Positions 1 through 64,000 of a stretch of 64,000 bases of DNA are shown here, piece after piece. Within the stretch, counting starts at the first letter, position 1, and every line of letters starts with the position of its first letter. The DNA is from Haloterrigena turkmenica DSM 5511. Lineage in GTDB: Archaea; Halobacteriota; Halobacteria; Halobacteriales; Natrialbaceae. The stretch covers positions 2,666,001 through 2,730,000 of the forward strand of contig NC_013743.1 in NCBI RefSeq assembly GCF_000025325.1, read 5' to 3'. The notes under the pieces were generated by a model. The model was not told where the DNA came from. It made no database searches and worked only from the letters and a program-made list of their open reading frames with translations. The translations under genes and the position numbers were made by a program.

Positions 1-1684
1 TGAGCGCCTGGAGTTGGTTTTTGCTCTCTTGAAGCGCCTGCTGGCGTTCCTTTTGCTCGGTGATATCGCGCGTCAGCGCCACGTGAACGGTCGTCCCGTC
101 GGGGCGCTGGAGCGACTCCGCGTGCGATTCCATCTGTCGACGCGTACCCTCCAGTCCGATGATATCGAACTCTAGCGTCCCGCGTTCGCCCCGACAGATC
201 CGCTCGTTGAACTCGCGGAACCGCTCGCGGTCCTCGGGGGCGATCAGGTCGTAGACGCACTCGCCGACGACATCCGACGCGGCGTCTGCTTCCACCATGT
301 CGAGTCCGGCGGGGTTCATCTGAAGCAGGGTCCCGTCGGGAGCGACGGTCTTGATGCATTCGGGCGTGGTTTCGATGAGCGCGTTCAGATGCTCCGTTCG
401 CTCGCGCAGCTCCCGCTCGCGCTGTTGGCGCTCGAGTTCGTATTTCACCCACTGCCCCATCAGTCGATGGAACGTGCGCTCCTCCTCGGAGATCGAGGCG
501 TCGCGGGATTCCTCGGTGACGAAAAAGAACGTTCGATCGTGGTCACCATCGACGGGGATACGGGTACCGAGATAGGTGCGTACGTCGAACTCGGCGAAAC
601 AGGCCGCGTTCTCGAAGCCGCTATCGACGGGATCGGTGATCTCGACCGGGTCCGGAATGTCGTCGTCCGATCCCGCGTCACTGTCGGCGACGACTCGGCA
701 ATAGGTCTCCGAGAGGTCGAGTCGCGCCCCGGGAACGAGGTGGTCGTGTTCGCCGCTAACTGCCTCGACCTCGAACAGATCGCTCTCCGGATCGACCCGG
801 GCCAGCCCGCCGAGGTCGAGATCGAACCGTTCGCACCCGACCTCGAATAGCGCGTCGAGTTTCTCGTCGAACGAGCGGTTGGCGTCCGACATAATTTCGT
901 ACACCTCGCGCTGGTAATGCTCGCTGGTCTCGATCGTCAACCGCGCGTCGGTCCGATCGACCAATGTCTCTAACTTCCGGTCGATCTCGCGCGATACTCG
1001 GTCGGGGCCGAAGTATTCCTCAGGTGGTGTGTAGTAGAGGTTCTGACATATAGTGCCATCGTAGACGAGATAGGGATGGGTCTTGAGGACGTCGTGGACG
1101 ACGTCTGCCGGAAACCGGTCGCGATTGTACTGGCAGAGGACCGTGTAGTCCTCGCCCTCGTAGTGCGGGTTGAGCAACGCTTCGTACTCGCAGAGTCCGT
1201 CGAAGTCGGCGTCGGTTTCGAGCGCCCACGTCATTTCCGCGGCGGCTCTGAGCCCCGTGAACTCGTCCGCCGTCGCGTCCGCGAGCGTCTCCTCCCAGAA
1301 CGACAGCATCGCTTCGCGGTCGAACTCGCCGGTCCGTCGATAGGTCTCCGCCTCCGTGTGCACCGACAGCGCCCCTGACTCGAGCGCGGCGTCGACGTCG
1401 ACGTCGCGGGCTCGCATCGCATCGAGCACCTCGTCCGTGGTGTTGTCGTCGGCGACGTAAACACACCGTTCGCCGCGCTCGAGACCGTCTCGGATGAACG
1501 GGACGACCGCCTCGAACTGTTCGGCCCGATCCTCGTAGAGGAGAGCGAGGTGGTCGGTGTCCTCGTGTCCATCGAGCGGTTCAACGGGGCCCCGGAGCGC
1601 GGAACGCGATTTCGAGGGGGTGAACCTGCCCCCGAGATCGGGCGCGGTGCGCTGATCGGTCTGATCTGATAGCTGGTTACTCAT
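1..1684 (-). CDS. MEDS-GAF-PAS sensory protein, C-terminus outside window
   Basis: The reading frame is open from an ATG at 1684 to the left window edge (561 codons). Residues about 40-230 look like a MEDS domain: it has the HLALLYED start, GERCVYVADD, and a conserved Trp/Cys-rich core, as in DcmR-type sensors. A GAF-like segment follows (about 260-420), then a short coiled coil and a PAS/PAC unit (about 445-550) ending in DITEQK. Haloarchaeal proteins of this layout usually continue into further PAS domains and a histidine kinase or bacterio-opsin-activator-type output, but that part is not in the window, so the output is unknown. No transmembrane segment is visible, so it is probably cytoplasmic. 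It is divergent from the nth gene, with a 249-bp promoter region between them. Confidence 0.85.
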   Translation of the reverse strand, partial: MSNQLSDQTDQRTAPDLGGRFTPSKSRSALRGPVEPLDGHEDTDHLALLYEDRAEQFEAVVPFIRDGLERGERCVYVADDNTTDEVLDAMRARDVDVDAALESGALSVHTEAETYRRTGEFDREAMLSFWEETLADATADEFTGLRAAAEMTWALETDADFDGLCEYEALLNPHYEGEDYTVLCQYNRDRFPADVVHDVLKTHPYLVYDGTICQNLYYTPPEEYFGPDRVSREIDRKLETLVDRTDARLTIETSEHYQREVYEIMSDANRSFDEKLDALFEVGCERFDLDLGGLARVDPESDLFEVEAVSGEHDHLVPGARLDLSETYCRVVADSDAGSDDDIPDPVEITDPVDSGFENAACFAEFDVRTYLGTRIPVDGDHDRTFFFVTEESRDASISEEERTFHRLMGQWVKYELERQQRERELRERTEHLNALIETTPECIKTVAPDGTLLQMNPAGLDMVEADAASDVVGECVYDLIAPEDRERFREFNERICRGERGTLEFDIIGLEGTRRQMESHAESLQRPDGTTVHVALTRDITEQKERQQALQESKNQLQAL

Positions 1685-1933
1685 AGGGAGTCTCGTGGTC
1701 GCCCGGAACGCGTTAGCTCGTCCGTGAAATCGATATACTCGCGGACGTCTGTTACTATCCGGGGTCTGTTCATTACTCGAGTCGAAGAGGACGACGATGA
1801 AAAGAGTACCGTCGGTCGTGTACTCGCGGTATGGCGTCCCGAAAATCGGCAGACGCTTCTCCGATAGCGGTACGAGCGTTTCGATGGGTGCAAATCCGGT
1901 ATACACACGTATCGCCGAGACGTAGCCGCGCGT

Positions 1934-2743
1934 ATGAGCGACGACGAACCCGCGGTCAACATCAGCGGCGGCGTCGATGGCGGCGGCGCCGCGGCCGAGT
2001 TCGATCCCGCGACGGCCGACACCCGCGCCGAGGAGGTCGTCGACCGACTCGGGGAACTGTACTGGCAGAAAACGTACGGCGGACAGGACGCCTTCACCTG
2101 CCTCGTCCGCACGGTCCTGAGCCAGAACACCAGTGACAAGGCGAGCCAGCCGGCCCACGACGCGCTGATCGACAGGTACGGTGGCCCGGATGTCGACCTC
2201 GCGGCATCGCTCGCAGACGCCGAGCAGTCGCGCCTCGCGGAGACGATCAGTTCCGCGGGCCTCTACAACCAGAAGTCGGAGGTGCTGATCCGAACCGCCG
2301 AGTGGGTCCTCGAGGAGTTCGGCTCCGCCGCGGCGTTCGACGCGTTCGTCAAGGACGAGGATCCCGCCGCGGTCCGCGAGACGCTCCTCTCGATCCGCGG
2401 CATCGGCCCGAAGACCGCCGACTGTGTCCTGCTGTTCGCGGGCGGTCGCGGCGGCGTCTTCCCCGTCGATACCCACGTCCACCGGATCTACCGCCGTATG
2501 GGCATCGCGCCGGCCGCCGCCGACCACGAGGGCGTTCGCGCGGTGCTCGAGCGCGAGGTGCCCGCCGCCAAGTGCGGATTCGGTCACACCGCGACGATCC
2601 AGTTCGGTCGCGAGTACTGCACGGCGCGCAAGCCGGCCTGCCTCGAGGATCCCGACGCCTGCCCGATGGCCGACGTGTGCGAGCAGGTCGGCGTCTACCC
2701 CGCGACGGGCGAGGTCGTCGATCCCGCGGCGACGCTCGAGTAA
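1934..2743 (+). CDS. nth: Endonuclease III (DNA glycosylase/AP lyase)
   Basis: Base-excision repair glycosylase removing oxidised pyrimidines and nicking the AP site. The 269-residue product has the HhH-GPD fold: the hairpin-helix-hairpin reads SIRGIGPKTADCVLLF with the catalytic Lys inside it (about residue 160), and PVDTHVHR carries the catalytic Asp (about 180). A C-terminal Cys cluster can hold the 4Fe-4S centre; its spacing is C-x6-C-x6-C-x5-C instead of the C-x6-C-x2-C-x5-C of the bacterial enzyme. The N-terminal 30 residues are a Gly/Ala-rich acidic extension. The ATG chosen is the first in frame after the divergent intergenic region; a later start is possible because the extension is poorly conserved in character. 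Confidence 0.93.
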   Translation: MSDDEPAVNISGGVDGGGAAAEFDPATADTRAEEVVDRLGELYWQKTYGGQDAFTCLVRTVLSQNTSDKASQPAHDALIDRYGGPDVDLAASLADAEQSRLAETISSAGLYNQKSEVLIRTAEWVLEEFGSAAAFDAFVKDEDPAAVRETLLSIRGIGPKTADCVLLFAGGRGGVFPVDTHVHRIYRRMGIAPAAADHEGVRAVLEREVPAAKCGFGHTATIQFGREYCTARKPACLEDPDACPMADVCEQVGVYPATGEVVDPAATLE

Positions 2744-3000
2744 CGATCTGACCGACGAAACCCGCTTCGACCACTGCGTCGCGTGGGATCGAGGCACCCT
2801 CGCCGTCGCGAAGGAGATCACACGGCGGACCGAAAGGAAGAGCGCTCTCGGCGAACGGATTCACATCGACGTTCTCCCCCCGGAGAATCGGAACCGACGG
2901 AACCCCAGCGGCGACGTACGACCGGACGTCGGCGAATCGACCGATAGAACGAGGTGGCTCTTGGTCGTCCGTACTCGTACGGTCGGTGAGTTCCTCTATC

Positions 3001-4353
3001 ATGTCCACCCGATCACTCACTGAGAGTCGATCCGATTGGATCGCCGTCCTCGGTTCGATCGTCGCCGTCCTGTTCGCTATCGAATTCGCCGCGTATCTCC
3101 TGACCGAGTGGCCGACGATCGCGATCGATCCCGCGTTCTTCCAGCATACGGGCTGGTACGTCCTCGAGGGCGGTGTTCCGTACGTCGACGTCTGGGACGT
3201 GAACCCGCCCGTTCCGTTCGCAATTACGGCCGCGCTCGCCGTCCTCTCGGGCGGAAACATGTACGTCCTACACGGCCTCAGTGTGATACTCACCCTTCTC
3301 GTCGCCGCCGCGAACATCCTGCTCGTCGGGTGGGTCGCCTTCCTCGTGACCGGAGAAGACGCCGCAGCGGTCGCCGCCGGCCTCACGATGCTCGTCGTTC
3401 CGGAGCTCTTTCTCCTCCCTCTGGCCGGAGTCTGGGCGCAGTTCTACGCGCTGTTCTTCGGTGTCCTTTCACTCGCGCTGGCCCTCCGCGACCGGCCGTT
3501 TCTGGCCGGGGTCGCCGCGGCACTGAGCGCTGGCTCCTGGCAGTCCGGGATCGCCTTCGCTCCATTGGTCGTCGGGATGACGTACCAGCGAACCGGCGGG
3601 AAGGACGTGCTCCGGGCCATCGCGGGCGGTGGCGTCGTGACCGGCGTCGTCGTCCTCGTGTTCGCGGCCGCAGGTGCGCTCGTTCCGATGTTCGTACAGA
3701 CTGTGATCGTGCCGCTGGTCGCCGGCTCACCGTACACGCTGGCCGAACGCGGCTTCTCGATACTGCTGGTGTTCGGCTACGGATCGGTGCTCCTCCCGGT
3801 GGCGCTCTACGGATGGGCCTCCACCGCCGTCCGCGACCTCCGGACGCGATGGTGGGTTCCGGCTGGCGGGGTGATACTCGGCCTCCAGGTGCTGGTCGTC
3901 GATCTGGACGGCTCGACGGACACGTTCCTCTGGCTCGCCTTCGTCGCGCTCGGCGTGGCCGTCACTGTCGAACGCGCGACCGCGTGGCGGTCCGTCACGA
4001 CGGACCGACTCAGTGGCGATGCGACCCGGACGAACCGCTACCGGTGGCCGGTCGTCGTCGCTGTCGTCGCCGGGCTGATCGTCCTCTCGGGGCTGGCCTG
4101 GAACGTCAACTCGCCGCCTCCGAAGCCGACGCTCGAGACGATGGAACGGGAGGCCGAGCCGGACGAGCACCTCCCGATTTCGCCGGACGATGCGGACAGC
4201 CCGTCGATGCGGACCATTTACTGGGAGCAGCTGAAGCCGGAGACGTGTCACTACCGGTTAAGCTGGACCGAAGTGCGGTGGATCGCGATGACCGACGACC
4301 GGCTGGACGCAGAGCGATGTGGCGGATGGCCGAATCGTATCGATCGCGGCTAG
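3001..4353 (+). CDS. Multi-pass membrane protein, probable GT-C type (DolP-mannose-like) glycosyltransferase
   Basis: A 450-residue integral membrane protein with roughly ten hydrophobic helices. After the first helix lies an extracytoplasmic loop with WYVLEGGVPYVDVWDVNPP, the acidic first-loop signature seen in GT-C glycosyltransferases that use dolichyl-phosphate sugars. This fits proteins commonly annotated in haloarchaea as DolP-mannose mannosyltransferase, but the donor and acceptor cannot be read from sequence. The C-terminal soluble tail (about 380-450) has a few Cys and Trp residues and may face outside. I start at the ATG at 3001 instead of the GTG 15 nt upstream because the ATG is followed directly by the polar N-tail and first helix. 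No glycosylation genes are adjacent. Confidence 0.6.
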   Translation: MSTRSLTESRSDWIAVLGSIVAVLFAIEFAAYLLTEWPTIAIDPAFFQHTGWYVLEGGVPYVDVWDVNPPVPFAITAALAVLSGGNMYVLHGLSVILTLLVAAANILLVGWVAFLVTGEDAAAVAAGLTMLVVPELFLLPLAGVWAQFYALFFGVLSLALALRDRPFLAGVAAALSAGSWQSGIAFAPLVVGMTYQRTGGKDVLRAIAGGGVVTGVVVLVFAAAGALVPMFVQTVIVPLVAGSPYTLAERGFSILLVFGYGSVLLPVALYGWASTAVRDLRTRWWVPAGGVILGLQVLVVDLDGSTDTFLWLAFVALGVAVTVERATAWRSVTTDRLSGDATRTNRYRWPVVVAVVAGLIVLSGLAWNVNSPPPKPTLETMEREAEPDEHLPISPDDADSPSMRTIYWEQLKPETCHYRLSWTEVRWIAMTDDRLDAERCGGWPNRIDRG

Positions 4354-4571
4354 GGACTCGGTACCTCGAGCGGGTCGACTCACAACTGAGGCGGTTCGAC
4401 GACGGAGTGTTCACTGATTCCCGCCACGGACTCGATCCGGTCACCGACGGATACCCGTTCACGTGGTGTGAATCGCCCCTCACACGTGGCCGAGGCCGCA
4501 TTCTTCACCCCTACTTGCAGACGGGTAACTGATCGCCGTAATAGACGCACAATTGCAGGTCAAATCGTACA

Positions 4572-4937
4572 ATGGTCCTCGAACAGGGTACTGTAGTCAT
4601 GGCTACCGTCGAAACTATTCTTTCGTCGATTTTCAGCACCGTCCCTGAACTCCATTCCGGACAACTCGGATTGCTATCGGGTGTTCTCGTCGGCCTCCTC
4701 TATTGGCACGGGCTCCGTCGGCCTTCGCTCGCTCTCCTCACTGCGTTCTATCTGCTGGCGCTCGGTATCGTGCCTGCGTCCGCGAGAGGGCTTTTCGTGG
4801 TTCAATCCCAACCGTGGTACTTCTGTTCGCTCTTGATCATCACCTCGCTCGGTGCGATTAGCGTCCGTATCGTTTGGACTCGAATATCGTACTCGAATCA
4901 GCCTCAGCTGTCGGAAGTCGGACAACGGGATTTCTAA
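4572..4937 (+). CDS. Small membrane protein, unknown
   Basis: A 121-residue product with three hydrophobic segments (about residues 30-50, 52-75 and 82-105) and a short polar C-tail. Codon use is less GC-rich than in neighbouring genes (for example ATT, TCT and CTC mixed), which suggests a weakly expressed or recently acquired gene. I do not recognise a family. An in-frame ATG at 4599 would remove nine residues and is an equally plausible start. It stands alone between the membrane glycosyltransferase and the oppositely oriented fttA. Confidence 0.5.
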   Translation: MVLEQGTVVMATVETILSSIFSTVPELHSGQLGLLSGVLVGLLYWHGLRRPSLALLTAFYLLALGIVPASARGLFVVQSQPWYFCSLLIITSLGAISVRIVWTRISYSNQPQLSEVGQRDF

Positions 4938-5047
4938 TCGGCTTTATCCCCGTCCGTACGGATGTGGCGTTTGCCTCGAAAGGTACGTCAGAATTCGACT
5001 CTCCGGATTCATAGTCCCAGGCGGACTAAAAGGGCTCGTTGAGGGAT

Positions 5048-6982
5048 TTACAAGAACCTGAAGGTCTCGAGGTTCTTCGGCGCGAAGGTACGCATGTCGT
5101 AGTTGTGGTACAGCGCCGAGGAGAGGTCCTGCGTCGACCGCTCGTCGCCGTGGACACAGAGGACTTTCTCGGGGCGCGGGTTCATCGTCTTGACGAAGTT
5201 CTCGAGGCCGGCGCGGTCGGCGTGGCCGGAGAAGCCGTCGACGGTTTCGACGTCGACGTTCAGATCGAGAGTGCCGCGACCGTTGTTCCCGCCCATGGCG
5301 CCGACCTCGCTGGTCGGAATCTCGTCCCAGCCGTTCTGGATACGCCGTCCAAGGGTTCCCTGTGCCTGGTAGCCGACGAAGACCAGCGTCGAGTCCGGAT
5401 CGGGGCCGATGTGGGACAGCCACGACATGATCGGACCGCCGGTGACCATCCCGGACGTCGAGAGGATGATACAGGGCTCGCCGTCGGCGACGTCCTGGCG
5501 CTCCTCCTCGCCGCCGTCGATGTGGTTGAACTCGTCGGCGAGGAAGGGGTTCTCGTCGTCGTGGAAGATGCGATCCCGGAGGTCGTCCCGGAGGTACTCG
5601 GGGTAGGTGGTGTGGATGGCTGTCGCCTCCCAGATCATCCCGTCTAGGTGGACTGGCATCGAGGGAATGTCCCCGTTGCGCATCGCCTCCTCCAGAACGA
5701 GCATGATCTCTTGGGATCGCCCGACGGCGAACGCCGGAATGAGCACCTTGCCGCCCTCGTCGTAGGTGTCGTTGATGATCTCCTTGAGGTTTCGCTCGGA
5801 GTCCTCCTGGTCGGTCTGGTAGTCGTTGCGACCGCCGTAGGTCGACTCCATCACCAGCGTCTCGACGCGCGGGAAGTCGTTGACCGCGCCGTTGAACAGC
5901 CGGGTGTCCTCGTAGTGAATGTCGCCGGAGAACGCGACGTTGTAGAGGCCGTCGCCGATGTGGAAGTGCGAGACGGCCGAGCCGAGGATGTGACCGGCGT
6001 TGTGGAAGGTGAGTTTGACGTCCGGCGCGATGTCCGTGACGTCGCCGTACTCGAGCGGGATGCAGTGTTTGATCGCCTCGCGGACCTGTTCGCTCTCATA
6101 CGGTGGTGCGCGTCCCTCCTTGGCGGCGACGTCGAGGTAGTCCAGCGTCAGCAGGCCCATCAGATCACGAGTGGGCTCGGTGCAGTAGATCGGTCCGTCG
6201 TAGCCGTACTTAAACAGCAGCGGGATCAGCGCGGAGTGGTCGAGGTGGGCGTGGGTGAGGACGACGGCGTCGATCGTCTGCGGACCGGCGCCGAGCGCCT
6301 CGGGCGCGTGGAGGTAGGGCACTTCGCCCTCGGCGCCGGGTTTGTCGCCGCAGTCGATGAGGATCCGGGTCTCGGGCGTCGAGAGGATGAAGGACGCTCG
6401 ACCGACCTCACGACAGCATCCCAGCGTCGTGATGCGGACGTACTCGTCGTCGGACATCTCCTCGCGGTGGATCTGTCGACCGACCTTCTCGAGAATGTCC
6501 CGTCGCTCGTCGCGTTCCTGCTTGAGGAAGCTACGGACGTTCGAAACCGTCGAGGACTCGATCGGCGGCGTGCGGACGACTTCGGGCGTCCAGCCGACGT
6601 TTTTGGTGATTTCGCGGAGCGTCGAGCCGTGGCGGCCGATGACCATGCCCGGCTTTTCGGCCTCGATGACGACCTCGCCGGTGTCAGCGTGGAAGTCCAG
6701 GTCCGTGACGCCGGCCTCTTCGGGGATGACGCTCATGATCTCCTCGCGGGCCTCTTCGGGTCGCGAGAGAACGCTCGGGTCGGGGCGGACGGTGATTCGC
6801 TTGCGAAGTTTGCTCGCGAGTTGCCGAATGAGGTCGCCCTGTTGGGCGAACTTCTTCGGATCGCGCGTATAGACCACCACTTCGGGGCCTTCGTATTTCA
6901 CCGAGGAGACCGAGATATCGCTCGGTAACTCGCTCGTGATCTCTGCTTTCAGATCGTCGAGTTGCTGCTCTACAGTACTCAT
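5048..6982 (-). CDS. fttA: FttA/aCPSF1: KH-domain metallo-beta-lactamase-beta-CASP ribonuclease, transcription termination factor
   Basis: Archaeal homologue of the CPSF73 endonuclease; family members cut nascent RNA and terminate transcription. The 644-residue protein has an N-terminal KH pair (residues 1-130, with the GMVIGRHGS loop near 112-120), then a metallo-beta-lactamase domain with THAHLDHS (243-250) and SGDIHYED, a beta-CASP insertion (ESTYGGR, then the VGRSQE region), and the late metal ligands in DGFSGHADRAG and CVHGDE. All zinc-binding motifs are intact, so it should be catalytically active. The start is the ATG at 6982; the open frame extends upstream but encodes Arg/His-rich sequence unlike the family. 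It stands alone, with a 336-bp region before the divergent gene at 7319. Confidence 0.95.
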   Translation of the reverse strand: MSTVEQQLDDLKAEITSELPSDISVSSVKYEGPEVVVYTRDPKKFAQQGDLIRQLASKLRKRITVRPDPSVLSRPEEAREEIMSVIPEEAGVTDLDFHADTGEVVIEAEKPGMVIGRHGSTLREITKNVGWTPEVVRTPPIESSTVSNVRSFLKQERDERRDILEKVGRQIHREEMSDDEYVRITTLGCCREVGRASFILSTPETRILIDCGDKPGAEGEVPYLHAPEALGAGPQTIDAVVLTHAHLDHSALIPLLFKYGYDGPIYCTEPTRDLMGLLTLDYLDVAAKEGRAPPYESEQVREAIKHCIPLEYGDVTDIAPDVKLTFHNAGHILGSAVSHFHIGDGLYNVAFSGDIHYEDTRLFNGAVNDFPRVETLVMESTYGGRNDYQTDQEDSERNLKEIINDTYDEGGKVLIPAFAVGRSQEIMLVLEEAMRNGDIPSMPVHLDGMIWEATAIHTTYPEYLRDDLRDRIFHDDENPFLADEFNHIDGGEEERQDVADGEPCIILSTSGMVTGGPIMSWLSHIGPDPDSTLVFVGYQAQGTLGRRIQNGWDEIPTSEVGAMGGNNGRGTLDLNVDVETVDGFSGHADRAGLENFVKTMNPRPEKVLCVHGDERSTQDLSSALYHNYDMRTFAPKNLETFRFL

Positions 6983-7318
6983 AGGTCGCCGATTGTGGCT
7001 TGCGTGAACTCGCCGCCGGGGAGCGAACCGCTCAGGTCGATGCTGTCGGATTTCGGGATGAGACGACGGTCTACCGACCGTCCACACCGTATCGTATCGT
7101 ACCGGCGATACCGTTGTGCCACACCGTCCACGTCGGACGATGCAGTACGTCTCGTATCCCGGATCATCCGTTTGACACCTGCCGTGACGAACACGCTCCC
7201 AGGTCGGTCGTCCTGGGCTGCGGGAAGATTCCAGGGAGAACCCGCTTATCCGACGCTATTCTTTGCGTAGTATAAAAGCCTTCGCAAAAACCAGGGCCAT
7301 CCGTCACGTATCGGGGGT
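6983..7318. other. Divergent intergenic region
   Basis: No gene seen. It should hold the promoters of fttA (minus) and the 161-aa gene (plus). A clear TATA-like stretch, AGTATAAAAG, lies at about 7269-7278, some 40 nt before the ATG at 7319, which would give a short leader of about 15-20 nt. Confidence 0.5.
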
Positions 7319-7804
7319 ATGTACCTGACAGCCGACCGCGTCGTAACGGAGCGAAACTGGGTCGCAGACCGGGCCGAAACCGTCGTTCCGCTCATCAACG
7401 ACGTCCGTGACGACCTCGGGGACGTCTTCGACACCGACGTCGATCACGTCACCGAGGCGCAGTATCTCGAGGCCGTCGACGACGTCTTCGCTGACGGCGA
7501 TCTGGGGGTCAACGTCGCCGCCATGGTGGCGATCCTCCGCGAACTCGACGTCGAGGGCGACTATCCCGGCTTCGTCGTCGACGAGATCCTCGGCCGGGAA
7601 CTGGCCGCGACCGTCGCCGGCCGCCAGCCGCTGCGGACCCTCGGCGAGGCGACGTTCCACTACGCCGACCTGCAGGTCCACGGCGAGGCCGACGAGAACG
7701 CGGGCGTCGACGACTGCGAGGCGGCGCTGGCCGCCGGGTTCCAGGAGCGGCTGCCGGGCTGGAACTGGACCGAGCGCTCGAGTCCGTTCAGTGTCGAGCG
7801 GTGA
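7319..7804 (+). CDS. Conserved haloarchaeal protein of unknown function
   Basis: A soluble acidic 161-residue protein beginning MYLTADRVVTERNW. It is mostly helical in character, with no Cys cluster, nucleotide-binding loop or membrane segment. Codon use is typical for the chromosome and the gene has a good upstream TATA element, so it is very likely real. I do not recognise a characterised family. It converges on the lipoprotein gene at 7898. Confidence 0.7.
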   Translation: MYLTADRVVTERNWVADRAETVVPLINDVRDDLGDVFDTDVDHVTEAQYLEAVDDVFADGDLGVNVAAMVAILRELDVEGDYPGFVVDEILGRELAATVAGRQPLRTLGEATFHYADLQVHGEADENAGVDDCEAALAAGFQERLPGWNWTERSSPFSVER

Positions 7805-7897
7805 CCGGCGGCCCGCCCGCCGTGGACCGGTAAGCAGCCGCCGAACCGTTGTGAACCGTGATCGGCGGCCAAACCGTCATCAGAACGAGGCCTCGAG

Positions 7898-8524
7898 TTA
7901 CTCGTCGGTTTCGTTTCCGGCGTCCGACTCGTTTTCGGCGGTCTGGTTCCCGTCGTCGGACCCGTCCGTGTCGGTTCCGGCGTCCGTTTCGTTGCCAGCG
8001 TCGGACTCGTTTCCGGCGCCGTCGCCCTGTTGCTCTTCTTGCTGTCGCCGGAGCATCTCCCGTTGTTGGGCCTGTTGCTGCTGTTGCTGGACGAACGCGT
8101 CGTACTGGTCGCCGGGATAGATACCGTTGATCTCGCCGTTCCGAAGCGCGCTCATGATCGCTTCGTCGGATCCGGTGACCCGGAGGAGTCCGTATTCGGG
8201 TGCAGACTCCTCGACCGAGATATTGCTGTCGTCGGCCGAGTCTTCGAACTCGGTCGCGGCCTCCTCGGTCAGGTTCCGCTGTTCCTCCAGCGCTCGCTGT
8301 TGGGCCTCCTGCTGGGTCATATTGCCGCTCTGAACGGCCGTCTGGATCTCCTCGTTGAGGCGCTCGAGCTCCTCCCGGTCCGGCGACACCGCGACCGTGA
8401 CCGCGTCGCTCGAGTCGTCGTCGGATTGGGTCAACGCTTCGAGTTGGGAACAACCGGCGAGCGATGCGGCGACGCCGGTGCCGGCGATTCCGAGAAATGC
8501 GCGGCGGGGATGGCCGTCTGTCAT
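7898..8524 (-). CDS. Twin-arginine lipoprotein with Gln-rich and Asn/Asp/Glu-rich tail
   Basis: The 208-residue precursor starts with a twin-arginine signal (RRAFLGIAGTG) and a lipobox ending LAGC at about residue 25, so it should be exported folded and lipid-anchored outside the membrane. The middle (50-130) is a charged helical region with a conserved-looking motif TGSDEAIMSALRNGEI. Then comes a poly-Gln/Arg coiled coil (about 140-160) and a C-terminal tail of repeated NESDAGNETDAG-like units. The tail is a low-complexity acidic spacer, perhaps near the S-layer. No enzymatic motif is visible. It is convergent with the 161-aa gene and divergent from nucS. Confidence 0.8.
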   Translation of the reverse strand: MTDGHPRRAFLGIAGTGVAASLAGCSQLEALTQSDDDSSDAVTVAVSPDREELERLNEEIQTAVQSGNMTQQEAQQRALEEQRNLTEEAATEFEDSADDSNISVEESAPEYGLLRVTGSDEAIMSALRNGEINGIYPGDQYDAFVQQQQQQAQQREMLRRQQEEQQGDGAGNESDAGNETDAGTDTDGSDDGNQTAENESDAGNETDE

Positions 8525-8712
8525 TCAATTCGAGACCATCGACGGGCGGAGATAAGGGTTTTTGAAAGCGCGGCGAACTCTCGTCGGCGATGGCCGGCTT
8601 CGAACGGCAGCGATCGGGCGCAACATGATCGGTCACGACCGTCACGGAACGACGCGAGCCGTCCGTACGCGGTCCGGGCTCCTTTTATTCGCCCGACGGC
8701 TATGACGTTCCA

Positions 8713-9507
8713 GTGACGTCAGAGCCATCGACTGCGCGGTCGTCGCGAGCAGTGACCCTCGAGCAGCCGTCGCTGTCGGCCGCCCGCGAGGCCGTCGCCG
8801 ACGGCATCGAGCGCGAGGCGCTCGTCACCGTCTTCGGCCGCTGTACCGTCGACTACGAGGGCCGCGCCTCGAGCACGCTCGAGGCGGGCGACCGACACGT
8901 CATGCTCAAACCGGACGGCGCGGCGCTGGTCCACACCGACGAGGGCCAGCAGCCGGTCAACTGGCAGCCGCCGGGCTGTGAGCACGACGTCTACTGCGAC
9001 GGCGGGGACTCGGACGGGAGCGGCGTCGAGGCGGACGCCGAACCCGACGCGCTCGTCCTCGAGAGCCTGCGGTCGAACCCCGACGAGCGGCTGCTGGTGC
9101 GATTCCAGCGAGTCCTGCAGGTCTCGGCCTTTTCGGGAACCGACGAGAACGACCTCGCCCTCTCCGGGACCGAGGAGGACCTCCGCCAGCGCATTCTCGA
9201 GGAGCCCGACCTGCTCGAGGCCGGGTTCACGCCGCTGGCGACCGAGCGCGCGACGCCGGCCGGCGCCGTCGACATCTATGGCGAGGATTCGGCGGGCCGG
9301 ACGGTCGTCGTCGAACTCAAGCGCCGCCGCGTCGGGCCGGACGCGGTCGGCCAGCTCCGCCGGTACGTCGACGCCCTCGAGCGTGATCTCCACGCCGACG
9401 CCGACGTCCGCGGGGTTCTGGTCGCCCCGTCAGTGACCGACCGAGCCGATCGGTTGCTCGGGGACCACGGCCTCGAGTTCGTCTCGCTGAAACCGACCGG
9501 CGACTGA
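8713..9507 (+). CDS. nucS: Endonuclease NucS (mismatch/flap-type DNA nuclease)
   Basis: The 264-residue product matches the archaeal NucS/EndoMS family, which cuts branched or mismatched DNA and works with PCNA. The N-terminal beta-rich DNA-binding domain includes the FGRCTVDYEGRASS segment. The C-terminal RecB-like nuclease core shows the catalytic layout: EEDLRQRILEEPDLL, AVDIYGED, then VVVELKRRRVG (Asp ... Glu-x-Lys) and a following QLRRYVD helix. The start is the GTG at 8713, since the ATG at 8702 runs into a stop after four codons. An acidic Gly/Ser linker (about 95-110) separates the domains. A short C-terminal end after FVSLKP leaves no obvious PIP box. Confidence 0.92.
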   Translation: MTSEPSTARSSRAVTLEQPSLSAAREAVADGIEREALVTVFGRCTVDYEGRASSTLEAGDRHVMLKPDGAALVHTDEGQQPVNWQPPGCEHDVYCDGGDSDGSGVEADAEPDALVLESLRSNPDERLLVRFQRVLQVSAFSGTDENDLALSGTEEDLRQRILEEPDLLEAGFTPLATERATPAGAVDIYGEDSAGRTVVVELKRRRVGPDAVGQLRRYVDALERDLHADADVRGVLVAPSVTDRADRLLGDHGLEFVSLKPTGD

Positions 9508-9634
9508 TATCTGTCCGCGGCTCTCGCCGTGGCAGTCCCCCGCCGGAGGGTGACTCGAGCGGCTCGAACGGACTCGGCTCGGTGTCGGAAGCCGAAACGG
9601 AATTCTCATCGGGCTCCAGCGATAAGAGCCGCCA

Positions 9635-10123
9635 ATGCGACTCGAACTTCGCGTCTGTCAGCACTGTCTCAACCGCGACGACGGCCACGGGGGGAAACAG
9701 AAGGCCGAACTGCTGCAGGACATGGTCGCCTGCGCCGAAGTGATCCAGGAGTACAAGGACGTCATCGACCTCGAGGACGTCCACATCCGGCGGGTCCGCG
9801 ACGACGAGCAGGGGAAACCCGAGGCACTGCCGGTCGTCGCGGCGACGATCCAGAACGACCAGATCGTCCTCAACGACACGCAACTCGTCGCGGAGGGCCA
9901 GGACGGCACCATGCTGCTGTACGCGAACCCCGACGACATTCTGACGGTGCTCGCGGGCAACGTCGACGAGATCAGCAAGGCCGTTCCCGGCGACGTGACG
10001 GTCGACCTCTCCGAGACGGGCGCGCGGATCGTCTCCGAGGCCGGTCTCGGTGCCGACCCGGACGATCAGCCCGGTCCCGACGCCGGCCCCGGTCCGGGCC
10101 CCGGCCCTGGCCCCGGCCAGTAA
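9635..10123 (+). CDS. Conserved haloarchaeal protein with Gly-Pro repeat tail
   Basis: A 162-residue soluble protein. The N-terminus has a CQHC pair (residues 8-11), followed by an alpha/beta domain of about 125 residues rich in Asp and Val. The last 20 residues are a Pro-Gly repeat (PGPGPG type) preceded by DDQPGPDAG, an unstructured tail. Function is unknown; two Cys alone do not define a zinc site. It follows nucS by 127 bp in the same direction but has its own AT-poor upstream region, so co-transcription is uncertain. Confidence 0.65.
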   Translation: MRLELRVCQHCLNRDDGHGGKQKAELLQDMVACAEVIQEYKDVIDLEDVHIRRVRDDEQGKPEALPVVAATIQNDQIVLNDTQLVAEGQDGTMLLYANPDDILTVLAGNVDEISKAVPGDVTVDLSETGARIVSEAGLGADPDDQPGPDAGPGPGPGPGPGQ

Positions 10124-10221
10124 CGAGACGTCCCACTGACCGTCCCGTCGGGTAGCCCAACGAATCGCCACCGAACCGGTCCGTCTCCCGACCGACGACC
10201 CCACTTTGTTCCTCGTGTCGC

Positions 10222-11550
10222 TTATCGTTCGCTCGAGCCCTCGCGCGCCGACGGCGAGGAAGCGTCGCGGTCGCGGACGAGCAGCCAGCACGAACAGCAG
10301 AAGGCGACGGCGACGGTCACCGCGAGGATGCCGAAGGCGAGCCGATACCCGTACTGGGTGTAGGCGACGGTGCCGCCGACGGTCTCGCCGGTCCGGTAGG
10401 CATCCAACACCAGCCCCATCAGCGTCGGGAGAATCGTCGCGCCGACGAACCCCGCCGTGTTTACGGTAGCCGTCGCGACGCCGCTGGCCGCGGGCGGATA
10501 CCGGTCCTTGACGGTCGACAGCGACAGCATCGCGGCGCCGAAGAGGACGCCACAGGCCAGATACGAGACGGCGATGATCGCCAGCGGGGGGCGCCCGAAG
10601 ACGGGAATCACGCTGAACGCGATCGTCAACAGGCCGACGCCCGCCGTCATCGGCAGCACGCGCCGCTCGAGTCGATCGGAGATCCAGCCGATCGCCGGCG
10701 GACCGACCAGGAGGCCGATCGATCCGAGGAGGGTAAACGAGGACGCGGTCGTCACGTCGAGGCCGTAGACGATCGCGAGGTAGGGGACTCCCCATAGTCC
10801 GATCAGTGTCAGTATCGCGCCGTTGCCGGCGAAGAAGACAACCGACAGCAGCCACTGGTCGGGGTCGCGAGCGAGCGTCCGCAGGTGGCCGGCGGTCTCC
10901 GCGAGCGTGACCGACGGCTGCTCCGGGACGCCCGCGATGGGCTCGAGGCCGGCCGCGGCCGGCGACTGTCGCGCGACGACGAAGACGGCACCGGCGGCGA
11001 CGACGCCGACGGTGGCCAGACCGATCAGCGTGGCTCGCCAGCCCAGCGCGTCGACGGTGACCGCCAACGGTGTGGTCGCGAGGATCGCGCCGAGTCCGGC
11101 GACGCTGCCGGTCAGCCCGGTCATCGTCGCGAACTCGTCGGCGCGGTACCAGTTAGCGCAAAATCGGAGGATCGAAACGAAGATGACGCCGCTGCCCAGG
11201 CCGATCAGCGCCCGCGAGGCGAAGGCCGCGAGATAGCTCCCGCTGACCGCGAAGCCGACGGCGCCGAGGCTCAGGACGAGGCCGCCGATCGAGCCGACGT
11301 ACCGGGGTCCGAACCGGTCGGCGACCACGCCGGTCGGAATCTGGACGACCGCGTAGATGAGGAAAAACGAGGCGTGGAGCGTGCCGAGCTGGGCCGCCGT
11401 CGTGCCGAACGCGTCGGTCAGCCGGTCCGACAGGACGGCCGTCGACAACCGGTGGAGATTGACGAGCAGGAAGACGGTCGCCAGCGCGGCCCACGCGAGC
11501 CACCGCCGTTTAGCGGGATCCGACAGCGCACTCACGCCTGCACGTTTCAC
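10222..11550 (-). CDS. MFS transporter
   Basis: A 12-helix major facilitator protein of about 442 residues. The loop between helices 2 and 3 has GVVADRFGPRYVG, the MFS signature A, and the second half has the related GWISDRLERRV. It could be an anion/carboxylate or drug carrier; the substrate cannot be inferred. Start choice is uncertain: no ATG precedes the first helix, GTG codons lie at 11550 and 11535, and a TTG at 11595. I use 11550. It lies 118 bp downstream of EF-1 beta on the same strand but is functionally unrelated. Confidence 0.85.
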   Translation of the reverse strand: MKRAGVSALSDPAKRRWLAWAALATVFLLVNLHRLSTAVLSDRLTDAFGTTAAQLGTLHASFFLIYAVVQIPTGVVADRFGPRYVGSIGGLVLSLGAVGFAVSGSYLAAFASRALIGLGSGVIFVSILRFCANWYRADEFATMTGLTGSVAGLGAILATTPLAVTVDALGWRATLIGLATVGVVAAGAVFVVARQSPAAAGLEPIAGVPEQPSVTLAETAGHLRTLARDPDQWLLSVVFFAGNGAILTLIGLWGVPYLAIVYGLDVTTASSFTLLGSIGLLVGPPAIGWISDRLERRVLPMTAGVGLLTIAFSVIPVFGRPPLAIIAVSYLACGVLFGAAMLSLSTVKDRYPPAASGVATATVNTAGFVGATILPTLMGLVLDAYRTGETVGGTVAYTQYGYRLAFGILAVTVAVAFCCSCWLLVRDRDASSPSAREGSSER

Positions 11551-11667
11551 GGACGGTGTGGTAAGAATTGTGTCCCGCCAGACGTGGACCGTCAAACCGA
11601 CGGACCAGCGGCTCGAGGGACGTTCCGCTCCGAGAAACCGAACTCGATCGAGCGTCGATTCAGTGGT

Positions 11668-11934
11668 TCAGATACGGCCGACGTTCTCGACGCCGACGCT
11701 CTCGACGCCTTCGACGTCCGAGAAGCCTTCCTCGACGGCTTCCGTGCCGCCCGCGCCGTCGGGGACGATCACGGTCGGGTAGAGCGCGACGAGACCGAAC
11801 GCGACTTCCTCGCGTTCGACGCCGTTGATCTTCGCGCCCTCGGGGAGGGTGCTCTCGAGGCGCTCCTGGAGCGCGTCCAGGTCGATTTCGGGGCTGTTCG
11901 GCATGACCTTGATTTTCGCAGCTACCTTTCCCAT
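11668..11934 (-). CDS. ef1b: Translation elongation factor 1-beta
   Basis: An 88-residue protein matching archaeal EF-1 beta, the guanine nucleotide exchange factor for EF-1 alpha. It starts [12 protein letters not shown] and has the short alpha-beta sandwich with [16 protein letters not shown] and an acidic C-terminal half ending [12 protein letters not shown]. Its length equals the usual archaeal size. It is seven bases downstream of the small zinc-finger gene, so the two are almost certainly one transcript. The longer open frame upstream of 11934 is the shadow of that zinc-finger gene. Confidence 0.95.
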
Positions 11935-11941
11935 GGCTGTA

Positions 11942-12121
11942 TTACGGACCGGTGAACCCGCAGTCGGGACACTCGTAGAGGTTGCTCTGCTTGCGGCACT
12001 TGGCACAGCGGTAGATCTGGGTGCCACAGTCGGGACACTTGAACGCGGCGGCGTTGGTGCCGGCGATGTTGAGCCCACAGGAGACGCACGAGCGCCTCTG
12101 GCTTTCGTCGGTCGTACTCAT
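11942..12121 (-). CDS. Small two-zinc-finger protein, HVO_2753 family
   Basis: A 59-residue protein with four CxxC pairs: CVSC, CPDC, CAKC and CPDC, arranged as two zinc ribbons. Length, motif order and the position directly upstream of EF-1 beta match Haloferax volcanii HVO_2753, whose deletion is reported to affect swarming and biofilm formation (known for that protein, inferred here). The start is the ATG at 12121 (MSTTDESQ). A TATA-like TTTTTAACGG element lies about 25 nt upstream, at roughly 12144-12150 on the minus strand, consistent with a leaderless mRNA. Confidence 0.9.
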
Positions 12122-12398
12122 ACCCCTTCCTTTCCGCCCGGCGTTTTTAACGGTTGTCTTTCGAGGGCTCTCGCGGAACGCACTGGAACGGGGGAGGAAT
12201 ACGGGCGGCGCCGCCGCGGTGTGACCGGGTGTTTTCACAGTCAGAAAATCCACTGCTAGATACTTTACCGTCCCCGCAAAAGAAGCGGATGAGGTTCGGT
12301 GGGTGCCAAGCCAGGCCGGACCTCTGCCTCTGACATTCTGCCGCCAATTCGCCCTCGAGATGCAACATTCAAGCGGACTCGGCCCCTACGGCCAGTGA

Positions 12399-13700
12399 AT
12401 GCGCCTCGACGACTACATCGAGGAGTTAGAGCCCGACGAGGAGGCGAAGCGACGGCGCCTCGCCAAGGAGAAGTCCTACGAGATCACGGACCACCTCGAG
12501 GAGTTCGAACAGAACTTCGAGCAGGCGCTGTCCGGCGACACCCTCGTGGGCTCGACGGCCCCCTCGATCTTCGTCGGGCGATCGAACTATCCGGACATCC
12601 CCGTGGGGGTGCTCTCGCCGGTCGGCGACGAGAACGCCGCCGAGGACTATGTCACCGACGGGAACTGGTACCAGCAGGGGTACGACATTCCGGACGTCCT
12701 CCAGCGTCGAACGGGCCTGCTGAACTCCAACAAGCGCGCGAACGTCGACTCGCCGTCGATCGCGAGTCGACTGACGCCGAACGTCCACGACGCCTGGGAC
12801 GGCTTCGTCGGCGTCCAGCGCGAGGTCGCCATCGCGGATCGCCCGGTCGACCTCGAGATCGGCCTCGACGACACGCCCGACCTCGGCCTCGACACCGGGA
12901 CGGACGTCGCGACACCCCGCGGCCCCCGCGCCAACGCCCGCAACGCCGAGTTGCGGGAGAACCCCTACGTCCCGAAGCCGATCAAGAAGACCTTAGAGGA
13001 CGACGACTGGCAGGCCCAGGGCGCGATGACCTACCTCTATCGTCGGGGGTTCGACGTCTACGACATCAACTCGATCCTCTCGGCGGGCGCGCTCGGCGAG
13101 ACCGACCAGCGACGGCTCGTCCCGACGCGGTGGTCGATCACCGCCGTCGACGACACCGTCGGCCAGTTCCTCCGGGGCCGCATCCGCAACGCGCCCAGCG
13201 TCGACGAGGTCCAGGTCTGGGCCAACGAGTACATGGGTAACCGCTACTGGATCGTCCTCGCGCCGGGCAACTGGGAGTTCGAACTCGTCGAGATGAAGGC
13301 GCCCGGCAGCATCTGGAACCCCGACCCCGAAGGCGACACCTGGATGGCCAGCGCCAGCGAGGGATTCGACGGGCGCTCGAGCTACGTCGAGGAGACCGCT
13401 GGGGCCTACTACGCCGCCCGACTGGCCGCCTTAGAGCACCTCGAGTCGATCGGCCGGCAGGCGAAGTGTCTCGTCCTCCGTGAGGTCAGCGACGACTACT
13501 GGGCGCCCGTCGGCGTCTGGCAGGTCCGTGAGAGCGTGCGCAACGCCTTCGACGGCGACTACGGCGAGGCCGAGACCTTCCACGACGCCGTCGCCGAGGT
13601 CGCGACGCAGCTGCCGGTCTCCCACGCTCGCCTCCGGCGGAAATCCGAACTCGCGGCGGGGCTGCAGTCGAATCTCAGCGCCTTTTCCGCTCGAGACTAG
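12399..13700 (+). CDS. nreA: DNA repair protein NreA
   Basis: The 433-residue product matches the archaeal Nre family (former DUF650/DUF651), which acts with UvrABC in mitomycin-C damage repair in Haloferax. Family hallmarks seen: APSIFVGRSNYPDIPVGVLSP near residues 50-70, NSNKRANVDSPS near 110, PKPIKKTLEDDDW near 190, the GNRYWIVLAPGNWEFE segment, and a C-terminal PCNA-interacting-like motif QSNLSAFS at about 424-431. The N-terminal Cys4 zinc motif present in some Nre proteins is absent; the protein begins with a charged helix. Start at the ATG at 12399. It is monocistronic as far as spacing shows. Confidence 0.92.
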   Translation: MRLDDYIEELEPDEEAKRRRLAKEKSYEITDHLEEFEQNFEQALSGDTLVGSTAPSIFVGRSNYPDIPVGVLSPVGDENAAEDYVTDGNWYQQGYDIPDVLQRRTGLLNSNKRANVDSPSIASRLTPNVHDAWDGFVGVQREVAIADRPVDLEIGLDDTPDLGLDTGTDVATPRGPRANARNAELRENPYVPKPIKKTLEDDDWQAQGAMTYLYRRGFDVYDINSILSAGALGETDQRRLVPTRWSITAVDDTVGQFLRGRIRNAPSVDEVQVWANEYMGNRYWIVLAPGNWEFELVEMKAPGSIWNPDPEGDTWMASASEGFDGRSSYVEETAGAYYAARLAALEHLESIGRQAKCLVLREVSDDYWAPVGVWQVRESVRNAFDGDYGEAETFHDAVAEVATQLPVSHARLRRKSELAAGLQSNLSAFSARD

Positions 13701-14060
13701 TCGACTACGGAGCGCATGTTCTACCGGATGGGTCGTTGTCGTTCCTCGCTCGACTGCTCGCCATGTGGTGGCGCGCGCTGGACTGCGGTGAGAAGGGCGA
13801 GACCGGAACGGAGTGACGGTCTCGGAAAAGCGAACGGGGAGCGAAGCGACCCGTGAGCCACTGACGAACCGCAGTCTGAACCCGTGCGAGGGATGAGTGA
13901 CCGGAGGGAACGAATCGGCTGGGGAGGAAGTGGCAGCTCCCCGTTGCCACGATAGCAGAACGCTTCGTGTCAGTACGCTCTCCCTCGCGCACACCACTCG
14001 CCGAACCGTGACTAGTAAGCGAACCCGAGTCCCTAAATCGCTCGAGCGCCTCCGATCGGT
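13701..14060. other. Intergenic region, no protein gene seen
   Basis: Between nreA and a 65-aa membrane protein. No convincing coding sequence. The middle is a structured repeat module (annotated separately at 13781-13876); the last 60 bp should contain the promoter of the downstream gene. Confidence 0.6.
13781..13876. repeat. Three-stem structured intergenic module, partly repeated near 44.54 kb
   Basis: GACTGCGGT (13781-13789) pairs with ACCGCAGTC (13868-13876), enclosing two hairpins: CGAGACCG/CGGTCTCG (13798-13824) and ACGGG/CCCGT (13834-13854). The second hairpin and its flank (13832-13854) recur in inverted orientation at 44538-44560 with only two mismatches in 23 positions. This may be a dispersed haloarchaeal intergenic element, a MITE-like relic or a structured RNA. 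Confidence 0.5.
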
Positions 14061-14258
14061 ATGGCTCTGGCGCTCGTCAGCACCGAATTCCTCACCGCGA
14101 TGGGACTGATGGTCGTCCTCGTCGGCGTCCCGCTGTTCGTTCTCGGGGTCATCGCCCTCGTCACGGGGTACATCCAGTACGACGCCGAACGGTATCTTGA
14201 GGAACTCGAGTCGGCCGAGGTCGCCGAAGACGGTGAGTTAGCTGACGACCACCGCTAA
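14061..14258 (+). CDS. Small membrane protein, unknown
   Basis: A 65-residue protein. Residues 8-40 form one long or two closely spaced hydrophobic helices (VVLVGVPLFVLGVIALVTGY), followed by an acidic cytoplasmic tail (ERYLEELESAEVAED). No signal peptide cleavage site or catalytic motif. Small haloarchaeal membrane proteins with this design are common and uncharacterised. Start at the ATG at 14061. Confidence 0.6.
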   Translation: MALALVSTEFLTAMGLMVVLVGVPLFVLGVIALVTGYIQYDAERYLEELESAEVAEDGELADDHR

Positions 14259-14582
14259 CGGGGACGATTCGCCGATCGGTATCGACTCGCTCGAGTCGTA
14301 TCGCATCGTCTCGAGTCCCATCGAACGACCCATTCGCTTTCTGCCGAAACTCGAGTTTCGTTCATCCCCGAGCGGTACCGGCCACCGACCGGCCCCCGTT
14401 CCCACTGACTGACATTGGACGTTTTTGCTCATCTGCAGCCACTGATATTCACCGGTGTTCGAAGCTGTACCCTCCGTAAACGTCATTCGCCAAACCTGTA
14501 AAATCCCCGTCGACATTCTCCGATGAATTATCATTGATAATAAGACACGCATCTTTTATTCCCAAGGCGCATACGACGGCTG
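14259..14582. other. Intergenic region with nhaC promoter
   Basis: No gene seen. A 7-bp-arm hairpin (CGACTCG/CGAGTCG, 14283-14298) sits just after the upstream stop codon. The right end carries the palindrome at 14527-14541 and an AT-rich TATA-like CTTTTATT at about 14552-14559, 24-31 nt before the nhaC ATG. Confidence 0.5.
14527..14541. promoter_or_regulatory. Perfect inverted repeat, candidate operator of nhaC
   Basis: ATTATC-ATT-GATAAT, 6-bp arms with a 3-bp spacer, lies about 10 bp upstream of the TATA-like element and 41 bp before the nhaC start. A position just upstream of TATA suits an activator or repressor competing with TFB/TBP; this is inference. Confidence 0.4.
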
Positions 14583-16019
14583 ATGTCACTGGACTTCACT
14601 CCGACGACGGTCGAGGACCTCGAGCCGGAGCGTCGGCCCTCCGTCGCGCTCGCGCTCGTCCCAGTGCTGGCCGTCGTCCTCTTCCTCGGCGTGGGATCCG
14701 CCGTACTCGGACTGGATCCCCACGTCCCCCTGCTGTGGAGTATCGTCTTCACGGGCGCCTTCGGTTACTATCTGGGCTACTCGTGGGAGGACCTCTACGA
14801 GGGCGTCGCCAACAGCCTCCTGATGGGACTGCAGGCGCTGTTGATCATCTTCACGATCTACGCGCTGATCGCGACCTGGGTCGACGCCGGGACGATTCCG
14901 GCGATGATGTACTACGGCCTCGAGTTGCTCTCGCCGTCGGTGTTCCTGCCCGTCGCCGCGGTGCTGGCGGCGGTCGTCGCCTTCTCGATCGGCTCCTCGT
15001 GGACGACGGTCGGGACGCTGGGCGTCGCCTTCGTCGGCATCGGCGAGGGGCTGGGCGTCCCCGCAGCGATGACCGTCGGTGCGGTCCTCTCGGGGGCCTA
15101 CGCCGGCGACAAGCAGTCGCCGCTGTCGGACACGACGAACCTCGCGGCCGGCGTGACGAACACGCCGCTGTACGACCACATTCGCCGGATGCGAACCGGG
15201 ACGGTCATCGCCTTCGGGATCGCCGTCGCGATCTTTGCCGTCCTCGGCCTGCAGGCCAGCGGGAACGTCCCGACCGGCCGCGTCGCCGAGATACAGACCG
15301 CACTGGCCGGGGCCTACTCCGTCACGCCGCTGGCGTTCGTCCCGCTCGTGGTCACCTTCGGACTCGCGCTGCGGGGGTATCCGGCCCTGCCGACGCTCGT
15401 CGGCGGGACCATCGCCGGCGTCCTCACGTCGATCCTCGTCCAGGGGACCGGCTTCGTCCCCGCGTGGGAGATCTTCATGGGCGGCACCGCCCCCGAAACG
15501 GGGTCGGAACTGGTCGACGGCCTGCTCGCGACCGGCGGGCTCACCGGCTCGGCCTGGACGATCACGGTCGTCGTCGCGGCGCTCTCGCTCGGGGGCCTGC
15601 TCGAGAAGACCGGCGTGCTCGCGGTGCTGGCCCATCGCCTCTCGCAGGGCCTCCGGAGTTCGGGCGCCCTGATCGCCGGGACCGGTTTCTCCGCGATCGC
15701 CATCAACGTCCTGACCGCCCAGCAGTACATGAGCATCGTCCTCCCCGGAATGACGCTGCGGAACCTCTACGAGGAGTTCGGACTGGACAGCGACGAACTC
15801 TCGCGGGCCGTCGAGGCCGCCGGGACGCCGACCGGCGCGCTCCTCCCGTGGCACGCCGGCGGCGTCTTTATGGCCTCCGCGACCGGCGTCGCGACCCTCG
15901 AGTACGCGCCGTTCTACCTGTTCGGGTTCCTGTCGCCGCTCGTGTTGTTCGGGATGGCCCTGACCGGGTTCGGCATTCCGACGACCCGCCGATCCGAACA
16001 CGTCCAGACCGCCGACTGA
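14583..16019 (+). CDS. nhaC: Na+/H+ antiporter, NhaC family
   Basis: A 478-residue polytopic membrane protein (about 12 helices) of the NhaC type, exchanging Na+ for H+ (some members are amino-acid or malate/lactate antiporters). The family core is clear: IGSSWTTVGTLGVAF near residue 140, GAVLSGAYAGDKQSPLSDTTN near 165-185 with the conserved Asp-Lys and Asp-Thr-Thr-Asn, and the late TAQQYMSIVLPGMTLR and GTPTGALLPWHAGG segments. N-terminal 25 residues are cytoplasmic. The ATG at 14583 is preceded by a TATA element at a leaderless distance and a palindrome. Confidence 0.9.
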   Translation: MSLDFTPTTVEDLEPERRPSVALALVPVLAVVLFLGVGSAVLGLDPHVPLLWSIVFTGAFGYYLGYSWEDLYEGVANSLLMGLQALLIIFTIYALIATWVDAGTIPAMMYYGLELLSPSVFLPVAAVLAAVVAFSIGSSWTTVGTLGVAFVGIGEGLGVPAAMTVGAVLSGAYAGDKQSPLSDTTNLAAGVTNTPLYDHIRRMRTGTVIAFGIAVAIFAVLGLQASGNVPTGRVAEIQTALAGAYSVTPLAFVPLVVTFGLALRGYPALPTLVGGTIAGVLTSILVQGTGFVPAWEIFMGGTAPETGSELVDGLLATGGLTGSAWTITVVVAALSLGGLLEKTGVLAVLAHRLSQGLRSSGALIAGTGFSAIAINVLTAQQYMSIVLPGMTLRNLYEEFGLDSDELSRAVEAAGTPTGALLPWHAGGVFMASATGVATLEYAPFYLFGFLSPLVLFGMALTGFGIPTTRRSEHVQTAD

Positions 16020-16070
16020 AGACTGTTTTCGCTCGTTTTCTGCGATCGACGGCCGATCGATCCCGTGAGA

Positions 16071-17183
16071 TCAGTCCGCGCCATCGGACTCCGGAAGCGG
16101 TTTCTCGGCCCCGGACGGGGCGGGTCCGGGGCTCGCGTCGGGTTCGGGATCCGTCCACTGGTTGCCGTCCTCGACGGAGACTCTGGTGAAGACGTTCACG
16201 CCGGCTTTGAACACCGCGAGCAGGACGGGGCCGAGGAACAGTCCCATGACACCGAGCAGGTAGATCCCGCCGATGACGCCGACGATGACGGCGGCCGGGT
16301 GGAGCCCGGAGCCCCGATCGACGAAGATCGCCCGCAGATAGTTGTCGACCAGCCCGAGGATCGTGAGGCCGTAGGCGAGGAGAGCGACGGCGGCGAGCGG
16401 GTCGCCGGCCGTCGCGAGATACCCCGCGGCGGGCCCCCAGACCAGCCAGACGCCGATCGCCGGCAGGAACGAGAGCAGTATCATGATCACCGTCCAGAAG
16501 GCCGCGTTCGGGATGCCGACCACGGCGAGCCCGATCCCGCCGAGGAGTCCCTGGACGACGGCGACGAGGACGTGACTGTGGATTACGGCCCAGGTGACGA
16601 CGCGAACCTCACCGAATAGTTCGTCGCGGACGTGGGGTTCGAGCGGGGCGACGTCGCCGAGCCAGGCGACGAGGTCGTCCCCGTCGACGAGCAGGTAGTA
16701 GAGCAGGAAGACGCAGACGGCCAGTCCGATCGCCAGCTCGAGACCGGCGTTGACCAGCCGGATCAGTTCACCCAGCGCGAGTTCGACCGCGCTCGAGAGC
16801 GAGGATTCGATCTCGGTGTGAATCGCCGCCTCGATCGCGTCGATCTGCTGGGCCTCGAGGCCGAGATCGTTTTCCGCGACTCCACGGGCGCTTTCGACGA
16901 CGCTCGCTTCGTCGAACTCGTTGAGAAAAGAGACGGCAGTGCCCAAAACGACGGCCGAGATGAGCAACAGCGGGATGACAGCGGCCACGACGGCGACCCC
17001 GGTCAACAGGATCGCCGACGGTCGCGGACCGAGCTTCGGCTCGAGGCGCTCGTGGGCGGGACGGAGGACGAACGCGAGGAGCCCGGCGGCCAGCACGTAC
17101 TGCAACAGCGGGGCGATGACCAGGGCCGAGAGCACCCCGAGAACCACGAGCAGGAGGGCGAAAAACGCGGTGCGGAGGTCCAT
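16071..17183 (-). CDS. AI-2E family transporter
   Basis: A 370-residue protein with the AI-2E (PerM/TqsA) topology: three N-terminal helices, a long amphipathic segment (residues about 90-145, with EFDEASVVESARGVAEN) and five C-terminal helices including SFLPAIGVWLVWGPAA and NYLRAIFVDRGSGLHP, the best conserved block of the family. Members are exporters of small metabolites or Na+/H+ antiporters; the haloarchaeal substrate is unknown. I use the ATG at 17183 instead of a TTG six bases upstream. The tail is Pro/Ser/Glu-rich. It converges on nhaC with 51 bp between stops. Confidence 0.88.
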   Translation of the reverse strand: MDLRTAFFALLLVVLGVLSALVIAPLLQYVLAAGLLAFVLRPAHERLEPKLGPRPSAILLTGVAVVAAVIPLLLISAVVLGTAVSFLNEFDEASVVESARGVAENDLGLEAQQIDAIEAAIHTEIESSLSSAVELALGELIRLVNAGLELAIGLAVCVFLLYYLLVDGDDLVAWLGDVAPLEPHVRDELFGEVRVVTWAVIHSHVLVAVVQGLLGGIGLAVVGIPNAAFWTVIMILLSFLPAIGVWLVWGPAAGYLATAGDPLAAVALLAYGLTILGLVDNYLRAIFVDRGSGLHPAAVIVGVIGGIYLLGVMGLFLGPVLLAVFKAGVNVFTRVSVEDGNQWTDPEPDASPGPAPSGAEKPLPESDGAD

Positions 17184-17345
17184 ACGCAAACATCAATCGT
17201 CACGTACGTAAATGTTGTTGACACCTATTACGGACAATTATATAGTCGTATAGAGGGGACAATGGCGAGAGAACGATCGCCGAAGCAGTTGCCGACGGTA
17301 CCGGACGACGTCGACGCGGAAGGAGCAGCGACGCGAGACGACGCG

Positions 17346-17810
17346 TCAGTCGGTGACGTCGGTCTCGACCGAGTCGAACCGCTCGAACGCCTCCGCGGTG
17401 AGGTCGCCGGTGGTGTCGACGATATCGGCCCACTCGTCGTTGTCCGGGGCCATCCCGAGCAGTCGGGCGATCTTCATGATCGAGGCGTGATAGACCCGCT
17501 GGCGACCAGGTTCCTCCTCCCAGATGATCATGTTACAGGGAAAGAGGCCGCCGATCCGCGGGGTCTCGTCGAGCGCTCGATCCGCGATCTCGGGGTTGCA
17601 GGCCCCGAGAACGTAGTAGGGGTCGCGATCCGCATCGACCTTCTCGTTGAGCAGTTCCGAGGGAGAGAACTCGACGGGGATGCCGAAGCCGACGTCCGTA
17701 CAGACCTCGCGGACGTGTTCGATCGCCTCCTCGTGGTCCATCTCGAGGACGGCCTGCTTCTCGCCGAATTCGTCGGGATCGATCGTCTCGGGGTCGATCG
17801 GGAGACTCAT
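17346..17810 (-). CDS. DUF302 domain protein
   Basis: A 154-residue soluble protein. The DUF302 signature is clear in the middle: VEFSPSELLNEKVDADR, then YYVLGACNPEIADRAL and GGLFPCNMIIWEE. The two Cys in these blocks (GACNP and PCN) are common in the family and might bind a ligand or metal; the biochemical role is unknown. Start ATG at 17810. The gene precedes no obvious partner; the CPBP gene lies 67 bp upstream on the same strand and could share a transcript. Confidence 0.85.
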   Translation of the reverse strand: MSLPIDPETIDPDEFGEKQAVLEMDHEEAIEHVREVCTDVGFGIPVEFSPSELLNEKVDADRDPYYVLGACNPEIADRALDETPRIGGLFPCNMIIWEEEPGRQRVYHASIMKIARLLGMAPDNDEWADIVDTTGDLTAEAFERFDSVETDVTD

Positions 17811-17877
17811 ACGCGAGCTATCGATCGGCCGCCACAAAAGGATCCCGTCGCGGGAGTCGCCGACGCTCCCGCGGCGT

Positions 17878-18576
17878 TCAGATCGGCACTGGGAGCCACT
17901 CGAGGACCGCTATCACCGGCGCCGGATCGAACAGCGGGTCGTGCAGGACGAGCCAGTCGAGCAGGACGAGACCCGCGCCGTGGGCGATCACGGACGGCAA
18001 GATCGAGTTCGACTCGTAGTCGACGGCGCCGAAGAGGACGTCCGTCGGCCCCGACAGCAGGAACTCGAGCGGCGGTTTGCCGGCGTGGTGGAGCATGTAG
18101 ACGATGGGGCTGATGAACACCGCCTTGCGGCCGATCTCTCTGACGCCGACACAGAGGAGGCCGCGGTAGTAGGTCTCGGCGGCCAGCGCGAGGCCGAACA
18201 GTTGGATTGCGTGCGGGACGAACTCGCCGAGCGCCGCGGACGTCTCCCACATCGGGTAGAAGTCGCGGATCGTCGGCAGCGTCGAGCCGACCAGATAAAA
18301 GGGAAGCACGAACAGCGAGAGCAGGACGGCGTTCCGGACCGCGACGCGATCGACGTGCCAGCCGAGGTGTCTTCCGTGGGTCAGCCCCAGCGCCAGCGGG
18401 CCGCCGACGAGCACGACGGTGTCGACGACGAACCGCCGGGAGAGGTCGGACGGCACGAGGTGCATCCACACCAGCGTCAGCAGCGCACCGGCCAGCAGCG
18501 ACTTCTGGACCCACGAGAGGCGATCGAACTGATCGCGAAGCCAGCGACCGCCGCTTCGAGCCCGTTCCGTCGCCAC
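17878..18576 (-). CDS. CPBP-like intramembrane protein with degenerate protease motifs
   Basis: A 232-residue membrane protein with about seven helices and the layout of CPBP (Rce1-like) intramembrane glutamic proteases. The first motif, normally EExxxR, reads AETYYRG here (residues 133-139), so its first Glu, the general base in Rce1, is Ala. A His pair follows (MLHHAG, 163-164), and the third motif has His199 but no Asn three or four residues later. It may therefore be inactive or a divergent relative. It overlaps nothing and lies six bases after the stop of the DUF5789 gene on the same strand, so the two are likely co-transcribed. Confidence 0.7.
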   Translation of the reverse strand: MATERARSGGRWLRDQFDRLSWVQKSLLAGALLTLVWMHLVPSDLSRRFVVDTVVLVGGPLALGLTHGRHLGWHVDRVAVRNAVLLSLFVLPFYLVGSTLPTIRDFYPMWETSAALGEFVPHAIQLFGLALAAETYYRGLLCVGVREIGRKAVFISPIVYMLHHAGKPPLEFLLSGPTDVLFGAVDYESNSILPSVIAHGAGLVLLDWLVLHDPLFDPAPVIAVLEWLPVPI

Positions 18577-18582
18577 AGGTCG

Positions 18583-18867
18583 TTACTCGTCCGCCGTCGG
18601 GACCGGGCCGGTGCCGACGACCGCCCGAACGTGGGTTTCGAACTCCTGATGGCGCTGGAAGTACGTCTCGTCGATCGCCTCGAGGACGGTCGACAGCTCC
18701 TGGGGACCCTCAGGTGTTCGAATGACGCTATCGCCCTCGAGACGGTCGATCTCGCTCTTTTCCTTCGGCCAGGTCAGCCGGGAGGTAACGCGGGCGAGCG
18801 GGGCGCCCTCGACGGGCGTTCGGTCGCCGAGTTCGACTGCCGGCTCCTCCTCGTCCTCGTCGCTCAT
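18583..18867 (-). CDS. DUF5789-type small haloarchaeal protein
   Basis: A 94-residue acidic soluble protein. The central block LTWPKEKSEIDRLEGD followed by IRTPEGPQELSTVL matches the haloarchaeal DUF5789 family of unknown role. Start ATG at 18867; the upstream open frame is non-coding in character. The CPBP-like gene starts six bases after its stop, so the pair is probably an operon. It is divergent from the membrane protein gene at 19003. Confidence 0.75.
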   Translation of the reverse strand: MSDEDEEEPAVELGDRTPVEGAPLARVTSRLTWPKEKSEIDRLEGDSVIRTPEGPQELSTVLEAIDETYFQRHQEFETHVRAVVGTGPVPTADE

Positions 18868-19002
18868 GGGCGGCCGTTTGCGCGCCCGTCGATTCAAGCT
18901 TTCGTTTCCGGGGGTCGACGACCGCTCGCGCGAGTCGACCTCTCCGTCTTGCGAGATGTGTCTGACGTAGCGTTTTGTGGTGGGAGGCCGAACCCATCGG
19001 TT

Positions 19003-19992
19003 ATGACAAGCCTGACGGAGGTCTACGACGGGACCGCGCGGGAGGTGGCCAGTCCCCACCGGTTGTACGCGGGGACGGCGCTCGTCCTGATCGGCGCGCT
19101 CCTGGCCGTCGTGGCCGTGATTATGGCGACGACCGACCTCTTGGGCGGATACGCAGCCGTGCTGTCGCCGGGGATGGAGACGCACTACGCGTCCATCCGC
19201 CTCGCGGGCGTGCTCGCCGGCCTCGGCATCCCGACCGCGCTGGTCGGCGTCTTCCTCGTGTTGCCCGCCGGCCGGCGTGTCTACGCCGCCGCAGCGATCA
19301 GCGTCAGCCTCTGCCTGCTCGGGGTCGTCCTCTTCTGGGGCGCCTATCCCTACGACTGGCGGAACTACGGCAACGACTACACGCTGCGCGTCTCCGCCGT
19401 CTACCTGTTCGGACTCCTCTTGGCCGTCTGGAGCCTGTTCACCGCCGTCGTCAACTTCAAGACGCGCAACGACCCCGGCGGCGCCCTCGAGATGAACGTC
19501 ACCCGCCAGAACAAGACGGTCGTCGAGGTCACTGAGTCCGACGAGTCGGGCGGACTCGGCGGCATCGGCTTCCTCGGGGGGACCCCCGACGGCGAGGTCG
19601 AAACGCAGACGAACGCGAGCGAGGGCGAGGACGGAGACACGCTCTCGTTCGATGAGACCGCAGCCACGACCGGATCGACTCGACAGTCGTCGAGCACCGG
19701 ATCAGGGTCGGGTGGGACCGCTCGAGCGCGGGCAGCCGGCACCGCGACCAGCGACGGCGGCACGGCCGCCTCGGACATCACCTCGCCGATGGACGGCGAC
19801 GGCTACGATGCGGAGATCGTCGAGTCGTCGATGCCACAGAGCCAGCCCGAGGCGCCGACGGACCGTTACTGCGGGAACTGCGAGCACTTCGAGTACGTCC
19901 GCTCCTCGGAGGGGATGACGCCCTACTGCGCGCGCCACGAGACCGCGATGGACGACATGGACGCCTGCGAGGAGTGGGAACCGAACCGCTGA
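19003..19992 (+). CDS. Four-helix membrane protein with Cys-rich C-terminal domain
   Basis: A 329-residue haloarchaeal membrane protein. Residues 1-150 hold four hydrophobic helices with short loops; one loop has YPYDWRNYGNDY. A long disordered Ser/Gly/Thr/Glu-rich linker (about 190-280) leads to a compact C-terminal module, YCGNCEHFEY ... YCARHETAMDDMDACEEW (about 292-326), with four Cys and two His suited to a zinc or iron site. The function is unknown; the module resembles tails found on other haloarchaeal membrane proteins. Start at the ATG at 19003; the open frame upstream is a shadow of genes on the opposite strand. Confidence 0.75.
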   Translation: MTSLTEVYDGTAREVASPHRLYAGTALVLIGALLAVVAVIMATTDLLGGYAAVLSPGMETHYASIRLAGVLAGLGIPTALVGVFLVLPAGRRVYAAAAISVSLCLLGVVLFWGAYPYDWRNYGNDYTLRVSAVYLFGLLLAVWSLFTAVVNFKTRNDPGGALEMNVTRQNKTVVEVTESDESGGLGGIGFLGGTPDGEVETQTNASEGEDGDTLSFDETAATTGSTRQSSSTGSGSGGTARARAAGTATSDGGTAASDITSPMDGDGYDAEIVESSMPQSQPEAPTDRYCGNCEHFEYVRSSEGMTPYCARHETAMDDMDACEEWEPNR

Positions 19993-20070
19993 CGACCGCT
20001 CGCCGTCGGGCCGTGGCGATTCCTCGGACGGACCACATATTTTATTGCTGCCTACGGCTATATTTAATCG

Positions 20071-20919
20071 ATGACGTTCAACGTAAGTGACACGGTAACC
20101 GAGGCAGTCGAGCGGGTGACGACGAGCGCGGCTGCGGTACTGATCGCCGCGCTGACGGTCGTCGGCGTCGCACAGACGGCCGCACTGCAGGATATCCTTC
20201 GCGGGTTTCTCGAGTGGACGCTGGAGATGCTGAACGACCCCGAAGTCAGCGCGGAACTGACCGCGTCGGAGATCGAAACGGCTGAAGAACAGATCAACGC
20301 GTATATCAGCGAACTGCCGCTCGCGCTGGGCGTGAGCCCCGGCGCCGCGGCGGTTCTCTGGCTGGCCGCGTTCGTGGTCTCACTGGTGATCGTCGCAATC
20401 GCGATCGACGCCTTCGGGAACGAGCGGGACAGCCTCGACGGCATCTCGACCGAGGGTCTCGGACGGAAGACCCTCCACCTGTTGCTCGGCTGGATCGCGT
20501 ACAGTATTTTGGTCGCGATCGGGTTCCTCCTGCTTGTGGTCCCGGGGCCGCTGGTGGCGTTTCTCCTCGTGTTCTTCACGGCCGCGATCGTGATCGACGA
20601 CGAGTCGTTCATCAGCGCGTTCGGGTCGTCGTACAGCGTCGTCCGCAGCAATCTCCTCGGCACGCTCGCGATCGTCGTGCTCAGTATCGTCGCGTTCGTC
20701 GTCTTCCGGTTCGTCGGGACGATTTTCGCCGGCGTCCTCCCGGGCGTTCCGGGTGCGATCGCTGCCGACCTCATCACTGCTGTCAGTCAGGTGTTCGTTC
20801 TGGCCCTCCTTACCCGCGCGTACGTCAACGCGACCACCGACGACGCCGCCGACCCGGTCGGCAGCGACTCCGAGTGGGCGGCAGACTCGGAGTCAGAAAC
20901 CCGACGCGGGACGCGCTAG
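20071..20919 (+). CDS. Multi-pass membrane protein, unknown
   Basis: A 282-residue protein with about five to six hydrophobic helices. Helix 1 (residues 18-40) is followed by an extracytoplasmic amphipathic segment, then paired helices at 85-115, 135-175 and 205-250, and an acidic Asp/Ser tail. The design resembles haloarchaeal DUF7847/glycerophosphoryl-diester-like membrane domains, but I cannot assign a role. A TATA-like TATTTTATT at about 20038-20046 lies 25-33 nt before the ATG, so the mRNA is probably leaderless. The 3' end overlaps the convergent gene by four bases. Confidence 0.7.
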   Translation: MTFNVSDTVTEAVERVTTSAAAVLIAALTVVGVAQTAALQDILRGFLEWTLEMLNDPEVSAELTASEIETAEEQINAYISELPLALGVSPGAAAVLWLAAFVVSLVIVAIAIDAFGNERDSLDGISTEGLGRKTLHLLLGWIAYSILVAIGFLLLVVPGPLVAFLLVFFTAAIVIDDESFISAFGSSYSVVRSNLLGTLAIVVLSIVAFVVFRFVGTIFAGVLPGVPGAIAADLITAVSQVFVLALLTRAYVNATTDDAADPVGSDSEWAADSESETRRGTR

Positions 20920-21401
20920 AGTCCGAACAGCTGCTGGCCCATCTCGAGGCCCCACTGCGGGAACTGGAAGACGAGAACCGCGACCAGCGCCAGTTCGAGG
21001 ACGGTGACAGCGACGGTCATTCCGTCCGCGTGCTTGCTGCTGACCGCGACGCCGACGGGCAGGCCGAACTCCTCCTTCCAGAGCGGGTAGAACAACGCGA
21101 TGCCGCGCTTGCTGCCCGCGACGTCGAGCACGTAGTGGGTCAGGACGCCGAGCCAGACGTACTCGAGGTTCCCGAAGACGTACGGGAAGGCGAGGAACCC
21201 GATCAGCACCGGCAGGTTGTGCAGCGTCTTCCGGTGTTTGCCGAACGCGGTGTCGACGTCCGGAAACAGCGCTCCCAGCGTCACCGGCACGCCGATCTCG
21301 ATCATCGTTCGGAACGTCTCGAGGTCCCCCACCGGCTCGAGGATGTACCCCAGCCCCAGACTCAGAAGTATCGCGTTGAGAACGTGTCCCTTCTTGTTCA
21401 T
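20916..21401 (-). CDS. YdjM-type membrane-bound metal-dependent hydrolase family protein
   Basis: A 161-residue protein with four hydrophobic helices. It begins MNKKGHVLNA, has GALFPDVDTAFGKHRKTLHN (about residues 42-62) with the His/Asp pattern of the DUF457/YdjM family, and THYVLDV near 90. The family is annotated as metal-dependent hydrolase, though activity is not well established. Start ATG at 21401. Its stop overlaps the stop of the convergent membrane protein gene by four bases. Confidence 0.8.
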   Translation of the reverse strand: MNKKGHVLNAILLSLGLGYILEPVGDLETFRTMIEIGVPVTLGALFPDVDTAFGKHRKTLHNLPVLIGFLAFPYVFGNLEYVWLGVLTHYVLDVAGSKRGIALFYPLWKEEFGLPVGVAVSSKHADGMTVAVTVLELALVAVLVFQFPQWGLEMGQQLFGL

Positions 21402-21542
21402 CTACCGGCCACTGGGGAAGCGACCGCCGAATAGTTTACTCTCGACGACTGTCTTTCGCCCGTAGCTATCGGATTCGGACGCAGGCTCGACGGTCGTGAC
21501 TGGTCGGATTCTCGACAGCACGACGGGTGAACCGCACAGCCG

Positions 21543-22061
21543 TCAGGCGTCGCGAGTCTCGAGCGCCTCGAGCAGGTCCTCGAGCGCTCGATCGACCGTT
21601 TTGGCCCGCACGTCCGCGCGGTCGCCGTCGAAGACGTACCGCGAGACCGAGGCGAACGAGGACTCGCTGCCCCACGGGCCGGCGTAGGAAATCCCGATAT
21701 AGACGGTGCCGACGGGGTTCTCCTCGGTACCGCCGGTCGGGCCGGCGATACCGGTCGTCGCGATTCCCCACGTGACATCGGCGACATCGCGGACCCCCTG
21801 GGCCATCTGTCGGGCGACGGGTTCCGAGACGGCGCCGTGCTCGTCTAACGCCTCGCGGCTGACGCCCAGATGGCGGCGCTTGGCGTCGTAGGCGTAGGTC
21901 GTCAGCCCCGAATCGAAGTAGTCGCTGGCGCCCGGCACGGCGGTGATCGCGGCGCCGATCAGTCCGCCGGTACAGGACTCGGCGACGGCCATCGTCTCCT
22001 CGCGGTCCCGGAGCGCGTCGGCGACCGCCATCGGCAACTCGCGGTCGATGTCGTCGTTCAT
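21543..22061 (-). CDS. CinA-family nicotinamide-nucleotide amidohydrolase
   Basis: A 172-residue stand-alone CinA C-terminal domain, PncC type, which deamidates nicotinamide mononucleotide in NAD recycling. Motifs present: AVAESCTGGLIGAAIT (residues 25-40), YDAKRRHLGVS, GAVSEPVARQMAQGVR and the signature GIAGPTGGTEENPVGTVY near 110-128. Length is normal for the single-domain form. Start ATG at 22061. A Cys-free catalytic site and the C-terminal helix RALEDLLEALE agree with the family. Confidence 0.9.
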   Translation of the reverse strand: MNDDIDRELPMAVADALRDREETMAVAESCTGGLIGAAITAVPGASDYFDSGLTTYAYDAKRRHLGVSREALDEHGAVSEPVARQMAQGVRDVADVTWGIATTGIAGPTGGTEENPVGTVYIGISYAGPWGSESSFASVSRYVFDGDRADVRAKTVDRALEDLLEALETRDA

Positions 22062-22141
22062 ACTGTGATCCTACGCGCGGCGCCTTGTCAAACCGCCCGC
22101 TGCACGGGCGATCGGAAGCGACGGAGACCGGCCGATCGAAC

Positions 22142-22501
22142 TCAGACCGTGTCGCGGTCGGTGTACGTCCACCGATTGACGATCAGCCCGTCGTCGAACT
22201 CGTGATGATCCGCGAATCCGAACGTAACGTCGTCGCCGCTCTGGACACCGGAGAACCGGCCGCGGACGGCTACGTGGCCGTCGTCGACGACCATCAGGTC
22301 GACCTCGTGGGTCCCGTCGTCGAGCGGACGGTCGCGCTCGTAGAACTCGCGCAGTTCCTCGATTCCCTCGATATCGCTCTGTCCCGGCCGTTCGTACCGG
22401 ATGTCGTCGGCGAACAGTTCGAGGAGGGCCTCGGTGTCGCCGGCGTCGACGTGTTCGTAGTACGATTCCAGCACGGCCCGCGGATCCCGATCGACTGACA
22501 C
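22142..22501 (-). CDS. SnoaL-like/NTF2-fold protein
   Basis: A 119-residue cone-shaped NTF2-like fold: it opens with a helix AVLESYYEHVDAGDTEALLELF, then ADDIRYERPG and later strands ending NRWTYTDRD. Such proteins are polyketide cyclase-like or small-molecule-binding proteins; no catalytic Asp/His set can be assigned. The start is ambiguous: a GTG at 22501 gives the natural N-terminus just before the first helix, and another GTG at 22561 would add 20 Arg-rich residues. It is divergent from the aminotransferase. Confidence 0.75.
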   Translation of the reverse strand: MSVDRDPRAVLESYYEHVDAGDTEALLELFADDIRYERPGQSDIEGIEELREFYERDRPLDDGTHEVDLMVVDDGHVAVRGRFSGVQSGDDVTFGFADHHEFDDGLIVNRWTYTDRDTV

Positions 22502-22629
22502 ACGCGGACCGAGACGCCGCGAGCGTATGCGATTTGCGTGTCGGATGCGGACCCGCGCCACGGTGCGGGCCGCCGTCGGTCTCGAGCCCCAACGAAAGAA
22601 TCACGACCCGGGCCTGCCCGTTCCCTACC

Positions 22630-23730
22630 ATGGAGTACGAGACGCCGCTGTTCTTCCACGTCATGGAGTACGCGAATCGGGCGGAGGGCGACGTCATCGA
22701 TATGGTCAGCGGCAACCCCGACTGGGAGCCCCCCGAGGCGCTCCGCGAGGGGCTGCGGGAGTACGCCGACCTCGAGCCCGACCGGTTCCAGTACGCCCCC
22801 AGCGAGGGCCTGCTCGAGCTCCGCGAGGAGATCGCGGCCCGGCGGGGCGTCGACGCCGACCAGGTCGTCGTCACGAACGGCGCGGGCGAGGCCAACTACC
22901 TCGCGATGGCCCGCGCGCTCGAGCGCGACCGCGGTGACGAGATCGTGTTAACGGACCCCGTTTACCCCTACTACCCGGGAAAAACGACGATGCTCGACGG
23001 AACGCAGCGGTTCGTCGCGACGGACGACAAGGGACGGCTCGACCCGGCCGACGTCCGCGAGGCGGCGAGCGAGGAGACGGCCGCAATCGTGGTCGCCACG
23101 CCGAACAACCCGACCGGCGCGGTCTACCCCGAGTCGACGATGGCGGCCCTCGTCGACGTCGCCGAGGAGTACGACGCGATCTTGATCAGCGACGAGGTGT
23201 ACGACCACTACGACCTCTCGGGCGAGTTCGCGTCCGCGCTGGGGGTCGACTCGAGCCACCGGATCGTCACTAACGCCTTCTCGAAGTCGATGGCGATCAC
23301 GGGCGTTCGGGTCGGTTACGCGATCTTCCCGCCGGAACTCGTCGAGAACGCCAAGAGCCGCCACATGCTGGTCAACGTCGCGACGACTCGGCCCGGGCAG
23401 TACGCGGTCCTGCGGGCGCTGCGCGAAACGGGGCCCGACTACTACGAGGCCAACCGCGAGTTGCTCCGCGAGCGCGTCGACACGTTCACCGACGCCCTGG
23501 ACACCGCGGGCGCCGAGTACACCACTCCGCGGGGGTCGTTCTACGTCATGGCCCGCTTCGACGGCTATCCGGGAACGCTCGAGAACGTCGAGCGGCTGAT
23601 CGACGAGGCCGGCGTCGCGGGGATGCCCGGCGAGGCCTTCGGCGACTCGCGGTCCGACTGGCTCCGCTTCGCGCTCGTCACGCCCCGTGTCGAGGAAGCG
23701 GCCCGGCGACTGGCGGCGTACTTCGAGTGA
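22630..23730 (+). CDS. PLP-dependent class I/II aminotransferase
   Basis: A 366-residue fold-type I aminotransferase. Seen: MVSGNPDWEPPEALREGL near the N-terminus, NGAGEANYLAMARAL (cofactor phosphate region), TPNNPTGAVYPES (about 155), SDEVYDHYDLSG with the pyridine-binding Asp and Tyr, and NAFSKSMAITGVRVGY carrying the Schiff-base Lys (about 221). The C-terminal Arg for the substrate carboxylate is in WLRFALVTP. It resembles aspartate/aromatic-type aminotransferases; the donor-acceptor pair cannot be fixed. Start at the ATG at 22630, close after an AT-rich AAAGAATCAC stretch. Confidence 0.9.
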   Translation: MEYETPLFFHVMEYANRAEGDVIDMVSGNPDWEPPEALREGLREYADLEPDRFQYAPSEGLLELREEIAARRGVDADQVVVTNGAGEANYLAMARALERDRGDEIVLTDPVYPYYPGKTTMLDGTQRFVATDDKGRLDPADVREAASEETAAIVVATPNNPTGAVYPESTMAALVDVAEEYDAILISDEVYDHYDLSGEFASALGVDSSHRIVTNAFSKSMAITGVRVGYAIFPPELVENAKSRHMLVNVATTRPGQYAVLRALRETGPDYYEANRELLRERVDTFTDALDTAGAEYTTPRGSFYVMARFDGYPGTLENVERLIDEAGVAGMPGEAFGDSRSDWLRFALVTPRVEEAARRLAAYFE

Positions 23731-23827
23731 GGGGCGCGTCGACTGCCGACGGTCGCCGTCGCCGGCGACCGCCGACCGCTGCCGGCCGCAATACAGATAC
23801 GGGGCGACGCGAGTTGTGTAGTGAGTA

Positions 23828-25243
23828 ATGGCCCTCGAGGTCCTCGTCGTCGCGTTCGTCCTGACGCAACTCGGGTACGCCGCCGTCAACTGCGGCCTGC
23901 TGGCGCTGTTCCTGCGCCGACCCGCGAACGTCGTCGACGAGCGGACGCTCGGAGGAGTTCTCGAGGCTACCGGTGGCCGGATCGACCGCGACCGCCGACA
24001 GTCCAGCCGAGTTACCGCCCGGACCGACGGTGGTTCACCAGAGCGCGAACGCGGCTCCCCCGATCGCGAACGGGATCTCGGCCCCGACTGTCGACTGCCG
24101 TCCGCCCTCCGCCGGCGGATCCACGTCTTCGTGCCGCTGGTTCACGGCCACTGGCGCGGCCTCGAGTCGACGCTCGCGAGTATCGCCGCCCAGAGCTATC
24201 CGACGTCGCTGATTTCGGTTACCGTCGTCTACGAGCGCCGCGAGACGGATGCGATCGAACTCGAGGGCGCGATCGACGCCGAGCGGCCGCCGGGCCTCGA
24301 GGTCGAGACCCTCGCACTCGACGCTGCGGCCCGTGCGACCGACCAATCGAACGATACCGGCGTGTGGTGGGCCACCGGGACGGGGACCTCACCGACGGCG
24401 GCGACCATGCTAACCGCCGCGTTCGAGTCCCGCTCGGTCGCGGCCGACGACCTCGTCGCCGTCTTCGAGGCCGGTAGCTGGCTGCCGGTCGATACGTTCG
24501 AACTCGCCGTCGCCGGCCTCGAGGAGTACGATGTCGTCCAGACCAAGCACACGGTGCGCGACGTCGACGCCGGGATCCTCCCGCTGCTCGATTCGATGGC
24601 GACGGCGGCGTGGTCGGATCTGGGCCACCGCTCGAGTGCGGGCCCCTATCACTTGCTCGGATCGGGCTACCTCACGGAGGGGCGCGTGCTCGCGGAGGTC
24701 ACGGCGTGGCGACGGAGGACGGGCGACGACGTCCCGCTCGGGCTGGCCGCCTCCCATCGGGGCAACAGGCTCGGCGTCGTCGATCGATACGTCCGACTGG
24801 ACTGTCCCCCGGGGCTCGAGGCGTGGCTCGCTCGAAAGCGAGCGTGGACACGCGACCTGTATCACCGGCTCTTCGCGCGCGGCTGGAACGGCGTCGACGA
24901 TCTCCGGTGTTGGTCCGGAACGCTGCTGTTGCAGTCGCTGGCGCTGCTCTCCGTCATCGGGGTGCCCGCCGCGGCGCTCGTCACGGTACTGTCCGCGAGC
25001 GGGGCGTCGTCGGTCCCGTTTCCACCGCTGGTGCGACTGCTCGTCGGCTTCAACGTCCTCGTCTGGACGTACTACTGTCTGCGGGCCTATCGGGCGGCCT
25101 GGGACGCGGTCCCGTTCCGGTCGCGGCCCCACAAGATCGCGTACTCGGTCCTCGCCAATCCGCTCTCGCAGGCGCTGTACGCGACGCTGTGGGCGGTTCC
25201 GATCTGTCTGGGGCTCGTCGACCTCGCTCGCGGCGACGCGTGA
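23828..25243 (+). CDS. Membrane-associated glycosyltransferase family 2-like protein
   Basis: A 471-residue protein with one N-terminal helix, a cytosolic GT-A-like domain, and C-terminal helices (about 360-395 and 400-470). The GT2 start is IHVFVPLVHGHWRGLESTLASIAAQSYP (visible in parts), followed by LISVTVVYE. The usual DxD motif is not clean: the expected position reads AVFEAGSWLP, and a QTKHTVRD block and a later YHLLGSGYLTEGR block match GT2 acceptor-side segments. It is thus a divergent or possibly inactive GT2 member. Residues 45-85 are a polar Arg/Ser-rich insertion. It may be soloist; ArsA-like gene follows after 116 bp. Confidence 0.7.
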   Translation: MALEVLVVAFVLTQLGYAAVNCGLLALFLRRPANVVDERTLGGVLEATGGRIDRDRRQSSRVTARTDGGSPERERGSPDRERDLGPDCRLPSALRRRIHVFVPLVHGHWRGLESTLASIAAQSYPTSLISVTVVYERRETDAIELEGAIDAERPPGLEVETLALDAAARATDQSNDTGVWWATGTGTSPTAATMLTAAFESRSVAADDLVAVFEAGSWLPVDTFELAVAGLEEYDVVQTKHTVRDVDAGILPLLDSMATAAWSDLGHRSSAGPYHLLGSGYLTEGRVLAEVTAWRRRTGDDVPLGLAASHRGNRLGVVDRYVRLDCPPGLEAWLARKRAWTRDLYHRLFARGWNGVDDLRCWSGTLLLQSLALLSVIGVPAAALVTVLSASGASSVPFPPLVRLLVGFNVLVWTYYCLRAYRAAWDAVPFRSRPHKIAYSVLANPLSQALYATLWAVPICLGLVDLARGDA

Positions 25244-25359
25244 CCCTCGAGTCGTCGGATAGGGCTCCCAGGCTCCGCTGGCGACCGATCTCGATCTCGA
25301 CCGGAACCGGATCGCTCGAGACCGACGAATACTCGTGACGGGGTGACGAATCGATCGCT

Positions 25360-26607
25360 ATGAGCGGAATCGACGTCGAGCGGGTCGACGAGGAGGCCGA
25401 GACGGCGGACGAGACCGACGACGCCCATACCATCGAGGTGACGCCGACGGACTCTCTCGAGGACGACGAACGGGAAACCATTGACGTGGAGCCGTCCGAC
25501 GAGCCCGTCGATGGCCCGGACTACGTGCTCTACGGCGGGAAGGGCGGCGTCGGCAAGACGACGATGGCCGCCGCGACCGCGTTAGACAGCGCCCGCGGCG
25601 GCACGTCGACGCTGGTCGTCTCGACGGACCCGGCTCACTCGCTGTCGGACACCTTCGAGACCGACGTGCCGGCCGAACCGGGCCGGATCCGCGACGATAT
25701 CCCCCTCTACGCGGCCGAGATCGACCCCGAGTCCGCGATGGAGGCGGGCGAGGTCGCCTTCCCCGGCGCCGGTGGTCCCGACGATGCGGCGAACGCGGAC
25801 GACGGAACCGCGGGGCCGTTCGGCGGCGGAGCAGACAGCGGCGCGGGCCCCTTCGGCGGGAGCGACGGCGGCGCGGGCGAGATGGGCGGCATGGGCGGGC
25901 TCGGCGACCTTCTCGGCGGTGGGGACGGATCGCCGATGGAGGCGCTGTTCGGCGGCGCGATGCCCGGCGCCGACGAGGCCGCCGCGATGCAACTGCTGCT
26001 CGAGTACATGGACGACCCCCGGTTCGAGCGCGTCGTCATCGACACCGCCCCGACGGGCCACACCCTCCGGCTGCTGAAGCTCCCGGAACTGATGGACACC
26101 ATGATGGGTCGGATGATGAAGGTCCGCCAGCGCATTAGCGGCATGCTCGAGGGGATGAAGGGGATGTTCCCCGGTCAGGAGGCGCCCGAGGAGGACGACC
26201 TCGAGGACCTGGACGAACTCCGGGAGCGCATCGAGCGCCTGCGGGCGGCCCTGCAGGACCCCGCGCGGACTGACTTCCGAATCGTCATGGTCCCCGAGGA
26301 GATGAGCGTCTTCGAATCCAAACGCTTGCGCCAGCAACTCGAGGAGTTCCAGATTCCGGTCGGCACGGTCGTCGTCAACCGCGTCATGGAGCCCCTCTCG
26401 GACGTCACCGACGACGTTCGGGGCGAGTTCCTCCAGCCGAATCTGGACGACTGCGAATTCTGCCAACGGCGGTGGGACGTCCAGCAGGGCGCCCTCGCCG
26501 AGGCCCAGGAACTGTTCCGCGGGACCGAGGTGCGACGCGTCCCGCTGTTCGCCGACGAAGTCCGCGGCGAGGGGATGCTCGAGGTCGTCGCGGCCTGTCT
26601 GCGGTGA
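25360..26607 (+). CDS. ArsA/Get3-family ATPase with Gly-rich insertion
   Basis: A 415-residue deviant-Walker P-loop ATPase: GGKGGVGKTT at 59-68, STDPAHSLSDTF (switch I region) at about 89-100, DTAPTGHTLRLL at about 229-240, and a C-terminal zinc-type CEFC pair in DDCEFCQRRW near 363-372. Get3/TRC40 members target tail-anchored membrane proteins; ArsA members energise arsenite export. No arsenic gene is nearby, so a targeting role is the more likely inference. Two unusual parts: an acidic N-terminal extension of about 52 residues, and a roughly 60-residue Gly/Met/Phe-rich insertion (about 134-195) between switch I and switch II, where Get3 has its mobile helical domain. Confidence 0.9.
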   Translation: MSGIDVERVDEEAETADETDDAHTIEVTPTDSLEDDERETIDVEPSDEPVDGPDYVLYGGKGGVGKTTMAAATALDSARGGTSTLVVSTDPAHSLSDTFETDVPAEPGRIRDDIPLYAAEIDPESAMEAGEVAFPGAGGPDDAANADDGTAGPFGGGADSGAGPFGGSDGGAGEMGGMGGLGDLLGGGDGSPMEALFGGAMPGADEAAAMQLLLEYMDDPRFERVVIDTAPTGHTLRLLKLPELMDTMMGRMMKVRQRISGMLEGMKGMFPGQEAPEEDDLEDLDELRERIERLRAALQDPARTDFRIVMVPEEMSVFESKRLRQQLEEFQIPVGTVVVNRVMEPLSDVTDDVRGEFLQPNLDDCEFCQRRWDVQQGALAEAQELFRGTEVRRVPLFADEVRGEGMLEVVAACLR

Positions 26608-26796
26608 TCGTTCCACGAGGCTCGCTCAAATCGACGTCTCGAGCCGTCGCACCTCGTTAAGTGTCTGTACGAAGGTAGCGCGAAACGTGTATTATCTTCC
26701 GAGAATATTGACACCACCTCGTGCTGAATACGAGGGGCGTCTCTTCCGAGTTCTAGCTCTAGTTATGATATTAATACATCTGGTTGAGAGGTTGTT

Positions 26797-26822
26797 TGAT
26801 TGCGCCAAAAAATTAGCAATCA
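26797..26822. promoter_or_regulatory. Inverted repeat upstream of the FAD monooxygenase gene
   Basis: TGATTGC (26797-26803) and GCAATCA (26816-26822) form perfect 7-bp arms around a 12-bp AT-rich centre, 28 bp before the ATG at 26850. It overlaps where the TATA box would lie in a leaderless gene, a good site for a repressor. The 150 bp around it are unusually AT-rich for this window. Confidence 0.4.
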
Positions 26823-26849
26823 CGTACCGTAGTCCCATCTGTCGCGATC

Positions 26850-28193
26850 ATGGTACTAGCCAGCACAGAACGGTATGATCCATCGAACGTTCCACGAATA
26901 ACTGGACGAGCCGTGATACTCGGTGGGAGTATCGCCGGGCTCGCTGCTGCTAGAGTCGTTTCCGACGTATTCGATGAGGTCACCGTCCTCGAACAAGATC
27001 CGCTACCTGATACCCCTGCGATGCGGGATGGTGCGCCACAGACCAGCCATCCTCACGTGTTGCTGGAGGCGGGACGAACGACGCTGGAGGACTACTTCCC
27101 CGGATTCAGCGAAGACGTCATCCGGAGCGGCGGGCTCATGATCGATGCTGCAACGGAAATGAAGTACTACGAGAACGGCGGCTTCTTTGCGGACGGACCG
27201 AACCAACTCCCGATGCTCTGTGCCAGCAGAGCGCTCTTTGAGCACGTCGTCCGCGAACGCGTTCGCGGACTCCCGAACGTCGCCCTTTCCGACGGCTGCC
27301 GGTTCATCAACTACACGTTTACGCCGGGAGACGGTGTGACGGGTGTCAGGTACCGCGACGAGAACGGAACGGAAAGAACGCTTTCAGCAACTCTCGTCGT
27401 CGATGCGACCGGCCGGACCAGCCGCACGCCCGATTGGCTCGAAAAGAATGGATTCGAAGCGCCGGACGTAGACGAGGTACGCGTTGATGTGACGTACAGC
27501 ACAATCCGGCTTGATCGCCCACCGGACGAACGAACGGTCTTGTTCGTTCCGCCGTCCCCACCACGAACTCGAGGGGCGGCGGCGATCCCAATCGAAGACG
27601 AGCAAGCAGAGTTCATCATACAGGGAATCCACGGCGACGACGCCCCGGTTGAGCGCGATGCGTTCCTCGAGGTCGCAAACAGCTTTCCGGTGCCCGAAGT
27701 AGGGAGACTCCCGACGGAACGCGAGTGGGCCTCCGAGGGGATCCATCACTATCCGTTCCCGTCGAGCATTCGACGCCACTATGACGGCCTCGCGGAATTC
27801 CCTGATGGACTCGTCGTGACCGGCGACGCGATCGCCAGCTTCAACCCGGTGTACGGACAGGGAATGTCGGTCGGCGCTCTGGATGCCCTCCTGTTACACC
27901 ACACGCTTGCAGAGACCGAACGCAACGGTCTCGCGCGTGAGTTCTTCTCGAGCGTCGCTGATCTGATAGACGAGGCGTGGCAGTTAGCCGTGGGTGCCGA
28001 TTTCGAGTTTCCGCAGACGACCGGACCCAAACCCCGGGGAACGGATCTCTTCAACCGGTATGTGAACCGACTGATCCGGAGCGCCCACACGGACGGTGAA
28101 CTCACGGATGCGTTCTACCGCGTATTCAGGCTGGAGCGGTCCGTCACTACGCTGTTGCGCCCCGGTGTCGTACGGCGAGTGCTACGACCGTAG
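26850..28193 (+). CDS. FAD-dependent monooxygenase/oxidoreductase
   Basis: A 447-residue flavoprotein. An N-terminal Rossmann motif, VILGGSIAGLAAARVV (23-38), and the later GDAIASFNPVYGQGMSVGA (about 327-345) with the FAD-pyrophosphate Asp mark the PHBH/squalene-epoxidase-like group of NAD(P)H-dependent monooxygenases. A central VVDATGRTSRTPDWL block (the conserved DG-like motif is DATG) fits too. The substrate is unknown; the FAD-linked GQGMS is typical of aromatic or lipid hydroxylases and of geranylgeranyl-type reductases. Codon use is visibly less GC-biased than in neighbours and the 5' flank is AT-rich, suggesting lateral acquisition. No partner genes flank it. Confidence 0.85.
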   Translation: MVLASTERYDPSNVPRITGRAVILGGSIAGLAAARVVSDVFDEVTVLEQDPLPDTPAMRDGAPQTSHPHVLLEAGRTTLEDYFPGFSEDVIRSGGLMIDAATEMKYYENGGFFADGPNQLPMLCASRALFEHVVRERVRGLPNVALSDGCRFINYTFTPGDGVTGVRYRDENGTERTLSATLVVDATGRTSRTPDWLEKNGFEAPDVDEVRVDVTYSTIRLDRPPDERTVLFVPPSPPRTRGAAAIPIEDEQAEFIIQGIHGDDAPVERDAFLEVANSFPVPEVGRLPTEREWASEGIHHYPFPSSIRRHYDGLAEFPDGLVVTGDAIASFNPVYGQGMSVGALDALLLHHTLAETERNGLAREFFSSVADLIDEAWQLAVGADFEFPQTTGPKPRGTDLFNRYVNRLIRSAHTDGELTDAFYRVFRLERSVTTLLRPGVVRRVLRP

Positions 28194-28596
28194 CGTTTCT
28201 TTTCATAGGCAACGGTCTGCCACCAGCGCCACCTAATAGATTATCCCGCTCGACCACCGAGAACCGATATACAGTGGTGCGACCAACCCACGAGACCGTC
28301 TGGAAGCGATGGTGTAAGTGTCAGAACCCGAACCCCGAAGATGAAAGCGACGTGACCGACGACCCCTTCCGGCCGAACACGCATCTGGCCGACAGCGATC
28401 CGAACCCCGCCAACGCGCTGGTGACGGTGGATGCCGATATCGCGGCCTTCGGACCAGGATAAGAGTGGTACGCCGCTTCAAATCCGACACCTCAGCGCTG
28501 TCGCGATTTCGTCTGTACTGAACGCGAGTTTCAGCGTTCGCCCCGAACACCGAACCTATACCGTTCTCAATTGATATTGAAGCAGATTCACCGGCG
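28194..28596. other. Intergenic region with one doubtful micro-ORF
   Basis: Between the FAD enzyme and a convergent UspA gene. Apart from the doubtful ORF at 28352-28462 I see nothing. Base composition returns to the chromosomal average within it. Confidence 0.5.
28352..28462 (+). CDS. Doubtful micro-ORF
   Basis: A GTG-initiated 36-codon frame giving a polar, Asp/Pro/Asn-rich peptide starting MTDDPFRPNTHLADSD. An in-frame GTG 78 nt upstream (28274) gives a 62-residue version with a CKCQN segment. No recognisable domain. Codon positions look chromosome-like (third-position GC), which is the only support; it could also be a gene fragment. Confidence 0.22.
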   Translation: MTDDPFRPNTHLADSDPNPANALVTVDADIAAFGPG

Positions 28597-29079
28597 TTAT
28601 CCTGCCTCACCGTCGCCCTCGTCTCCGGCGGAGACGACCGTCACCGGCCGGTCGCTCTCGAGGATCACCGCCTGGACGACGCTGCCGAACAGCACCTTCC
28701 CAACGGGCGAGCGCTCGCCGACGCCGAGCACGATCGCGTCGCTGTCGAGTTCCGCGGCGGCCTCGAGGATCATCTCGGGCGCTTCGCCCGTCGTCTCGTG
28801 GATCGCGTACTCGACGCCGACCGCCTCGAGGACGTCGGCCGCAGTTTCGACGGACGCCGGGAGCCGCTGGACGTTCCTGACGTTTTCGGCCATCTCCTCG
28901 GCGTACTCGTCGGAGAAGCCACCGGCCGCCCACTCGGCGTCGGGTGCCGTCACCTCCTCGTGGACGTGGAGGACGTCGACGCGGATCTCCGCGGCGGCCG
29001 CCGGCAGGTCGCCGACCGCCTCGGCCTGGGCGCGGGCTCGCGATTCGTGTTCGTCGACCGGGAGCAGGACGCGATACAT
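28597..29079 (-). CDS. Universal stress protein, UspA family
   Basis: A 160-residue single-domain Usp. It begins MYRVLLPVDEHESRARAQAEAV, and the ATP-type loop near the C-terminus reads GVGERSPVGKVLFGSVVQAVI (first part G-x2-x-..-G-x4-GS), followed by DRPVTVVSAGD. Thus it is probably a nucleotide-binding Usp. The last ten residues are Gly/Asp/Glu-rich. Role in stress response is inferred only from the family. Start ATG at 29079, preceding the MFS gene on the same strand by 63 bp. Confidence 0.9.
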   Translation of the reverse strand: MYRVLLPVDEHESRARAQAEAVGDLPAAAAEIRVDVLHVHEEVTAPDAEWAAGGFSDEYAEEMAENVRNVQRLPASVETAADVLEAVGVEYAIHETTGEAPEMILEAAAELDSDAIVLGVGERSPVGKVLFGSVVQAVILESDRPVTVVSAGDEGDGEAG

Positions 29080-29142
29080 GTGCTACCGTACGTCGTGCGG
29101 GTTCTAAAGTCGTCCTCCGGTTCGCAGCCGAGCGCCGACCCG

Positions 29143-30339
29143 TCACTCCCGCATCGCCGGTTCGTCGACCGGGGGCTCGAGGCGCACGGCGTAGACTAAC
29201 AGGCCGGCGGCGAGGGCGGTGCCGGCGGCGAGCAGCCACCACGAGGCGCGGTAGCCGACGGAATCGGCGAGGTAGCCGAACGCGGGCGGCGCGACGACGG
29301 AGCCGGCGACCAGGGAGAGCTGGCCGCCGGCGGTCGCACCCCCCATCTCGTCGGCGGTGACCAGCGTCGCCATGTAGGAGTAGTAGACGCCCGTGTTCCC
29401 GAGAACGAAGAACCCCAGCGCCGAGAAGGCGACGGCGGCCGCCACGGGCGTCGCGGTCGCGGCGACGACGACGAACAGGAGGGCGCCCGCGAGCGCCTGG
29501 ACGATCAGGATCGCGCCGATCCGAACGTGGGGTTCACCCGGTAGATTATCGCTCAGCCAGCCGCCGGCGAGGCGGCCGACGCTGCCGAACAGTTGGACCA
29601 GCGCGAGGACGACGCCGCCGCCGGCGATCGAGGCGCCGATCGATTCCTCGAGGTACAACACCGTGTAGCCCGTCGTGGTGAACAGCGCCGCGCCGAGGAA
29701 GAAGCCGGCCGCGACGAGCACGCGGTAGGGGCGATTGTGCGACAGTGCCCGGAAGTCCGGATACTCCGCTCGCCCGCCTTCGCCCGCGCTGCGGTAGCAG
29801 ACGGCGAAGATGATGGCGACGACGAGAGCGGACCCGGCGGCGATCAGGAAGCCCGCCTGCCAGAAGAGCGCGCCCGCCAACCCGGTCACGAGGAGGGCGC
29901 TGATACCGCTGCCGGCGGTGACGCCGACCTGTTTGATCCCTAGCGCGAGGTTCTGGCGGCCCGCCGCGATGGCGTCGTAGATCGCCTTGTTCGTCCCCGG
30001 AATCGCCGTCGCGTACGTCGACCCGAGGCCGAACGCCGCCGCGAGTAGGAGGGGGTACGTTGGCGCGCCGGCGACCAGCGCGGCGCCGACTCCGAGACCG
30101 ACGAGGCCGACGACCAGCGTTCGTCCCTCGCCGAAGCGGTCGATGACAGCTCCGACCGGCAGGAGCCAGACCGCGTAGCCCAGGGTGAGCGCCGTCACGA
30201 CGAGACCGACGCCGAACCGCGAGAGGCCGAACTCGTCGCGGAAGAACGGCGTCGCCGCGAAGACCGTGTAATAACAGATGCTCGCCGACACCTGCCACAG
30301 CGTCACGAGCGAGACCGTCCGCCAGTACGACCGGTCCAT
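29143..30339 (-). CDS. MFS transporter
   Basis: A 398-residue 12-helix major facilitator. Loop 2-3 has PVGAVIDRFGEGRTL, the MFS signature, with its counterpart GGWLSDNLPGE in the second half; GTNKAIYDAIAAGRQNLALGIKQVG in helix 4-5 resembles carriers of the CynX/NarK/oxalate-formate side of the family. The substrate is unknown. Start ATG at 30339. The tautomerase-like gene lies upstream on the same strand (112 bp), which allows but does not prove a shared transcript. Confidence 0.85.
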   Translation of the reverse strand: MDRSYWRTVSLVTLWQVSASICYYTVFAATPFFRDEFGLSRFGVGLVVTALTLGYAVWLLPVGAVIDRFGEGRTLVVGLVGLGVGAALVAGAPTYPLLLAAAFGLGSTYATAIPGTNKAIYDAIAAGRQNLALGIKQVGVTAGSGISALLVTGLAGALFWQAGFLIAAGSALVVAIIFAVCYRSAGEGGRAEYPDFRALSHNRPYRVLVAAGFFLGAALFTTTGYTVLYLEESIGASIAGGGVVLALVQLFGSVGRLAGGWLSDNLPGEPHVRIGAILIVQALAGALLFVVVAATATPVAAAVAFSALGFFVLGNTGVYYSYMATLVTADEMGGATAGGQLSLVAGSVVAPPAFGYLADSVGYRASWWLLAAGTALAAGLLVYAVRLEPPVDEPAMRE

Positions 30340-30450
30340 CGGACGTTGCGGCCTTCCTCGAGGACGCGCTTGACTGTCCCGGTAGCGGAGACGGGTTCCG
30401 GGTCACACCAACCGCGCGCTCGTCGCCGGCACTACTCGCGTTACGTGTCG

Positions 30451-30837
30451 TTACTCGCCTTCCTCGTCGCCGTCCCACTCGCCGCCCACGCGGTCGACGC
30501 CCATCATGTGCTCTCCGGGGTGTTCGGTGAAGACGACCTTCGCGTTTTCCTCCGGGACGCCAAACGTCTCGCAGACGTACGCCATCGTCTCGAGCGCGAA
30601 GGCGCGCTTGCGCTCGAACGGTCGGCCGCGCCGGATCTCGGCGTCGAGGAAAACGATCGGCCCGTCGACCGCGCGCCCGAGGTGGAGGTCGGCCGGGTCG
30701 CGCTCGCGGATCGTCACCGCGACGTGGCCCGCCGTCGTCTCCATCTCCGTCGTGTAGAGGTCCGTCACCCGGTCGGCCAGCGCCGTCTTTTCCTCGGACG
30801 ACGGCGACAGCGTCGTATCGAACTGTAAGAGCGGCAT
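30451..30837 (-). CDS. Tautomerase-like (4-oxalocrotonate tautomerase/MIF fold) protein
   Basis: A 128-residue protein that starts MPLLQFDTTLS. After Met removal the N-terminal Pro would be the catalytic base as in 4-oxalocrotonate tautomerase. The rest is longer than 4-OT (62 aa) and matches the two-unit MIF/MSAD-like length, with EEKTALADRVTDLYTTEM as the first helix, HVAVTIRE as a strand, and FALETMAYVCETFGVPEEN as the second helix. The substrate is unknown. Start ATG at 30837 is fixed by the required Pro2. Confidence 0.75.
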   Translation of the reverse strand: MPLLQFDTTLSPSSEEKTALADRVTDLYTTEMETTAGHVAVTIRERDPADLHLGRAVDGPIVFLDAEIRRGRPFERKRAFALETMAYVCETFGVPEENAKVVFTEHPGEHMMGVDRVGGEWDGDEEGE

Positions 30838-31044
30838 ACCTCGAGTAGAGCGCCCGGACAGTTGGCGATTTCGCCGCTCCCTCGGAAGCGACGAGCGATA
30901 GCCGAGCGGTGGCGCGGCGACTACAGGAATACAACTCAATTCGTGTTGTATGCCTCTAATCCATAGTGTATGGCATTCGTGATTGTCTCTGGAATGTGGT
31001 GAAATCGGTACCGTTTACACCCTCAATCTGGAAGCGCTAGAAAA

Positions 31045-32868
31045 ATGGTGCGCAACTCTCGGAAAACGCTTCAAAAGTTCACCCGAGCCCTCTGGGCGTC
31101 GCTGTGGAAACTCAACGCCCAGACGAAAGCATACCTCACGCTCGACGCACCGATGATCCTCGAGGACATGGACGGCGTCTCCGAGGAGGAGAAACGCCTC
31201 GCGCGACGGGTCTTCCCGGACGGCGGCCGCGATTCGGGCGACGACACTGCAGCCGACGCCCGGACCGCCGCGGATGGGTCCGGGGGCGGTGATGGTCCCG
31301 GCGACCGCGGCGACCGAGGCGACGACGGGTCACCCTTCGACGTCGGCGGGACGTACGATCTGCGCCAGCGGATCGGCTTCGTCCTCGGGCCGCTCCTGTT
31401 CGCGCTGATCTTCCTCTCGCCGACGCCCGACGGTCTCTCGGCGGCGGGGAAGGCCGTCGCCGCCGTCACCGCGTGGGTCGCCGTCTGGTGGATGTCCGAG
31501 GCGATTCCGATCCCCGCCACGTCGCTGTTGCCGATCGTCCTCTTTCCGCTGACCGGCGCGCTCCCGGTCGCGGACACGACGCCGTCGTACGGCCACCCGC
31601 TGATCTTCCTCTTCATGGGCGGGTTCTTCCTCGCGATGGCGATGCAGCGGTGGGGGCTCCACCGCCGGATCGCCCTGCGGACGATCAAGGCCGTCGGCAC
31701 CGAGCCCTCGCGGCTCATCCTCGGGTTCATGCTCGCGACCGCGTTCCTCTCGATGTGGGTCTCGAACAGCGCGACCGTCATGATGATGGTCCCCATCGCG
31801 CTGGCAGTCATCTACCAGACCGCCGATCTGGTCGACGAGACCGGCCTCGAGGTCGACACGAGCGAGGGGAACTTCTCCTTCGGCATCGCCCTGATGCTCT
31901 GTATCGCCTACGGCGCCTCGGTCGGCGGCGTCTCGACGCTGATCGGCACGCCGCCGAACGTCCTCTTCGCGGGACAGGCCGACGCGCTCTTCGATCAGTC
32001 GGTCTCCTTCGCCGAGTGGATGCTCTACGGCGTCCCCATCTCGGCGGTCGGCCTCGTCGCCGTCTACACCTACGTCACCCGCGCGGTGTCGCCGCAGTTC
32101 GACGAACTCCCCGCCGGCGCGGACACGATCGATCGCGAACTCGAGCGACTCGGGCCGATGGACAGACAGGAGAAGCTGGTCGCCGTCGTCTTCGCCGGCA
32201 TGGCCGTCAGCTGGATCGGCGGCAGCCTGATCGATCCGCTCCTCGGGATCGCGCCGCCGGAGGACGCCGACACTATCGTCGCGATCGGCGGCGCGATGGT
32301 CCTCTTTACGCTGCCGACGTCGACGCCGGACGGCGATCACACCTTCCTGCTCGACTGGACGAACGCCGTCGACATCCCGTGGGGGGTCATCCTCCTGTTC
32401 GGTGGCGGCCTCGCCATCGCCTCCGGTTTCGGCGACACCGGTCTCGCGGCTTGGATCGGCGAACAGCTCCAAGCCCTCGAGGGGGTCTCGATGATCCTCG
32501 TCCTGTTCGCCGTCGTCTTCATGACGATCTTCCTGACGGAGGTCACCTCGAACACGGCGACGACGGCGATGCTGATGCCTATCTTGGCCGGCGTCGCGGT
32601 CGGTATCGGCGTCCATCCGTTCGGACTGATGATCGCGGGGGCGACCGCGGCGTCGTTCGCGTTCATGCTACCCGTCGCGACCCCGCCGAACGCGATCGTC
32701 TTCGGTAGCGGCTACATCTCGCTGCCCCAGATGGCTCGCATCGGGTTTGGACTCAACGTCATCGGCATCGCGTTGATCACGCTCATCGCCTTCGCGTGGC
32801 TCCCCCTCGCCTGGGGGATCGACATCACGACGCTGCCGACCGAGTTCGTCGAGGCCTGGGAGGCCTAA
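31045..32868 (+). CDS. SLC13/DASS-family anion:Na+ symporter
   Basis: A 607-residue carrier of the divalent anion:sodium symporter family (dicarboxylates, sulfate). The two substrate/Na+ loops are clear: VSNSATVMMMVPIALAV (about 237-253) and TSNTATTAMLMPILAG (about 506-521), and MPVATPPNAIVF-like ending as LPVATPPNAIVFGSG near 545. An N-terminal cytoplasmic extension of about 110 residues, Asp/Gly-rich, precedes the first helix. The start is the ATG at 31045. The substrate cannot be fixed; the SNT motif fits C4-dicarboxylates or phosphate/sulfate. It is divergent from the tautomerase gene. Confidence 0.9.
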   Translation: MVRNSRKTLQKFTRALWASLWKLNAQTKAYLTLDAPMILEDMDGVSEEEKRLARRVFPDGGRDSGDDTAADARTAADGSGGGDGPGDRGDRGDDGSPFDVGGTYDLRQRIGFVLGPLLFALIFLSPTPDGLSAAGKAVAAVTAWVAVWWMSEAIPIPATSLLPIVLFPLTGALPVADTTPSYGHPLIFLFMGGFFLAMAMQRWGLHRRIALRTIKAVGTEPSRLILGFMLATAFLSMWVSNSATVMMMVPIALAVIYQTADLVDETGLEVDTSEGNFSFGIALMLCIAYGASVGGVSTLIGTPPNVLFAGQADALFDQSVSFAEWMLYGVPISAVGLVAVYTYVTRAVSPQFDELPAGADTIDRELERLGPMDRQEKLVAVVFAGMAVSWIGGSLIDPLLGIAPPEDADTIVAIGGAMVLFTLPTSTPDGDHTFLLDWTNAVDIPWGVILLFGGGLAIASGFGDTGLAAWIGEQLQALEGVSMILVLFAVVFMTIFLTEVTSNTATTAMLMPILAGVAVGIGVHPFGLMIAGATAASFAFMLPVATPPNAIVFGSGYISLPQMARIGFGLNVIGIALITLIAFAWLPLAWGIDITTLPTEFVEAWEA

Positions 32869-32966
32869 CCGACACGCATTATTTCCATTGGTAATCGGAT
32901 TCCGAGCGGCTGGGAACCGGGTGTGAGGTTCATACGGTCTGCGGCAGTTCGTTCGTGTGAGACGGT

Positions 32967-33242
32967 ATGCCAGACGGCGAGTTCACACAGCAGGAGCGGG
33001 CCCGAGTGATCCTCGAGGCGCTCGCAGAGACGAGTCAAGCGACGACCACCGAACTAGCGACGGCCCTCGAGGCACACCCGATAACCGTCGAGCGCCACTG
33101 CCGGGCGCTCCAGCGGGCCGGACACGTCCGCCGCTGTCCGGGCGGCGCATACGCGCTCGTCGAGACCGATCTCGGCTCGAGCGCGCCGACGCCCGACGAC
33201 GCGGCCGTCGGCCAACAGCGTTCGACGAACCCCGCCGACTGA
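32967..33242 (+). CDS. Small winged-helix DNA-binding protein
   Basis: A 91-residue soluble protein. Residues 8-65 read as a winged helix-turn-helix: ERARVILEALAETSQ, TTTELATALEAHPITVERHCRALQ (recognition helix) and HVRRCPGGAYALVE (wing). It resembles the DNA-binding half of MarR/ArsR-type haloarchaeal regulators, without an effector domain. The tail (66-91) is polar. It follows the SLC13 gene by 98 bp in the same direction and might regulate it; that is inference. Confidence 0.7.
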   Translation: MPDGEFTQQERARVILEALAETSQATTTELATALEAHPITVERHCRALQRAGHVRRCPGGAYALVETDLGSSAPTPDDAAVGQQRSTNPAD

Positions 33243-33578
33243 TCGACGCCCTCGAGCGGCGAGCGACATCCCATAGCTCATCGAACCACCCCGTGGCATC
33301 CAGTCGCTCACCGACCGTACTCGATCCCGTCTCGCCGCTCGAACGGGCGTCTGTCGCGCGGTCGAGGTCCCGCTCGTCCTCACTGGCTGCCGGCTCATTC
33401 GATACTCCGATTCTTCCCGACTCGCACGCACGGATTTAGTACGACTGATCGTTTTCATCACGATCGTTCGAATGTCAACACCGTTGTCGGCAAATTGAAG
33501 GCCTCAGTTTCGGGAATTATTGATAGTAATTACATTTAACACTTATGACGTGATGGGGCCGCATGAGGGAGCACTGGA
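33243..33578. other. Intergenic region leading to the micro-ORF cluster
   Basis: No gene recognised. The last 80 bp become AT-rich, with the imperfect palindrome AATTA-N7-TAATT (33515-33531) and a TATA-like CATTTAACA (33533-33541), about 40 nt before the GTG at 33579. Confidence 0.45.
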
Positions 33579-33716
33579 GTGGGGCACTCAGATACGACCG
33601 ACGCGACCAGAGCTATCGATCTGGTCTTCGAGTGGCGGCGACTCTGTCACGCCTGCGGGGAGCGAAAGCGGTTCAACAGACTGATCTGTGACGACTGTCG
33701 CGAACGCTATCTTTGA
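33579..33716 (+). CDS. Micro zinc-ribbon protein 1 (45 aa)
   Basis: Translates to a 45-residue peptide with two CxxC pairs: CHACGERKRF at residues 24-33 and CDDC at 38-41, an almost complete minimal zinc ribbon (C-x2-C-x11-C-x2-C). An in-frame stop 12 bp upstream fixes the GTG at 33579 as start. The sequence is otherwise basic and unlike the acidic proteome. Its CxxCGERK block is shared with the opposite-strand ORF at 33824-33946. Its 3' 29 bp overlap the next micro-ORF in another frame. Not proven to be expressed. Confidence 0.55.
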   Translation: MGHSDTTDATRAIDLVFEWRRLCHACGERKRFNRLICDDCRERYL

Positions 33717-33804
33717 ACGAGAGCGTCCCGCCGTTTACGTCGAGGAGAATATCACAACGTGTGACTACTGCGGACACGGTGGCCCGCGGCACGCTGCCTG
33801 CTAG
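33688..33804 (+). CDS. Micro zinc-knuckle-like protein 2 (38 aa)
   Basis: A 38-residue peptide starting at GTG 33688 (in-frame stop six bases upstream), overlapping the previous micro-ORF by 29 bp. The first 23 residues form a short helix-like segment FERERPAVYVEENI; the C-terminus CDYCGHGGPRHAAC gives C-x2-C-x6-H-x2-C, the ligand set of a CCHC knuckle. The overlap and order suggest translational coupling with ORF 1. It is too short to be sure, but the ligand spacing is not expected by chance. Confidence 0.45.
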   Translation: MTTVANAIFERERPAVYVEENITTCDYCGHGGPRHAAC

Positions 33805-33823
33805 CGTCGTCGGTTCGATTTCC

Positions 33824-33946
33824 CTATAGACTCCCGTCCCCCATACTCCGGAGTTGTTCACAGTTAGGGCACCGAGCGGAGCCATCTATTTGAGCGAATT
33901 TCCGCTCCCCACATACAGAACAGCTACCATCAGGATACCGAACCAT
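33824..33946 (-). CDS. Micro zinc-ribbon protein 3 (40 aa), opposite strand
   Basis: Read on the minus strand from ATG 33946 (in-frame stop 12-15 bp upstream) a 40-residue peptide: CSVCGERKF at residues 9-17 and CPNC at 26-29, C-x2-C-x13-C-x2-C. The CxxCGERK(F) block is the same as in ORF 1 (CHACGERKRF), so the two look like paralogs on opposite strands. Codon use is more AT-rich than neighbours. It converges on the end of ORF 2 (19 bp between stops). Confidence 0.55.
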   Translation of the reverse strand: MVRYPDGSCSVCGERKFAQIDGSARCPNCEQLRSMGDGSL

Positions 33947-33960
33947 ACTGCCTTGTGATC

Positions 33961-34035
33961 AGAAGGACTGTATAAGTCTTCTGTTGACATCCTTGTCGCG
34001 CTGAAGCGCAAGGCTACCCACGTTGAGTGGGGTAG
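33961..34035. mobile_element. IS200/IS605 (IS1341-type) terminus-like hairpin run, probable relic
   Basis: Three successive hairpins: AGAAG-g-ACT/AGTCTTCT (33961-33982), CCTT-GTC-GCGC-TGAA-GCGC-AAGG (33991-34013) and CTACCCAC/GTGgGGTAG (34014-34035). The block TTGACATCC followed by a GCGC hairpin and a run of C residues is the pattern I know from the ends of haloarchaeal IS1341-type elements, where it overlaps the guide RNA of TnpB. No tnpB frame remains nearby, so this is a remnant or a MITE/PATE-like piece; 34036-34283 shows no recognisable gene. Confidence 0.45.
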
Positions 34036-34283
34036 AGTTGTCGCTACCCGTCGGATAGCCACTGACTGTGCCTCGGATAGTTATTCACGTAATGTGATAT
34101 TGCGTGAATCCGTTTCCCACTCTGAATGAGGTTGTATCGCCATCTGGCAGATTCATCCCTGTCCGCAAAACGCACGGCTGTCCAGTTGCAACGGGAGAGC
34201 AACGCTCTCGCCGTTCCCGAAGGGGAGGGAGTCTCCGGCAATCGCACGGACACCGTCACAGCTGAACTCGAGTACCGGATTTT

Positions 34284-35237
34284 TCAAACCAGTTTTCGGA
34301 GGAGTTTGTAGCCCGCGTCGCGAAGCGGATCCGGCAGGAATCGCGCGTAGACGCCGTACTGGGCCAGCGGCCCGACCGGATACCGCGCGGGCGGTTCGGG
34401 CGTCGTGGCGGACTCCAGGATCGCCGCGGCGACGTCTTCGGCGCTGGAGGCGAAGGGGCCCCCGTTGCCGCCGCCGATCAGTTGCATCTCGCTATAGATC
34501 TCGTACAGCGACTCGTAGGCGGGCGTCCGCTCCGATTCGGGCAGTTCCTCGTCGACGCGGTCGCTGAAGTTCGTGTCGACCGGGCCGGGCTCGATCACGG
34601 TGACGTCGATGCCGAACTCCTCGACTTCCGCGCGCAGGGAGTCGCTCATCGCCTCGAGGGCGTGTTTCGACCCCGAGTAGGCGCCCGAGCCGGGGAACGA
34701 GACCCGGCCGACAACGCTCGAGACGTTGATGATTCGGCCGGCGCCCTGGGCGCGCATGTGAGGGAGAGCGGCGCGAGTGAGCCGGTGAGGGCCGTAGACG
34801 TTGACGTCGAACTGGCGGTGGAGATCCGACGTCGCGACGTCCTCCATCGGTCCCATCTGGGCGTAGCCGGCGTTGTTGACGACGCAGTCGATCGCGCCGG
34901 CGACGTCGACGACCCGCTCGACTGCCCGCGCGACCTGATCGGGGTCGGTGACGTCCAGTGCGAACGTTGTACAGCCCGCATCCTCGAGGGCCGTGATGTC
35001 CTCGGGATCGCGCGCGGTCGCGAACACCTGCCAGTCTTCGCGCAAGAACGCGGCTGCAGTGGCGCGCCCGATGCCGGACGAACAGCCGGTGATCAGGACG
35101 GACTTCTTGCGGGTGTAACGGTCGTCCTCGTCGCCGACGGGTTCGCCGCCGTCCCGTGCCGTCTCTCGATCCTCCTCAACAACGGTGCCCTCCGGCCCGT
35201 CGTCGTCGGTTCCCTCGACGTCCTCAGCGGTGGCCAT
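34284..35237 (-). CDS. Short-chain dehydrogenase/reductase (SDR)
   Basis: A 317-residue classical SDR with an extra acidic N-terminal tail of about 45 residues. Motifs: TGCSSGIGRATAAAF (cofactor), NNAGYAQMG, the catalytic Ser in IINVSSVVG and YSGSKHA (Tyr-x3-Lys), then EPGPVDTNFSD. It probably reduces a ketone or sterol/retinol-like substrate; cofactor preference is not visible. Start ATG at 35237. It overlaps the neighbouring plus-strand gene's shadow frames only. The tail (last 20 residues, DPLRDAGYKLLRKLV) is amphipathic and may bind membranes. Confidence 0.9.
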   Translation of the reverse strand: MATAEDVEGTDDDGPEGTVVEEDRETARDGGEPVGDEDDRYTRKKSVLITGCSSGIGRATAAAFLREDWQVFATARDPEDITALEDAGCTTFALDVTDPDQVARAVERVVDVAGAIDCVVNNAGYAQMGPMEDVATSDLHRQFDVNVYGPHRLTRAALPHMRAQGAGRIINVSSVVGRVSFPGSGAYSGSKHALEAMSDSLRAEVEEFGIDVTVIEPGPVDTNFSDRVDEELPESERTPAYESLYEIYSEMQLIGGGNGGPFASSAEDVAAAILESATTPEPPARYPVGPLAQYGVYARFLPDPLRDAGYKLLRKLV

Positions 35238-35441
35238 ACGTGACCGGTTCGAGAGACGATACCTAAGTATCGACGGTTTGTCGCGCTGAACGGACTGTCC
35301 GGGCGCACCGAGAACTGACCGCCGCTGCGAGCGGCGGACGACGCCGTCCGGCCGCCGCTGAACGCCCGCACCGATCACCGATCCGGACGTTCACGGGAAC
35401 TGTCCGAGAGCTATTCGTTACCTTGTCACTATGTAACACAT

Positions 35442-36338
35442 ATGGCGAACACACCGACAGAGCGACCGATACTGGTCGCGGTCGCAAACCCCGACCACAC
35501 ACCCCAACTCGTCCGGACGGCCGGTGACCTCGCTCGAGCGAGCGACAGTGCGGTTCGGATCGTCTCGGTCGTCGTCAAGTCCCGCGACTCGCCCTTCGCC
35601 GTCTACTCGGACGAAGCGATCATCGAACGGTACTCGGGGAACAGTCAGGAGATCGTCGACCGCGCGGTCGACGTCGCGCCCGACGACGTCGCGGTCTCCG
35701 GGACGCTGGTCGTCAGTCGATCCGTCTCCGACGGCATCCTCTCGGCGGTCGAGCAGACCGAGCCGCGCGCGCTCGTCGTCGGCTGGGAGGATCGAACGCA
35801 CCGCGCGGACACCGTCATCGGGACGACGATCGATCGCCTCATAGAGCGAGCCCCGTGTGACCTCTACGTCGAGCGCATCGGTCACGAGGCGGGCGCTGTC
35901 GACTCGATCTTAGTGCCGGTCGCGGGTGGTCCACACGTCGGTCCAGCGGTCGGCGTGGCGAAAGCGATCGCCGCGCGCAACGACGCGACCGTGGTTCTCC
36001 GGTCGGTCGTCGATCCCGACACCGACGAGGCCGCGGCGCGAGAGTTCCTCGAGGACGCGGCGGCGTCCCTCGAGGCGGCGCCAGGCCCGAGCGTCCGAAC
36101 GGAGTCGCTGCTCGACGAGGGCGACGACGTCGCCGAACGACTGCTCGAGGTCGCGCCGGATCACGACGTCCTCGTGTTCGGGGCGACGCGGGAAGGGGCG
36201 ATTCACCGCCGACTCGTCGGCTCGATCCCACAGACGGTAACGCGTCGAACCGATCGAACGGTGATCCTCGCTCGCGACGGCGAGACCATCGGCGGTCCGG
36301 TTCGCCGACGGATTCGGCGGTTCCTACCGACGGCGTAG
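35442..36338 (+). CDS. Tandem UspA-domain protein
   Basis: A 298-residue protein of two universal stress protein domains (about 8-145 and 152-290). Each has the ILVAV(A/P) start and the C-terminal nucleotide-type loop: GWEDRTHRADTVIGTTIDRL in the first and GATREGAIHRRLVGSIPQTV in the second. Such tandem Usps are typical in haloarchaea and may sense adenine nucleotides or regulate transporters. It ends in an Arg-rich tail (RRRIRRF). Start at the ATG at 35442. It converges on endonuclease V with 39 bp between. Confidence 0.85.
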   Translation: MANTPTERPILVAVANPDHTPQLVRTAGDLARASDSAVRIVSVVVKSRDSPFAVYSDEAIIERYSGNSQEIVDRAVDVAPDDVAVSGTLVVSRSVSDGILSAVEQTEPRALVVGWEDRTHRADTVIGTTIDRLIERAPCDLYVERIGHEAGAVDSILVPVAGGPHVGPAVGVAKAIAARNDATVVLRSVVDPDTDEAAAREFLEDAAASLEAAPGPSVRTESLLDEGDDVAERLLEVAPDHDVLVFGATREGAIHRRLVGSIPQTVTRRTDRTVILARDGETIGGPVRRRIRRFLPTA

Positions 36339-36377
36339 TGACGCGGACCGGCGCCCGTGTGCGCTCTCGCCGGTCCG

Positions 36378-37175
36378 TCAGGCGTCTCCGTCGAGTCCTC
36401 GCTTCGCCTCGTCGGCGTAGCTGTCGGCTAGACGGACGGGTTCGGGGAGCTTGTACGACGAGGCGAGCGCAAGCGCCACATCGGCTGCGGTCTCGGGGCC
36501 GACGCGGTGACCGGGGCTGACGTACAGCGGGTTGATGTACCGGTTCGGCGAGTCGTACTGGCGCGTCTGGACCGCATAGCCCAGCAGCGTACCGTCGGGC
36601 GCGTCGACCCGCGAGTTCGACTCGATCGGAACGCGAACTCCTTCGGGGAGGTTCTCGGTGTCTTCCGTCGGGGTGCCACAGAGCAGGCTCTTCGCGACGC
36701 CGATGCTGGGCACGTCGCGGACGACGCCCATGTGGGTCGCGATACCCGCCTGCCGGAAGTGGATGCGGCCGCTGCCGTCGAAGAGGATCAGATCGGGGTC
36801 GACGGAGAGCTCCTCGAGCGCTGCGAGGATCGGCCGCCCCTCGCGGAAGGAGAGCAGGCCCGGAATGTAGGGGATCTCGAGGGGCGTCACCGCATGGACG
36901 CGTTCGATCACCTCGCCGCCGCGCATGGCGACGACGGCGGAAAGCGCCCGGTCCTGATCGCCCGCCTCGTTCGTGAGAAACGACTGGTCGACGCCGACGA
37001 CGGTCGGCGGGTCCGCGCCGCTCGAGGCCGCCGCGAGCGGATCGCCGAGCGTCGCGGGATCGAAGTCGAAGTCGTCTTCGAACACCGCCGCGTCGGCGAT
37101 TTCGCGCTGCATGGCTTCCATGTCGTCGCGCTCGAGCGAGGCGTCGGGAACGAGGTCTGGCCGGGCCGTGGGCAT
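36378..37175 (-). CDS. nfi: Endonuclease V (deoxyinosine-specific)
   Basis: The 265-residue product has the three RNase-H-like active-site blocks of EndoV: VVGVDQSF (Asp, about 60-66), PYIPGLLSFREG (Glu, about 102-113) and DGSGRIHFRQAGIATHMG (Asp, about 133-149), then IGVAKSLLCG. It incises near deaminated purines, part of alternative excision repair. The N-terminal 25 residues are an acidic addition. Start ATG at 37175. It stands alone between a convergent UspA gene and the rhomboid gene. Confidence 0.93.
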   Translation of the reverse strand: MPTARPDLVPDASLERDDMEAMQREIADAAVFEDDFDFDPATLGDPLAAASSGADPPTVVGVDQSFLTNEAGDQDRALSAVVAMRGGEVIERVHAVTPLEIPYIPGLLSFREGRPILAALEELSVDPDLILFDGSGRIHFRQAGIATHMGVVRDVPSIGVAKSLLCGTPTEDTENLPEGVRVPIESNSRVDAPDGTLLGYAVQTRQYDSPNRYINPLYVSPGHRVGPETAADVALALASSYKLPEPVRLADSYADEAKRGLDGDA

Positions 37176-37263
37176 CGATACGCGGACGTTGGCAGCGGGC
37201 GAAAATCAGTGTCCGGGTTGCACGACGCGAGATGGATCGGCGAGCGAAGCGAGCGGTCTGTGG

Positions 37264-38196
37264 TCAGAACCGACGGCGACCGCCGGGACCGCCCGGACCG
37301 CCGGGGCCACCGCCGCCGCCGCCGAGTTGAAACTGACTCGGCGTGCGGACGTTCTGCGTCCGCTTGACGTACTCGCCGTATCCCAGCCCGATCAAGAGGC
37401 CGACGAGGTGTGCCATGTGGGCGATATCACCGCCGCCACCGGTACCGATGAAGAACACGCTAGCGAGCGCTGTCAATCCCGTCAGCGCCCAGATCGGGGC
37501 GGGGATAATGAAGTACACGTACACGGTGAGGTTCGGATTCAGAACCGTCAGAACGCCCATGATCGCGAGCGCGGCGCCGCTGGCGCCGAGAACGCCGGGC
37601 GTGAGCGGTGTGATGGGTCCTTGTACGTATTGAATGGCGATCTGCCCGAGACCGGCGAGCGCCCCGCTCACGAGGAAGAGGATCGCGAAGTTCCTCGAGC
37701 CAACGTAGCGCTCGACGAGCGGCCCGAAGAAGAATATCACGATGCTGTTGAAGACGATGTGCATGAAGCCGCCGTGAGCGAAAATCGACGTGAACCACGT
37801 CCAGATGTACTCCGGGTTCTGTGGCGTCAAGACGAACAACGCGCGGTACACGTTGGCCGTGAGCGTCAGTTGAACGATCAACTGTGCGAGGAACGTGAGC
37901 CACATCAGCGCGAGGAACGTGTAGGTCGCGTTCCCGCGGAAGTAGGCTAACGGCCCGCCAGCGCCCGTGTTTATCGGGAGCTTGTCGACGAGACTCGAGG
38001 CCCGTGACGTACTCCCACCGCCGTTGACGCTATTGTCGAACCCGCTGTCGAAGACTCCCTGAGGATCGTTCCAGTCCTGGAGTCCGGTACAGTCGTGGTT
38101 TTCCGGCAGCCGGTGGTCGGCACAGAAGGTCCCCCCGCAGTGCCGACAGTTGTAGGGCATGCTTTCGTCTTTCCCACACACGTCGCACTTGGCCAT
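37264..38196 (-). CDS. Rhomboid intramembrane serine protease with N-terminal AN1-type zinc finger
   Basis: A 310-residue fusion. Residues 1-40 form an AN1-type zinc finger: CDVC, CRHC, then C-x-D-H and H-x-C (FCADHRLPENHDC). A Ser/Asn/Gly linker follows, then a six-helix rhomboid core: WTWFTSIFAHGGFMHIVFNS (HxxxN, oxyanion region), GASGAALAIMGV (nucleophilic Ser) and AHMAHLVGLLIGLGYGEY (catalytic His). The C-terminus is Gly/Pro-rich (GGGGGPGGPGGPGG). The zinc finger could bring substrates or nucleic acid/ubiquitin-like partners to the protease; the same fusion is known for Haloferax RhoII. Start ATG at 38196. Confidence 0.92.
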   Translation of the reverse strand: MAKCDVCGKDESMPYNCRHCGGTFCADHRLPENHDCTGLQDWNDPQGVFDSGFDNSVNGGGSTSRASSLVDKLPINTGAGGPLAYFRGNATYTFLALMWLTFLAQLIVQLTLTANVYRALFVLTPQNPEYIWTWFTSIFAHGGFMHIVFNSIVIFFFGPLVERYVGSRNFAILFLVSGALAGLGQIAIQYVQGPITPLTPGVLGASGAALAIMGVLTVLNPNLTVYVYFIIPAPIWALTGLTALASVFFIGTGGGGDIAHMAHLVGLLIGLGYGEYVKRTQNVRTPSQFQLGGGGGGPGGPGGPGGRRRF

Positions 38197-38488
38197 TGAC
38201 CGGGGGTATGTGTGGCACCGCTAAGGGATTTGGGGTTCGTTCCTCGCACCGGACGCCGCTAGCCGTCTCGTGATTTCACCTCCCCGCGCTGGGACTTCGA
38301 TCAGTTGACGAGTCGTTGTGGCGTGGTAGTCACACCGTACACACCGTTTCGATCGATGATATTCCACCGAGTGCGTGCGTCGACCACCTATCGAGGACTG
38401 CTGATCGCTCCCGCCGACCGCTCATCCACGCCGATCGCGTCCGGCGTCGGACTGTACATTTTTGCTCCCGGAACCCCCATATCGAGGC

Positions 38489-38929
38489 GTGCAAGAGTAC
38501 GAGCGCAAGCAGCTGCTCGAGCGGGTCGAGCGCGAGGGGGCGACCGTCGGCGCGGACATCCCGGAGACGATCACGATCCAGGGCGAGGAGATCGACCTCC
38601 GAACATTCGTCTTCGAGATCAAGCGCCGCGAGACGGTCCCGCAAGGCGAGCGCGACCGCGTCGAGCAGGCCAAACGGAACCTGCGGCGCGAGCGCATCGA
38701 GCGCCTCGAGGCCATCGAAGAAGGCGACATCACCCGCGAGGAGGGCGAGGAACTCGCGGGGAGCATCATCGGCATCGATCGCGCGTTGAACGCCCTCGAG
38801 AGTCTCGGCCCGACGAACTTAGAGCGCGAACAGCAGGCCCAGAAGGCCCAGGACCGAAAGCGCTGGATGTCGTTCCTGAAGAAGGCGCTGGGGAAAGACG
38901 ACGACGGCGCCTCGCGGAGGGGTCGGTAG
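38489..38929 (+). CDS. DUF5788-family haloarchaeal protein, coupled to polX
   Basis: A 146-residue charged, largely coiled protein (QEYERKQLLERVEREGA start, then QAKRNLRRERIERLEAI). It matches the haloarchaeal DUF5788 family, whose role is unknown. The start is the GTG at 38489, since the longer upstream frame starts at TTG and only adds a Pro-rich stretch. Its TAG stop is followed at once by the polX ATG (38930), so the pair is surely one transcript with coupled translation and a role in or near PolX-dependent repair is inferred. Confidence 0.75.
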   Translation: MQEYERKQLLERVEREGATVGADIPETITIQGEEIDLRTFVFEIKRRETVPQGERDRVEQAKRNLRRERIERLEAIEEGDITREEGEELAGSIIGIDRALNALESLGPTNLEREQQAQKAQDRKRWMSFLKKALGKDDDGASRRGR

Positions 38930-40681
38930 ATGGCGACCAACGCCGAGATCGCCGGCCGGTTCGAGGAGTTCGCCGACCTGCTCGAGGCCAACGACGTCGA
39001 GTACAAGCCCCGCGCCTACCGGCGCGCGGCCGAGAACATCGGCGCTCATCCCGTCCCGATCGCCGACCGCGTCGAGGCCGGCGACGAGGAGATACTGGAG
39101 GAGATCGACGGCGTCGGCGACGCCATCTCCTCGAAGGTCATCGAATACGTCGAAACCGGCGAAATCGAGGAACTCGAGGAGCTTCGCGCGGAACTTCCGA
39201 TCGACATCGCTGACATCACGCGCATCGAGGGTGTCGGCCCCAAGACCGCGGGGAAACTCTACCGCGAACTGGGGATCGAAACGCTGGACGACCTCGAGGA
39301 AGCCGCTGAAAACAACGAAATTCAGGAAGTCAAGGGCTTCGGCCCGAAGACCGAACAGAACATCCGCGAGAACATCGACTTCGCGCGGGAGGTCGGCCAG
39401 CGGCAGTTGCTGGGCGAGGCCCGGCCCCTCGCCGACGACGTGCTCGCGTTCCTCGATGGCCTCAAGGCGGTCGAGCGCTGCGAGGTCGCCGGCTCGATCC
39501 GGCGCTGGCGCGAGACGATCGGCGACGTGGACGCCCTCGTCGCGACCGAGGACGGCGAGGCCGTGGTCGAGGCGTTCGTCGACTGGGACTCGGTCGACAG
39601 CGAGATCGAGTCCGGCCCGGAGAAGGCGAGTATCCGCGTCGGCGAGATCCGGGTCGATCTGCGCGTGGTCGTCCCGGAAGAGTTCGGCTCCGCGCTGCAG
39701 TACTTCACGGGCAGCAAGGATCACAACGTCGCGCTTCGCAACTACGCGATCGACCGCGGGATGAAGCTAAACGAGTACGGCGCCTTCGACGTCAGCGATG
39801 TCGAGGACCACGAGGCAGGGCAGCGCGTCGGGGAACGCGTCGCCGGCGAGACCGAAGACGGGATGTACGAGGCGCTGGGCCTCCCGTGGATCCCGCCGGA
39901 ACTCCGCGAGGATCGCGGGGAGATCGCCGCCGCCGAGAACGGCGAGTTGCCAGACTTACTCGAGCGCGACGATATCCGCGGCGACCTCCACACCCACACC
40001 GAGTGGTCCGACGGGAACACTACCATCGAGGCGATGGTCGACGCCGCCGCCGAGATGGGGTACGACTACTACGCCGTCGCCGACCACGCCGAGGGGCCCG
40101 GCATCGTCGGCGGCATGGGGCTCTCGGACACCGAAATCCTCGAACAGGTCGAGGCGATCCGCGAGGTCGCCGCCGCCAGAGATATCGCCGTCTTCGCGGG
40201 CATCGAGGCTAACGTCGACGCCGACGGAGAAATCGACCTCTCGGAGGAAGTGATCGACGCGCTGGACGTGATCGTCGCCTCGACCCACAGCGCACTCGGA
40301 CAGGACGCGGAGACGGCCACCGAGCGGCTCGTCCGCGCCGCCGAGAACCCGGCGATCGACGTGCTCGGCCACCCCAGCGGCCGCCTGCTCAACGAGCGCT
40401 CGGGGCTGGACTTCGACGCGACCGCGCTCGGAGCGGCGGCGGCCGAACACGGCACCGCACTCGAGGTCAACGCGAACCCGCGCCGGCTCGATCTCTGGGG
40501 GAGCGCCGTGCAGGCCGCCCTCGAGGAGGGCGCCCCGATCGCCATTAACACCGACGCCCACCAGCCGTCGACGCTCGAGTACATGCGCTGGGGCGTCCAC
40601 ACCGCCCGGCGCGGCTGGGCCGAGCCCGCGGACGTGATCAACACCTGGGAGCTCGAGGAACTGCGCGAGTTTCTGCACTGA
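38930..40681 (+). CDS. polX: Family X DNA polymerase/3'-5' exonuclease PolX
   Basis: The 583-residue product is the archaeal/bacterial PolX type. Residues 1-145 form the HhH-rich lyase-like domain (IDGVGDAISSK, IEGVGPKTAGKL, VKGFGPKTEQN). The polymerase palm has SIRRWRETIGDVDALVA with the DxD pair (about 188-205) and a third Asp in IRVDLRVV. The C-terminal PHP domain reads DLHTHTEWSDGNT and GHPSGRLL, with the final INTDAHQ, all metal-binding residues intact, so it should have Mn-dependent 3'-5' exonuclease/phosphodiesterase activity. It fills gaps in base-excision repair. It is abutted upstream by the DUF5788 gene. Confidence 0.95.
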   Translation: MATNAEIAGRFEEFADLLEANDVEYKPRAYRRAAENIGAHPVPIADRVEAGDEEILEEIDGVGDAISSKVIEYVETGEIEELEELRAELPIDIADITRIEGVGPKTAGKLYRELGIETLDDLEEAAENNEIQEVKGFGPKTEQNIRENIDFAREVGQRQLLGEARPLADDVLAFLDGLKAVERCEVAGSIRRWRETIGDVDALVATEDGEAVVEAFVDWDSVDSEIESGPEKASIRVGEIRVDLRVVVPEEFGSALQYFTGSKDHNVALRNYAIDRGMKLNEYGAFDVSDVEDHEAGQRVGERVAGETEDGMYEALGLPWIPPELREDRGEIAAAENGELPDLLERDDIRGDLHTHTEWSDGNTTIEAMVDAAAEMGYDYYAVADHAEGPGIVGGMGLSDTEILEQVEAIREVAAARDIAVFAGIEANVDADGEIDLSEEVIDALDVIVASTHSALGQDAETATERLVRAAENPAIDVLGHPSGRLLNERSGLDFDATALGAAAAEHGTALEVNANPRRLDLWGSAVQAALEEGAPIAINTDAHQPSTLEYMRWGVHTARRGWAEPADVINTWELEELREFLH

Positions 40682-40717
40682 CCGCCCGCCGCTCACTGCG
40701 CTCTCTACGGATACCAG

Positions 40718-41194
40718 ATGCAACTGCTCCTCGACGTCATGTGCGGCGGTCTCGATTCCTATCTCCGGATGTGCGACCACGACACCGTCTACGCCGGCGA
40801 CCGCGGACTCGAGGGCGACGACGCGCTGCTCGCGCTCGCTCGAGCCGAAGACCGAACGCTGGTCACGCGGGACGTCACCCTCTCGAATCGCGCCGAAAAC
40901 GCGATCCTGCTCGAGTCCCGCGACGTCGAGGAGCAGTTGTCGGAGCTCGCCGCCGCGGGGGTCGACTTGACGCTCGCCGCCGAACCACGATTCTGCGGGC
41001 GCTGTAACGGCCGCCTCGAGCGCGTCGACTCGGCGGCGACGACGCCCGAGTACGCGCCTGATCCCGCCGAGACCGACGTCTGGCGCTGTCGGGACTGTGG
41101 CCAGCACTTCTGGCGGGGCAGTCACTGGGACCGCGTCGCGCGAACGCTCTCGAAAGTCGGGGGGAACGGCGACAACCCGGACGAAGACGGGTAG
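40718..41194 (+). CDS. Mut7-C RNAse-domain protein
   Basis: A 158-residue protein: an N-terminal PIN-like Mut7-C nuclease domain (MQLLLDVMCGGLDSYLRMCDHDTVY, LARAEDRTLVTRDVTL) and a C-terminal zinc ribbon CGRC ... CRDC with the typical GQHFWRGSHWDR that marks the family. Members are predicted RNases, related to the exonuclease domain of Mut-7. Acidic residues Asp6, Asp13 (approximate), Asp20 and later Asp are the likely metal ligands. It follows polX by 36 bp, so one transcript with polX and the DUF5788 gene is likely. Confidence 0.9.
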   Translation: MQLLLDVMCGGLDSYLRMCDHDTVYAGDRGLEGDDALLALARAEDRTLVTRDVTLSNRAENAILLESRDVEEQLSELAAAGVDLTLAAEPRFCGRCNGRLERVDSAATTPEYAPDPAETDVWRCRDCGQHFWRGSHWDRVARTLSKVGGNGDNPDEDG

Positions 41195-41273
41195 TCCGAC
41201 CGCGCCGGGTCTCGAGTCCGCCTCGGATTTCGATCCGGTTCCGCTCTCCTAGCTGGGTCCAGCTGATTTGCTC

Positions 41274-41483
41274 CTATCGTCCCTCGAGGACGAAGGCCAC
41301 GTCGAGGGTCGTCCGGTACCGCTCGATCGTACCGTCCTCGACCTCCGCCGTCTGCGATTCGATCTCGATCCCGCTGATGTTCTCGAGGGTCTCGTCGGCG
41401 TCGTCGAGGGCGTTCTGTGCGGCGTCTTCCCACGATTCGGTCGAGTTTCCGGTCAGCTGGATAACCTTGACTGTCTCTCCCAT
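41274..41483 (-). CDS. Dodecin-family protein without the flavin-stacking Trp
   Basis: A 69-residue dodecin, a hollow dodecamer that stores flavins. Family features: TVKVIQLTGNSTESWEDAA, an amphipathic helix, then IEIESQTAEVEDGTIERYRTTLDVAFVLEG. In Halobacterium salinarum dodecin an aromatic Trp in the middle strand stacks flavins; here that site reads ENISGIEI, with Gly or Ile in place of Trp. Ligand binding may therefore differ (CoA or none). Start ATG at 41483. The gene is convergent with the Mut7-C gene. Confidence 0.85.
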   Translation of the reverse strand: MGETVKVIQLTGNSTESWEDAAQNALDDADETLENISGIEIESQTAEVEDGTIERYRTTLDVAFVLEGR

Positions 41484-41579
41484 GGTCGTCGGAGAAAACC
41501 TCGTCCAACGGCGTAGTGGTTCGGCGTGAGAATGCTACCACGTCACAGTACTCGCAGTCAGCGGTCCGCGCTCGGCCGC

Positions 41580-42350
41580 TCAGTAGACGGAGACGTCGTC
41601 GAATCGCCCGTCGTAGGCGATGTGATGAGGGTGGGTCGGCTCCGTCCCCGAGAGGAAGAGTCGGTCGACCTTCTCCCAGGTGTTCTCGTACCCGAGATGG
41701 GCGAGTTCGGCGGCCATCGTTTTCCACCGCCGACCGCCGTTCCGGTAGACGACCCGCCTCGAGACGTCGCCCTCGAGCGCGTCGACGAGATCGGCCTCGG
41801 AGTCGATCGCCGCGTCGAACGTAGTGTAGGCGACGCCGACCGATCCCGTGAGGTGTGCGTACGACGACGCAAACGGCGCAATATCGAGCGTCTCGGCGAG
41901 TTCTCGGGCGCGTCGATTGTGCGACGGGAAGTGTTTCGGATTGAAGATTTCGACGGCGTCGACGATATCCCGGTACCGTCGCAGGTCCTCCTCGGTCAGG
42001 CCCACGGTCGCGAACTCGGGGTGGGGCGCCAGCACGGCGGCGTCTTGGCGCTCGAACTCGTCCATCGCCGTCTCGAGCGGGATGAAGTCCGGCACCGGCT
42101 CCTCGAGACCGATCGCCAGCACGTGTTTACGCTCGTGCCACGACCCGGTGAACACCTCACGGCCGGGGATGACGCGCAGCTCCTCGGTGGAGTAGGTGGC
42201 CGCCTCGCGACGGATCTCGGGAACTCGCGTGAAGTGGGGCGCGTACACGATCGCGTCGAGTCCGGCGTCGATGGCTCGCTCGACGACCCGGTCGTCGAGC
42301 ACCTTCACGTGGCAGTCGATTCGCGTCTCCGCTGGCGCTCGCTCGCTCAC
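41580..42350 (-). CDS. PHP-domain phosphoesterase family protein
   Basis: A 256-residue protein resembling the haloarchaeal PHP/polymerase-and-histidinol-phosphatase group. Metal-site candidates are DCHVKVLDDR (only one His), YAPHF, GREVFTGSWHERKHVLAI and LAPHPEFATVG, then IEIFNPKH and SYAHLTGS. The first HxH is changed to DCHV, so the site is not the canonical one. It may be a phosphodiesterase or nuclease. Start GTG at 42350, as no ATG lies close; an upstream frame exists but is Arg-rich. It lies 25 bp downstream of the 142-aa gene on the same strand, so an operon is likely. Confidence 0.75.
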   Translation of the reverse strand: MSERAPAETRIDCHVKVLDDRVVERAIDAGLDAIVYAPHFTRVPEIRREAATYSTEELRVIPGREVFTGSWHERKHVLAIGLEEPVPDFIPLETAMDEFERQDAAVLAPHPEFATVGLTEEDLRRYRDIVDAVEIFNPKHFPSHNRRARELAETLDIAPFASSYAHLTGSVGVAYTTFDAAIDSEADLVDALEGDVSRRVVYRNGGRRWKTMAAELAHLGYENTWEKVDRLFLSGTEPTHPHHIAYDGRFDDVSVY

Positions 42351-42375
42351 GTCACCCTCTTTCGAGACGGGAGAG

Positions 42376-42804
42376 TTATGAATTCTGATTTTCCGGCCAC
42401 GTGACGGTCTCCTTGATCGCATCGACGATCGGCTCGACCGGCTCGTCGGGTTCGAGCGAGACGAACAACCCGTCGTCGCCGACGTAGACGCGGAGGATCT
42501 TCAGGAAGTCCATCGCCGTCGCGATGTACTCGACGCGGTCGGCGTCCGGAAACAGCGTGTTGCGAAAGAGTTCGATCTGCATGAAGTCCATGTGGACGTT
42601 CGTGTGGATCCGCTCGAAGTGCTCGAGCATCGCGTCCTTGCTCTCGTACATCGCGATCGTCTCGTCGGCGATGTACAGCGGGCGAAACGACTCCGTATCG
42701 TACTCGCAAAACGCGTAGAGGGGCCCGGAAACCGTGTTCTGGACGACCTGCCGAACGCGGTCGGCGTCGAACGAGCACAGCTGCGAGCGGTTCGTCGCGG
42801 GCAT
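42376..42804 (-). CDS. Conserved haloarchaeal protein of unknown function
   Basis: A 142-residue soluble alpha/beta protein. Features: VRQVVQNTVSGPLYAFCEY, a helix KDAMLEHFERIHTNVHMDFMQIELF, and a strand KILRVYVGDDGLFVSLEP. No catalytic motif. It is probably a ligand-binding or regulatory protein and is common in haloarchaea. Start ATG at 42804. It lies upstream of the PHP-type gene (25 bp), which suggests shared expression. Confidence 0.7.
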   Translation of the reverse strand: MPATNRSQLCSFDADRVRQVVQNTVSGPLYAFCEYDTESFRPLYIADETIAMYESKDAMLEHFERIHTNVHMDFMQIELFRNTLFPDADRVEYIATAMDFLKILRVYVGDDGLFVSLEPDEPVEPIVDAIKETVTWPENQNS

Positions 42805-42925
42805 AGCCGATCCTCGGCGCCCAGCGGTGAATCCCTGTCGGACGGCACACGCCTCGAGTCGCGACTCGAAGCGGTAGCTGCGAAAGGATCATTAGGCCCC
42901 CCACTCGATACATCAGTGATAGTGA

Positions 42926-43213
42926 ATGGCCTGGGAATGCGGAATCGACGGCTGCGGTGCGGTGTTCGAGGACGTCGAGTCGACCGTCGTCCATCAGGCG
43001 ACGGAACACGAGCGACGGGAGTGTAAGGTCTGTGGCACCGTCGTCCCCGACGGCTATCTCGCGATCCGACACGCCTTCACCGAACACAGCCGGGCCGAGT
43101 ACGTCCGCGCCTACGGCGCGAGTTCCGAAGACGTCCGCAAACGCGAGGAACTCTTAGCGGAGATCGAAGACGTTGCGGACATGCAGGCGATCGCCACGGA
43201 GCTGAAACGGTAG
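42926..43213 (+). CDS. Small C2H2/CxxC zinc-finger protein
   Basis: A 95-residue protein. MAWECGIDGCGAVFEDV ... VVHQATEH (C-x4-C-x11-H-x4-H, a C2H2-type finger, residues 5-28), followed by CKVCGTVVPDG with HAFTEH (a second C-x2-C ... H-x4-H finger, about 33-55). The C-terminal half is a coiled helical tail. Two fingers suggest DNA, RNA or protein binding; the role is unknown. Start ATG at 42926, directly after an AT-rich ACATCAGTGATAGTG segment. Confidence 0.85.
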   Translation: MAWECGIDGCGAVFEDVESTVVHQATEHERRECKVCGTVVPDGYLAIRHAFTEHSRAEYVRAYGASSEDVRKREELLAEIEDVADMQAIATELKR

Positions 43214-43357
43214 GCGGCCGTATCGCCGGGGATTTTCGCCTCCTCTCCTCCGAGCACCGTCTCGTCGCTTCCGAAATTCGTCTCCTCCGGGCGGTTCGGA
43301 AATCTCGGAATAGTGGTATCCGGGACGAATCGCCGTTAGCGACCGGGCAGCGCGCAG

Positions 43358-44170
43358 TCAGTAGTTGTCGACGATCGCCGCCACGCAGCCGGTCGCCTCC
43401 CTGTAGGCGGAGTGGTCCGAGACCGAATCACTCACGTCGACGTCGGCGTAGTTGTCCGGCGTGGTGCCGTCGCTGAACCAGCCGCCGCAGTCTGCCGGGC
43501 CGCTCCCCAGCCTGGCGACGGCGTCGTTCGTCGAGTAGTAGTTGTGGACCGCTTCGGCCGAGGTCCGGATGGCGTCGAAGAAGTCGCCGTCCTCGCAGGG
43601 CGCGTCGGACGCCTCGTACGAACCGATGCTGTCGGCCGTCGCGACCGTGAACTCGCCGTTGATGGCCGCGAGCGTTTCCATCTGGACGATCCCGCCCATG
43701 GAGTGGCCGAGGATCCGGATCGTCGTCGACGGGTTCGCGTCGACGTAGTCGGCCAGCCAGGCGGCGAACAGGTCGCCGGTATCCCTCGCGCTCTGGATCG
43801 CCGTCGTCGGCAGGCCGCCGTCGTCCCAGGTGACCGCCGCGACGGGCTCGTCGTAGCCGACGGCCCTAGCCGTGTCCCGGAACGTCGCGGCCCGCTCGAC
43901 GCTGGCCGACGAGCTCGTGTAGCCGTGGATCTTGAACACGATCTCGGCTTCGTCTTGAGGCGCATCGGTGACGTCCGGAACGCCGTCTCGAAAGTCAAGC
44001 TCCGCGATTCCGCCGGTGTCGGCCGCGACCGATCCCGACGCGGCGCTCACTCCGGCACCTGCGACAATAGCCGTCGCCGCGGTCCCGAGGAGCCGCCGCC
44101 GCGAGACCGAACCGTCGCTCGTCGGGACGCTGTGCCTCGCCGTCGAATTCGAGTGTCCCTTCGATGGCAT
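43358..44170 (-). CDS. Secreted alpha/beta hydrolase (lipase/esterase-like), Tat substrate
   Basis: A 270-residue precursor with a twin-arginine signal (SRRRLLGTAATAIVAGAG, about 23-40) and an Ala-x-Ala-like cut near residue 50. The mature part is an alpha/beta hydrolase: KIHGYTSSS (oxyanion loop), the nucleophile elbow GHSMGGIVQ (Ser about 156), an Asp candidate in STNDAVARLGSG, and a His in SVSDHSAYREA. Four Cys in the C-terminal half may form disulfides, fitting export. The substrate is unknown. Start ATG at 44170; the 5' flank is extremely AT-rich (TATATAATATTTATTTTTATA), a strong promoter-like region. Confidence 0.88.
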   Translation of the reverse strand: MPSKGHSNSTARHSVPTSDGSVSRRRLLGTAATAIVAGAGVSAASGSVAADTGGIAELDFRDGVPDVTDAPQDEAEIVFKIHGYTSSSASVERAATFRDTARAVGYDEPVAAVTWDDGGLPTTAIQSARDTGDLFAAWLADYVDANPSTTIRILGHSMGGIVQMETLAAINGEFTVATADSIGSYEASDAPCEDGDFFDAIRTSAEAVHNYYSTNDAVARLGSGPADCGGWFSDGTTPDNYADVDVSDSVSDHSAYREATGCVAAIVDNY

Positions 44171-44621
44171 CGTTGATCGTTCGCACTGCGATGCGAACGG
44201 AAGATGGTTTTACGGATTCATATATAATATTTATTTTTATATAGCTATTATGCAATAAATAGCCGGGCCGTCAGGGACAGTGGGCGCTCGAGCGACGACG
44301 CGGCCGCATCCAGTGTCCGCGACGCCAACGGTCAGACGCACCGGTGGCCGAGAGCGTGAAACCGCGGAGAAACGCGTTCGTCGCGAGCGTGAACCGCAGC
44401 GAGCGACGCGACGATCGGTCGCGGTCGTCGACGACCTACCGTTCGTCGCTCTATTCAGCGCGGCTTCGCCGCGCTAACTGCTTGGCGAGCGCCTTAGCGC
44501 TCGTCTCTGTCTGCTCACGGCCACTTCGTGGCCGTTCACGGGTCACTTCGTTCCCCGTTCACATCGCGGTTCTCGCCCCGTCGGGGCTCCGAACCGCGCA
44601 CCGTTCGCATGGTCTGACGAA
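44171..44621. other. Hairpin-rich intergenic region between hydrolase and spt5
   Basis: No protein gene seen. The left part is AT-rich (hydrolase promoter). Then a series of perfect short hairpins: GGTCGTCGACGACC (44424-44437), GCGCGGC/GCCGCGC (44458-44474), CGAGCGC/GCGCTCG (44486-44503), CGGCCAC/GTGGCCG (44518-44534), the ACGGGTC...CCCCGTTC copy of the 13.8-kb module (44538-44560), and GCCCC/GGGGC near 44577-44589. It lies downstream of spt5 and may act in 3'-end formation, or be a relic. Confidence 0.55.
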
Positions 44622-45059
44622 CTACCGTTCGTCGCTGTCGAGCACGCGAATCTGGTCGCCCCGAACCGTGACCGGAATCGGAACCGTCGCCTCGTACAGT
44701 TCGACCGTAACCTGATCCTTGCCCTCGTCGATGCGCTGGACTTGGGCCTTTTCGCCCTTGAACGGGCCGGCAATGAGTTCGACGATGTCGCCCTCGGCGA
44801 TCCCCTCGACGTCCGGCTTCGGTGAGAGGAAGTGTTCGACTTCCGATATGTCCGATTTGCCGGGGACGATACTGCGCGCGTGCGGGATGTCCTCGAGGAC
44901 GCGGTTGAGCACCGCGTCGCCCTCGGACTCGACCATCACGTAGGAGGTCAGCGAGTCGGGCGCGAGTGCGGCGTGGATCTCGGGCTCCTCGCGGTTGATG
45001 ATCATGTCCGCGACGGTTCGCTCCTGACTGGCCGTGGTCTTGACGGCGTAGATGCCCAT
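44622..45059 (-). CDS. spt5: Transcription elongation factor Spt5 (NusG family)
   Basis: A 145-residue archaeal Spt5: an N-terminal NGN domain ([20 protein letters not shown], then [19 protein letters not shown]) that clamps RNA polymerase with Spt4/RpoE'', and a C-terminal KOW domain ([20 protein letters not shown]). It increases processivity and links transcription to ribosomes. The secE stop and spt5 start overlap in TGATG (45057-45061), the conserved SecE-Spt5 arrangement of archaea and bacteria. The three following bases after the stop lead into the hairpin-rich region. Confidence 0.96.
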
Positions 45060-45238
45060 CAGAGACCACCGCCGCCGGTCAGGAACAGCATGATCCCACC
45101 GATGATGAAGCCCATCAGTCCGATGAGTAGGACACCTGCGCCAGCGATCTTCGATACCTGGAGGAATTCCTCAGTCGTGGGTGTCGTCGCCATCTTCAAC
45201 ACCCGAACGTACGAGGTCAGGTCGTACGGAACGTCCAT
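45059..45238 (-). CDS. secE: Preprotein translocase SecE/Sec61-gamma subunit
   Basis: A 59-residue single-span protein: N-terminal cytoplasmic amphipathic helix ([23 protein letters not shown]) and one transmembrane helix ([18 protein letters not shown]), ending in Gly. This is the archaeal SecE/Sec61-gamma size and pattern, and it lies directly upstream of spt5 with a one-base overlap. It clamps SecY in the translocon. Start ATG at 45238. It was missed by length limits of ORF calling but is well supported by synteny and topology. Confidence 0.92.
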
Positions 45239-45369
45239 ATCTATTCGTTCACAGCGCGGCGCCTTTTATCTGTCTTTCGTGTCTCCCGACGGTTCGATCC
45301 GATGACATCTACTCGGGTTGCATTCGACGGCCCGGCGTCCAAACCGCTCGAGTGCGAACTCCAACTGTC

Positions 45370-45561
45370 ATGGCCGAAGACGATTCCGACCGCGAAAACG
45401 AGTACGAGGCGGAACGAGAGGCCGAAATCGAGGACGAACTGGAACGCGTCGATCAGGATCCAGATCAGGTCGACGAGGGCGACGACGACCTCGGCAAGCA
45501 GAACGCTCCCCGCGAGGACGCGGAGGACCTCGAGGACCTGGAAGAAGCCGAAGAGTCCTGA
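45370..45561 (+). CDS. Highly acidic small protein, unknown
   Basis: A 63-residue peptide of which nearly half are Asp or Glu (MAEDDSDRENEYEAEREAEI start and DAEDLEDLEEAEES end). No fold can be predicted; it looks intrinsically disordered and salt-adapted. Start ATG at 45370 after a weak AT stretch. It is divergent from secE with a 131-bp spacer. It may bind basic partners; function unknown. Confidence 0.5.
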   Translation: MAEDDSDRENEYEAEREAEIEDELERVDQDPDQVDEGDDDLGKQNAPREDAEDLEDLEEAEES

Positions 45562-45711
45562 GCACGCCGTCGGTCCGACTCGATTCGGCGATCGGACCGG
45601 CTTCGATCGACTCGAGTTCTGCGGGTCACTTCGAGACGCCTCGAGTCGGGACTGCGCTCAGCCCGTGCTCGAGGCAGCAATCGGTCTACCGCCGATAGCA
45701 CCACATCTTTG

Positions 45712-45795
45712 TGAACCGCCTCGGGGTCAAGCCCCGAGGCACTCGCCTTGAACCGCCTCGGGGTCAAGCCCCGAGGCACTCGCCTTGAACCGCCT
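45712..45795. repeat. 37-bp tandem palindromic repeat, 2.3 copies (PATE/IS1341-end-like)
   Basis: Unit of 37 bp starting TGAACCGCCT, full copies at 45712-45748 and 45749-45785 with no visible difference, plus 10 bp of a third (45786-45795). Each copy contains the hairpin CCTCGGGG-TCAAG-CCCCGAGG. I recognise the GAACCGCCTCGGGG motif from right ends of haloarchaeal IS200/IS605 relatives and PATE elements; identity to a named element is inferred, not searched. Rest of 45562-45882 shows no gene. Confidence 0.6.
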
Positions 45796-45882
45796 GTAGA
45801 AATCGATGACCGCTGCCCGATTTGCGTCGAGGTGGTGGCGATCTCTCGGTCCGCGGCGATCGGGATCGCCTAAAGTGGTCGA

Positions 45883-47049
45883 TTACGGCCCCGCCGCCGG
45901 CGGTCGCTCGCCCGGGCCGCCCGGAACCCTGGTCCCGGGTCGTTCGATACCCGGCCGCTCCTCGAGGGTCAACTCGACGGTTTGCTGCTCGCCGTCCCGG
46001 ACGATTTCGAGTTCGATCGTGTCGCCGGGCGAGGTCTCGAGCGCGAGGTACGCTGAGAGCTGATCCTGATTCGGGATCTCCGTTCCGTTGATGGCGACGA
46101 TAACGTCGCCGCTGCCTGGCCGGACGCGGTTGGCCGACTGGAGAACGCCGTCCGCCGGCGAGTTCGGAACGACCTCGGCGACCAGCACGCCGTTGGCTTC
46201 CTCGAGGCCGATCTCGTCGGCGATCTCCGGTCCGACCGGGAGGACCCCGACGCCCATGTAGGGGTGTTCGTACGTTCCGTCTTCGATGAGCGCGGGGACG
46301 ACCCGGTTCGCGAGGCGCGCGGAGATCGCGAAGCCGATGGTCTGGCCGGCCCCGGCGAAGACCACGCCGAGCACCTCTCCCTCGAGGCTCACCAGCGGGC
46401 CGCCGCTGTTGCCGGGGTTGATCGGCGCGTCGGTCTGGATCGCGGCCGGAATCGAGAAGCCAGTAGGGCTGGGGAGCGAGCGGTCGATTCCGCTGACGAT
46501 TCCCTGCGAGACCGACGCGTCGAACCCGAGGGGATTGCCGATCGCGAGCACCTCCTGCCCGATCACGGGCTCGGACTCCGAGAGCGAGAGCCCGGCGGCG
46601 ATGTCGGGCATGTCGTCGACGCGCAGGACGGCGAGATCGCTGTAGCCGTCGGTCCCGACGACCGACGCGGTCCGCCACTCCTGATTGTTGAACTGGATTT
46701 CGATCCCGCCCTCGCTCGCGTTCTGGACGACGTGGTTGTTGGTCACGACGTGCTGGTCGTCGACGACGAACCCGGTGCCGAGTCCGCCGCCACCGCCCTC
46801 GAGACCACCCGTGCCGGAGACGGTGACCAGAACCACGGAATCGATGGTGTTGCGATACGTCTCCGTGTACGGACTGTCGACGGCGGGACCGTCGTCCTGT
46901 CCGACCGTGGCGTTCGACCCGTTGGTTTCGTTCTGTGCACTGCCGCCACCGGTACCGCCGAGACCGATCGCCGCTGCGGCCCCGGCTGCGCCGACGGCGC
47001 CGAGTATCCGTCTGCGAGTACACTGATCTGGATCTGGCGTCACGCCCAT
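45883..47049 (-). CDS. HtrA/DegP-type trypsin-like serine protease with PDZ domain, Tat substrate
   Basis: A 388-residue secreted protease. A twin-arginine signal (CTRRRILGAVGAAG) is followed by a Thr/Asn linker. Catalytic residues: His in VTNNHVVQN, Asp in YSDLAVLRVDD and Ser in NPGNSGGPLVSL. A C-terminal PDZ domain (GVLVAEVVPNSPADGVLQ, GDVIVAINGTEI) follows and a Pro-rich tail. It degrades misfolded proteins outside the cell membrane. ATG at 47049 used; another at 47070 is possible. The signal is unusual in having Cys two residues before the Arg triplet. Confidence 0.92.
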   Translation of the reverse strand: MGVTPDPDQCTRRRILGAVGAAGAAAAIGLGGTGGGSAQNETNGSNATVGQDDGPAVDSPYTETYRNTIDSVVLVTVSGTGGLEGGGGGLGTGFVVDDQHVVTNNHVVQNASEGGIEIQFNNQEWRTASVVGTDGYSDLAVLRVDDMPDIAAGLSLSESEPVIGQEVLAIGNPLGFDASVSQGIVSGIDRSLPSPTGFSIPAAIQTDAPINPGNSGGPLVSLEGEVLGVVFAGAGQTIGFAISARLANRVVPALIEDGTYEHPYMGVGVLPVGPEIADEIGLEEANGVLVAEVVPNSPADGVLQSANRVRPGSGDVIVAINGTEIPNQDQLSAYLALETSPGDTIELEIVRDGEQQTVELTLEERPGIERPGTRVPGGPGERPPAAGP

Positions 47050-47144
47050 TGTCACCCCGACGAGCGGCATAAAACGGCAACCAGCAGCAGCAGCCGTCGT
47101 TCGCGCTCTCGAGACGGGTCGCCTTCGAGAACGCCGGCAGTCGA

Positions 47145-47798
47145 CTACTCGCTTCGCGCCGCCTCGACCGCCTCGACGAACGAGGCGGCCGTCTCGCGGA
47201 CCCGATCCATGTCGCCGTCGGCGATCGCGTCGTCGTCGACGATGGCGCCGCCGGCGCCGACGGCCACCGCGCCGGCGTCGAAGAAGTCCGCGACGTTGTC
47301 CCGGGAGACGCCGCCCGTCGGAATGATGTCGACGTCGCCCAGCGGCCCCGCGAGCGCGCCGATGTGGCCCGGCCCGACCGTCGACGCGGGGAACATCTTG
47401 AGGAGGTCCGCACCGGCCTCCATCGCCGTCACGGCCTCCGTCGGCGTCATGACGCCGGGGGCGACGAGGACGCCGCGCCGGTTGCAGGTCCGCACCACGT
47501 CCGGGTTGGTGTGCGGCGAGACGACGAACGACGCGCCCGCGTCAATCGCGGACTGGGCGGTCGGCGCGTCGAGGACGGTCCCCGCGCCGACGACCGCATC
47601 GGTGTCCGCGAGCTCCCGGTCGACGGCCGCGATCTTCTCGGCCGCGCGCGTCCCGTCCGCCGTGATCTCGAGCGCCTCGACGCCGGCGTCATGCATCGCC
47701 CGCGCGACCGGGACGATCTGCTCCTCGTCGACGCCGCGGAGGACCGCGACGACGCCGCTCTCGACGAGCCGGTCCCTGACGGTTCGCTGGTCAGTCAT
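47145..47798 (-). CDS. eda: KDPG/KHG aldolase (2-keto-3-deoxy-6-phosphogluconate aldolase)
   Basis: A 217-residue class I aldolase of the bacterial Eda type. It splits KDPG into pyruvate and glyceraldehyde 3-phosphate in the semiphosphorylative Entner-Doudoroff pathway. Hallmarks: VAVLRG at the start, GAGTVLDAPTAQSAIDAGA, the Schiff-base Lys in DLLKMFPAS (about residue 135), and PTGGVSRDN. It lies 143 bp downstream of the trmB stop on the same strand and close to a gluconate dehydratase 11 kb away, which completes part of the route. Start ATG at 47798. Confidence 0.9.
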   Translation of the reverse strand: MTDQRTVRDRLVESGVVAVLRGVDEEQIVPVARAMHDAGVEALEITADGTRAAEKIAAVDRELADTDAVVGAGTVLDAPTAQSAIDAGASFVVSPHTNPDVVRTCNRRGVLVAPGVMTPTEAVTAMEAGADLLKMFPASTVGPGHIGALAGPLGDVDIIPTGGVSRDNVADFFDAGAVAVGAGGAIVDDDAIADGDMDRVRETAASFVEAVEAARSE

Positions 47799-47941
47799 CC
47801 GCGCAGCCCTCCGGTCGCGTTCGTCGTTCGATACGTGCTCGAAAGCCGTCCGCTAGTGAGACGTTCCATCACGGCGAACGCTTCGTGCCGCGGGTGCAAG
47901 AAATTTACTCACGGTCGAAATAAGGGTGGTTCGAGCGGCGG

Positions 47942-49000
47942 TCACTCCTCGAGCGCGCGAATGGTGACCGACTCCGCCTCGTAGTCCTCGAGGAACGCGC
48001 CGGTGCCGCCGACGGTGTAGCGGTCACCGTCCACCTCGAGTTCGAAGGCGTTCTCGATGGGGAGCGTCGAACTGACGGGCCGGACGAGGCTCTGTCGGAC
48101 CTCGACGACCTCGCCGGAGAGCGACGAGGGGAGGTCCCGGTCGCCGACCGGGGAGCCGGTGACCGACGCCTCGATGCGCGTGTCCGTCGCGCGGTGGAGC
48201 GCGATCTGGAAGACGGCGCTCCGGAACCCCTCGTACGTACAGGGGAGTTCGTTCGGCGTCGTGACGTACCGCTCCTCCGCGGTCGGCCAGTAGTTCGCCA
48301 GGAACGAGCCGGCGAGGACGGGAGCGAGCTGTTCCTGCGAGATGGCGATCGCCCGCGTGTCGCTCGCGGACGTCGTCAGTATCTGGCTCGGCGCGAGCAG
48401 CCCGTGACGGCCGTCGACCGTCAGCATCGTCGGCACGAGCGCGTCCCATGTGCGGACCGTACTGGCCGTCCCGGCCAGCGACGCGATGTCTTGGTCGCCC
48501 TCGGTCGCGCCCAGCAGGAGGAGGACGAGCACCCCTCGATCGACCGTCGCCTCGAGCGTCGAGCGGATTCGCGGGAGCACCTCCGCGGGCAGGGAGAGCG
48601 TCACCTCCGTCTCCGCGTTGGCCAGCAGGCTCTCGATCCGCTTGATCACCGTCTGTCGGGACTTGATCACCTCGAACTGTTCGCCGGAGCGCTCCGTCGC
48701 CGTGAACCGCGACTCCAGCTCCGGTTCGATCTCCTCGACGCTGCGCGTCAGTCGCTCGACGACCGTCTCGGGCTGGACGGGCCGGATCACCGTCGGCACC
48801 GCGTGGTCGTCGACCTCGACGAACCCGCGCTCCTCGAGTTCTTCGCTGATGCTGTAGACGTAGCGCTTGGAGACGTCGGCGGCGTCGGCGATGGTGCTCG
48901 CTTTCGACTCCCCGTGTTCGAGGATCGCGAGGTAGGTGTCGGTCTCCTTCTCCGAGAGGCCGAATCGCTCGAGCAGGTCGGCGAGCTCGTCGTCATCCAT
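47942..49000 (-). CDS. TrmB-family sugar-responsive transcriptional regulator
   Basis: A 352-residue protein with an N-terminal winged helix (LADLLERFGLSEKETDTYLAIL, ASTIADAADVSKRYVYSISEELEERGFVEVDD, residues 5-70), a coiled-coil linker (90-125) and the C-terminal phospholipase D-like/sugar-binding TrmB domain (residues about 130-350). TrmB proteins sense maltose, trehalose or glucose and control sugar uptake and Entner-Doudoroff genes. It is divergent from the GH15 gene, and a TGAATACAC element sits right before its ATG (49001-49009), hinting at autoregulation. Start ATG at 49000. Confidence 0.9.
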   Translation of the reverse strand: MDDDELADLLERFGLSEKETDTYLAILEHGESKASTIADAADVSKRYVYSISEELEERGFVEVDDHAVPTVIRPVQPETVVERLTRSVEEIEPELESRFTATERSGEQFEVIKSRQTVIKRIESLLANAETEVTLSLPAEVLPRIRSTLEATVDRGVLVLLLLGATEGDQDIASLAGTASTVRTWDALVPTMLTVDGRHGLLAPSQILTTSASDTRAIAISQEQLAPVLAGSFLANYWPTAEERYVTTPNELPCTYEGFRSAVFQIALHRATDTRIEASVTGSPVGDRDLPSSLSGEVVEVRQSLVRPVSSTLPIENAFELEVDGDRYTVGGTGAFLEDYEAESVTIRALEE

Positions 49001-49143
49001 GTGTATTCAGTACCTCACAGATTGCGCGGTCAGTGTAAAATATGCTCGGTCCGGTCATCCCGACCGTTTCGACCGGTCCGACCGGTGTCGCGGGATCCGA
49101 CTGTTCGGGCGCAACGCGCTTGCGCGCCGACTCGTGAAAAGTA

Positions 49144-49158
49144 GGAATACATTTTTCA
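49144..49158. promoter_or_regulatory. Candidate TrmB-type operator before the GH15 gene
   Basis: GGAAT-ACATT-TTTCA, matching the near-palindrome TGAAT-ACATA-ATTCA found before the binding-protein gene at 52780-52794 in 12 of 15 positions. It sits about 10 bp upstream of a TATA-like GTTTATT (49164-49170) and 38 bp before the GH15 ATG, where an activator could bind. Inference from shared motif and genomic context. Confidence 0.4.
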
Positions 49159-49195
49159 ACAAAGTTTATTGCTCCGGCTGCGAACTGAGAGAACG

Positions 49196-51247
49196 ATGGA
49201 ACTACACGGCGCGCTCAACGATTTCAAGCGATCGCAGGGGGAACCGCGGCGGTTCCCCGGCGAGCGCAGGTCGACGAGGGGACTCTTCTCCGGGCTCGAC
49301 GAACGGCTCGTTCACGTCGCCCCCGACGGATCGATCAGGGACTACTCCTACCCGCTCTCGGGGCTGGCCGGCATCGAACGCTCCCGGTTCGGCCTCGAGA
49401 CGGACGGCGACGTGCGGTGGTTCGACGCCGACGACGCCGACCAGCGCTACGTCGACGACACCGCAGTCGTCGAGACGACCCACGCCGTCGGCGACGCGAC
49501 CTGCGTGCAGTACGACGTCACGATCGATCGACTCCACCTGACACACTTCGAACTCGAGCGAGGAAGCGACGTCGCCGGGGACGTCAGTCTCCACGCCTGT
49601 GTCGGCTTCGCTCCGGAAGGACGGGCGGGACGGGTCGGACAGCTCTGGCACGGCGACGCCGTCGAGGTCCACCACGACGCCGAACGCGACTTCCTCGCGG
49701 CCTCGACCGAGCTGTCGGTGACCGGGCAGGTCCCGGCACGGTTCGCCGAACTACTCGCGTCAGAGCCCGCCGACTTTCCCCGATCGCCGACGGACGACCG
49801 CTACGAGGAGGCACGCCTCAGTCCGATCGCGATGTGCGAACTCGAACTCACCGGGTCGACTCCGAGCGCGACCGTCGCGACGCTGCTCTCGGACGGCGGC
49901 GACCGCGCCGCCACGCTCGAGCACGTCCGGACCGCCGTCGCCGAACACGCCGACCGCGAGACGGTACTCGAGGCGGGACGCGGCCAGGCCTGCGACCGGT
50001 TGCCCGACCCCGACCGCCTCGGCGACGGCGGGCTCTCGGATCTCCGGGCGCTCGCGCTATTGCGCGCGCCGACGGGAGCCCGGATTGCCGGCCCCGAGTT
50101 CGACCCGTTCTACCGGTACTCCGGCGGCTACGGCTACACCTGGTTCCGGGACGACGCCGAGATCGCCCGCTTCCTGCTCGCGGCCGATCGGCGGCTGGCG
50201 CTCGGACTCGAGGCGTGGCACGAGAAGAGCGCCCGGTTCTACGCCGAGACGCAGCTCTCCGACGGCACCTGGCCCCACCGGGTGTGGCCGCACAACGGCG
50301 CGCTCGCTCCCGGCTGGGCCCACGGCCGCCTTGAGGGGGGCGAGTCCGAGGAGTACCAGGCGGATCAGACCGCGAGCGTGGCGGCGTTTCTCGCGACGTA
50401 CCTCCGGCACGTCGACCCCGATGACGAACGGATCCGGGAGACGCTCGCGTCCGCGCTCGACGGACTGGACGACTCGCTCGCGGCCGACGGCCTCCCCGAA
50501 CGAGTCCAGAACGCCTGGGAGAACATGACCGGACGCTTTGCCCACACCGCGGCGACGTTCCTCGAGGCCTACGCGGCGGTCGCCAGAGCGCCCGTCGACG
50601 ACGCGCTCGCGGCGCGGGCGCGGGAACGAGCGCGAACCGTGTACGACGCGCTCGACGACCTCTGGGTGCCCGACCGCGGGATCTACGCGATGCGGACCGA
50701 CGGCGACGACGTCGACGACCGACTCGACAGCAGCACGCTCGCCCTCGCCTCGGCCCACCGGGAGTACGCCGCGCTCGAGGACGTCGATATCGATGGCGAG
50801 CGACTCGACCGGCTCGCTTCCCACGTCGAAACCACGATCGACGGGCTCTACCGGGATCCCGAGGGCCCCGTCGAGGGGCTCGCCCGCTTCGAGGGCGATC
50901 CCTGGCGAGTCCGCGACCAGGACGCCGCGAAGATCTGGACGGTGACGACGGCGTGGGGCGCACACGCCGCCGTCGAACTCCGCGAGTTACTGGCGGCGAG
51001 CGACCGCGAGGAGGCCGAAGCGTTCGACGAGCGCGCCCGCAACCTGCTCGCGCTGGTCGAGCCCGGCGGGTCGCTGCGACGACCCGGCGGCTACCTCCCC
51101 GAGCAGGTGTTCGACGACGGCACGCCCGACAGCGCCACGCCGCTGGGCTGGCCCCACGCCATTCGACTCGCGACGGCCAGCGCCCTCGAGGAGTCCGCGT
51201 CGCCCGCGCGCGCTGACGCCGAGTATCGCGCGCCGTTGCAGGACTAA
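49196..51247 (+). CDS. Glycoside hydrolase family 15 (glucoamylase/glucosidase)
   Basis: A 683-residue cytoplasmic GH15 enzyme (no signal peptide) releasing glucose from malto-oligosaccharides or trehalose-like substrates. The N-terminal beta-sandwich domain covers residues 1-280; the (alpha/alpha)6 catalytic barrel shows GGYGYTWFRDDAEIARFLLA, a WPHNGALAPGW block, the general acid in NAWENMTGRFAH (Trp-Glu), and the general base in LPEQVFDDGTP. This fits the bacterial/archaeal glucoamylase-dextranase type. Start ATG at 49196. It is divergent from the TrmB gene and shares a putative operator with the sugar ABC importer. Confidence 0.9.
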   Translation: MELHGALNDFKRSQGEPRRFPGERRSTRGLFSGLDERLVHVAPDGSIRDYSYPLSGLAGIERSRFGLETDGDVRWFDADDADQRYVDDTAVVETTHAVGDATCVQYDVTIDRLHLTHFELERGSDVAGDVSLHACVGFAPEGRAGRVGQLWHGDAVEVHHDAERDFLAASTELSVTGQVPARFAELLASEPADFPRSPTDDRYEEARLSPIAMCELELTGSTPSATVATLLSDGGDRAATLEHVRTAVAEHADRETVLEAGRGQACDRLPDPDRLGDGGLSDLRALALLRAPTGARIAGPEFDPFYRYSGGYGYTWFRDDAEIARFLLAADRRLALGLEAWHEKSARFYAETQLSDGTWPHRVWPHNGALAPGWAHGRLEGGESEEYQADQTASVAAFLATYLRHVDPDDERIRETLASALDGLDDSLAADGLPERVQNAWENMTGRFAHTAATFLEAYAAVARAPVDDALAARARERARTVYDALDDLWVPDRGIYAMRTDGDDVDDRLDSSTLALASAHREYAALEDVDIDGERLDRLASHVETTIDGLYRDPEGPVEGLARFEGDPWRVRDQDAAKIWTVTTAWGAHAAVELRELLAASDREEAEAFDERARNLLALVEPGGSLRRPGGYLPEQVFDDGTPDSATPLGWPHAIRLATASALEESASPARADAEYRAPLQD

Positions 51248-51377
51248 ATCGCTGACACCGGGACACGATTTTCGCGACATCGATCGCCCACAGCGACGGC
51301 GCTGCGAGTCGAAAAACGGAGTGTGGTGACGGCGAGCCGAAAACGGAACGTGACCGCGGTACGCACGATCTCGAAAA

Positions 51378-52514
51378 TCAGGTCGTGACGGTCGGCGCGT
51401 CGCGTTCGCGGGTGAGGACGTTTCGACCCGTTTCGGCGTCGAACAGGTGGACGTCCGACTCGTCGAACGCGATCGTCACCTGATCGCCCGGCTCGAGGCG
51501 CACGTCCGAGTCGACGCGGGCGATGAACTCGTCGCTCACACCGAGGTGCAGGAAGTTGTCGGAGCCGACGGGTTCGACGACGTCGATGGTGGTCGCGATC
51601 GCGTTGGCCGCGCTTTCGTCGGCGACGGTGACGTTCTCCGGCCGGACGCCGAGCGTGTACCGACTCGACTCGAGCTCGTCCGCGTGACGGTCGACGTACG
51701 CCGCCGAGAGGTCGTACGCGAACTCGCCGTCGGGATCGGTCAGGTGCAGTCGATCGCCGTCGGGTTCGACGGCGACGTCGACGAAGTTCATTGACGGCGA
51801 GCCGATGAAGCCGCCGACGAACCTGTTGACCGGCCGCTCGTAGACGTCGGTCGGCTTCCCCTGTTGCTGGAGGTCGCCGCCGTCGAGGATGACGATCCGA
51901 TCGCCCATCGTCATCGCCTCGTGCTGGTCGTGCGTGACGTAGACGGCCGTGATCCCGAGTTCGTTCTGGAGCCGCTGGATCTCCGCGCGCATGCTCGTCC
52001 GGAGCTTGGCGTCGAGGTTGCTGAGCGGTTCGTCGAACAGGAACAGGTCGGGCTCCCTGACGATCGCGCGTCCGAGGGCGACGCGCTGTTTCTGGCCGCC
52101 GGAGAGCTCGTCGGGCTTGTCCTCGAGGAGGTCCGCGATGTCCATCATCTCTGCCGTCTCGACGACCCGCGCTTCGCGCTCGGACTCGCTCAGATCGGTG
52201 CTCATCCGGAGCCCGAATTCCATGTTCTCGAAGACGGTCTTGTGAGGATACAGCGCGTAGTTTTGGAACACCATCGCGACGTCCCGGTTTTTCGCGTGGA
52301 CGTCCGTGACGTCCTCACCGCCGATCAGAATGCGTCCGGCGGTGGGCTCCTCGAGGCCCGCCAGCATCCGCAGCGTCGTCGTCTTGCCACAGCCCGACGG
52401 CCCGACGACGGTCACGAATTCGCCATCCTCGATCTCGAGGGAGAGGTCGTTGACGGCGACGACTGATCCGGTGTCGTATTCCTTCCGCAGTGCGTCGACT
52501 GTGACCCGTGCCAT
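51378..52514 (-). CDS. malK: Sugar ABC transporter ATP-binding protein (MalK/UgpC type)
   Basis: A 378-residue ATPase of CUT1 importers. Walker A GPSGCGKTT, Q-loop FQNYALYPHK, ABC signature LSGGQKQRVALGRAI, Walker B LFLFDEPLSNLD and H-loop VTHDQHEAM are all present, followed by a C-terminal regulatory TOBE/OB domain (about 240-378, with NFVDVAVEP and GVRPENVTVAD). It energises the permease encoded divergently at 54.0-55.9 kb. It has its own promoter. Symbol given by family; specificity is not proven. Start ATG at 52514. Confidence 0.9.
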   Translation of the reverse strand: MARVTVDALRKEYDTGSVVAVNDLSLEIEDGEFVTVVGPSGCGKTTTLRMLAGLEEPTAGRILIGGEDVTDVHAKNRDVAMVFQNYALYPHKTVFENMEFGLRMSTDLSESEREARVVETAEMMDIADLLEDKPDELSGGQKQRVALGRAIVREPDLFLFDEPLSNLDAKLRTSMRAEIQRLQNELGITAVYVTHDQHEAMTMGDRIVILDGGDLQQQGKPTDVYERPVNRFVGGFIGSPSMNFVDVAVEPDGDRLHLTDPDGEFAYDLSAAYVDRHADELESSRYTLGVRPENVTVADESAANAIATTIDVVEPVGSDNFLHLGVSDEFIARVDSDVRLEPGDQVTIAFDESDVHLFDAETGRNVLTRERDAPTVTT

Positions 52515-52779
52515 GCCCCCACATTCTCGGGGCGCGATAAAACCCTTTCCAAAATACGCTATCTGTGAAGTAATATCTCAGCGTAAATTCTACAATGATG
52601 GAGCTCGTCGGTCGATGAGCGTCGTCCTCTATCCGTGTTCCGACTGACTGAGTCGAGTTCAGATCGGTCCTCGGCCGAGTAGCGGCCGGGTATAGCCGTG
52701 GTAGCTCAGATCTTCGGGCACCCTGTGACGAGACGAGTTCACGCAGCCGCCTCTCTCCCATCCCAAATCATTAAATACG

Positions 52780-52794
52780 TGAATACATAATTCA
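52780..52794. promoter_or_regulatory. Palindrome TGAAT-ACATA-ATTCA, candidate TrmB operator
   Basis: A perfect 5-bp-arm inverted repeat between a TATA-like ATTAAATA (52770-52777) and the ATG at 52809, so it would overlap the transcription start. That suits a repressor site; the GH15 copy lies upstream of TATA, so one factor could repress one gene and activate the other. Inference only. Confidence 0.45.
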
Positions 52795-52808
52795 TCATCG
52801 ATTGCAGC

Positions 52809-54011
52809 ATGCCAATGAAACGCAGACCAGTACTCAAGGGGATCGGCGGTACCGTCGCGGGACTCTCGCTCGCGGGTTGCATGGGCTACTTCACCGGGGA
52901 CGACACGTCGCCGCTGTGGCACGAGTTCACCGATTCTGAGGAGCGCACCTTCGAGAGTCACCTCGAGACGTTCACCGAGGAGACCGACCACGACCTCGAG
53001 GCCTCCGGCGTCTCGAACATGCAAGATCAGTTAGAGACCGCCCTCCCGGCGGGCGACGGGCCGATGAGTTTCACCTGGGCACACGACTGGATCGGCGCCC
53101 AGCATGAAGACGAGACCCTCTATGACGCATCTGACTCGATCGACGTCGACCTCGAGGGAACGTACTCGGAGGCGGCGGCCAACGCGGTTCAGTGGAAGGA
53201 CAACGTGTACGGACTCCCCTACGCCGCGGAAACGGTGACGCTGATGTACAACAAGGATATGGTCGAGGAACCGCCGGAGACGATCCCCGAGATGATCGAG
53301 ATCATGGAGTCGTACGACGGCGACGACCAGTACGGCATCGGCTATCCGGGGGACGCGTACCACTTCAGCGCCTACCTGCAAGGGTTCGGCGGCGTGCTCT
53401 ACGACGAGGACGCCGACGAACTGGGAATCGACGACGATGCGGTCGTCGAGGGGCTCGAACTCGTCCGGGACAGCATCTACGAGTACAGTCCGAACGACCT
53501 GAACAAGGACCCGAACCTCTCGGTCTTCCAGAACGGAAACGCGCCGTTCGTCGTGACCGGCCCGTGGAACCTCGGCGGGCTCCGCGATGCGGGCATCGAC
53601 GTCGGGGTCGCGCCGCTGCCTGCGCCCGAGGGCGGAGAACCGACGCCGTTTACGGGCGTTCAGATGTGGTACTTCACGTCTCGCCTCGAGGACGCGGAGG
53701 ACGACGTCCACGACGCGGTGCTCGACTGGGCGGAGTGGTACACCACGACCGAGGACGTCGCCACGACCAACGCACAGGACCACGCGATGATTCCCGTCCT
53801 CGACTCGGTCGTCGGGAGCGACGACCTCGGTTCGGACGTCGACGCGTTCAGCCAGAGCGTGGGCATGGGGATGTCGATGCCCGCGAGCGAGAAGATGGAC
53901 GCCGTCTGGGACCCGCTCGAGTCCGCGATCGACGTCGTGCTCGGCTCGGGCGGCGACGCCCGAGAGGAACTGGAGTCGGCCGCCGAGCAGATCCGAGGCT
54001 CCTGGGAGTAA
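52809..54011 (+). CDS. Sugar ABC transporter substrate-binding lipoprotein
   Basis: A 400-residue CUT1 solute-binding protein. It has an RR-containing signal (KRRPVLKGIGGTVAGLSLAGC), so it is probably Tat-exported and lipid-anchored at Cys23. The mature protein is the two-lobe fold, with GPMSFTWAHDWIG, YGLPYAAETVTLMYNKDMV, the hinge block FVVTGPWNLGGL, and Trp-rich C-terminal segments typical of maltose/trehalose-type binders. Acidic residues dominate. It is the first gene of the SBP-MalF-MalG unit, with the operator at 52780-52794 in its promoter. Confidence 0.9.
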   Translation: MPMKRRPVLKGIGGTVAGLSLAGCMGYFTGDDTSPLWHEFTDSEERTFESHLETFTEETDHDLEASGVSNMQDQLETALPAGDGPMSFTWAHDWIGAQHEDETLYDASDSIDVDLEGTYSEAAANAVQWKDNVYGLPYAAETVTLMYNKDMVEEPPETIPEMIEIMESYDGDDQYGIGYPGDAYHFSAYLQGFGGVLYDEDADELGIDDDAVVEGLELVRDSIYEYSPNDLNKDPNLSVFQNGNAPFVVTGPWNLGGLRDAGIDVGVAPLPAPEGGEPTPFTGVQMWYFTSRLEDAEDDVHDAVLDWAEWYTTTEDVATTNAQDHAMIPVLDSVVGSDDLGSDVDAFSQSVGMGMSMPASEKMDAVWDPLESAIDVVLGSGGDAREELESAAEQIRGSWE

Positions 54012-54033
54012 GCCCGTCGTCACTATTAGCAAC

Positions 54034-55050
54034 ATGTCCCTAGGAACATCCGAAGGCGTCGTGGATCGCGTCCGTCGCAGCCTCCCGTCCGGCGCGAAAG
54101 ACATCGGGGTGGCGCTCGTCGTACCGGGGCTGCTCCTGTTCTCGCTGTTTATGATCTACCCGATCGCGTTTCTCGCCTATCTCTCGCTGACCGACGTGCG
54201 ATCGGCGGGAGACGTTCTCAGCGGCGACTCGTCGCTCGTCTGGTTCGAAAACTACCTCCAGCTCGTCTCCGATCCGGCGTTCTGGAACTCGCTGGGGGTG
54301 ACCTGGCTCTACGTCGGCGTCAGTCTCGTGCTCAAGCTGGCGCTGACGATCGGTATCGCCACGCTGCTCACTCACGGACGAGTGGCCGGGAAACGGTATA
54401 TGCGGGCGCTCGTCATCGTCCCAATGGGGTTTCCGCCGATCTTCGCGATTTCGGTCTGGCGAGCCATGTTCAGCCCCGCCAGGTTCGGGCCGGTCAACAG
54501 GTTCCTCTCGATGTATAACGACATCGTCACCGGACTTACCGGAGTCGTCAACGACGTCGTATTCTTCGTCACAATCAACGCTCCGGAGTTCCTGCTCGTT
54601 ACCGTTCCGGTAAACTGGACGGGCAGTCGGTGGGCCGCGTTCTCCGGCTACGTCGCCACCGAGACCTGGCTCGCGTACCCGTTCATGGTGATCATCACCG
54701 TCAGCGCGCTCCAAGACGTGCCGATGGAACTCCACGACGCGGCGAAGGTCGACGGCGCAGGCTACCTGACCCGATTCCGTCACGTGACGCTGCCCGCGAT
54801 CAGAGGGCCGCTGGTGTTCGCCTCGATCCTCACCGCGGCCACGTCGTTCCAGAACTTCCTGATCCCGTGGGTGTTCAACGAGGGCGGCCCGGGACGGAGC
54901 AACGAACTGCTCTTAGTCTACGGCTATCGAGAGGCGCTCACGTTCGACAATTACGCGCTGTCGTCGGCGATCATGATCGTCGCGATCGGCTTCATCGGGC
55001 TGTTCATGTGGCTCGCCGTCAGGAAAACCAATCTCGCGGAGGGGGTGTGA
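54034..55050 (+). CDS. Sugar ABC transporter permease, MalF type
   Basis: A 338-residue inner-membrane permease with six to seven helices. The EAA-type coupling helix reads ELHDAAKVDGAGYLTRFRHVTLPAIRGPLV (visible in parts, about residues 230-260), with the invariant Gly, which docks on the MalK ATPase. The N-terminal 25 residues are cytoplasmic. It starts 22 bp after the binding-protein stop and is four bases before the MalG start, so the three form an operon. Start ATG at 54034. Confidence 0.9.
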   Translation: MSLGTSEGVVDRVRRSLPSGAKDIGVALVVPGLLLFSLFMIYPIAFLAYLSLTDVRSAGDVLSGDSSLVWFENYLQLVSDPAFWNSLGVTWLYVGVSLVLKLALTIGIATLLTHGRVAGKRYMRALVIVPMGFPPIFAISVWRAMFSPARFGPVNRFLSMYNDIVTGLTGVVNDVVFFVTINAPEFLLVTVPVNWTGSRWAAFSGYVATETWLAYPFMVIITVSALQDVPMELHDAAKVDGAGYLTRFRHVTLPAIRGPLVFASILTAATSFQNFLIPWVFNEGGPGRSNELLLVYGYREALTFDNYALSSAIMIVAIGFIGLFMWLAVRKTNLAEGV

Positions 55051-55054
55051 TCGG

Positions 55055-55948
55055 ATGGGAGCCATCACCGATGCGATAGCGGACGTCCGAGCGGGTCGGC
55101 GAAGCCCCAGAGACGTCGCCAAGTCGGTTCTCACGACTGGGGTCGCCCTCGGACTCCTCCTGGTCCTGATGTTTCCGGTCTACTGGATCGTCAGCGTCTC
55201 ACTGTCCGTCGGAACGACGCTGTCGTCCCCCGGCAGCCTGTTCGGCGACCCCGCCACGTACAACCTGAACTCGTTTAGGTGGGTCCTCGAGAACGAGGCC
55301 TTCCGACGGGGGTTGCTGAATAGCCTAATCGTCGTCAGCGTGACCGTCACGGTCACGCTCGCGTTCTCGATCCCCGGCGCCTACGCGCTCTCGCGGCGGG
55401 AGTTCCTCGGTCGGCGGAAGATCCTCTACGGCTATATCCTGTTCACGCAGATGGGCGCGGGGCTCTCGATCGCCGTCCTCATCGCGCTCTACGCGCTGTT
55501 CTCGGACTTCGGGTTGACGAACAACCTCCTCGTTCTCGGTCTCTTCTATGCGGCCGGCGCGATCCCATTCAACACGTGGCTGTTGAAGACCTTCATGGAC
55601 AACATCCCCGTCTCCTACGAGGAGGCGGCCATCGTCGACGGGGCCAGTCAGTGGCAGGTCATCCGGGAGGTCATCCTGCCGCTGTCGAAGCCGGGGATCG
55701 CCGCCGTACTGGTGTTCGCCTGGACCGCCGGCTGGAACGAGTTCATCGTCGCGCAGACGCTGATCCACGATCCCGATCTCTACCCGCTGTCGGTGGAACT
55801 GTACGGGATCATCGACGACCGGCGCGGGACGCCGTGGCCCCACTTCGCTGCGTTCGCGCTCCTGTTCGCCCTGCCGGTCGCGATCATCTACTTCCTCGCC
55901 CAGAAACACGTCGAGAGCGGCCTCTCGTTCGGCGGAATGGAAGGCTAA
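55055..55948 (+). CDS. Sugar ABC transporter permease, MalG type
   Basis: A 297-residue permease with six helices and the shorter MalG form. The EAA motif reads EEAAIVDGASQWQVIREVILPLSKPG (visible in parts), about residues 190-215, followed by a Trp-rich helix (VFAWTAGWNEFIVAQTLI). The C-terminus ends GLSFGGMEG, in the style of GAVKG-type CUT1 ends. It forms the transmembrane pore with MalF. Start ATG at 55055; MalF stop is four bases upstream. Confidence 0.9.
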   Translation: MGAITDAIADVRAGRRSPRDVAKSVLTTGVALGLLLVLMFPVYWIVSVSLSVGTTLSSPGSLFGDPATYNLNSFRWVLENEAFRRGLLNSLIVVSVTVTVTLAFSIPGAYALSRREFLGRRKILYGYILFTQMGAGLSIAVLIALYALFSDFGLTNNLLVLGLFYAAGAIPFNTWLLKTFMDNIPVSYEEAAIVDGASQWQVIREVILPLSKPGIAAVLVFAWTAGWNEFIVAQTLIHDPDLYPLSVELYGIIDDRRGTPWPHFAAFALLFALPVAIIYFLAQKHVESGLSFGGMEG

Positions 55949-56014
55949 CCGGCCGACCGCCGTCCCCTCGTTTCCTCTTTCGCTGCTCGCTCGAGTCCCC
56001 TCGAGCCGTCGCGC

Positions 56015-58063
56015 TCACGACTCGTCTCCCTCGAGAACCACGACCGAATCGACTGCGAGGGTTCCGCCGGACTCGAGCGCGTCGGCACCGAGCAGGGGCT
56101 CGGCGTCGGTGACGGACTCGCCGAGTTCGACCCTCGCCGTCCCCGCGCCGAAGTGAAACGCCACGACGACGCGGCGACCGCTCGCCGGGTCCGCGCGGGC
56201 GAACGCGACCGCGGCGTCGGTGTCCGTCTCGTACTCGATGCACTCGAGATCGGCCGCGGACCGCAGCGCCGGATGCGAGTTACGAAGGTCGATCAGCCGC
56301 CGGTAGTACTCGAGCAGGTCCTCGTCGAACGCGCCCCAGTTCATCGGATCGCGCCGTCCGGTCACGCCCGTCTCCTGACCGTAGTAGAGCATCGGCGACC
56401 CCGGGAGGGTGAACGTCGCCGCGCCCGCTGCCCGCTGCGCGTCGCGGCCGTATTCGTCGAGATACCGGTCAGTGTCGTGGTTCTCGACGTACAGCAGCCA
56501 CTCCGAGTCCGGATGCGCGCCGCGGCGCTGCCGGTCCTCGACCGCCTCGAGGATCGCGTCGGCGCTCGTCGTGTCGATCCCGGCAGCGGAATCCGTGAAC
56601 TCGTCGGCGACCGCGTCCTCTTCCGCTTCTGCCTCGTCGGCTTCGGCGGCAGTCTCGTTGTCGGCCTCGCCCGCGACCGACGCCCCCAACGCCTCGAGCG
56701 TGTCGTGGAGGACGTCGTCGTGGTGCGTGTGAAACCGCCCGCCGCCCATCTCGACGTCGGAGGGCAGCGTCTCGTCTAACAGGAAGAAGTCGCTGTCCGC
56801 GCCGCTCACTCGGTCGGACACCTCGGTCCAGAAGCTCAGGGGGACGCCCCAGGCGACGTCCGCGCGAAAGCCGTCGACGCGCTCGGTCCAGAAGTCGACG
56901 ACCGAGAGCAGGTACTCGCGGACCTCGGGGTTGGCGTAGTTCAGATTCGGGATGTCGTCCCAGCCGAAGTAGGTGTCCGGAGCGCGCTCGTCGAAGTCCG
57001 CCCACCGGTACCAGTCGCGATAGCGCTCGTGGTCGGGATGCGTCTCGTCGACGGCGGCCTCGTAGAAGGGGTGCGTGTCCGCGGTGTGGTTGATCACGAG
57101 GTCGAAGACGACTCGGATGTCCCGCTCGTGACAGGCGTCGACCAGCGCCTCGAGGCCGGCCATCGTCCCGAGGTCCGGGTCGACGCCGAAGTAGTTCGTC
57201 GTGTTGTAGCCGTGTGGCCCGCCGTTCTCCATGGGTGTCCCGAATCCGCTCTTCGCATCGAGAAACGGCGTCAACCAGAGGACGTCGATTCCGAGGGTCT
57301 CGAGGTGATCGAGGCGCTCCGCGATCGTCTCGAACGTGGGCTCGTCCCGATCAGGGAACCGACGCGTGAAGACCTCGTAGACGACCGCGTCGACGGCCCA
57401 CTCGGGCGACTCGAACGGACGCTCGACGCGGACGGACGGCTCGTCCGCCGCATCGTCGGCGGGGACCAGTTCGATCGCGTCCGGAACCGAGTGGCGTTCG
57501 TCGACAGCGACGGCGTAGACGCGGACGGGTTCGTCGATCGCACCGATCGGTATCGTGCCGTCCGACTCGAGCACGTCTCCGTTCCGGTCGTCGACGTAGT
57601 ACTCGACGCTCGAGTCGCCGTCGCTGACGACGCTCGCGGTCGCCGAGAGACGGACCCGATCGCCCTCGACCGTCGCGTCGAGTTCGACCTGCGGGCGCGG
57701 CGCGTCCTCGTCCGCCTCGGGAAACACGCGGACGGTCAACTCGTGGGGTCCGTCGGACGCCTCGAGTGCGAGCGTGTACTCGCCCGGTACGTCCGGTTCG
57801 AACTCGGCGATCGGGCCGTCAGTCGGGATCGCGTTCGAGCCCTCGGGCGACTCGAGCACCCGCCAGGCGTACGTCGCGTCGCCGTCCGGATTCCGCGGCG
57901 CGAGATCGTCCCGCGTCTCCATTTCGTTTCCGTTCGGGTCGACGATCCCCTCGTCGACGGCGACGAACCGCGGCGACCCGGGATGGTGCGAGCCGTCGTC
58001 ACTCTCGAGCGCGCGATCGGACCCAGGTTCGCCTCCGTCCGTGCACAGTCGTCGCTGATCCAT
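56015..58063 (-). CDS. Alpha-amylase family GH13 glycosidase with N-terminal beta domains
   Basis: A 682-residue protein. Residues 1-230 contain two beta-sandwich-like modules (PKD-like DATYAWRVLESPEG, GEYTLALEASDG, then CBM34-like). The (beta/alpha)8 barrel shows the four GH13 regions: DLVINHT, GFRADVAW (nucleophile Asp), FLLDETLP (acid/base Glu) and VENHDTDR. A long Glu/Ala-rich insertion (about 490-530) lies between regions III and IV. No signal peptide is visible, so it should act inside the cell on imported glucans, as neopullulanase/cyclomaltodextrinase-type enzymes do. The gene converges on malG. Start ATG at 58063. Confidence 0.9.
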   Translation of the reverse strand: MDQRRLCTDGGEPGSDRALESDDGSHHPGSPRFVAVDEGIVDPNGNEMETRDDLAPRNPDGDATYAWRVLESPEGSNAIPTDGPIAEFEPDVPGEYTLALEASDGPHELTVRVFPEADEDAPRPQVELDATVEGDRVRLSATASVVSDGDSSVEYYVDDRNGDVLESDGTIPIGAIDEPVRVYAVAVDERHSVPDAIELVPADDAADEPSVRVERPFESPEWAVDAVVYEVFTRRFPDRDEPTFETIAERLDHLETLGIDVLWLTPFLDAKSGFGTPMENGGPHGYNTTNYFGVDPDLGTMAGLEALVDACHERDIRVVFDLVINHTADTHPFYEAAVDETHPDHERYRDWYRWADFDERAPDTYFGWDDIPNLNYANPEVREYLLSVVDFWTERVDGFRADVAWGVPLSFWTEVSDRVSGADSDFFLLDETLPSDVEMGGGRFHTHHDDVLHDTLEALGASVAGEADNETAAEADEAEAEEDAVADEFTDSAAGIDTTSADAILEAVEDRQRRGAHPDSEWLLYVENHDTDRYLDEYGRDAQRAAGAATFTLPGSPMLYYGQETGVTGRRDPMNWGAFDEDLLEYYRRLIDLRNSHPALRSAADLECIEYETDTDAAVAFARADPASGRRVVVAFHFGAGTARVELGESVTDAEPLLGADALESGGTLAVDSVVVLEGDES

Positions 58064-58094
58064 GGGTTTCCTTTCGGCCCGGGGAATAAATTTG

Positions 58095-58112
58095 TGGTGT
58101 GATAGTACACCA
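58095..58112. promoter_or_regulatory. Inverted repeat TGGTGT-N6-ACACCA before the amylase gene
   Basis: Perfect 6-bp arms, just upstream (minus strand) of a TATA-like AATTTATT (58085-58092) and 32 bp before the amylase ATG. A site next to TATA suits an activator. It differs from the TGAAT-type motif at the other sugar genes, so a second regulator or a divergent site is possible. Confidence 0.4.
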
Positions 58113-58238
58113 TAGTTAGAACGTAGCGGAATTGCGGTCGCTGTTGACGATGCGGTTCCTCAATCCGGTCACATCACATGCGTATCGAACACTGCTGCAT
58201 CCGCGAGCGAAGCGAGCGGTTCACCGACGGTGAGGTCG

Positions 58239-58261
58239 AAGGCCGAACCGTCGGCCTTTTT
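58239..58261 (+). terminator. Intrinsic-terminator-like hairpin with T run, plus strand
   Basis: AAGGCCGA/TCGGCCTT, 8-bp stem with ACCG loop, followed by TTT (58259-58261). It reads as a terminator only on the plus strand, yet both flanking genes are on the minus strand, so it would end a short RNA starting near 58120 or be an old element. No such gene is seen. Confidence 0.3.
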
Positions 58262-58391
58262 CATCGACGTTTTTGCGTCGAGTGGTTCGCTGAGGCGAAC
58301 CCGAGGCGGAAAAAGTTCGTTCCCTATACTGAACGCGATTTTCGTGGCCAATCTGGACAAAGAAATCGTAGCACCAACTACTGGTATACCG

Positions 58392-58560
58392 CGTCGAACA
58401 ACGCAAATCAGAGAGTTGCCGGCTCGATTCGGCTTACGCCTCGTCGAACAACGCCGAGCCCCGCTCGGCGAACCCGACGAAGCGTGAGCTTCGTCGAACA
58501 ACGGAAGACTCGTGATACTCGTTTTCCGAGCTTGACGCGGCTTACGCCGCGTCAAACAGC
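58392..58560. repeat. 50-bp-period repeats derived from the 3' end of the gluconate dehydratase gene
   Basis: CGTCGAACAACG occurs at 58392, 58442 and 58492 (period exactly 50), and the related CGTCAAACAGC at 58550-58560 is inside the 3' end of the dehydratase gene. Units also share a GGCTTACGCC-like end: on the minus strand the copies read like ...TTGTTCGACGAGGCGTAAGCC, echoing the gene's ...CTGTTTGACGCGGCGTAAGCC. They look like degenerate tandem copies of the gene's terminal 50 bp. Confidence 0.55.
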
Positions 58561-59780
58561 TCCTCGCCCTCGATCATGTGTTCCTCGACGGCGTCCATAT
58601 CGAGCGTCACGCCGAGCCCCGGTTCCTCGGGGATCTCGATGTAGCCGTCCTCGATGACGTCCTCCTCGACGAGGTCCTCCCACCAGCCGAGTTCGTAGGA
58701 GTGGTACTCAACGGCGAGCGAGTTCGGAATCGCCGCACCGACGTGGGCGCTGGCGACCGTCGCCACGGGCGAGGAGACGTTGTGCATCGCGACCGGAACG
58801 TAGTACATGTCCGCGAGGTCGGCGATCTTTCGGGTCTCGCGCATCCCGCCGACTTTGGGCATGTCCGGCGCGATGATATCGACGGCCTGCTCCTCGAGCA
58901 GGCGGCGCTGGCCGTGTTTCCGGTAGACGTTCTCGCCGACGGTGATCGGCGTCTCGGTCGACTGGGTGACCTCCTGCTGGACGTCGTGGTTCTCCGGCGG
59001 GACGGGGTCCTCGAGCCACCAGACGTCGTACTCCTCGAGACGCTTCGCGAGGCGCTTCGCGCTGCCGCCGGAGAACGTCCAGTGGCAGTCGAAGGCGACG
59101 TCGGCGCGGTCGCCGACGCGCTCGGTGACCTTCTCCACGATTTCGGCCTTGTGTTCGATCTCGGGCTCGCGGAGGTGGCGGTTCGCCCGATCCTTCTCGT
59201 GACCCGACGGGACGTCGAGGTCGAACTTCAGCGCGTCGTATCCCAGCTCCTCGACGACGCGTTCGGCCTCGTCGGCGCAGGCGTCGGGGTCGGCCTCGTC
59301 CTCGGTGTGACAGTCACAGTAGACCCGGACCTCGTCGCGGTACTTCCCACCCAGCAGCTGGTAGGCCGGCACCTCGAGGATCTTGCCCGCCAGATCGTGC
59401 AGCGCGACCTCGATGCCCGCGATGGCGGTGACGGTGACGCCGGCGATCGACCCCTCGCCGGACATCTTCTGGACGAGGTGCTCGGTCAGACGATCGATGT
59501 CGAGCGGGTTCTCGCCCTGCAGGAAGGGCGTCATCCGCTGGATCAGTTCCGGGACGCCGGCGCCCCAGTAGGCTTCGCCGGTGCCGACGATGCCGGCGTC
59601 GGTGTAGATCCGGACCAGCGTCCACGGGAAGTTCCCGTCGATCATCGTCGTCTGGATGTCCGTGATCTCGACGTCGCGGCCGCCCCCGCGTTCGCGGGTG
59701 ACCTGCATCGTCTCCGCCGAGAGGTCGCGCATCGTATACTCGGCGTTCGGGTCGTGCAGCTGTGAGTAATCGACTCCCAT
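58542..59780 (-). CDS. gnaD: Gluconate/galactonate dehydratase (enolase superfamily)
   Basis: A 412-residue enolase-superfamily dehydratase, converting D-gluconate (or D-galactonate) to 2-keto-3-deoxy acid in the semiphosphorylative Entner-Doudoroff pathway. The length equals the Haloferax gluconate dehydratase. Metal ligands are FDCHW (Asp), LEDPVP (Glu) and VGENV (Glu); the base-like KFDLDVPSGHEKD and the MHNVSSPVATVAS His complete the site. The ATG at 59780 is preceded by AT-rich GAATTTACAACC. Downstream at its 3' end lies a series of repeats. Confidence 0.88.
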   Translation of the reverse strand: MGVDYSQLHDPNAEYTMRDLSAETMQVTRERGGGRDVEITDIQTTMIDGNFPWTLVRIYTDAGIVGTGEAYWGAGVPELIQRMTPFLQGENPLDIDRLTEHLVQKMSGEGSIAGVTVTAIAGIEVALHDLAGKILEVPAYQLLGGKYRDEVRVYCDCHTEDEADPDACADEAERVVEELGYDALKFDLDVPSGHEKDRANRHLREPEIEHKAEIVEKVTERVGDRADVAFDCHWTFSGGSAKRLAKRLEEYDVWWLEDPVPPENHDVQQEVTQSTETPITVGENVYRKHGQRRLLEEQAVDIIAPDMPKVGGMRETRKIADLADMYYVPVAMHNVSSPVATVASAHVGAAIPNSLAVEYHSYELGWWEDLVEEDVIEDGYIEIPEEPGLGVTLDMDAVEEHMIEGEELFDAA

Positions 59781-59930
59781 GGTTGTAAATTCACTTCGAA
59801 GATAGTAATAGTTTCTACCTTCCGCGAGCAAAGCCGCCGAGTTACGACTGAATGACAATCTAGAACTCGGAGTCATGAATCCGGTGCTTGCAACGATCAA
59901 CGATCGTTCTCGAGCGAGCGTCGTCGGCTC

Positions 59931-60788
59931 TCAGGCGCGTTCGAGTTCGTCACCGACGTCCTCGAGATCGACGTCAAGCGCCGCTGACGCGGCGAAGGCG
60001 GCCCGCTTCTCGGCGGTCCGACGGTCGATCGCCTGCGGACCGACGGCGAACTCGATCCGGCGAACTCCTTCAGCAGGACTCGAGCAGCCGAGCACCGTGA
60101 CGGGGCCGACCTCACGGGTGTTCCGGACATGGGTTCCGCCGCAGGCTGCCACGTTCCAGGGCTCCCTCGCGTCCGCAGTCGCCATCCCATGGCCGGTGTC
60201 GTTCTCGTCACCGATCGTCACGACGCGGACTCGACCCTTTTCGACGGCCGTCTCGGATCGCTCCTCGTCGAAGACGACGTCGTCGCGTTCGCGCACCGTC
60301 GCGACGGGAACGCTCTCCCAGGAGACCGGCCTCGACTCCCAGACGGTCCGGTTGATCAGTTCGTCGAGTTCGATCAGCGCCTCGTCGTCGAGCGGTGCTG
60401 TCTCGAGGTCGATCGCGACCGTCTCCTCGCCGATCTCGAGACCGGCGTACTCCGGGGACTCGAGGCAGCGTCTGGCGGCGCCGTAGCAGATGTGGGCGGC
60501 CGTGTGCGCGCGCATGCAGTACATGCGAAACGACCAGTCGATCGAACAGAGCACGCGATGGCCCGCCCTGAACGACGGCTCCGCGGCCAGCACGTGGGCC
60601 TGTTCGCCGTCGACCAGTCGCACGTCGGTGACCGCCGCGTCGCCGACGGTTCCGCGGTCGGCCGGCTGGCCGTCGCTCGTCCCGTAGAAGTAGCTCGTCT
60701 CCAGCCAGACCGTGCGCCCGTCGATGGACGTCACCTCGGTTTCGAATCGCGTGGTGTAGGGCTCCCCGGCTGCCCGTTGTCCGGTCAT
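59931..60788 (-). CDS. alaX: AlaX-type alanyl-tRNA editing protein
   Basis: A 285-residue stand-alone editing protein of the AlaX family, which hydrolyses Ser- or Gly-tRNA(Ala). Zinc ligands are intact: HTAAH (95-99) and CGGTH (about 213-217). The N-terminal domain (residues 1-90) resembles the AlaX-M/L beta-barrel; the C-terminal part ends in an Asp/Glu-rich helix. Start ATG at 60788 (a GTG nine bases upstream is less likely). It follows aMBF1 (82 bp) on the same strand. Confidence 0.88.
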   Translation of the reverse strand: MTGQRAAGEPYTTRFETEVTSIDGRTVWLETSYFYGTSDGQPADRGTVGDAAVTDVRLVDGEQAHVLAAEPSFRAGHRVLCSIDWSFRMYCMRAHTAAHICYGAARRCLESPEYAGLEIGEETVAIDLETAPLDDEALIELDELINRTVWESRPVSWESVPVATVRERDDVVFDEERSETAVEKGRVRVVTIGDENDTGHGMATADAREPWNVAACGGTHVRNTREVGPVTVLGCSSPAEGVRRIEFAVGPQAIDRRTAEKRAAFAASAALDVDLEDVGDELERA

Positions 60789-60870
60789 TGGGTCCACTCT
60801 CTCGTCAGCTATGAAAAGTCTGCTTGCCGAGACCGTTCGTCGGGTCGCGGGTCCGCACGCCGACGGAGAC

Positions 60871-61407
60871 CTACTCGGACAGCGTCACATCCAGTCGCTC
60901 CTCGAGGGCCTCGATCAGCCCGCCGCCGACGCCGTCCTGGGCCGCTCGGCCCTGTTCGACCGCGAGGAGATCCTTCTCGCGCGCGCCGAGTTCCTCGGCG
61001 AGCTCCTCGCGCTGCAGGCCGGCGTCCTGACGCGCCGCCTCGAGTTTCTCGCCGTAGCCGGAGACGAGATACGGTAACGGATCGTCGTCGTAGTTCGTCC
61101 CCTCCTGCTCCCAGTGTTTGGAGTCGCCGTCCCAGACCGGGTTCGCCTTGGCGACGTTCTGGGCGGCCTTCTGCTTGCGGCTCGGTTCGTCGTTCGAATC
61201 GCTCCGTCCCTGTCCCTGCCCCTGCTCTCGAGAGCCGCGACCGGACCCCGAGCGCTGCTGGGTGTCGTCGTGGGGCGCACAGTCCGGACAGACCTCGAGT
61301 TCGGCGCCGGCGACCGTGGCGAGTCGAAGCGAGTCGCTTTCGGCACCGCAGAGCTCGCAGCTCGTCCCGCCGCCGCCGGAGGACGAACCGGTCGAATACT
61401 TAGCCAT
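60871..61407 (-). CDS. Archaeal multiprotein bridging factor 1 (aMBF1)
   Basis: A 178-residue regulator. An N-terminal zinc ribbon CELC ... CPDC (residues 17-42) is followed by a basic Gly/Gln/Ser-rich linker and a C-terminal XRE-type helix-turn-helix (YGEKLEAARQDAGLQREELAEELGAREKDL). aMBF1 binds the ribosome and is thought to link transcription with translation. Start ATG at 61407 (upstream frame is not conserved in type). It is divergent from the tRNA-Leu gene. Confidence 0.9.
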   Translation of the reverse strand: MAKYSTGSSSGGGGTSCELCGAESDSLRLATVAGAELEVCPDCAPHDDTQQRSGSGRGSREQGQGQGRSDSNDEPSRKQKAAQNVAKANPVWDGDSKHWEQEGTNYDDDPLPYLVSGYGEKLEAARQDAGLQREELAEELGAREKDLLAVEQGRAAQDGVGGGLIEALEERLDVTLSE

Positions 61408-61553
61408 GGTACCTTTTGGCAACTCGAGCATTTCAAATCACCGCCTCGAATTCCCTCAGTCCCGTGTGACCTCGGCGCAGGCCGGGAGAAAAAGAAAGGG
61501 CTTTTGTAATACCGATGGATACGGTTGAGTGCAGTAAGACAAAGACACCGCGA

Positions 61554-61638
<85 letters not shown>

Positions 61639-61893
61639 TCGCATGGGTGGACGATGTCCACCAAACGTGAGGCGGCGTAGCCGCCGAGCGAAACGATGCA
61701 GGTGATTTCCCTTCGCGGACATCACCCACGCATAACTTCTGACGGACACTACACCAGACAGCGAGAGCGATGTCCGTCGGTTCTGCGGGTGTACGGGCAA
61801 CTCTTTGCGAGGAGCTACGGCGTCGCCCACTCGAGAACCACTGCCCCGACGAGAGTCAGTAACCACTTTCCCCGCACAGTCGAATCTCGAGAC

Positions 61894-62457
61894 ATGGAGT
61901 ACGTCCCTCGAGAGCGCGTCAATATCCTGACGGCCGTCCTGAGTATCGTCTCGCTCGCGATCGTCTTCGCGGCCGCGGGCGGCCGGATCCCGTCCTCGAC
62001 GGTACCGATCGCGCCCGACTGGGTCCTCGAGTCGATCCCCCATCTCAACGTGATCATCAGCGCCGCGGCGATCGGGACGATCTCGATCGGCTGGCGGGCG
62101 ATCCGTCGGGGGAACGTCGGCCGTCACCGGCTGGCGATGGTCACCTCGTTCGTCCTGTTCGCGGCCTTCCTGACCTTCTACCTCTACCGGCTGGTCGCGA
62201 CCGGGGGACCGCAGCCGTTCCCCGGCCCCCAGACGATCAAACAGTTCGTTTACTATCCGATCCTCGCGATTCACATCTTCCTCGCGATCGTCTGCGTGCC
62301 GCTGGTCTACTACGCGCTGTTGCTCGCCGGCGCGTATCCGATCGACGAACTCTACCGGACGAACCACGCCCGCGTCGGTCGGATCGCCGCGAGCCTGTGG
62401 CTGATCTCCTTCTCGCTGGGGATCGTCGTCTACGTGCTGTTGCACGTGGTCTACTGA
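61894..62457 (+). CDS. DUF420-family membrane protein
   Basis: A 187-residue protein with five hydrophobic helices. The DUF420 core is visible: PHLNVIISAAAIGTISIGWRAIRRGNVGRHRLAM, then FYLYRLV and a HIFLAIV helix. DUF420 proteins are linked to haem/cytochrome oxidase assembly (CtaM-like) in other prokaryotes; the role here is unproven. Start ATG at 61894, since the longer upstream frame crosses the tRNA region's downstream sequence. It stands alone. Confidence 0.85.
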   Translation: MEYVPRERVNILTAVLSIVSLAIVFAAAGGRIPSSTVPIAPDWVLESIPHLNVIISAAAIGTISIGWRAIRRGNVGRHRLAMVTSFVLFAAFLTFYLYRLVATGGPQPFPGPQTIKQFVYYPILAIHIFLAIVCVPLVYYALLLAGAYPIDELYRTNHARVGRIAASLWLISFSLGIVVYVLLHVVY

Positions 62458-62679
62458 GGTCGCTCGAGGACAAACTCGGTTTTCGTGTTGGGGTTAGGTT
62501 CAGCGCGACCGATAGCAACCGCGAGCGAACGGAGTGAGCGAGCGGGCCGACGACTGACCCGAAGCGAGTGAAACGAGCGAAGGGGAAGGAGGAGTGCTTT
62601 TGATCGACCTTTTCCGCTGCAGTCTATCGCGATCGAGGCGCGTTGCGCCTCGCTCGCGATGTCCCTCGGTAAAAGGTCG

Positions 62680-64000
62680 TTAGTCGTCCGCCGGAAGCTG
62701 CTGCCCGCCGACATCCGGGCGAGAGACGTCGCGGTCGGTTTCCTCGCCCTCGATGTCGTAGGGGTATTCGCCGGTGACACAACCCAGACAGAGGTCGAGT
62801 CGCTCTTTCCCGAGCACCTCGGCGACGGCGTCGGTCGAGAGGTAGGCGAGGCTGTCGGCCTGAATCTCGTCGCGGATCTCGTCGGTCGACCTGTCGGAGG
62901 CGATTAATTCCTCACGTGTGGCCATGTCGATCCCCATGTAGCAGGGCGCGACGATCGCCGGGGCGCCGATGCGGACGTGGACCTCCTCGGCGCCGCAGTC
63001 CTTGAGCAGCTGGACCAGTTGCGTGGAGGTCGTCCCGCGGACGATCGAGTCGTCGATGACCGTGACGGTCTTCCCCTCGATCGTCGATTTGATCGGGTTG
63101 AGCTTCAGCCGCACCGCGCGTTCGCGCTCGTCCTGGGTCGGCATGATGAACGTCCGGCCGACGTAGCGGTTCTTCATCAGCCCCTCGGCGAACTCGACGC
63201 CAATATCCTCGGAATCTCGAGGCTCGCCGTCGGCGGTCGTCTCGCTCGCGGCGTCCGCGTAGCCCGAGGCGAAGGCGCGCCCGGAGTCCGGAACGGGCAT
63301 GACGACGTCGGTCTCGACACCGCTTTCCTCCCAGAGCTTGCGGCCGAGGTTTCGGCGGGCCTCGTAGACCAGCGTCTCGTCGATGACGCTGTCGGGGCGG
63401 GCGAAGTAGACGTGTTCGAAGAAGCAATGCGCAGTGTTCTCCTTCTCGACGAGCTGGTAGGAGTCGAATCCCTGACCGTCGTCCTGCAGGACGACGAGTT
63501 CGCCCGGCCGCACGTCGCGGACGAGTTCACCGTCGAGCGTGTCGATCGCCGCCGACTCTGAAGCGAGGATGTAGCCGTCCTCGAGTTTCCCGATACAGAG
63601 CGGCCGGTTCCCCTGCGGGTCGCGCACGCCGAGAATGGTGTCGTCGTGGCTGATCGTTAGCGAGTACGAGCCGTGAATGCGCTGCATCGTGTGCTTGACC
63701 GCGCGAACGAGGTCTTCCTCGAGTAAGTTGCGCGCGAGGTCGTGGGCGATGACCTCGGTGTCGCCGTCGCTGGTGAAGGCGTGGCCCGCGGCGGCGAGTT
63801 CGTCGCGGATCTCGTCGGCGTTGACGAGGTTGCCGTTGTGCGAGAGGCCGAGCGACCCGCTCTTGAAGGAGACGGAGAACGGCTGGGCACAGCAGGAGTC
63901 GACCGATCCGGCCGTCGGATACCGGACGTGGCCGATCCCTGCCGCGCCGTTTAGCATGTCGAGGTCGTCCTCGTCGAAGACGTCCCCCACGAGCCCCATT
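62680..64000 (-). CDS. purF: Amidophosphoribosyltransferase (PurF), N-terminus outside window
   Basis: First enzyme of de novo purine synthesis. The frame is open to the right edge; the N-terminal nucleophile Cys and first part of the glutaminase lie outside. Present: the rest of the Ntn glutaminase (HVRYPTAGS, LSHNGNLVN, SDGDTEVI, DPQGNRPLCIG), the PRTase PRPP loop VTVIDDSIVRGTTS, and Cys residues (APCYMGID, CLGCVTGEYP) that may hold a 4Fe-4S cluster. The minus-strand ATG at 63999 is internal to the gene, not its start. Confidence 0.95.
   Translation of the reverse strand, partial: MGLVGDVFDEDDLDMLNGAAGIGHVRYPTAGSVDSCCAQPFSVSFKSGSLGLSHNGNLVNADEIRDELAAAGHAFTSDGDTEVIAHDLARNLLEEDLVRAVKHTMQRIHGSYSLTISHDDTILGVRDPQGNRPLCIGKLEDGYILASESAAIDTLDGELVRDVRPGELVVLQDDGQGFDSYQLVEKENTAHCFFEHVYFARPDSVIDETLVYEARRNLGRKLWEESGVETDVVMPVPDSGRAFASGYADAASETTADGEPRDSEDIGVEFAEGLMKNRYVGRTFIMPTQDERERAVRLKLNPIKSTIEGKTVTVIDDSIVRGTTSTQLVQLLKDCGAEEVHVRIGAPAIVAPCYMGIDMATREELIASDRSTDEIRDEIQADSLAYLSTDAVAEVLGKERLDLCLGCVTGEYPYDIEGEETDRDVSRPDVGGQQLPADD

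Follow-up and report, generated by a model that had tools for sequence, protein, structure and literature searches.

Two tiny conserved genes, ORF1 and ORF3, lie in a 1,040-base intergenic gap on the chromosome of Haloterrigena turkmenica DSM 5511, and they are fresh examples of a class of very small zinc-finger proteins whose abundance in haloarchaea is already established. A third open frame beside them, ORF2, is judged not to be a gene. The explanation that we favour, with a probability of about 0.8, is that ORF1 and ORF3 are genuine genes of the CPxCG-related kind whose products would bind metal and act in trans as regulators or adaptors, and that ORF2 is a by-product of an insertion. The type strain has one chromosome and six plasmids (PMC3035258), and the window analysed here is a 64-kb stretch of the chromosome, within which the gap runs between a winged-helix gene and a dehydrogenase-like gene (Table 1). 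An earlier note, made from the letters of the window, had claimed three micro-genes at this place. The start codons and lengths that it gave and the 29-bp overlap of ORF1 with ORF2 were all verified, as were the in-frame stops, which lie shortly 5' of the ORF1 and ORF3 starts. The claim itself holds for ORF1 and ORF3, on their conservation, purifying selection and near-invariant Cys residues, but not for ORF2.

Table 1. The window and the features in and around the intergenic gap (positions are those of the window except in the first row)
Feature	Position	Strand	Remarks
Window	2,666,001-2,730,000		H. turkmenica DSM 5511 chromosome; 64 kb
Winged-helix gene, 91 aa	32967-33242	+	HTH_IclR above cut-off, HVO_A0261_N-like; upstream border of gap
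Putative ORF1 promoter/leader	33531..33576	+	TATA-like CATTTAACACT about 43 nt 5' of GTG; GAGG Shine-Dalgarno-like stretch before start
ORF1, predicted 45-aa zinc-finger microprotein gene	33579..33716	+	GTG start; CHAC-x10-CDDC
ORF2, open frame judged not to be a gene	33688..33804	+	insertion plus former 3' untranslated DNA
Private insertion, about 45 bp	33709..33753	+	gap in all five congeners (alignment); within last codons of ORF1
ORF3, predicted 40-aa zinc-finger microprotein gene	33824..33946	-	ATG start; CSVC-x13-CPNC
Putative ORF3 TATA box	33970..33979	-	ACTTATACAG; positioned for leaderless transcript from ATG
Short-chain dehydrogenase/reductase-like gene	34284-35378	-	named from sequence; other border of gap

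Conservation of ORF1 and ORF3

The pairing of CxxC motifs in so small a space is itself unusual. The 64 kb contain 316 ORFs that are 25-80 aa long, and the pattern C..C.{6,25}C..C occurs in ORF1 and ORF3 and in no others of these. Dinucleotide shuffles put the chance expectation at 0.067 such micro-ORFs per 64 kb, and when the 1040-bp intergenic stretch was shuffled 2000 times no shuffle contained two of them. The earlier argument that these Cys pairs are unlikely by chance thus stands for ORF1 and ORF3; ORF2 has no homologous frame in the genomes searched.

ORF1 has homologues in 22 of the 125 genomes of the family (E<1e-8), representing five genera and including Haloterrigena salina and species of Natrinema, Natronorubrum and Natronococcus, and when the search was widened to the order all 16 positive genomes proved to belong to the Natrialbaceae. 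Matches at E>1e-5 that fell within long frames (G035, G044, G061, G083) and a second match in G106 were discarded as spurious. The family signature, IDLxFEWxxLCH[AG]CGERKxFxxxICDDCRxRH, includes residues that are invariant across 21 sequences (D14, F17, E18, W19, C23, H24, C26, K30, F32, I36, C37 and C40); in one further homologue, from Natronorubrum sulfidifaciens, the third Cys is gone (ISEAC). Pairwise dN/dS values within Haloterrigena fall between 0.09 and 0.36. In five genomes the start codon keeps its place, four having GTG and one having ATG, and both the TATA-like element and the GAGG stretch are kept, on a consensus basis, in the alignment of the window with four congeners (G024, G025, G026 and G027). 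Outside Haloterrigena the N-terminus is longer in many homologues, for a total of 65-84 aa, so that the Haloterrigena protein is the short version; in Natronorubrum and Natronococcus (L075, L076, L077, at about 4870-5120) the extension reads M[AG]TG.G...W[VL]DP, which is missing in Haloterrigena. A separate type of small zinc-finger frame, C..CGE.V...RV[FY]G...CP.C, was seen within about 5 kb of ORF1 at one Natronococcus locus and in G027 (L078:3074-3289; L082:3105-3344).

ORF3 is far more widely distributed, with matches at E<=1e-3 in 110 of the 125 family genomes, that is, in almost all sampled Natrialbaceae; a profile of the family run against 392 genomes of the order gave 87 positives inside the Natrialbaceae and two outside. 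Its signature is M(V)RYPDGxCxxCGERxFxxxxGxxxCPNC, and 22 sequences show no variation in the four Cys or in P5, G13, R15 and N28. Values of dN/dS are 0.10-0.30 in most close pairs, distant pairs being near or at saturation of synonymous sites. Most members, in several genera, have a TATA-like element at a constant distance from the ATG, as is usual for haloarchaeal genes transcribed without a leader. H. turkmenica holds a second copy, 59% identical, at C1:1297506 (L099:5007-5138), which has no ORF1 partner, as well as a more distant family member (G000:C1:2369282-2369404).

Two of the checks that the earlier note had proposed, codon-level selection and homologous frames with kept Cys pairs, favour ORF1 and ORF3, and the second of them fails for ORF2. 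A chance origin for the whole trio, as random ORFs of non-coding sequence, is exceedingly improbable. Short frames are frequent in GC-rich haloarchaeal DNA, and ORF2 is indeed such a frame, but in ORF1 and ORF3 the frames, Cys residues and starts are kept, dN/dS is low, and several genera have homologues. For these two, comparison of the sequences refutes chance and indicates that each is a genuine conserved gene under purifying selection.

ORF2 and the private insertion

The Cys/His set ascribed to ORF2 (CDYC...HAAC) is present in the translation, but the proposal that it marks a third zinc-knuckle gene fails, because a search of 124 other genomes gave no homologous frame and the DNA is non-coding in the nearest relatives. 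There, the Cys-containing end of ORF2 falls in DNA past the ORF1 stop and the second Cys is absent (CDYR), and in two of three close relatives (G025, G026) the equivalent frame is broken by an in-frame stop. The middle and bulk of ORF2 are supplied by the private insertion of about 45 bp, which also swaps the final two residues of ORF1, the conserved NV, for L (RYNV to RYL) and joins the Cys motif of ORF2 to ORF1. ORF2 was ruled out as a gene on these grounds, the missing homologue, the frame not kept in relatives and the private insertion, and to judge from the alignment it is a by-product of that strain-specific event. No further copies of the insertion occur in the H. turkmenica genome. Short TATC repeats flank it.

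Ancestry and adjacency of the pair

The earlier note regarded ORF1 and ORF3 as paralogues, the products of duplication of one ancestral gene. They have in common a CxxCGERK-F core, and hhalign pairs them with an E of 1.7e-4 and a probability of 49%. BLASTP aligns eight residues, just CGERK and the flanking Cys, and when the non-Cys columns of ORF1 were permuted with the Cys columns fixed the score was equalled in 6% of trials (p about 0.06), so that paralogy is not established. Duplication is further opposed by the unequal spacing of the Cys pairs (x10 against x13), by N-terminal sequences that are unrelated, by unlike top Pfam hints (DZR_2 in the case of ORF1, assorted ribbons in that of ORF3) and by differing phylogenetic ranges, and on balance it seems unlikely. 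The common CGER-x-F may reflect shared descent or the ordinary look of a Cys knuckle.

Each of the six Haloterrigena genomes searched has the two genes side by side. The window, G024, G025 and G026 (H. salina) share one gene neighbourhood and a convergent order; G027 has the convergent order in a different neighbourhood, with a single base between the stop codons; and in H. alkaliphila (G023) they lie on a plasmid (NZ_CP084319.1), divergent, in yet another neighbourhood. The winged-helix gene is kept in G024-G026 and is absent beside the pair in G027 and G023. The arrangement that the earlier note described as head-to-tail/opposite-strand is thus real as adjacency, but it is confined to Haloterrigena and has no single geometry (five convergent, one divergent); because the H. 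alkaliphila pair is divergent, adjacency rather than orientation is the constant. No CPxCG micro-ORF was found beside ORF1 outside Haloterrigena.

One reading of this adjacency is that selection holds ORF1 and ORF3 together as a functional pair, such as a heterodimer, an activator and its antagonist or a cassette of the toxin/antitoxin type. The genus-wide linkage is consistent with this, as are the unrelated neighbours that surround the pair in G027 and on the H. alkaliphila plasmid, where it is also divergent. Against it, the search beyond Haloterrigena met no case of the two genes side by side, the relatives of ORF3 are far more widespread than those of ORF1, genes with only a few tens of bases between them need no selection to move as one, and convergent order with separate promoters is not typical of toxin/antitoxin operons. 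A functional pair is accordingly quite improbable, and we would give similarly little credence to its fuller form, a self-contained Haloterrigena cassette of two interacting zinc-finger microproteins kept across replicons and in both orientations through their mutual action. Since close linkage can persist without selection, the pairing is suggestive only. A viral or mobile origin was considered and rejected, there being no relatives of ORF1 or ORF3 in viral contigs, no Rfam match, no second occurrence of the cassette in the rest of the H. turkmenica genome and only a single copy of the insertion.

Class membership and proposed function

CPxCG-related proteins have been defined as having fewer than 100 residues and two Cys/His patterns 7-40 residues apart, with at least one of CPxCG, CxxCG and CPxCx (Tarasov et al., 2008). 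ORF1, at 45 aa, carries CHACG-CDDC with ten residues between the Cys pairs, not the eleven claimed earlier, and ORF3, at 40 aa, carries CSVCG-CPNC with thirteen, as claimed; ORF2 is no real coding frame with a paired motif. The haloarchaeal small zinc-finger kind named by the earlier note therefore fits the two genes, which resemble the CPxCG-related proteins (PMC2253796, PMC6562870, PMC11241148) in being small, single-domain, furnished with CxxCG and often unannotated. Outside the Cys knuckles, however, they constitute two distinct families, mostly limited to the Natrialbaceae. Neither reaches a Pfam or NCBIfam cut-off. The first half of the double zinc ribbon DZR_2 (PF18912) aligns with ORF1 at E 4e-4 over profile positions 2-31 of 56, but the score of 20.6 bits lies below the gathering threshold of 27 and ORF1 has one set of four Cys rather than two ribbons. 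HVO_2753 (NF041909) is likewise a haloarchaeal Cys-knuckle microprotein, with four motifs, unlike ORF1 and ORF3; its NCBIfam model matched three of the 22 ORF3-family members weakly (best E 6.6e-4) and is absent among the matches listed for ORF1 and ORF3 of the window. Sequence and fold searches gave no significant relatives in the PDB, and AlphaFold models of both proteins, of medium confidence (pLDDT 77-79), place a helix at or right after the second CxxC.

ORF1 and ORF3 would then be independently promoted genes for single-domain Cys4 microproteins, in each of which the two CxxC knuckles most likely hold a single metal ion, usually zinc. Each most likely works as a small trans-acting regulator or adaptor, with a nucleic acid or a protein as its partner. 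This role is favoured by the motif class together with data on Brz, on deletion mutants and on zinc content. The model is Brz (OE3104F), the bop regulator of Halobacterium salinarum and also a small one-domain zinc-finger protein, which is thought to act in this way in bop expression; its Cys/His motif is needed for bop expression, that is, for sustained bop transcript levels (Tarasov et al., 2008, PMC2253796). Among members of the same class in Haloferax volcanii, the C(P)XCG proteins, deletion produced phenotypes in 12 of 16 mutants (PMC6562870), and nine of 14 purified proteins contained zinc while five contained none (PMC11241148), so zinc binding is not to be taken for granted. The regulatory role of Brz is supported by mutants, whereas regulation by ORF1 and ORF3 is likely by analogy with this one characterised case. 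By its description Brz has a His in the second pattern where ORF1 and ORF3 are all-Cys, and it adjoins its target gene, whereas ORF1 and ORF3 have no constant neighbour except each other. Across 31 loci no constant functional neighbour was found, and as the flanking genes differ between species none is an obvious target, which speaks against a fixed local one.

The general picture of the class is unchanged by ORF1 and ORF3. It was stated in 2008 that annotation may overlook many CPxCG-type frames, and many unannotated members were predicted (Tarasov et al., 2008, PMC2253796), which makes the two genes less of a surprise. What they add to the haloarchaeal zinc-finger microproteome is two well-supported families and, in the H. 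alkaliphila plasmid copies, neither of which is covered by a listed gene, a concrete case of genes absent from an incomplete public gene table. The pairing is interesting yet genus-limited and remains suggestive; as a feature of Haloterrigena only, it offers a small test system for asking whether such microproteins work in pairs.
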